From positions 1 through 17,589 of the forward strand of contig JAAYXG010000035.1 in NCBI GenBank assembly GCA_012516015.1: a stretch of 17,589 nucleotides of DNA, read 5' to 3'. The position numbers and the translations under genes were made by a program. Position 1 is the first letter of the stretch. The number at the start of each line of letters is the position of its first letter. The notes under the pieces are model-generated. The model was not told the DNA's origin and made no database searches. It saw only the letters and a list, made by a program, of their open reading frames with translations. This document shows positions 1 through 17,589 of the stretch, piece after piece. The DNA comes from Lysobacteraceae bacterium (GTDB lineage: Bacteria > Pseudomonadota > Gammaproteobacteria > Steroidobacterales > Steroidobacteraceae).

Positions 1-702
1 AGCCGCACCGGCGGCTACATGTGCCTTTCCTTCGCGGTGCCGATCGACGTTGCCAACCACGTCAAAGAGCAGATCATCCAACACGGCAGAGTCATCCGCA
101 GCCGCATCGGCGTTTCGATTCAGGACGTCAATGCACAGCTCGCCGAGTCGTTCGGCCTCGATCGCCCGCGCGGCGCTCTGATCAGCATGGTGGAAGACGG
201 CGCGCCCGGCGACAAAGGCGGGTTGAAGGCGGGCGACGTGATCTTGAGCATCGACGGCGTCGTGATCGAGACCTCCTCCGAAGTGCCGGGTTTGATCGCG
301 AGCAAGAAGCCGGGCAGCAATGTTCAGATCGAGGTTTGGCGCGACGGCAAGACGCGGCGCGTGACGGTCAAGCCCGAGCAGATTCGCGATGACGGCGAGC
401 GCGTTGCGACCACCGACGGCGGCGCCGATGAGGCCGCTCAGCTTGGCCTCGTCGTGCGGCCGCTGACGGCGGAAGAGAAGCAGCAAGCGGAAACGCAAGG
501 CAACTTGCTCGTGGAGAACGTGGACGGCCCCGCTGCCGCTGCAGGCGTGCGACCGGGCGATATCATCCTCGGCGTGAACGGCTCGCCCGTGAAGTCCGTC
601 GACGAGCTGAAGAAAGCAGCAAAGAAGCGCGGCGGTAAAGTCGTCGCGCTCCTCGTGCAACGAAACAAACAGCAGATATTCATTCCGGTGCGCGCGGAAT
701 AG
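1..702 (+). CDS. HtrA/DegP-family periplasmic serine protease, C-terminal part (5' end outside window)
   Basis: The frame is open from base 1 and reads SRTGGYMCLSFAVPIDVA, which matches the end of the trypsin-like domain of DegP/DegQ proteases just before the PDZ region. The catalytic His, Asp and Ser lie upstream of the window. Two PDZ domains follow: the first spans roughly residues 38-128 of the visible part, with the ligand loop near SRIGVSI and the GLKAGDVILSIDG core. The second spans about residues 145-230, with VRPGDIILGVNG. HtrA proteases degrade or refold damaged periplasmic proteins. The ATG at 19 is internal and is not the real start. One oddity is a Cys where this family usually has Gly in GYMGLSFA. 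A hairpin follows the stop. The family assignment is firm; DegP versus DegQ/MucD cannot be decided without the N-terminus. Confidence 0.93.
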   Translation, partial: SRTGGYMCLSFAVPIDVANHVKEQIIQHGRVIRSRIGVSIQDVNAQLAESFGLDRPRGALISMVEDGAPGDKGGLKAGDVILSIDGVVIETSSEVPGLIASKKPGSNVQIEVWRDGKTRRVTVKPEQIRDDGERVATTDGGADEAAQLGLVVRPLTAEEKQQAETQGNLLVENVDGPAAAAGVRPGDIILGVNGSPVKSVDELKKAAKKRGGKVVALLVQRNKQQIFIPVRAE

Positions 703-711
703 CGCTTGGCG

Positions 712-742
712 GCGGAGCTCCTCTCGTGCAGGGGAGCTCCGC
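712..742 (+). terminator. hairpin downstream of the HtrA gene, probable terminator
   Basis: A perfect 10-bp inverted repeat (712-721 with 733-742, core GGAGCTCC) encloses an 11-base loop. It begins 10 bases after the HtrA stop and ends about 40 bases before the response-regulator ATG. There is no T-run after it, so intrinsic termination is not certain; it may instead protect the 3' end of the mRNA. Confidence 0.5.
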
Positions 743-784
743 TCGTGTGAAGCGAAGGAGATTCGCTCATACACCAACGAACTC

Positions 785-1459
785 ATGAACCTCCTGCTCA
801 TCGAAGACGATCTCGAAGCGGCCGAGTATCTCGCGAAGGGGTTGCGGGAGAACGGCTACGAGATCGATCACAGTGCGGATGGGCGCGACGGACTCGAGAA
901 GGCGTCGAGCGGCCGTTACGAGGTGATCATCGCCGATCGGCAGCTCCCTTTCGTCGATGGGCTGCAAATCATCGCCGCGCTCCGCGAAAAGGAAGATCGC
1001 ACGCCGGTGCTCATCCTGTCCGCCCTCGGTACGGTGGACGATCGCGTCGCCGGTTTGCGCGCGGGCGGCGATGACTATTTGACGAAGCCGTTTGCGTTCT
1101 CGGAGCTGCTCGCGCGCATCGAGGCGCTGCGGCGGCGCGCGTCGATCTCCGCAGAAACGGTGACGCGCCTCAAGGTGGGCGATCTCGAGGTCGACTTGCT
1201 CGCGCGTCGTGCATACCGCGGCGGCCGTGCGATCGACCTCACGACGAAAGAGTTCCAATTGCTCGAGTACCTGATGCGCCGTCCTGGCCAAGTGGTCACG
1301 CGCACGATGCTGCTCGAAAACGTCTGGAACCTGTATTTCGATCCGCAGACGAACATCATCGACGTACACATGAGCAGGCTGCGCAACGCAATCGACAAGG
1401 GATATCCGAAACCGTTGATTCACACGGTGCGAGGCGCAGGGTATGTTCTCAAGGAATGA
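785..1459 (+). CDS. OmpR/PhoB-family two-component response regulator
   Basis: This 224-residue protein has the normal length and order of an OmpR-type regulator. The receiver domain (about 1-115) shows the acidic pair D8/D9, the phospho-acceptor D51 (in IIADRQLPFVDG), the switch residue S79 and the conserved K101 (in DDYLTKPF). A winged-helix DNA-binding domain (about 125-222) follows, with DLTTKEFQLLEYLM, the recognition region DVHMSRLRNAID and the wing VRGAGYVL. The gene overlaps the kinase gene by ATGA at 1456-1459, so the two are co-translated. The ATG at 785 has no good Shine-Dalgarno at normal distance; AAGGAGA at 754-760 lies 24 bases upstream, but the ATG starts the canonical receiver fold. 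It lacks features that would name a specific system such as QseB or PhoP; its target genes are unknown. Confidence 0.93.
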   Translation: MNLLLIEDDLEAAEYLAKGLRENGYEIDHSADGRDGLEKASSGRYEVIIADRQLPFVDGLQIIAALREKEDRTPVLILSALGTVDDRVAGLRAGGDDYLTKPFAFSELLARIEALRRRASISAETVTRLKVGDLEVDLLARRAYRGGRAIDLTTKEFQLLEYLMRRPGQVVTRTMLLENVWNLYFDPQTNIIDVHMSRLRNAIDKGYPKPLIHTVRGAGYVLKE

Positions 1460-2820
1460 GCACATCGATGCGGTTGTCCTCCGCCCGGCTCGCGACGCTG
1501 TTCGTGGTCCTGTTCGCGGCGGGCATCAGCCTCTTATTGACGACCGTCTATTTCCTCACCGCGCGCGTTATCGACCGTGAGGTCGATGCCGTCATTCGCG
1601 CCGAAGTCGATAGCCTGATCGACGACTACACGCGCGGCGGCCTCATCCAACTCGTCGCAACGCTCCATCGGCGCTCCGACAATTGGGGCCGCACCGGCGC
1701 GGTTTATCTGTTGACGGAATCCAATGGCTATCCGATCGCGGGCAACCTCGCCGCGTGGCCGCGCGAGGTCGCGACGTACGGCACTTTCGTCGAGTTTCAC
1801 ATCGATGCGAGCTATTCCGGCGGCGTGACACGGCATCCGGTGCGCGCACAAACGTTTCGGCTGCCAGGGGGGCGACGGCTCCTCGTCGGCACGGACATCC
1901 TCGAGCGGCGGCGTCTCGCCTCGCGCCTGCGCACGGCGATGTTCTGGGGCGTCGGTTCTTCCGTCGCGCTCGCGGCGCTCATCGGCGTCGGCTACAGCCG
2001 TAGAATTCGCCGACGCGTTGCCCTCATCGCAGATGCATGCCGCCGCATCATGAACGGCGATCTCGCGGAGCGCCTTCCGGTTGAAGCTTCGCACGACGAG
2101 TTCGATGAGCTCGCGGTCGCAGTCAATCAGATGTTGAGCCGCATTCAGCAGCAGACGGAAATGCTGCAGACGACATTCGATAGCGCAGCGCACGATCTGC
2201 GCGCCCCACTCTACCGCGCCCGCGTGCGCATCGAAGAGTCGCTCCAACACGAGGATCTAAGCGCCGCTTCGAGAGCCACGATGGAAGCGACGCTCGCGGA
2301 GCTCGATCGCGTACAGCGAACGCTCGGCACCTTGCTCCAGATTGCGCAAGCGGACGGACGAGGACGAGACGTCGTCACGGAAGACGTCGACCTCGCCGCG
2401 CTTGCGCGCGAAATGGTCGAGCTCTATCAACCCGAAGCCAGTACGCGAGATATCGCGCTCGAGTACGTCGGGCGCGACGACGCGAAGCTGCGAGGCAACC
2501 GTCAGCTACTCGCGCAGGCGATCGTGAACCTGCTCGAAAACGCGCTCAAATACGTGGCTGCGGGGGGACGCGTCACCGTCGAGGTCCGGCAATCGACTCA
2601 GCGTGTGAAGCTGATCGTGGCGGACGACGGACCGGGCATCCCCGCGGAAGATCGCGAACGCATTCTGCAACCGTTCGTGCGCTTGGAGCGCGATCGAACC
2701 CAGCTCGGCAGCGGCTTGGGGTTGAGCCTCGTCGCCGCGGTCATGCGACTTCACAACGGCACGATCGAGCTCGAGGACAACGATCCAGGGCTACGCGTAG
2801 TGTGCGAATTCCCCGTGTAG
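1456..2820 (+). CDS. membrane sensor histidine kinase, partner of the preceding regulator
   Basis: This 454-residue inner-membrane kinase has TM1 at about 14-36, a periplasmic sensor of about 120 residues, TM2 at about 163-183 and a HAMP linker at about 185-235. The H-box is SAAHDLRAPL with phospho-acceptor H246. The ATPase domain shows the N-box (NLLENALKYV, N358 and N362), the G1 box (DDGPGIP, about 390-396) and the G2 box (GSGLGLSL, about 418-425). It should autophosphorylate H246 and pass the phosphate to D51 of the regulator, with which it shares a 4-base overlap. The sensor region has no domain I recognise, so the signal is unknown. The TAG stop (2818-2820) lies inside an inverted repeat that starts at 2817, so the last bases of the gene belong to that repeat. 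Confidence 0.93.
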   Translation: MSTSMRLSSARLATLFVVLFAAGISLLLTTVYFLTARVIDREVDAVIRAEVDSLIDDYTRGGLIQLVATLHRRSDNWGRTGAVYLLTESNGYPIAGNLAAWPREVATYGTFVEFHIDASYSGGVTRHPVRAQTFRLPGGRRLLVGTDILERRRLASRLRTAMFWGVGSSVALAALIGVGYSRRIRRRVALIADACRRIMNGDLAERLPVEASHDEFDELAVAVNQMLSRIQQQTEMLQTTFDSAAHDLRAPLYRARVRIEESLQHEDLSAASRATMEATLAELDRVQRTLGTLLQIAQADGRGRDVVTEDVDLAALAREMVELYQPEASTRDIALEYVGRDDAKLRGNRQLLAQAIVNLLENALKYVAAGGRVTVEVRQSTQRVKLIVADDGPGIPAEDRERILQPFVRLERDRTQLGSGLGLSLVAAVMRLHNGTIELEDNDPGLRVVCEFPV

Positions 2821-2871
2821 GTCGGAATTTATTCCGACTCTGGTTCTTGGTCGGAATAAATTCCGACCTAC
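2817..2871. repeat. 22-bp inverted repeat (REP-like) between convergent genes
   Basis: The left arm 2817-2838 and right arm 2850-2871 are perfect reverse complements over 22 bases, with an 11-base spacer. Each arm is itself nearly palindromic, because GTCGGAAT at one end pairs with ATTCCGAC at the other; several folds are therefore possible. It lies between a plus-strand kinase gene and a minus-strand secretin-like gene and could end transcription in both directions. The outer ends read GTAGGTCGG, a sequence that recurs on the minus strand at 2914-2922. Repeats of this shape are often dispersed elements mobilised by REP-associated transposases; that origin is inference. Confidence 0.8.
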
Positions 2872-2884
2872 AAGGATGTAGGAA

Positions 2885-2922
2885 GGCCCGCGTTGCATGG
2901 AGCATCTCGCGGGCCGACCTAC
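2885..2922. repeat. second hairpin plus third GTAGGTCGG copy at the end of the secretin-like gene
   Basis: GGCCCGCG (2885-2892) and CGCGGGCC (2908-2915) form an 8-bp stem with a 15-base loop. Immediately next to it, CCGACCTAC (2914-2922) is a third copy of the GTAGGTCGG end, read on the minus strand. It contains the TAG stop (2919-2921) of the minus-strand gene. It appears to be part of the same composite repeat cluster as 2817-2871 and could act as the terminator of the minus-strand operon. Confidence 0.6.
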
Positions 2923-3812
2923 AAGTCGACCTTCACCCAGACGCTCTGCGAATCGCTCGCCGTCGAGTGCCGGCGCGTGAGGAGGCCGCTTTGCGAGTGA
3001 GTCGACGAGGTTTCGATGCCGCCGAGCTGCACCCATTCGCCGATGCGGGCGCTTATTTGCGTCGTGAGCTGTTGCGTGCGAACCGTGCCGTCGCGCAAAC
3101 CTTCCGCGCGCTGCTCGATGTCTAGCACGACCGTTTCGCCGCTCACGCGCGGCGTGACGAGAAAGCCGTTCGTGAGATCGCGATATTCCGTCGCGGCCGC
3201 GCCCCAGCGATGGCGGCCGACGCCGCCCGCGACGGTCGTGATGATAGGCACGCTCGTGCCCGATGAGATGAACGCCGAAGAACCTTCGAGCACGCTGACG
3301 CTCGAAATGCCCTCGTTTGCCGTGCGAAGGCTCCCGCTCGATCCGCTGATCGTTGCGCTCGAGCGCGCGCCCGGCCGCTCGTTGGCGCTCACCGCACCGC
3401 GCTCGGTGCGCAGGGTCCCCGAGGCGTCGATGCGCTCGCGTTCGATCTGTTCCGCGCTGCTGCGGCGAACCGAGACGAGAAGTTGGCGCGGCTTGCGATC
3501 GAGACGTTCCACCGCGGCTCGAATTTGCGCGACGTTCGAGGCGCTCGCGCGGACGAACAGCGTGTAACCCTGTCCACTCAACGCGCCGCCCGATTCGAGC
3601 AGCGGCTCGAGCACGGGGATGAGCTCCTCGGCGGTACGATTCTCCAGCTCGATCGTCTCGAGCGCTTGCGCCCAGGTCGCGGATGCGACGAGCGCGACGC
3701 TGGCAAAGAGCCACGCCAGCGACGTGATTCGTGATTCGCGGATCGTGATTCGCAAGCGCTGCCGTGCTCGGTCGCGCCCCGATTTTCTTGCGACCCGCAA
3801 GTCACGAATCAC
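2919..3812 (-). CDS. short secretin-like exported protein
   Basis: This 297-residue protein has a hydrophobic export signal at about 30-50 (SLAWLFASVALVASATWAQA). Residues 51-117 resemble a secretin N-domain (ELENRTAEELIPVLEPLLES, ASNVAQIRAAVERLDRKPRQ). After a Ser/Arg-rich stretch, residues 168-297 resemble a reduced secretin core (VLEGSSAFISSGTSVPI, FLVTPRVSGETVVLDIE, GEWVQLGGIE). Secretins of type II/III secretion or type IV pili are usually 500-700 residues, so this is a very small member, perhaps an accessory ring or a non-channel relative. The start is uncertain. GTG at 3812 has GGTGA just upstream but lies in an inverted repeat; TTG at 3755 gives a more normal signal peptide but lacks a ribosome site. 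It follows the 3826-4221 gene by 13 bases, probably as an operon. Confidence 0.75.
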   Translation of the reverse strand: MIRDLRVARKSGRDRARQRLRITIRESRITSLAWLFASVALVASATWAQALETIELENRTAEELIPVLEPLLESGGALSGQGYTLFVRASASNVAQIRAAVERLDRKPRQLLVSVRRSSAEQIERERIDASGTLRTERGAVSANERPGARSSATISGSSGSLRTANEGISSVSVLEGSSAFISSGTSVPIITTVAGGVGRHRWGAAATEYRDLTNGFLVTPRVSGETVVLDIEQRAEGLRDGTVRTQQLTTQISARIGEWVQLGGIETSSTHSQSGLLTRRHSTASDSQSVWVKVDL

Positions 3813-3819
3813 GAATCAC
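3724..3819. repeat. nested inverted repeats at the start of the secretin-like gene
   Basis: GTGATTCGTGATTCG (3724-3738) and its exact reverse complement (3805-3819) form 15-bp arms 66 bases apart. A partial third copy, GTGATTCG, lies at 3745-3752. Inside the spacer, CTTGCG (3787-3792) and CGCAAG (3796-3801) form a 6-bp hairpin with a 3-base loop. The low complexity looks like an intergenic repeat rather than selected protein sequence, although it overlaps the predicted N-terminus of the neighbouring gene. Confidence 0.7.
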
Positions 3820-3825
3820 CCGCTA

Positions 3826-4221
3826 CTACGGCATTTGAATTTTGCCGCCGTGTCCGGGAGGGCCACCACCGAGATTCGGCATGCCGCCCTGAGGCACGAC
3901 CAGCTGAGATGCGGCTTGCCGCCGCATCTCCTGAATCTGCTGCACGGTGCGTTCGATGGCTGCCGTGGCCGCGGCGGAAAAGCCGGTGACGGCTTCTTCG
4001 AGCGACTGACCTTCGATCTCGAAATTGATCGGGACAGGCCCCATGTTCGTCATGATCTCGGCCTGCCCGATGAACAACACCGGTCGTGCGGAGTCGGGAC
4101 TGCCGTCGCGCTTCACGGGCGAAAGCCGACGGATCGCACCCACTTTGCGATCGGTGAACGTTTCTTCCAGATACAAGGAATCCGCGTCCATCTGCGGATC
4201 TTGTGCGTGTTCGTCGGCCAT
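3826..4221 (-). CDS. conserved small protein of unknown function
   Basis: This 131-residue protein has no signal peptide or membrane segment and is probably cytoplasmic. It has three parts: an acidic N-terminus, a mixed region at about 17-75 (SLYLEETFTDRKVGAIRRL, VLFIGQAEIMTNMGPVPINF) that looks like a small beta-rich fold, and a helix at about 75-107 (EEAVTGFSAAATAAIERTVQ). A Gly/Pro/Met-rich tail (GGMPNLGGGPPGHGGKIQMP) ends it. Such tails can mediate flexible contacts. The general pattern resembles hypothetical proteins I associate with Xanthomonadales, but I cannot name a family. The ATG at 4221 is supported by TTGGAG upstream (GGAG at 4227-4230, spacing about 5-6) and by a plausible promoter at 4253-4281. 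The secretin-like gene follows 13 bases downstream, so the two are probably co-transcribed. Confidence 0.8.
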   Translation of the reverse strand: MADEHAQDPQMDADSLYLEETFTDRKVGAIRRLSPVKRDGSPDSARPVLFIGQAEIMTNMGPVPINFEIEGQSLEEAVTGFSAAATAAIERTVQQIQEMRRQAASQLVVPQGGMPNLGGGPPGHGGKIQMP

Positions 4222-4252
4222 CGGTGCTCCAAGAAATTGCGTGACTTATGAC

Positions 4253-4282
4253 AGTAGACCAGTGCACTTGATGATGATCAAG
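4253..4282 (-). promoter_or_regulatory. candidate sigma-70 promoter with overlapping palindrome, for the minus-strand pair
   Basis: Reading the minus strand, TTGATC (4281-4276) and TCTACT (4258-4253) are 17 bases apart, each matching consensus at 4 of 6 positions, about 30 bases upstream of the ATG at 4221. The -35 element is covered by a palindrome, CTTGAT-GATG-ATCAAG (4267-4282), which could be an operator. Promoter use is inference. Confidence 0.4.
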
Positions 4283-4299
4283 CGATAACCGTCCACAAC

Positions 4300-4348
4300 T
4301 TCATGGGGCCTTCCTGGACAGCTACAATAGGCCCCCACAATCGTGGGG
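4300..4348 (+). promoter_or_regulatory. candidate promoter and structured leader for the 4360-4659 gene
   Basis: TACAAT (4323-4328) is a good -10 element, with a weak -35 (TTCATG, 4300-4305) at 17-base spacing. Transcription would begin near 4335. A hairpin CCCCAC-AATC-GTGGGG (4333-4348) would then sit at the very 5' end of the mRNA, about 11 bases before the ATG, and holds the only G-rich stretch that could serve as a ribosome site. At the DNA level GGGGCC (4305-4310) can also pair with GGCCCC (4330-4335), overlapping the hairpin. Confidence 0.35.
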
Positions 4349-4359
4349 CAGTGACGACC

Positions 4360-4659
4360 ATGCAGCAATCCGATAATCCTTTCAGCGAAGCTTTCGGCAA
4401 GGCCGTCGATCTGGGCAACAGAATCGCCGACACGGACGAGAAAGCCGACATTTGGGACATCGCGGACGGTCTTCTCGCGGGCGCTGTCCAGTACTGGTTG
4501 TACTCGCGCCAGCCCTGCGCGGATCCGAACTGCGAAGAATGTTTGCCGATCAGCACGGCCGAAGGCCGACTCCAAGAGCTGCGCAAGCTGATCCGCCAGT
4601 TCGCCGAAGAGAGCGAGTATTTCCATTCGCCCACCGACCGCAATGTCGGCCGAGCTTGA
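4360..4659 (+). CDS. small conserved protein with a CxxxxCxxC cluster
   Basis: This 99-residue soluble protein of unknown function begins MQQSDNPFSEAFGKAVDLGN. A helical N-terminal half (DIWDIADGLLAGAVQYWLYS, 31-49) is followed by a Cys cluster C53-A-D-P-N-C58-E-E-C61. A second helix (STAEGRLQELRKLIRQFAEE) and the polar tail SPTDRNVGRA end it. The three cysteines suggest metal or Fe-S binding, or a redox role; a fourth ligand is not obvious. It shows no signal peptide. ATG at 4360 is my choice; GTG at 4351 in the same frame is possible and would put GGGG only two bases away. The protein looks conserved rather than spurious: sensible amino-acid mix, Trp and Cys residues, and ordinary codon use. 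Confidence 0.78.
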   Translation: MQQSDNPFSEAFGKAVDLGNRIADTDEKADIWDIADGLLAGAVQYWLYSRQPCADPNCEECLPISTAEGRLQELRKLIRQFAEESEYFHSPTDRNVGRA

Positions 4660-4900
4660 GCCGGCGAACGACGAAACCTTCTACTGACCTCGGACGTTGC
4701 TGGGCGCGATCACCGCACGTATCGCGCTCGGCCATCTGCGCGGCTGTACGGTGCCGCTGACCCAGCGGCTATGTCCTTGATCCTCTTTGACGCATTTGTG
4801 CAACGCGGTCAGGAGACGCCGTTTTGAGAGCCAGCGCACACCCCCTTGAGTGTGACGTTCTCCAAACTTTGAAGATGGATGACGGTCGGAGGGCGACTAA
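4660..4900. other. gene-free stretch between two small genes
   Basis: I see no convincing gene, tRNA or terminator here. The only local structure is CACAC-CCCCTTGA-GTGTG (about 4841-4858). The last bases hold the ribosome site GGAGG (4888-4892) of the next gene. Confidence 0.5.
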
Positions 4901-5242
4901 ATGGGAATGCTCAAGAATCTCAAGTTGCGACACCGCGCCTACGTGTGTGCATTCAACTCGTTTCGCTTCGCGGCGCGGCTGCGCGGCGACTTGAGCGAAT
5001 TCGCACCGTCGATTGCGGAGACGCTCGAGAGCGTGGGGGACGAGCTCGCCGCATTGGCGCGCGACAGCTGCCCGACCGAGAACGAGCGCCGTCAGCTCAT
5101 CGAAGGACTCGAGAGTGCGCTTCGCGCCCTGGGATTGTCCGACGCGGCGCAAGTGCACATCGTGTCTCAGCTCGCGCCGCGCATCATGGCAGGCGAGCCC
5201 GCGAGCGCGAGCAAGGAAGCGTGGACGAGGATGGCCGTTTAA
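4901..5242 (+). CDS. small helical protein of unknown function
   Basis: This 113-residue protein begins MGMLKNLKLRHRAYVCAFNS, a basic N-terminus with a central mostly helical region (GDLSEFAPSIAETLESVGDE, ENERRQLIEGLESALRALGL). It has no signal peptide or clear membrane segment. ATG at 4901 has a good ribosome site, GGAGG at 4888-4892, 8 bases upstream, which supports a real gene. No family is recognised. It stands alone; the region downstream carries a hairpin terminator candidate at 5301-5325. Confidence 0.68.
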   Translation: MGMLKNLKLRHRAYVCAFNSFRFAARLRGDLSEFAPSIAETLESVGDELAALARDSCPTENERRQLIEGLESALRALGLSDAAQVHIVSQLAPRIMAGEPASASKEAWTRMAV

Positions 5243-5275
5243 CGAGCGCAGATGGATCGGCGGCGCTTACACTCT

Positions 5276-5300
5276 GCCCAGAGCCCAGAGCCCAGAGCCC
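5276..5300. repeat. 7-base tandem repeat, about 3.6 copies
   Basis: GCCCAGA is repeated exactly three times (5276-5296) followed by GCCC. The array abuts the perfect hairpin at 5301. It could expand or contract by slippage; no function is known. Confidence 0.85.
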
Positions 5301-5325
5301 GCGCTGAGCGCCCTGCGCTCAGCGC
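5301..5325 (+). terminator. perfect 11-bp GC hairpin, probable terminator of the small gene
   Basis: GCGCTGAGCGC (5301-5311) and GCGCTCAGCGC (5315-5325) are exact reverse complements with a 3-base loop CCT. The hairpin lies 59 bases after the stop at 5242. No T-run follows; instead the RNA becomes very C-rich and G-poor (5325-5366), the composition preferred by Rho, so Rho-assisted termination is possible. Confidence 0.5.
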
Positions 5326-5331
5326 CCCCAT

Positions 5332-5372
5332 ACGACATAACCCCATCCACCCCCCCGAAAACCCCCTGTCGT
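5332..5372 (-). other. C-rich tract with G-quadruplex potential on the minus strand
   Basis: The plus strand has runs CCCC (5341-5344), CCCCCCC (5350-5356) and CCCCC (5362-5366). The minus strand therefore carries G5, G7 and G4 runs, and splitting G7 satisfies a four-run G-quadruplex pattern with short loops. The tract is bracketed by ACGACA (5332-5337) and TGTCGT (5367-5372), which can pair. It lies just upstream of the riboswitch promoter region. Confidence 0.4.
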
Positions 5373-5406
5373 CAAATGCCGTGTCTCCTGAAAGCGACCT
5401 CTTCAC

Positions 5407-5435
5407 TTGACTTCCGATTCGTGCCTGCGCAGCAT
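5407..5435 (+). promoter_or_regulatory. candidate promoter of the riboswitch transcript
   Basis: TTGACT (5407-5412) matches the -35 consensus at 5 of 6 positions; CAGCAT (5430-5435) is a weak -10 at 17-base spacing. Transcription would start near 5442, right at the 5' edge of the riboswitch, which is what would be expected. The weak -10 leaves it unproven. Confidence 0.35.
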
Positions 5436-5442
5436 CTTGCTT

Positions 5443-5530
5443 AGCTCAGGGCAAACTCGCCGAAAGGCGAGGACGCAAAGCTTCCGGTCTAACGGAGAAC
5501 TCTCCTAAGACAGCGGGGTTGCCACAGGCG
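5443..5530 (+). promoter_or_regulatory. cyclic di-GMP-I (GEMM-I) riboswitch
   Basis: The sequence matches the conserved core of c-di-GMP-I aptamers in order. AGGGCAAAC (5448-5456) is followed by a 6-bp stem CTCGCC/GGCGAG closed by a GAAA tetraloop (5462-5465). Next comes GGACGCAAAGC (5471-5481), then a second hairpin (GGAG-AACT-CTCC, 5494-5505) carrying CCTAAG (5504-5509), half of an 11-nt-type GAAA-tetraloop receptor. Last is the conserved GCGGGGTTGCC (5513-5523). A closing helix may form between GCCTG (5423-5427) and CAGGC (5525-5529). It lies about 160 bases upstream of the SPOR-repeat gene at 5689 in the same direction and should make that gene respond to c-di-GMP. Exact ends are approximate. 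Confidence 0.93.
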
Positions 5531-5688
5531 ATTCGCATCGTGCGACTCACGAAGCACGAATATGTATATCAATAAGCGATGAAGCTGTGACGACGGCGCG
5601 ACGGCGCCTCCCCCGCGAAAGGTCGATTTGCGAGAGCTGCTCCTAGGCTCGAGCGTGTGTTTGCGGCTGCAGCGTTGGGGAAGGAAAC
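5531..5688 (+). promoter_or_regulatory. leader between riboswitch and start codon (candidate expression platform)
   Basis: This stretch holds a 6-bp hairpin TCGTGC/GCACGA (5538-5543, 5554-5559), a short hairpin GGCGC-GACG-GCGCC (5595-5608) and CCCCGC (5611-5616). The last is an exact complement of the conserved GCGGGG of the aptamer (5513-5518). That pairing would break the ligand fold and could be the switch. There is no hairpin with a T-run, so control may be at translation or by Rho. The start codon is preceded by GGGGAAGGAAAC. Confidence 0.4.
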
Positions 5689-7464
5689 GTGGAGAAGAGC
5701 ACGAGCAAGGCCTTCGTCGAGACGACAGGTCCAATTGCGGGCGCGTTGGCGCCGACCGGCGAAGCCGGTACACCTTTATTCCTCATCAACTTGTGCGCCT
5801 CGATGGCGCCGGTTCAACCCGCAACCAAGTCGCTACCCGGCCTGGAAGCCTACCGCCTCTATCAAGTCACGCGCGTCGAAGATGGGCGCACGCGCTATCG
5901 CCTGCGGCTCGGCTTCTTTCCGTCCGATGCCGAGGCCGAGGCCGTGCTCCTCAAGGTCCGCGAACAGTACCCGACCGCGTTTACGGCGTGTCTATGTGAA
6001 GAGGATCGGCGGCACACGCGCGGCTACGTCGTGCCGGACCGCGCCGCCGCACCCGCGATGACCATCGTGCCGTCGCCGTCGAGCGCGCCAAAAGCTGCGG
6101 CCGAACCCGTCGCAAAGAAGCCGGCGACTGCACAGCCCACTCGCACGACCGGCGCACCGCGCAACGGCGCATCGGCGGCGAAAGCCGTGCCCGCCAAAGC
6201 GCCTACCGCAAGCAAACCGGCCGCGCCCGCAGCCCCCTCGTCGATCGAAGTCGCGCGGCACGCGCAGAAAGACGCGGCGCCCCCCGCTGCGAAACAGGCG
6301 ACACACAAGCCGCAAGTTGCGCCCAAGGCGCAACCCACTCGCGGCGCCGCTGCACCGAAGACCGATGCGAAGCAGGACACCGCTGCAAGCATGCGAGTCG
6401 AAGCGCTCGATCTGACCCTATCGGATCCGCCGCCGCCTCCAGCGCAGAAGACGAGCACGCCGTCGAATCAGCCGTTCCATGTAGGCAAAGGCGTTGATAT
6501 CCCAACGACACACCTTTCGCTGCAAGCGGAGTCCGCGACGACTCCAAGCACAAAGCCTGCCGCGACCAAGCCCGCAGCCTCCCCCGCCGCGGCCTCGCGC
6601 GGCGCGAATGGCGCGGCACTGAAAGCGCCGGCGGCCAAACCGGCTTCGACCACACCCGCAGCGCCGACGATGGCTGCTCCGCCGAAAGCGGCGATCCAGG
6701 CCAAGCATCCCGATCTCGACAGCACGCAAACCATTCGCGCACTGACCGCAGAGGAGCTCAACGACGAGACGCAAGAGAAGGTCTTTGCGATCCAGCTCGC
6801 CGCCTCCGAGCAACCCGTCAATTTGGATGCGATGCCGCATCTCGACATCTTCGAAGCGTATCGGCTTTATTCCGTGGCCACGGCCGGCAGCGGCAAGATC
6901 GTCCATTCCTTGCGGCTCGGCTTTTTCAAGGAAGCCCTGTCCGCCGAAGCCGTGGCGGGGTACCTCAAGACCTTCTTCAGCTCGCCGACCGTGATTCGCA
7001 TCAGCGTCGCCGAGCAGGCCCGCTTCAAAGATGCGACGCTCCCCAAGAAGCCGGCACCGGTCGAAACCAAAGCCAACGTCATCGAGCTCGACAGTGCTCG
7101 CAGCGCACGCGTCCCGACCGTGACGATGGAAGTGGTTCCCGGTCCCGACACGAGCGCGACGGGCTCGTTCAAGATGAACGCGACCGGCTCGTTCCGCACA
7201 TCCGACACCGCGAAGCATCGCGCGCTGCCTGCCGGCATGAAGCCGGCGGCGAAGAACGCCTCGACACCTACGAAGCGCTCCGCGCCGATCTCGCGAAAGA
7301 AAACCGCTACGAGCGGCAAGTACAAGTCGATTCAGAAGAAGTCGCTCGCCGAGCAACTGCTCGAGGAAGCAAAGGAAGTCGAGCTCTCGGAAAGCGGCAT
7401 TTTCAGAATGCAGAAAAGCGAGACTTCGCTGCTGTCGCGCTTGGTGGACAAGCTCAAGAAATAG
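5689..7464 (+). CDS. protein with two SPOR-like repeats, under a c-di-GMP riboswitch
   Basis: This 591-residue protein begins with GTG at 5689 behind GGGGAAGGA. It has two related modules. The first, at about 30-102 (FLINLC, then LEAYRLYQVTRVEDG and LRLGFFPSDAEAEAV), is mirrored at about 363-440 (FAIQLA, then FEAYRLYSVATAGSG and LRLGFFKEALSAEAV). The pattern resembles SPOR domains, which normally bind denuded peptidoglycan glycans. The 260-residue linker is rich in Ala, Pro, Lys and Thr. The C-terminus has two ATGSF repeats, a basic region and a helical end (SLLSRLVDKLKK). I see no signal peptide or membrane segment, so the location is probably cytoplasmic or export is non-standard, which is odd for SPOR. 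The riboswitch suggests a role in a c-di-GMP-governed surface or motility process; this is inference. A hairpin follows its stop. Confidence 0.88.
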   Translation: MEKSTSKAFVETTGPIAGALAPTGEAGTPLFLINLCASMAPVQPATKSLPGLEAYRLYQVTRVEDGRTRYRLRLGFFPSDAEAEAVLLKVREQYPTAFTACLCEEDRRHTRGYVVPDRAAAPAMTIVPSPSSAPKAAAEPVAKKPATAQPTRTTGAPRNGASAAKAVPAKAPTASKPAAPAAPSSIEVARHAQKDAAPPAAKQATHKPQVAPKAQPTRGAAAPKTDAKQDTAASMRVEALDLTLSDPPPPPAQKTSTPSNQPFHVGKGVDIPTTHLSLQAESATTPSTKPAATKPAASPAAASRGANGAALKAPAAKPASTTPAAPTMAAPPKAAIQAKHPDLDSTQTIRALTAEELNDETQEKVFAIQLAASEQPVNLDAMPHLDIFEAYRLYSVATAGSGKIVHSLRLGFFKEALSAEAVAGYLKTFFSSPTVIRISVAEQARFKDATLPKKPAPVETKANVIELDSARSARVPTVTMEVVPGPDTSATGSFKMNATGSFRTSDTAKHRALPAGMKPAAKNASTPTKRSAPISRKKTATSGKYKSIQKKSLAEQLLEEAKEVELSESGIFRMQKSETSLLSRLVDKLKK

Positions 7465-7485
7465 GTGACGCGACCCGCGTCGCCT
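7463..7485. terminator. hairpin between convergent genes, probable bidirectional terminator
   Basis: AGGTGACGCG (7463-7472) pairs with CGCGTCGCCT (7476-7485) over 10 bp including one G-T pair, with a 3-base loop. It fills most of the 33-base gap between the SPOR-repeat gene and the minus-strand lipocalin gene and overlaps the former's TAG stop. Short T-rich stretches flank it on either strand. Confidence 0.55.
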
Positions 7486-7497
7486 GTTTCGCCTGCC

Positions 7498-8616
7498 TCA
7501 CTCGGCTTCGTAGCCGGTCAACTCCAAGTAGCCCTTCCCGATGCGCGCGCCGCGCTCGTCGAGCACGCGGACGGCGCCTTCCCAATAGATCGAGCCCGTG
7601 CTGCCTCGAGCATCGTTCTCTTGATCGTCCATGAGCGGCTGGAGCCGCAGCGTTCGATCTCCTATCGCGATACGCCACTCGACCGGATACACGATGTCGG
7701 TTCGCGGCGAACGCCAATGCCGCAAAGGTGCCCATTCGATCTCATCCGGCCCGAACGCACGCACCGGTCCTGTCGGCGAGACTCGCCAAGTGCCCGCGGC
7801 CCAATGCTCCCTCCCGCTTTTGTCTTTGATTTGTCCGGCAGCCACGGCGCCGCCATCGTCCAAGTTGATTCCCATCCAATCCCATTGCATGGCCGCATCG
7901 TCGAGCAATCGACTCGACCATTCGTGATCGAACCATGCGGCACCGCGCACGCGATAACGCGCATTTTCGATCCGCACTTCACCCGTCGTCTCGAGCTGAG
8001 GCAGGCTGTAGTAGTAGCTCGCGTAGCTCGGATCCGGGCTCTTCTGACTGAAGCCGTTGTCGCCTTGAAGAATCGGCGGCTGCACGGCACGGAACTCGAG
8101 CTCGATCGAAAAGTCCGCCGCCGCAATCGACGTGCGATAGATTTCCCCCTCTTGGCGCAACGACCACTCGTCGATGCGCACATCGAGCCGCCCCTCCGCT
8201 GCCTCCGCCAACCCGAAACCTGCACGGGCCGACCGCTCGGCGCGCAGCAGACGACCGCGCATCGGATCGCTGATCGCGGCATGCGCAAAGAGCAGCTGTC
8301 TCGGGGCGAAGCGCGACGGATTCCGCTCGTCGACTCCCGGTCGATTGCGGAAGAACGTCACTTGAAAACCGCGCTCGATGCCCTCTCGATCGGTGAGCCA
8401 ACCCGTGACATACCACCACTCGGTGCGAAACGCGGGATGACTGCCTTCATCTTCAGGAAACGAGATCGCATATCCGGGTATGACGTCCGGGTATTCGGCC
8501 TCGCTCGCATGAACGAGCGAGGCCCAGACGATAAACAGAATGCACGCACAAAGCGCGCGCGCGCGAAGCAACGTCCGGCGCGCGGCCGTGTGATCCATAC
8601 GTGCCGTGACGCTCAC
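7498..8616 (-). CDS. attH: AttH/CrtC-like secreted lipocalin-fold protein of an Att-type ABC system
   Basis: This 372-residue protein starts at GTG 8616, overlapping the permease stop by 4 bases (GTGA), with a strong AAGGAGG site four bases upstream. ATG at 8598 is an alternative with poorer spacing. A signal peptide covers about 1-37 (LLRARALCACILFIVWASLV), with cleavage near VHAS. The mature part shows signatures of the AttH/CrtC lipocalin-like family: EWWYVTGWL (66-74), WFDHEW (228-233) and WDWMGINLDDG. Relatives are often labelled secreted hydrolase or carotenoid 1,2-hydratase, but in an operon with an FtsX-type transporter it is better read as the periplasmic partner of an AttEFGH system, perhaps carrying a hydrophobic substrate. 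The substrate is unknown. The reading frame extends further upstream without a stop, overlapping the permease, but that extension is not protein-like. Confidence 0.88.
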   Translation of the reverse strand: MSVTARMDHTAARRTLLRARALCACILFIVWASLVHASEAEYPDVIPGYAISFPEDEGSHPAFRTEWWYVTGWLTDREGIERGFQVTFFRNRPGVDERNPSRFAPRQLLFAHAAISDPMRGRLLRAERSARAGFGLAEAAEGRLDVRIDEWSLRQEGEIYRTSIAAADFSIELEFRAVQPPILQGDNGFSQKSPDPSYASYYYSLPQLETTGEVRIENARYRVRGAAWFDHEWSSRLLDDAAMQWDWMGINLDDGGAVAAGQIKDKSGREHWAAGTWRVSPTGPVRAFGPDEIEWAPLRHWRSPRTDIVYPVEWRIAIGDRTLRLQPLMDDQENDARGSTGSIYWEGAVRVLDERGARIGKGYLELTGYEAE

Positions 8617-10067
8617 CAGTCCTCCTTCACGGCTCGAATCACGTCGTTCGTCATCGCGCGACGTCCGCTCCACACCGCAATCGAAGCCGAGCTCGCCACG
8701 AGCACGAGCGTGAGCGCGGCAAGCAGGGCGCCCGGCGCGTGCAGGTCCATGCTCCAGTGAAACGATTGGCGATTGACGACATAGATCAGGATGAAGCTGA
8801 CCAGCGCACCGCTCGCAAGGCCGATAAGCACGCCGATCGTCCCGAGCACCGCGCCTTCGATCGCGAGCATCGAGCCGATCTGCGCGCGAGTGAAACCGAG
8901 ATGGCGCAGCGCGCCGAGCTCGCCGCGGCGCGCGAGCACCTGCGCGCTGATCCCCGAGGCGATGCCGAAGAGGCCGATCATGACGGCGACGAGCTCGAGA
9001 AGATAGGTAATTGCGAAGGTGCGGTCGAATACCGCGAGCGACATCTCCCGCAGCTCGCCCGGCGCACGCACGTCGGATGCGACATTCGGCGGCAGATGAG
9101 CGCGGATTTGCTCGCGCACCGCGGCGAGAGACGCGTTTCGGTCGAGCCAGAGCCATACGGTGTTGATCGCGCGGTCACCCGTCATGCGGACGTAGTCGCC
9201 GCGCGAGACGACGAGCGCACCGCTTTGATGCTCGTAGTCGCGCCACAGGCCTTGCACGAACCCGCGCAACGTCGCGCCGCCGAGCTCGAGCTCCACGACA
9301 TCGCCGGCATCGACATCGAAGAGATCGGAGGCCGTTTCGCTCAACCAGACGACGCTCGTGCCTCGCGGGGCACGCGTTGCGACTTGCTTCGTGATCCAAA
9401 GGGAATCGGCGAGCTCGTCTTGCGCGAAAGAGCGCGCGCTCACGGCGAGCGCGGGTCGCGCGGGATCGAGACGCGCCTGTGCGTTCCGGCTCATCGCCAA
9501 GCGCTCGACGCCGGCGATCGAGCCGAGCGCGCGTGCCGTGCGTTCGTCGAGATGCGCGGCCTCCCCGGCACTGCCGACCCGCACGTACAAGTCGGCCGGA
9601 AGGATGCGCTGGGTCCAGGCATCGAGCGACCCTCTGAACGAGGAGACCATGATCGCCATCGCGACCATCAGACTGAAGCTCACGACGATCGCGGAGACGC
9701 TGAGCGAGGCATAGCGCACGGTGCCGGACAGCTCGGCGAGCGCCACCTCGTAGGCTGGCGCCGGATGCCGCGGCAGCAGGCGAAGCGCGCCTTTGACGAG
9801 CCAAGGCGTCGCGGCGACAGTCGCAAGCAAGAGCAATGCGATCGACACATATCCGGGCAGCGGCAATCCCGCGATCGGCGGCACGAACAAGACGGCGATC
9901 GAGAGCGCGAGCGAGAGTGCGACTGCCCAGGGATGAACGCGCAGCACGCCGCTCGTGACGTCGCTCGCTTTCAGTGCCGTTGCGGTCGGCACGCGCGCCG
10001 CCTCGATCGCGGGACGCGCCGCTCCGACGAGCGCGACGCCGAAGCCGAGCGTGAAGAACGCGAACAC
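8613..10067 (-). CDS. FtsX-type ABC permease, C-terminal part (after in-frame TAG)
   Basis: This part is in the same frame as the N-terminal part and continues the same permease. It contains the fourth membrane segment (VFAFFTLGFGVALVGAARP) and two central hydrophobic stretches. Next come the RYASLSVSAIVVSFSLMVAM segment and a second periplasmic domain. Three C-terminal segments follow (YLLELVAVMIGLFGIASGIS; MLAIEGAVLGTIGVLIGLAS; LLAALTLVLVASSASIAVWS). The only start codon between the TAG and the first membrane segment is GTG at 10067, with GGTGAG directly against it, so independent initiation looks weak; the open frame runs back to 10133. It ends 4 bases inside the attH-like gene. If joined with 10134-11135, the whole is 840 codons, the usual length for a fused AttF/AttG-type permease. 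As a separate 484-residue protein it would lack the first three membrane segments. Confidence 0.7.
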   Translation of the reverse strand: MFAFFTLGFGVALVGAARPAIEAARVPTATALKASDVTSGVLRVHPWAVALSLALSIAVLFVPPIAGLPLPGYVSIALLLLATVAATPWLVKGALRLLPRHPAPAYEVALAELSGTVRYASLSVSAIVVSFSLMVAMAIMVSSFRGSLDAWTQRILPADLYVRVGSAGEAAHLDERTARALGSIAGVERLAMSRNAQARLDPARPALAVSARSFAQDELADSLWITKQVATRAPRGTSVVWLSETASDLFDVDAGDVVELELGGATLRGFVQGLWRDYEHQSGALVVSRGDYVRMTGDRAINTVWLWLDRNASLAAVREQIRAHLPPNVASDVRAPGELREMSLAVFDRTFAITYLLELVAVMIGLFGIASGISAQVLARRGELGALRHLGFTRAQIGSMLAIEGAVLGTIGVLIGLASGALVSFILIYVVNRQSFHWSMDLHAPGALLAALTLVLVASSASIAVWSGRRAMTNDVIRAVKEDW

Positions 10068-10133
10068 CTCACCGCTGCGAATCGCGACCTGGGTCGACTC
10101 GGTCGTGAAATAGCCCGCGCCGATGCTGCCGCT

Positions 10134-10136
10134 CTA
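10134..10136 (-). other. in-frame amber codon interrupting the permease gene
   Basis: The minus strand reads LARLGVDA-TAG-SGSIGAGYFTTES in one uninterrupted frame. The two flanking pieces match consecutive parts of one permease (GAGYF follows the third membrane segment in this family). The stop is codon 334 of 841 and lies in the loop between membrane segments 3 and 4, not at a domain boundary. No frameshift is involved. One base change from CAG, AAG, GAG, TCG, TGG, TTG or TAC/TAT would account for it. Confidence 0.85.
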
Positions 10137-11135
10137 TGCATCCACGCCTAAGCGTGCGAGCCACGTGCCGAGCATGATGCCGAGTGCCGAACCGCATAGA
10201 CCGGTGAGCGCGCTTCCGGCGAGCACGAATCCGAGCTGCTGACGGCGAGTGACGCCGAGCGCATGAAGCACCGCAAATTCGCGCCGCCGCCGCAGCACGG
10301 CGAGCGCCTGCGTCGAGTACACGAAGAAGCCGCCGGTGAACAGCGCGACGAGCGCGAGTGCGGTGAGATTCGCGCGATACGAACGCGAAAGACGCAGCGC
10401 CTCGTCCGTCGCTTCGCCCGGCGTCGTGATCCGAATCCGATTCGGCGCCAGCGATGCCAGCTCGCGACGCACATCGAGCGCCGAGGCGCCGCTCGCAAGC
10501 CGCACATCGACGCTCGAGAGTCGGCCCAAGCGCCCGAACGCCCACTGCGCCGTCGCGATGTCGAGCATGGCGATCGACTCGCGAAAGGCTTCGGCCGGCA
10601 ACACACCGCCGACCTCGAACGCGATGACGTCCAAGCCGACCTGGACCCGAAGCGCGTCGCCCTCGCGGAGCTCCAGCGTCTGCGCCGCCGCCGCGCTCAC
10701 CAGTATCGTCCTCGGGTCGAACAACGTGCGAGTCGTGCGATCGGCATCGGCAACGCTCGCAAAGGCGGGCTGCAACGCTCGATAGCGGAAGGCATCGACA
10801 CCCACGAATGCGAGCGTGCCGCGACGATCGGCAAGGTTCGCTTCCACTCGAAGCTGCGGGCTTGCGATCGACACGCCAGGCTTGCGCGCAATCAGCGGGT
10901 ACAGCTCCTCCTCGAAATCCTCGTTCGTCGCGACGACGGCCAAATCGGCGAGCCCGTATAGGCTGCGCGCGGCGAGCGAGATTTCATCCGCCGCCGCGCG
11001 ATTGATGAGGTAGATCGAGAGTCCGAGGGCGAGGCCGAGCGCGATCGCGATGACGGCAAGCAACGTGCGCCCGAGTTGGTGACGCATCGGCCCGACGACG
11101 CCCGCTTCCAGGAGCACGCCGGATCCGTAGCTCAT
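10134..11135 (-). CDS. FtsX-type ABC permease, N-terminal part (AttF/G-like, ends at TAG)
   Basis: The 333 codons start at ATG 11135, which overlaps the ATPase stop by ATGA (11132-11135), so the genes are translationally coupled. TM1 is at about 24-45 (LLAVIAIALGLALGLSIYLI). A MacB-type periplasmic domain at about 46-250 follows, then TM2 at about 256-282 and TM3 at about 301-325. The protein stops at TAG before TM4, which lies in the same frame downstream. FtsX-like permeases move lipids, lipoproteins or peptides, or transmit ATP-driven motion across the inner membrane; in Att-type systems the substrate is unknown. Alone, this fragment would lack most of the membrane domain and is unlikely to function. 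The codon composition is like that of its neighbours, so if the gene is decaying the event is recent. Confidence 0.8.
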   Translation of the reverse strand: MSYGSGVLLEAGVVGPMRHQLGRTLLAVIAIALGLALGLSIYLINRAAADEISLAARSLYGLADLAVVATNEDFEEELYPLIARKPGVSIASPQLRVEANLADRRGTLAFVGVDAFRYRALQPAFASVADADRTTRTLFDPRTILVSAAAAQTLELREGDALRVQVGLDVIAFEVGGVLPAEAFRESIAMLDIATAQWAFGRLGRLSSVDVRLASGASALDVRRELASLAPNRIRITTPGEATDEALRLSRSYRANLTALALVALFTGGFFVYSTQALAVLRRRREFAVLHALGVTRRQQLGFVLAGSALTGLCGSALGIMLGTWLARLGVDA

Positions 11136-11890
11136 GCGTGAACGGGCTCCTCGCGCTCGCTCAGCGCGCCGCTGCCATCGAGCACGTAGATGCGATCCGC
11201 AGTGCGCGCCGCAGCGAGCGAATGCGTCACGAGAATTCCGGCCGCGCTATCGCGCTTCAATTGCGCGCGAAGCAGCGCCAACACCTCGCGCGCGGAATCC
11301 GCATCCAAGTTGCCGGTCGGCTCGTCCGCGAGCACGAGCGAGGGTCGGTGCACGAGCGCCCGCGCAACGGCGACACGCTGCATCTCGCCGCCCGAAAGCT
11401 CGCTCGGTGCACTGTGTGCGCGTGAACCGAGCTCGACCGATTCGAGCATGCGTTCGACGCGTGCCATTGCGGCCGCGCCGCGCACGCCGTTGAGCGCAAG
11501 CGGCAAGGCGACGTTGCGAGCGACGCTGAGATGCGGGAGCAAGTGAAAGGCTTGAAACACAAATCCCATGCGCGCGCGCCGCAAGCGCGTGCGTTCGGCA
11601 TCGCCGAGCTGAGCGAGATCCTGACCGTCGAAGACGATGCGGCCATGATCCGGCGCATCCAGCCCCGCGATCAAATTGAGCAGCGTCGACTTGCCGCTCC
11701 CGGAGTCGCCCATGATCGCGACGTACTCGCCCGAGCGAAGCACGAGCGAAACGCCGTTCAGGACGCGGCGCGCCGGCGCGACGCCGTAAGCCTTCGCAAC
11801 GCGATCGATCTGGAGGAGCGGCACCGCGTCGCCGCGGCGCGAGTCGTCAGATGGAACGGACGCGGATGACGCAACCACAATGTCTTTCAC
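11132..11890 (-). CDS. ABC transporter ATPase (AttE/LolD-like)
   Basis: This 252-residue nucleotide-binding subunit shows all motifs: Walker A GDSGSGKST (61-69), Q-loop Q113, signature LSGGEMQ (165-171), Walker B LVLADE with catalytic E190, D-loop NLD and H-loop H223 (VTHS). It belongs to the LolD/MacB-type class that pairs with FtsX-like permeases, and the permease gene overlaps its stop by 4 bases. The first 24 residues before LLQIDRVAKAYG are poorly defined. GTG at 11890 has GGAG only one base upstream, and a later GTG near 11824 (VPLLQIDR) would give a more usual length of about 230. It lies 39 bases after the outer-membrane protein gene and is probably co-transcribed with it. Confidence 0.93.
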   Translation of the reverse strand: MKDIVVASSASVPSDDSRRGDAVPLLQIDRVAKAYGVAPARRVLNGVSLVLRSGEYVAIMGDSGSGKSTLLNLIAGLDAPDHGRIVFDGQDLAQLGDAERTRLRRARMGFVFQAFHLLPHLSVARNVALPLALNGVRGAAAMARVERMLESVELGSRAHSAPSELSGGEMQRVAVARALVHRPSLVLADEPTGNLDADSAREVLALLRAQLKRDSAAGILVTHSLAAARTADRIYVLDGSGALSEREEPVHA

Positions 11891-11929
11891 GCTCCATTGC
11901 GAAAGCGCGCTGCGCGATGCACGCGCAGG

Positions 11930-12634
11930 TCAAAAACCGATCGTGACCCCGAGCGATGCGGCGTACTGGAGAAACGTGTCGGACTTCGCGCGAATGCGGA
12001 ACGCGCCGCCCGTCGCGTCGGACACGCAAAAGAGATCGCCGTCGGAATCGAGCACGGTGATGAACGCGCGAGCGTCGAAGCGCACACCGAAACGATCCGT
12101 GATCGGAAAGCGCAGCCCGCCGCCGACCGAGAACGCGAACTCGGTTTCGTTGTCGAGACCGGGCTCATCGGGGCTGAAGCGAGCGGCGCCGACCGTCATC
12201 CCGAAATAAGGAATGACATGGCGCGCGTCCGGATGACTGACCGTACCGCCGATTTGGAGATACTGCACTTGCATGTCGAACGGCGTGGCGCCCTCCACGA
12301 TCGTGTCGAGGTTGGCATAGAACAGCTCGTAATGCCGCCAGTGCTCGGCGGCGATGTCGACGAACATTCCCCAGCTCGAGTCGTCGTCCAGATCGCGATC
12401 GGTACCGTCGCTCGGGTCCTCGAACTCGCCGCCGAAAACATAGCCGGCAAAGGGCGTCAGCTCGACTCGGTTGTACTGCCGTTCCGGCTCCGCCGCGAAC
12501 GCAGGCGCCGTCAACGCGGTCATACCGAACAGACCGAGGCATGAAATCAGCGCGGCGCGCAGATGGCACGCCGCGCCTCGCGGCGCGAATCCGAGCTTGC
12601 GAGGCTTCATCCTTTCCCATCCGAGTGTACGCAT
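11930..12634 (-). CDS. outer-membrane beta-barrel protein
   Basis: This 234-residue protein starts at ATG 12634, with AGGAG (12642-12646) 7 bases upstream; ATG at 12610 (MKPRKLGF) would also keep the signal peptide. The signal ends near 47 (LFGMTALTAPAFA). The mature chain alternates polar and aromatic residues typical of a small beta-barrel: VELTPFAGYVFGGEF, HYELFYANLDTIVE, YLQIGGTVSH, VIPYFGMTVGAARF, FSVGGGLRFPI. It ends with a Phe-terminated strand (AASLGVTIGF), as required for outer-membrane insertion. An acidic loop (DPSDGTDRDLDDDSS) may bind cations. No named family such as OmpW is certain. It is the first gene of the minus-strand set leading into the Att-type transporter, which suggests that it could be the outer-membrane partner. 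Confidence 0.88.
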   Translation of the reverse strand: MRTLGWERMKPRKLGFAPRGAACHLRAALISCLGLFGMTALTAPAFAAEPERQYNRVELTPFAGYVFGGEFEDPSDGTDRDLDDDSSWGMFVDIAAEHWRHYELFYANLDTIVEGATPFDMQVQYLQIGGTVSHPDARHVIPYFGMTVGAARFSPDEPGLDNETEFAFSVGGGLRFPITDRFGVRFDARAFITVLDSDGDLFCVSDATGGAFRIRAKSDTFLQYAASLGVTIGF

Positions 12635-12655
12635 TCGGCGACTCCTGACTTCGCT

Positions 12656-12674
12656 GCGCGAGCCCGACTCGCGC
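12656..12674. promoter_or_regulatory. 7-bp hairpin in the leader of the outer-membrane protein operon
   Basis: GCGCGAG (12656-12662) and CTCGCGC (12668-12674) are exact reverse complements with loop CCCGA, about 22 bases upstream of the ATG at 12634. It would lie in the 5' untranslated region of the minus-strand operon, or overlap its promoter. Confidence 0.35.
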
Positions 12675-12705
12675 CTCTAGTGGATGCGCTACGTTAACAT
12701 GTCCC

Positions 12706-12718
12706 CATGCATTGCATG
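12706..12718. promoter_or_regulatory. short palindrome in the divergent promoter region
   Basis: CATGCA-T-TGCATG is an odd-centred palindrome midway between the divergent outer-membrane protein and glucan-synthase genes, a suitable place for an operator. It also contains the in-frame TTG at 12712, an alternative start of the glucan-synthase gene. Confidence 0.3.
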
Positions 12719-12735
12719 AGCCCACCGCTCTTCCC

Positions 12736-15414
12736 ATGCTCGCATCGCTGAAAGTCTCCGGCGCGCTCGTCGCGATCGTATTCGCGGCGATCACCTTCGG
12801 GTTGTGGGCGTGGATCAATCGACCCGCCGACGACCCCGGATGGCCCGAACGCGGCCTCCAAGGCGTCACGTTCTCCCCGTTTCGTGAAGGCCAAGATCCC
12901 GCTCATAACACCTTCCCGACGATCGCAGAGCTCGAATCGGATCTGCGGCTCCTCTCCGCCGCGTCGATAGCGGCGGTGCGTACCTACTCGACGCTGCACA
13001 CGCTCGCTCACATTCCGAGGCTCGCCGGCGAGCACCAGATCAAGGTCACGTTAGGCGCTTGGTTGGGCGAGGACCCCAAGACGAACGATGCCGAGATCGC
13101 GAACGCGATCGAGCTCGCCGCGACTCAGCCGAGCGTCATCCGTCTCATCGTCGGCAACGAAACGCTGCTGCGCGGCGACTTGGACGTTCGCACCTTGATC
13201 GCGTATCTCGAGCGCGTGCGAAGCGAAGTGCGCCAGCCCGTCAGCACCGCGGAGCCGTGGCACGTCTGGCTCGATCACCCCGAGCTTGCCGAGCACGTCG
13301 ATTATCTCGCGGTTCACATCCTGCCCTATTGGGAAGGCATCTCGCTGGACCGCGCCATGACGTACATCGTCGAGCGCATGCAGGAGCTCCAAAGCGCGTT
13401 TCCCGGCAAGCACATCGTCATCGCGGAAGTCGGTTGGCCGTCCGACGGGCGGATGCGCGAGGCCGCGGTCGCCTCGACGAGCAATCAATCGTTGTTCCTG
13501 CGGCGCTTCCTGCGGCTCGCACGCCAGGAAGGCTACCTCTACTACATCGTCGAAGCGTTCGATCAACCCTGGAAGGTGCGCACCGAGGGCACGGCGGGTG
13601 CATATTGGGGGCTCTACGACGTCAAACGCGAGCCGAAGTTCACGTTCGTCGAGCCGATCGTGCGCGTACCGGGGTGGCGCACGCTCGCCGCGATCTCGGT
13701 TTCGATCGCAGCGCTCCTGCTCGGCCTGTTCTTCGTTCACAGCAAGACCTTGAGCACGCGCGGGCGCAGTCTTCTCGCCGTCGTCGTGTACTCCGCGGCA
13801 ACCGCGCTCGTGCTCGTCATCTACGACTACTCGCAGAAATATCTGACGATCGCGAGCGCGCTCATCGGACTCGCCTTGATTCTCGGCATGCTGTTCGTGA
13901 TCGCGGTCGTGCTCGCCGAAGCGCACGAATGGGCGGAAGCGCACTTCGCGACTTCGCGCCGCCGTGCCTTCGCCCGCGGGTCGCACGGCGAGCTCGCACC
14001 CAAAGTGTCGATTCATGTCCCGGCACACGACGAACCGCCCGCGATGCTGATCGAGACGCTGAACGCGCTCGCGCGCCTCGAGTATCCCGACTTCGAAGTA
14101 ATCGTGATCGACAACAACACGGCGGATGAGGCGAAGTGGCGGCCCGTCGAAGCGCACTGCGCGCATCTCGGACCGCGCTTTCGCTTCTTCCACGTGAGCC
14201 CGCTTGCGGGATTCAAGGCGGGCGCGCTCAACTTCGCGTTACAGCAGACGGCTGCGGATGCGCAAATCATCGCCGTCATCGACAGCGACTATAAAGTCGA
14301 GCCGCACTGGCTGAAGGACCTCGTCCCTGCATTCGGTCATGAAGGCACCGCGATCGTGCAGGCGCCGCAGGACTATCGGGACGCGAACGAAAGTCTCTTC
14401 AAGGCGATGTGCTACGCCGAGTACCGCGGCTTCTTCCAGATCGGCATGGTCACGCGCAACGAGCGCAACGCGATCATTCAACACGGCACGATGACGCTCG
14501 TGCGTCGGGAAGCGCTCGAGAAAGTCGGCGGGTGGGCGGAATGGTGCATCACAGAAGATGCGGAGCTCGGCTTGCGGATGTTCGAGCACGGCTACGAAGC
14601 GCAATATATCCCCGAGAGCTACGGGCGCGGGCTCATTCCGGAAACATTCCTGGACTATAAGAAGCAGCGCTTTCGCTGGGCGTTCGGAGCGATGCAGATG
14701 CTGCGCGCGCACGCTCGTGCGCTGCTCTCGCCGTCCGACACGCGCCTGACGCGGGGCCAGCGGTATCACTTCATCGCCGGCTGGCTCCCTTGGATCGCCG
14801 ACGGCTTGAACCTCCTCTTCAACTTCGGCGCGATCGCTTGGTCGGTCGCAATGCTCGTCGCGCCCCATCGCATCGAGCCGCCGCTCGTCATGTTCTCGCT
14901 CTTCCCCGTCGCGATGTTCACGTTCCGACTCGTCAAGCTCGCGCACCTGTACGTTTCGCGAGTGGGTGCAAACATCCGCGAGACCTTCGCTGCAGCGGTT
15001 GCCGGTCTCGCGCTGGCGCATACGATCGGCACGGCAGTACTGAAGTCGCTGTTCGTCCGAAGCCAGCCGTTTCTGCGCACGCCCAAGGACAAGGCACAGC
15101 GCACGCTCGGCGGTATCGTGGGTGCGGCACGCCAAGAGTCGATCATGCTGGTCGCGCTGCTCACGTGCGCCTACGGGCTCACCTATTCGCTTCCGTTCGG
15201 CCCGGGGCGCTCGCTCGGCATTCCCGAGGAGCTGCGCGCACCCGATCTATCGCTCTGGGTGGCAGTGCTCTTGATTCAATCGTTGCCGTATGCGGCAGCG
15301 GTGCTGGTCTCGAGCATCGGCGCCTCGTCGCTCTCGGCCCGCTGGTTGGGACGGGACGCATCGAGTCTTCGCTTGGCCGCACAGGACGTCGGCAAGACCG
15401 ATGCGCGCCGCTGA
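12736..15414 (+). CDS. membrane GH17-GT2 fusion, NdvB/NdvC-type beta-glucan synthase
   Basis: This 892-residue protein (from ATG 12736; in-frame TTG at 12712 would add 8) opens with a membrane anchor (residues about 6-28). A periplasmic GH17 domain at about 38-310 has the acid/base E142 (IVGNET) and nucleophile E231 (VIAEVGWPSDG). Three membrane segments at about 325-410 follow. The cytoplasmic GT2 domain at about 425-660 has the acceptor-side VIVIDNNT, metal-binding D516-S-D518, catalytic E607-D608 (TEDAELG) and the processive QxxRW motif Q644-W648. The last third has further membrane segments. Proteins with this layout polymerise glucose from UDP-glucose into beta-1,3-glucan, and the GH17 part remodels or cyclises chains in the periplasm. 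Such glucans serve osmotic adaptation or biofilm matrix and antibiotic binding. No PilZ domain is present. Neither start has a clear ribosome site. Confidence 0.92.
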   Translation: MLASLKVSGALVAIVFAAITFGLWAWINRPADDPGWPERGLQGVTFSPFREGQDPAHNTFPTIAELESDLRLLSAASIAAVRTYSTLHTLAHIPRLAGEHQIKVTLGAWLGEDPKTNDAEIANAIELAATQPSVIRLIVGNETLLRGDLDVRTLIAYLERVRSEVRQPVSTAEPWHVWLDHPELAEHVDYLAVHILPYWEGISLDRAMTYIVERMQELQSAFPGKHIVIAEVGWPSDGRMREAAVASTSNQSLFLRRFLRLARQEGYLYYIVEAFDQPWKVRTEGTAGAYWGLYDVKREPKFTFVEPIVRVPGWRTLAAISVSIAALLLGLFFVHSKTLSTRGRSLLAVVVYSAATALVLVIYDYSQKYLTIASALIGLALILGMLFVIAVVLAEAHEWAEAHFATSRRRAFARGSHGELAPKVSIHVPAHDEPPAMLIETLNALARLEYPDFEVIVIDNNTADEAKWRPVEAHCAHLGPRFRFFHVSPLAGFKAGALNFALQQTAADAQIIAVIDSDYKVEPHWLKDLVPAFGHEGTAIVQAPQDYRDANESLFKAMCYAEYRGFFQIGMVTRNERNAIIQHGTMTLVRREALEKVGGWAEWCITEDAELGLRMFEHGYEAQYIPESYGRGLIPETFLDYKKQRFRWAFGAMQMLRAHARALLSPSDTRLTRGQRYHFIAGWLPWIADGLNLLFNFGAIAWSVAMLVAPHRIEPPLVMFSLFPVAMFTFRLVKLAHLYVSRVGANIRETFAAAVAGLALAHTIGTAVLKSLFVRSQPFLRTPKDKAQRTLGGIVGAARQESIMLVALLTCAYGLTYSLPFGPGRSLGIPEELRAPDLSLWVAVLLIQSLPYAAAVLVSSIGASSLSARWLGRDASSLRLAAQDVGKTDARR

Positions 15415-15540
15415 CGCCGCAGCGAGCTGCCGCCGTACGAGCTCTCGCACTGCACCAAAGGGCAATTGTCGATTCGATAGCCCGGACGTACGATGGATTC
15501 GCTGACGCATCGGGATTAGAACCGATCCGCGGGCAACGGA

Positions 15541-15564
15541 CTGCCGGGGTATAGTGAACGGCAG
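15541..15564. promoter_or_regulatory. inverted repeat around a TATAGT element upstream of the LuxR-type regulator
   Basis: CTGCCG (15541-15546) and CGGCAG (15559-15564) are exact reverse complements separated by 12 bases that contain TATAGT (15550-15555), a possible -10 element. It lies 21 bases before the ATG at 15586. No good -35 is visible, so it may be an activator-dependent promoter or an autoregulatory site. Confidence 0.3.
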
Positions 15565-15585
15565 GACCGAGTGGGGCTCACGGTT

Positions 15586-16221
15586 ATGAAAATCCTCATC
15601 GTCGATGACCATCCGTTGTTCCGCGCGGGCTTCCATGCAGTGCTCGAACAAAGCGCGCTCGAAGCCGGTGTTCTGAGTGTGTCGTCCGTGACCGAGGCGC
15701 TGCAAGCCATGCAGCGCGACGCCGACATCGGCCTCGTCCTCCTGGACATTCATTTGAAGGGCGACGACGGCTTTCACGCATTGAAGCTGATCGGCTCGCG
15801 CTTCCCAACGACCGCTTGCATCATGATCTCGGGCGACGAAGGCGACGGTGTCGCCGCGCGCGCCGTTGCGGCGGGCGCATCGGGATTCATTCCGAAATCG
15901 TTCACGGCCGACGAAATGATCGCCGCAATCCAGAAGGTGCTCGCGGGCGAGGTGTTCGTGCCCGCGAAGACGAGCACCGCGATCACGCCGGAGTCGACGG
16001 GGTTGACGCTGCGACAGCTCGAAGTCATCAGCATGCTGGGCCGCGGATTCTCGAACAAGGAGATTGCACGCGCACTCGATGTCGCAGAGCGCACGGTGAA
16101 GGCACACGTCAGTGCCGTGTTCGAGGCCCTCAATGTCCGCAATCGCACGCAAGCCGTTCTCGTCGCGCAACGTCGCGGATTCCTTCCGAGCACCCCCGTC
16201 TACGCCGCCAACGCGCGGTGA
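15586..16221 (+). CDS. LuxR/NarL-family two-component response regulator
   Basis: This 211-residue regulator starts at ATG 15586 (MKILIVDDHPLFRAG); GTG at 15571 is in frame but would add residues before the normal receiver start. The receiver shows D7/D8, the phospho-acceptor D54 (LVLLDIHLKGDDG), S82 in ISGDE and K104 in FIPKSF. The C-terminal LuxR-type HTH (about 143-200) reads LTLRQLEVISMLGRGFSNKE, then IARALDVAERTVKAHVSAVF. Length and order are normal for NarL/FixJ-type regulators. The kinase gene begins one base after its stop, so the pair is an operon and the kinase is the likely partner. Target genes are unknown; the adjacent glucan-synthase gene is a candidate only by position. Confidence 0.93.
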   Translation: MKILIVDDHPLFRAGFHAVLEQSALEAGVLSVSSVTEALQAMQRDADIGLVLLDIHLKGDDGFHALKLIGSRFPTTACIMISGDEGDGVAARAVAAGASGFIPKSFTADEMIAAIQKVLAGEVFVPAKTSTAITPESTGLTLRQLEVISMLGRGFSNKEIARALDVAERTVKAHVSAVFEALNVRNRTQAVLVAQRRGFLPSTPVYAANAR

Positions 16222-16222
16222 G

Positions 16223-17589
16223 ATGGATGCCGCTCTCGCGCGACGCGTCGAGCAGCAACGCGTCGCGCTCCTGTATGACAACACACTAGCGGCTTCGGGC
16301 TCCGCGATCCTGATGGCGGCGCTCGTCGCCGTCATCGCGTGGCCATATACGACGCCCCTCAACATCGCCGCATGGGGTACGGCCGTATTCGTCGTGCAAG
16401 CGGCGGTACAGTGGCTCGCGTTCTCGTTCTCGCGAGCCTCGAACAAGGAGCCGTCGCCCCGCGCATGGGGCTGGCGTTTGGCGATCGTCGCTGCGATCGC
16501 AAGCATCGTGTGGAGCTCGGCCGTATTCGTGCTCGTGGGGCCCGAACAGCCGCTCGCGCTTGCGCTCATTGCCGCGTGTCTTGCCGGACGCGCGACGATC
16601 AGCGTGCTCACGCACGCGCATTTCCCGCCCGCGCTCTATGCCTTCGCGACCCCGATCTTCGGCCTGCTCGCGCTTCGTTACATCACGCTCGGGGGCGCGG
16701 CGAACGCCGCGCTCGGAGTCATGTGGATCGCGGTGCTCGGCTATGTCCTCTTGTTCGTCGATCGACATGCCCGTGCGATCGTCACGCAGATTCGGCTGCG
16801 CTACGAAAACGAGCAGCTCGTGCACGAGCTGCAGCAGCAAAATTCGATTGCCGAAACGGCGCGCATCAAGGCGGAGGAAGCGAGCCGGTCCAAGTCGCGC
16901 TTCTTCGCCGCCGCGAACCACGATCTGCGCCAGCCGCTTCATTCGCTCGGTTTGTTCGCCGCGGCACTGCGCAACGGCTCGATCGACGAGGCCGGCCGCA
17001 AGCACATCGACCAGATCCTGCAATGCATCGAATCGCTCGAGCAGCTGTTCGACAACCTGCTCGACATCTCGAAGCTCGATGCCGGTCAAGTGGAAGCCAG
17101 GCGCGAGCTCGTCTCGGTCAACACGCTCTTCGATCGGCTGCGAAGCGCCTTCGCAGAATCCGCGCAAGATAAGGGCCTCACGTTTCGGCTGCGGCGGTCC
17201 AAGGTCATGCTGGCTTCCGACGAGACGCTGCTTTATCGCGTGTTATCCAACCTCGTCGCCAATGCGCTGCGCTACACCGAGGAGAGCGGCGTGTTGGTCG
17301 CCTGTCGCAAACGCGGGAGTCACGTGAGCATCGAAGTATGGGATACGGGCATCGGCATTCCGGCCGAGCAGCACGAGCGCATCTTCGAAGAGTTCTATCA
17401 GCTCAACAATCCCTCGCGCGACCGCACCCGCGGTTTGGGGTTAGGACTCGCGACCGTAAAGCGCATCGTCCAACTGCTCGATTACCCGCTGCAGGTCCGT
17501 TCGATTCCCGGCAGAGGCTCGCGTTTCTCGATCCAAGTCCCGCTCTCCGCGCCGACGAGAGTGCAGACTATTTCCGCGACGATCGAACA
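16223..17589 (+). CDS. membrane sensor histidine kinase, 3' end outside window (possibly hybrid)
   Basis: The frame is open from ATG 16223 to the window end (455 codons). The N-terminal 190 residues hold several hydrophobic segments (ASGSAILMAALVAVIAW, LNIAAWGTAVFVVQAAVQWL, LAIVAAIASIVWSSAVFVLV, LALALIAACLAGRA, LGVMWIAVLGYVLLFV), a polytopic sensor without a large periplasmic domain. A short coiled coil (about 190-222) leads to the H-box FFAAANHDLRQPLHSL with H233. The ATPase has the N-box (N343, N347), D374 in DTGIGIP and the G2 box GLGLGLATV. The ATPase domain is nearly complete at the window edge (GSRFSIQVPL). Kinases with this layout often carry a C-terminal receiver domain; whether this one does cannot be seen. 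It directly follows the LuxR-type regulator with a one-base gap. Confidence 0.92.
   Translation, partial: MDAALARRVEQQRVALLYDNTLAASGSAILMAALVAVIAWPYTTPLNIAAWGTAVFVVQAAVQWLAFSFSRASNKEPSPRAWGWRLAIVAAIASIVWSSAVFVLVGPEQPLALALIAACLAGRATISVLTHAHFPPALYAFATPIFGLLALRYITLGGAANAALGVMWIAVLGYVLLFVDRHARAIVTQIRLRYENEQLVHELQQQNSIAETARIKAEEASRSKSRFFAAANHDLRQPLHSLGLFAAALRNGSIDEAGRKHIDQILQCIESLEQLFDNLLDISKLDAGQVEARRELVSVNTLFDRLRSAFAESAQDKGLTFRLRRSKVMLASDETLLYRVLSNLVANALRYTEESGVLVACRKRGSHVSIEVWDTGIGIPAEQHERIFEEFYQLNNPSRDRTRGLGLGLATVKRIVQLLDYPLQVRSIPGRGSRFSIQVPLSAPTRVQTISATIE

Follow-up and report, generated by a model that had tools for sequence, protein, structure and literature searches.

A conserved c-di-GMP-I riboswitch aptamer precedes a gene whose product has two SPOR-like modules in Steroidobacteraceae

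What does a c-di-GMP riboswitch control when the gene behind it resembles no familiar c-di-GMP target? The question is raised by a locus within a 17,589-nucleotide stretch of a draft Steroidobacteraceae genome (contig JAAYXG010000035.1, here called the window), where a first-pass annotation had read a c-di-GMP-I (GEMM-I) riboswitch in a gene leader and, in the gene's product, two SPOR-like repeats, and could not match that product to a known c-di-GMP output. Our search of the open-licence literature likewise found no described output that matches this target. The riboswitch class itself is ordinary, and it is the partner protein, one of a conserved family of targets, that makes the locus notable. 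As an explanation of the whole, we favor a translational OFF switch that would govern a cytoplasmic, membrane-associated adaptor, to which we assign a probability of roughly one half.

The aptamer and its pairing with the gene

The Rfam covariance model RF01051 (c-di-GMP-I) matched positions 5440-5526 of the forward strand over its full length (model positions 1-87 of 87), scoring 86.4 bits where the gathering score is 35 (E 3e-16), and the variant model RF03167 (c-di-GMP-I-GGC) scored 66.6 bits at the same site. This search, which the first-pass annotation had proposed as a check, confirmed the GEMM-I core claimed there, and the motifs it had named (AGGGCAAAC, a GAAA-capped stem, GGACGCAAAGC, CCTAAG and GCGGGGTTGCC) were all found in the sequence. 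The aptamer does cover position 5443, given there as the start of the feature, and the model match begins at 5440. The placement in a gene leader also holds, with an open reading frame behind the aptamer that starts at a GTG codon at 5689. Both the GAAA loop, a GNRA tetraloop, and its receptor half CCTAAG lie within 5440-5526, and the aptamer carries a G, within AGGGC, that we take to be the alignment counterpart of G20 in the Vibrio cholerae aptamer Vc2. The Vc2 G20 position is described as a selectivity factor of the aptamer in PMC9262584. Judged by these sequence features, the riboswitch is almost certainly a member of the c-di-GMP-I class, and c-di-GMP would be its ligand.

Homologues of the protein, at a threshold of E up to 1e-3, were detected in 39 of the 98 genomes searched, the window's own included, and in all 14 genomes of its genus; the named relatives are labelled Steroidobacter, Peristeroidobacter or Gammaproteobacteria. 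Four of the 39 genomes (G050 and G055 from the family, G079 and G092 from the order) yielded only frames of about 820-870 amino acids, in which a single SPOR-like module is joined by TPR-like repeats and a long C-terminus rich in beta structure, and were left out of the comparison, which covered 35 family loci (the window and 34 relatives). A covariance-model aptamer was present 5' of the gene at 30 of these 35 loci, made up of the genus (14/14), a further nine and seven others. Of the 15 genera with the gene, 12 also have the aptamer in front of it. The survey of homologues for the same leader, suggested at first pass, thus revealed that the pairing of aptamer and gene is conserved in the family.

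Upstream of the aptamer lies a putative sigma-70-type promoter (5407-5435, forward strand), composed of TTGACT at 5407-5412, a 17-nucleotide spacer and CAGCAT at 5430-5435. In 29 of the 30 leaders, the motif TTGAC occurs 41-69 nucleotides 5' of the aptamer core AGGGCAAAC, compared with 3.7% of random 84-nucleotide windows from the same loci, and because of this placement the transcript probably starts shortly 5' of the aptamer. The candidate -10 elements agree with the consensus at only three or four of six positions across the leaders (three of six for CAGCAT in the window), and a consensus promoter scan of 5200-7700 reported none.

Leader folding and the direction of the switch

The ribosome-binding site (RBS) of the gene, GGGGAAGG, occupies 5677-5684, four bases ahead of the GTG start, and in both modelled ensembles of the window its partner is a C-rich anti-Shine-Dalgarno tract, CCTCCCCCGCG, at 5607-5617 (both forward strand). 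In 23 of 29 leaders, GGGGA lies no more than 18 nucleotides from the start codon. Measured against shuffled leaders, RBS:leader complementarity gave a mean z of -1.25 over 30 leaders, six of them with a positive z, and the window duplex was equalled or bettered by two of 200 shuffles. RNAalifold, applied to 12 of the 14 genus leaders, recovered both the aptamer and the CCCC:GGGG pairing.

In folding calculations, which ignore ligand, tertiary contacts and cotranscriptional order, the RBS became less accessible once the aptamer was enforced, its mean unpaired probability across 29 leaders going from 0.39 down to 0.20. Access fell by more than 0.05 in 19 of these, rose in one and changed by 0.05 or less in nine, although the leaders are related and such counts are therefore not independent. 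The mean change was -0.190 in real leaders versus +0.018 in dinucleotide-shuffled platforms (30 sets, standard deviation between sets 0.035, lowest -0.078), and falls of more than 0.05 were seen in 66% of real leaders versus 20% of single shuffles. By contrast with the RBS, the start codon displayed no consistent trend in these 29 leaders (mean access 0.34 without and 0.38 with the aptamer; lower in seven, higher in ten).

How the aptamer might be coupled to the RBS appears to differ between leaders. In the unconstrained ensemble of the window, GCGGGG of the aptamer 3' strand GCGGGGTTGCC (5513-5523, forward strand) pairs with the leader 3' of the aptamer with a probability of 0.79, mostly with a segment around 5532-5534 and at only 0.09 with the anti-Shine-Dalgarno tract. 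One candidate for a general mechanism, direct competition in which GCGGGG and the RBS vie for a single C tract, was rejected on two counts: complementarity of the aptamer 3' strand to the leader was not above that of shuffles (mean z +0.38, 30 leaders), and the leaders whose tract is occupied by aptamer bases in the free state (probability over 0.3) number just 10 of 29, the window not among them (0.10). With or without the aptamer enforced, the window start codon stays paired (unpaired probability 0.01 and 0.02), and free-state access of its RBS is only 0.23, compared with 0.48 in its own shuffles, so that even the modelled ON state would be mostly masked. Collectively, the folding models favor a translational OFF switch across the family without one common relay, which lends moderate support to this direction of switching.

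In the mechanism that we propose, a transcript beginning just 5' of 5440 would carry the aptamer. While the aptamer is unformed, its 3' strand would be paired elsewhere in the leader and GGGGAAGG would on average be more open, the ON state; upon stabilization of the aptamer by c-di-GMP, the leader would refold and the C-rich tract would mask the RBS, the OFF state. This could proceed by direct competition in 10 of the 29 leaders, with an indirect rearrangement modelled for the window. The OFF model predicts that the protein is made at low c-di-GMP and shut off at high c-di-GMP.

The most serious competitor, somewhat less probable than the reading we favor, is a real riboswitch that acts as an ON switch or on transcription, for example through Rho, rather than by masking the RBS. 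GEMM-I switches in other species go both ways, according to PMC6366702, and RNAalifold on the 12 genus leaders also paired the aptamer 3' edge with the start codon (CCACG:CGUGG), an arrangement that could favor ON logic, as could the larger number of leaders in which the start codon opens with the aptamer. However, the CCACG:CGUGG pairing is known from these 12 leaders and may be a coding coincidence, and the enforced aptamer shuts the RBS in far more leaders than it opens, while shuffled platforms behave otherwise. A transcription terminator in the leader was tried as a candidate and rejected, since the leader has only one weak terminator-like site on the forward strand (5638-5655), and four such sites in the whole region scanned compare with 3.2 expected by chance.

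Vc2 offers the closest comparison for the OFF switch proposed here. It shares the aptamer class, and masking of its RBS at a distance from the aptamer has reportedly been proposed; its target, by contrast, is a tfoX-like gene, and masking in the window leader is a modelled feature. Two sources disagree on Vc2 itself, with one presenting it as a translational OFF switch (PMC9262584) and the other as an ON switch (PMC12564702).

A protein with two SPOR-like modules

The gene (5689-7464, forward strand) encodes a protein of 591 amino acids. Its first module (residues 27-105; 5767-6003) matched the Pfam SPOR family (PF05036) with 31.3 bits against a cut-off of 21 over residues 54-98, and its top fold matches are the SPOR structures of RlpA, CwlC and DamX; helix 1 of this module is absent from the predicted structure, a low-confidence model (mean pLDDT 56.8 over the protein). 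The second module (residues 360-446; 6766-7026), searched alone, matched no Pfam family at E up to 10, and it is 41% identical to module 1 (E 2e-13; profile-profile E 2.7e-11). The two repeats noted at first pass are thereby corroborated, and, as the second falls below Pfam detection, we call it no more than SPOR-like. Between the modules runs a linker rich in Ala, Pro and Lys (6004-6765; 27% A, 16% P and 9% K over residues 106-340), mostly of low pLDDT, in which an alignment of 20 homologues revealed the conserved islands SDPPPPP, PFHVGKG and LDSTQTIRALT. The protein ends in a basic amphipathic helix (7429-7461, closing with LLSRLVDKLKK) that may act as a membrane tether; the model places a helix at residues 581-590 with a pLDDT of about 76-80, and in 82% of 240 homologues the C-terminal 22 residues surpass their shuffles in hydrophobic moment (p<0.05).

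Hydropathy gave no sign of a signal peptide or of a transmembrane helix in the window protein, whose most hydrophobic stretch is strand 1 of module 1. Direct binding of peptidoglycan would therefore require an unusual mode of export. Longer N-termini are predicted in 6 of the 20 aligned homologues, which we take to reflect the choice of start codon. Of the two roles suggested at first pass, a cell-wall protein or a scaffold, the former finds no backing in the hydropathy profile, and a membrane-associated cytoplasmic scaffold appears to suit the sequence better. The product of our preferred mechanism would accordingly be a cytoplasmic adaptor held at the membrane, with two SPOR-like modules, a long flexible linker and the C-terminal amphipathic helix. 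In comparison with the SPOR proteins RlpA, CwlC, DamX and DedD, the window protein has two modules, the second below Pfam detection, and the amphipathic helix, and it has neither a visible export signal nor a predicted helix 1 in module 1.

A class-wide sample gave matches in 22 of 369 genomes, two of which belong to the genus. From the remaining 20, nine were read; each had a single SPOR-like module with TPR-like sequence behind it, in one case within a short frame of 311 amino acids. Such gammaproteobacterial proteins share the kind of SPOR-like module with the window protein but have only one, together with a long beta-rich C-terminus, mostly in frames of about 690-1070 amino acids, and the majority of those read begin with a signal-like sequence. 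A search with a GEMM-I sequence pattern, rather than the covariance model, found no occurrence at six of their loci (L109-L114). Among the loci read, the two-module type was seen only in this bacterial family.

An unlikely alternative, in our estimate, is that the protein acts like a canonical SPOR protein: exported along a route not yet recognised, it would attach to peptidoglycan by way of its SPOR-like modules. The structures that best match module 1 point that way, as do the distant relatives, which by eye mostly combine signal-like N-termini with TPR-like repeats and long beta-rich C-termini, and the other GEMM-I targets of the family include an M23 peptidase-like gene. Against this stand the N-terminus of the window protein, which is not signal-like and leaves the hydrophobic maximum to module 1, and the lack of a predicted helix 1 in that module.

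Variation across the family and the c-di-GMP network

The five loci without an aptamer are those of three genomes of one genus (G022, G042 and G058), of G015 and of G040, which looks broken; a permissive Rfam scan of these loci found nothing of the c-di-GMP-I class. Gene neighbors vary between clades, and none was seen in common to all family loci, several of which are cut by contig ends. Despite these five loci, a decoupled or vestigial aptamer conserved by local synteny only is highly improbable, given that family aptamers score about 60-87 bits with either class model and that the aptamer stays with the gene while neighbors differ, the next most widespread neighbor clusters reaching 15 of 35 loci.

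In the group of seven counted last among the 30 aptamer loci, the GGC variant model scored best at six. In two genomes of one genus (G029 and G048, loci L049 and L048), the base that we presume to be equivalent to Vc2 G20 reads A (AGAGC, ATAGC), and in G028 (locus L050) the base so aligned reads C (ATCGC). Ligand preference may therefore vary among the relatives.

The window's draft genome (3.6 Mb, 75.6% complete) has four c-di-GMP-I sites, that of the window included. GGDEF matches number 15 in this genome, although two of these may be halves of a single gene. At 15 family loci, other GEMM-I sites precede, as read by eye, mostly genes for Ig/Fn3-type lipoproteins and TlpA-like thioredoxins, in addition to two M23-like peptidases and one PilM-like protein, which makes a c-di-GMP regulon centered on the envelope and surface plausible. 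Retention of the aptamer-gene pair across relatives of this soil-type bacterium points to an envelope function tied to c-di-GMP as a lifestyle signal, and, with the same switch recurring in most gene-bearing genera, c-di-GMP control is at present the best lead to what the protein does. More speculatively, and with doubtful odds, the family might share a riboswitch-gated, membrane-tethered double-SPOR scaffold in the cytoplasm that is made only at low c-di-GMP and, through translational control exerted directly, links the motile-to-sessile switch to the envelope or division machinery. Should SPOR-like folds indeed function inside the cell, the range of uses of this fold would be wider.

Several further features were observed. 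In the second clade, 12 loci have a GGDEF-EAL-type gene, identified by eye in one representative, whose start lies about 1.9-4.9 kb upstream of the SPOR-like match; at L059, for example, it occupies 5023-7950 in reversed orientation. Two tandem c-di-GMP-I aptamer patterns lie upstream of genes for Ig-like or cadherin-like repeat proteins at L083, L099 and L087, and in two family genomes (L078 and L085) a c-di-GMP-I aptamer lies upstream of an M23 peptidase-like gene. Within the window, 12712-15414 (forward strand) encodes a large protein that ends in a GT2 domain and also has a GH17-like match, the latter below cut-off, and is reminiscent of NdvB-type beta-glucan synthases. A 297-amino-acid protein (2919-3812, reverse strand) has Secretin_N and Secretin matches just above cut-off and is much shorter than the GspD or PilQ models. 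Two small forward-strand open reading frames (4303-4659 and 4901-5242), one lacking a Pfam match and one with a chance-like match only, are conserved upstream of the riboswitch at 14 and 12 other loci, respectively.
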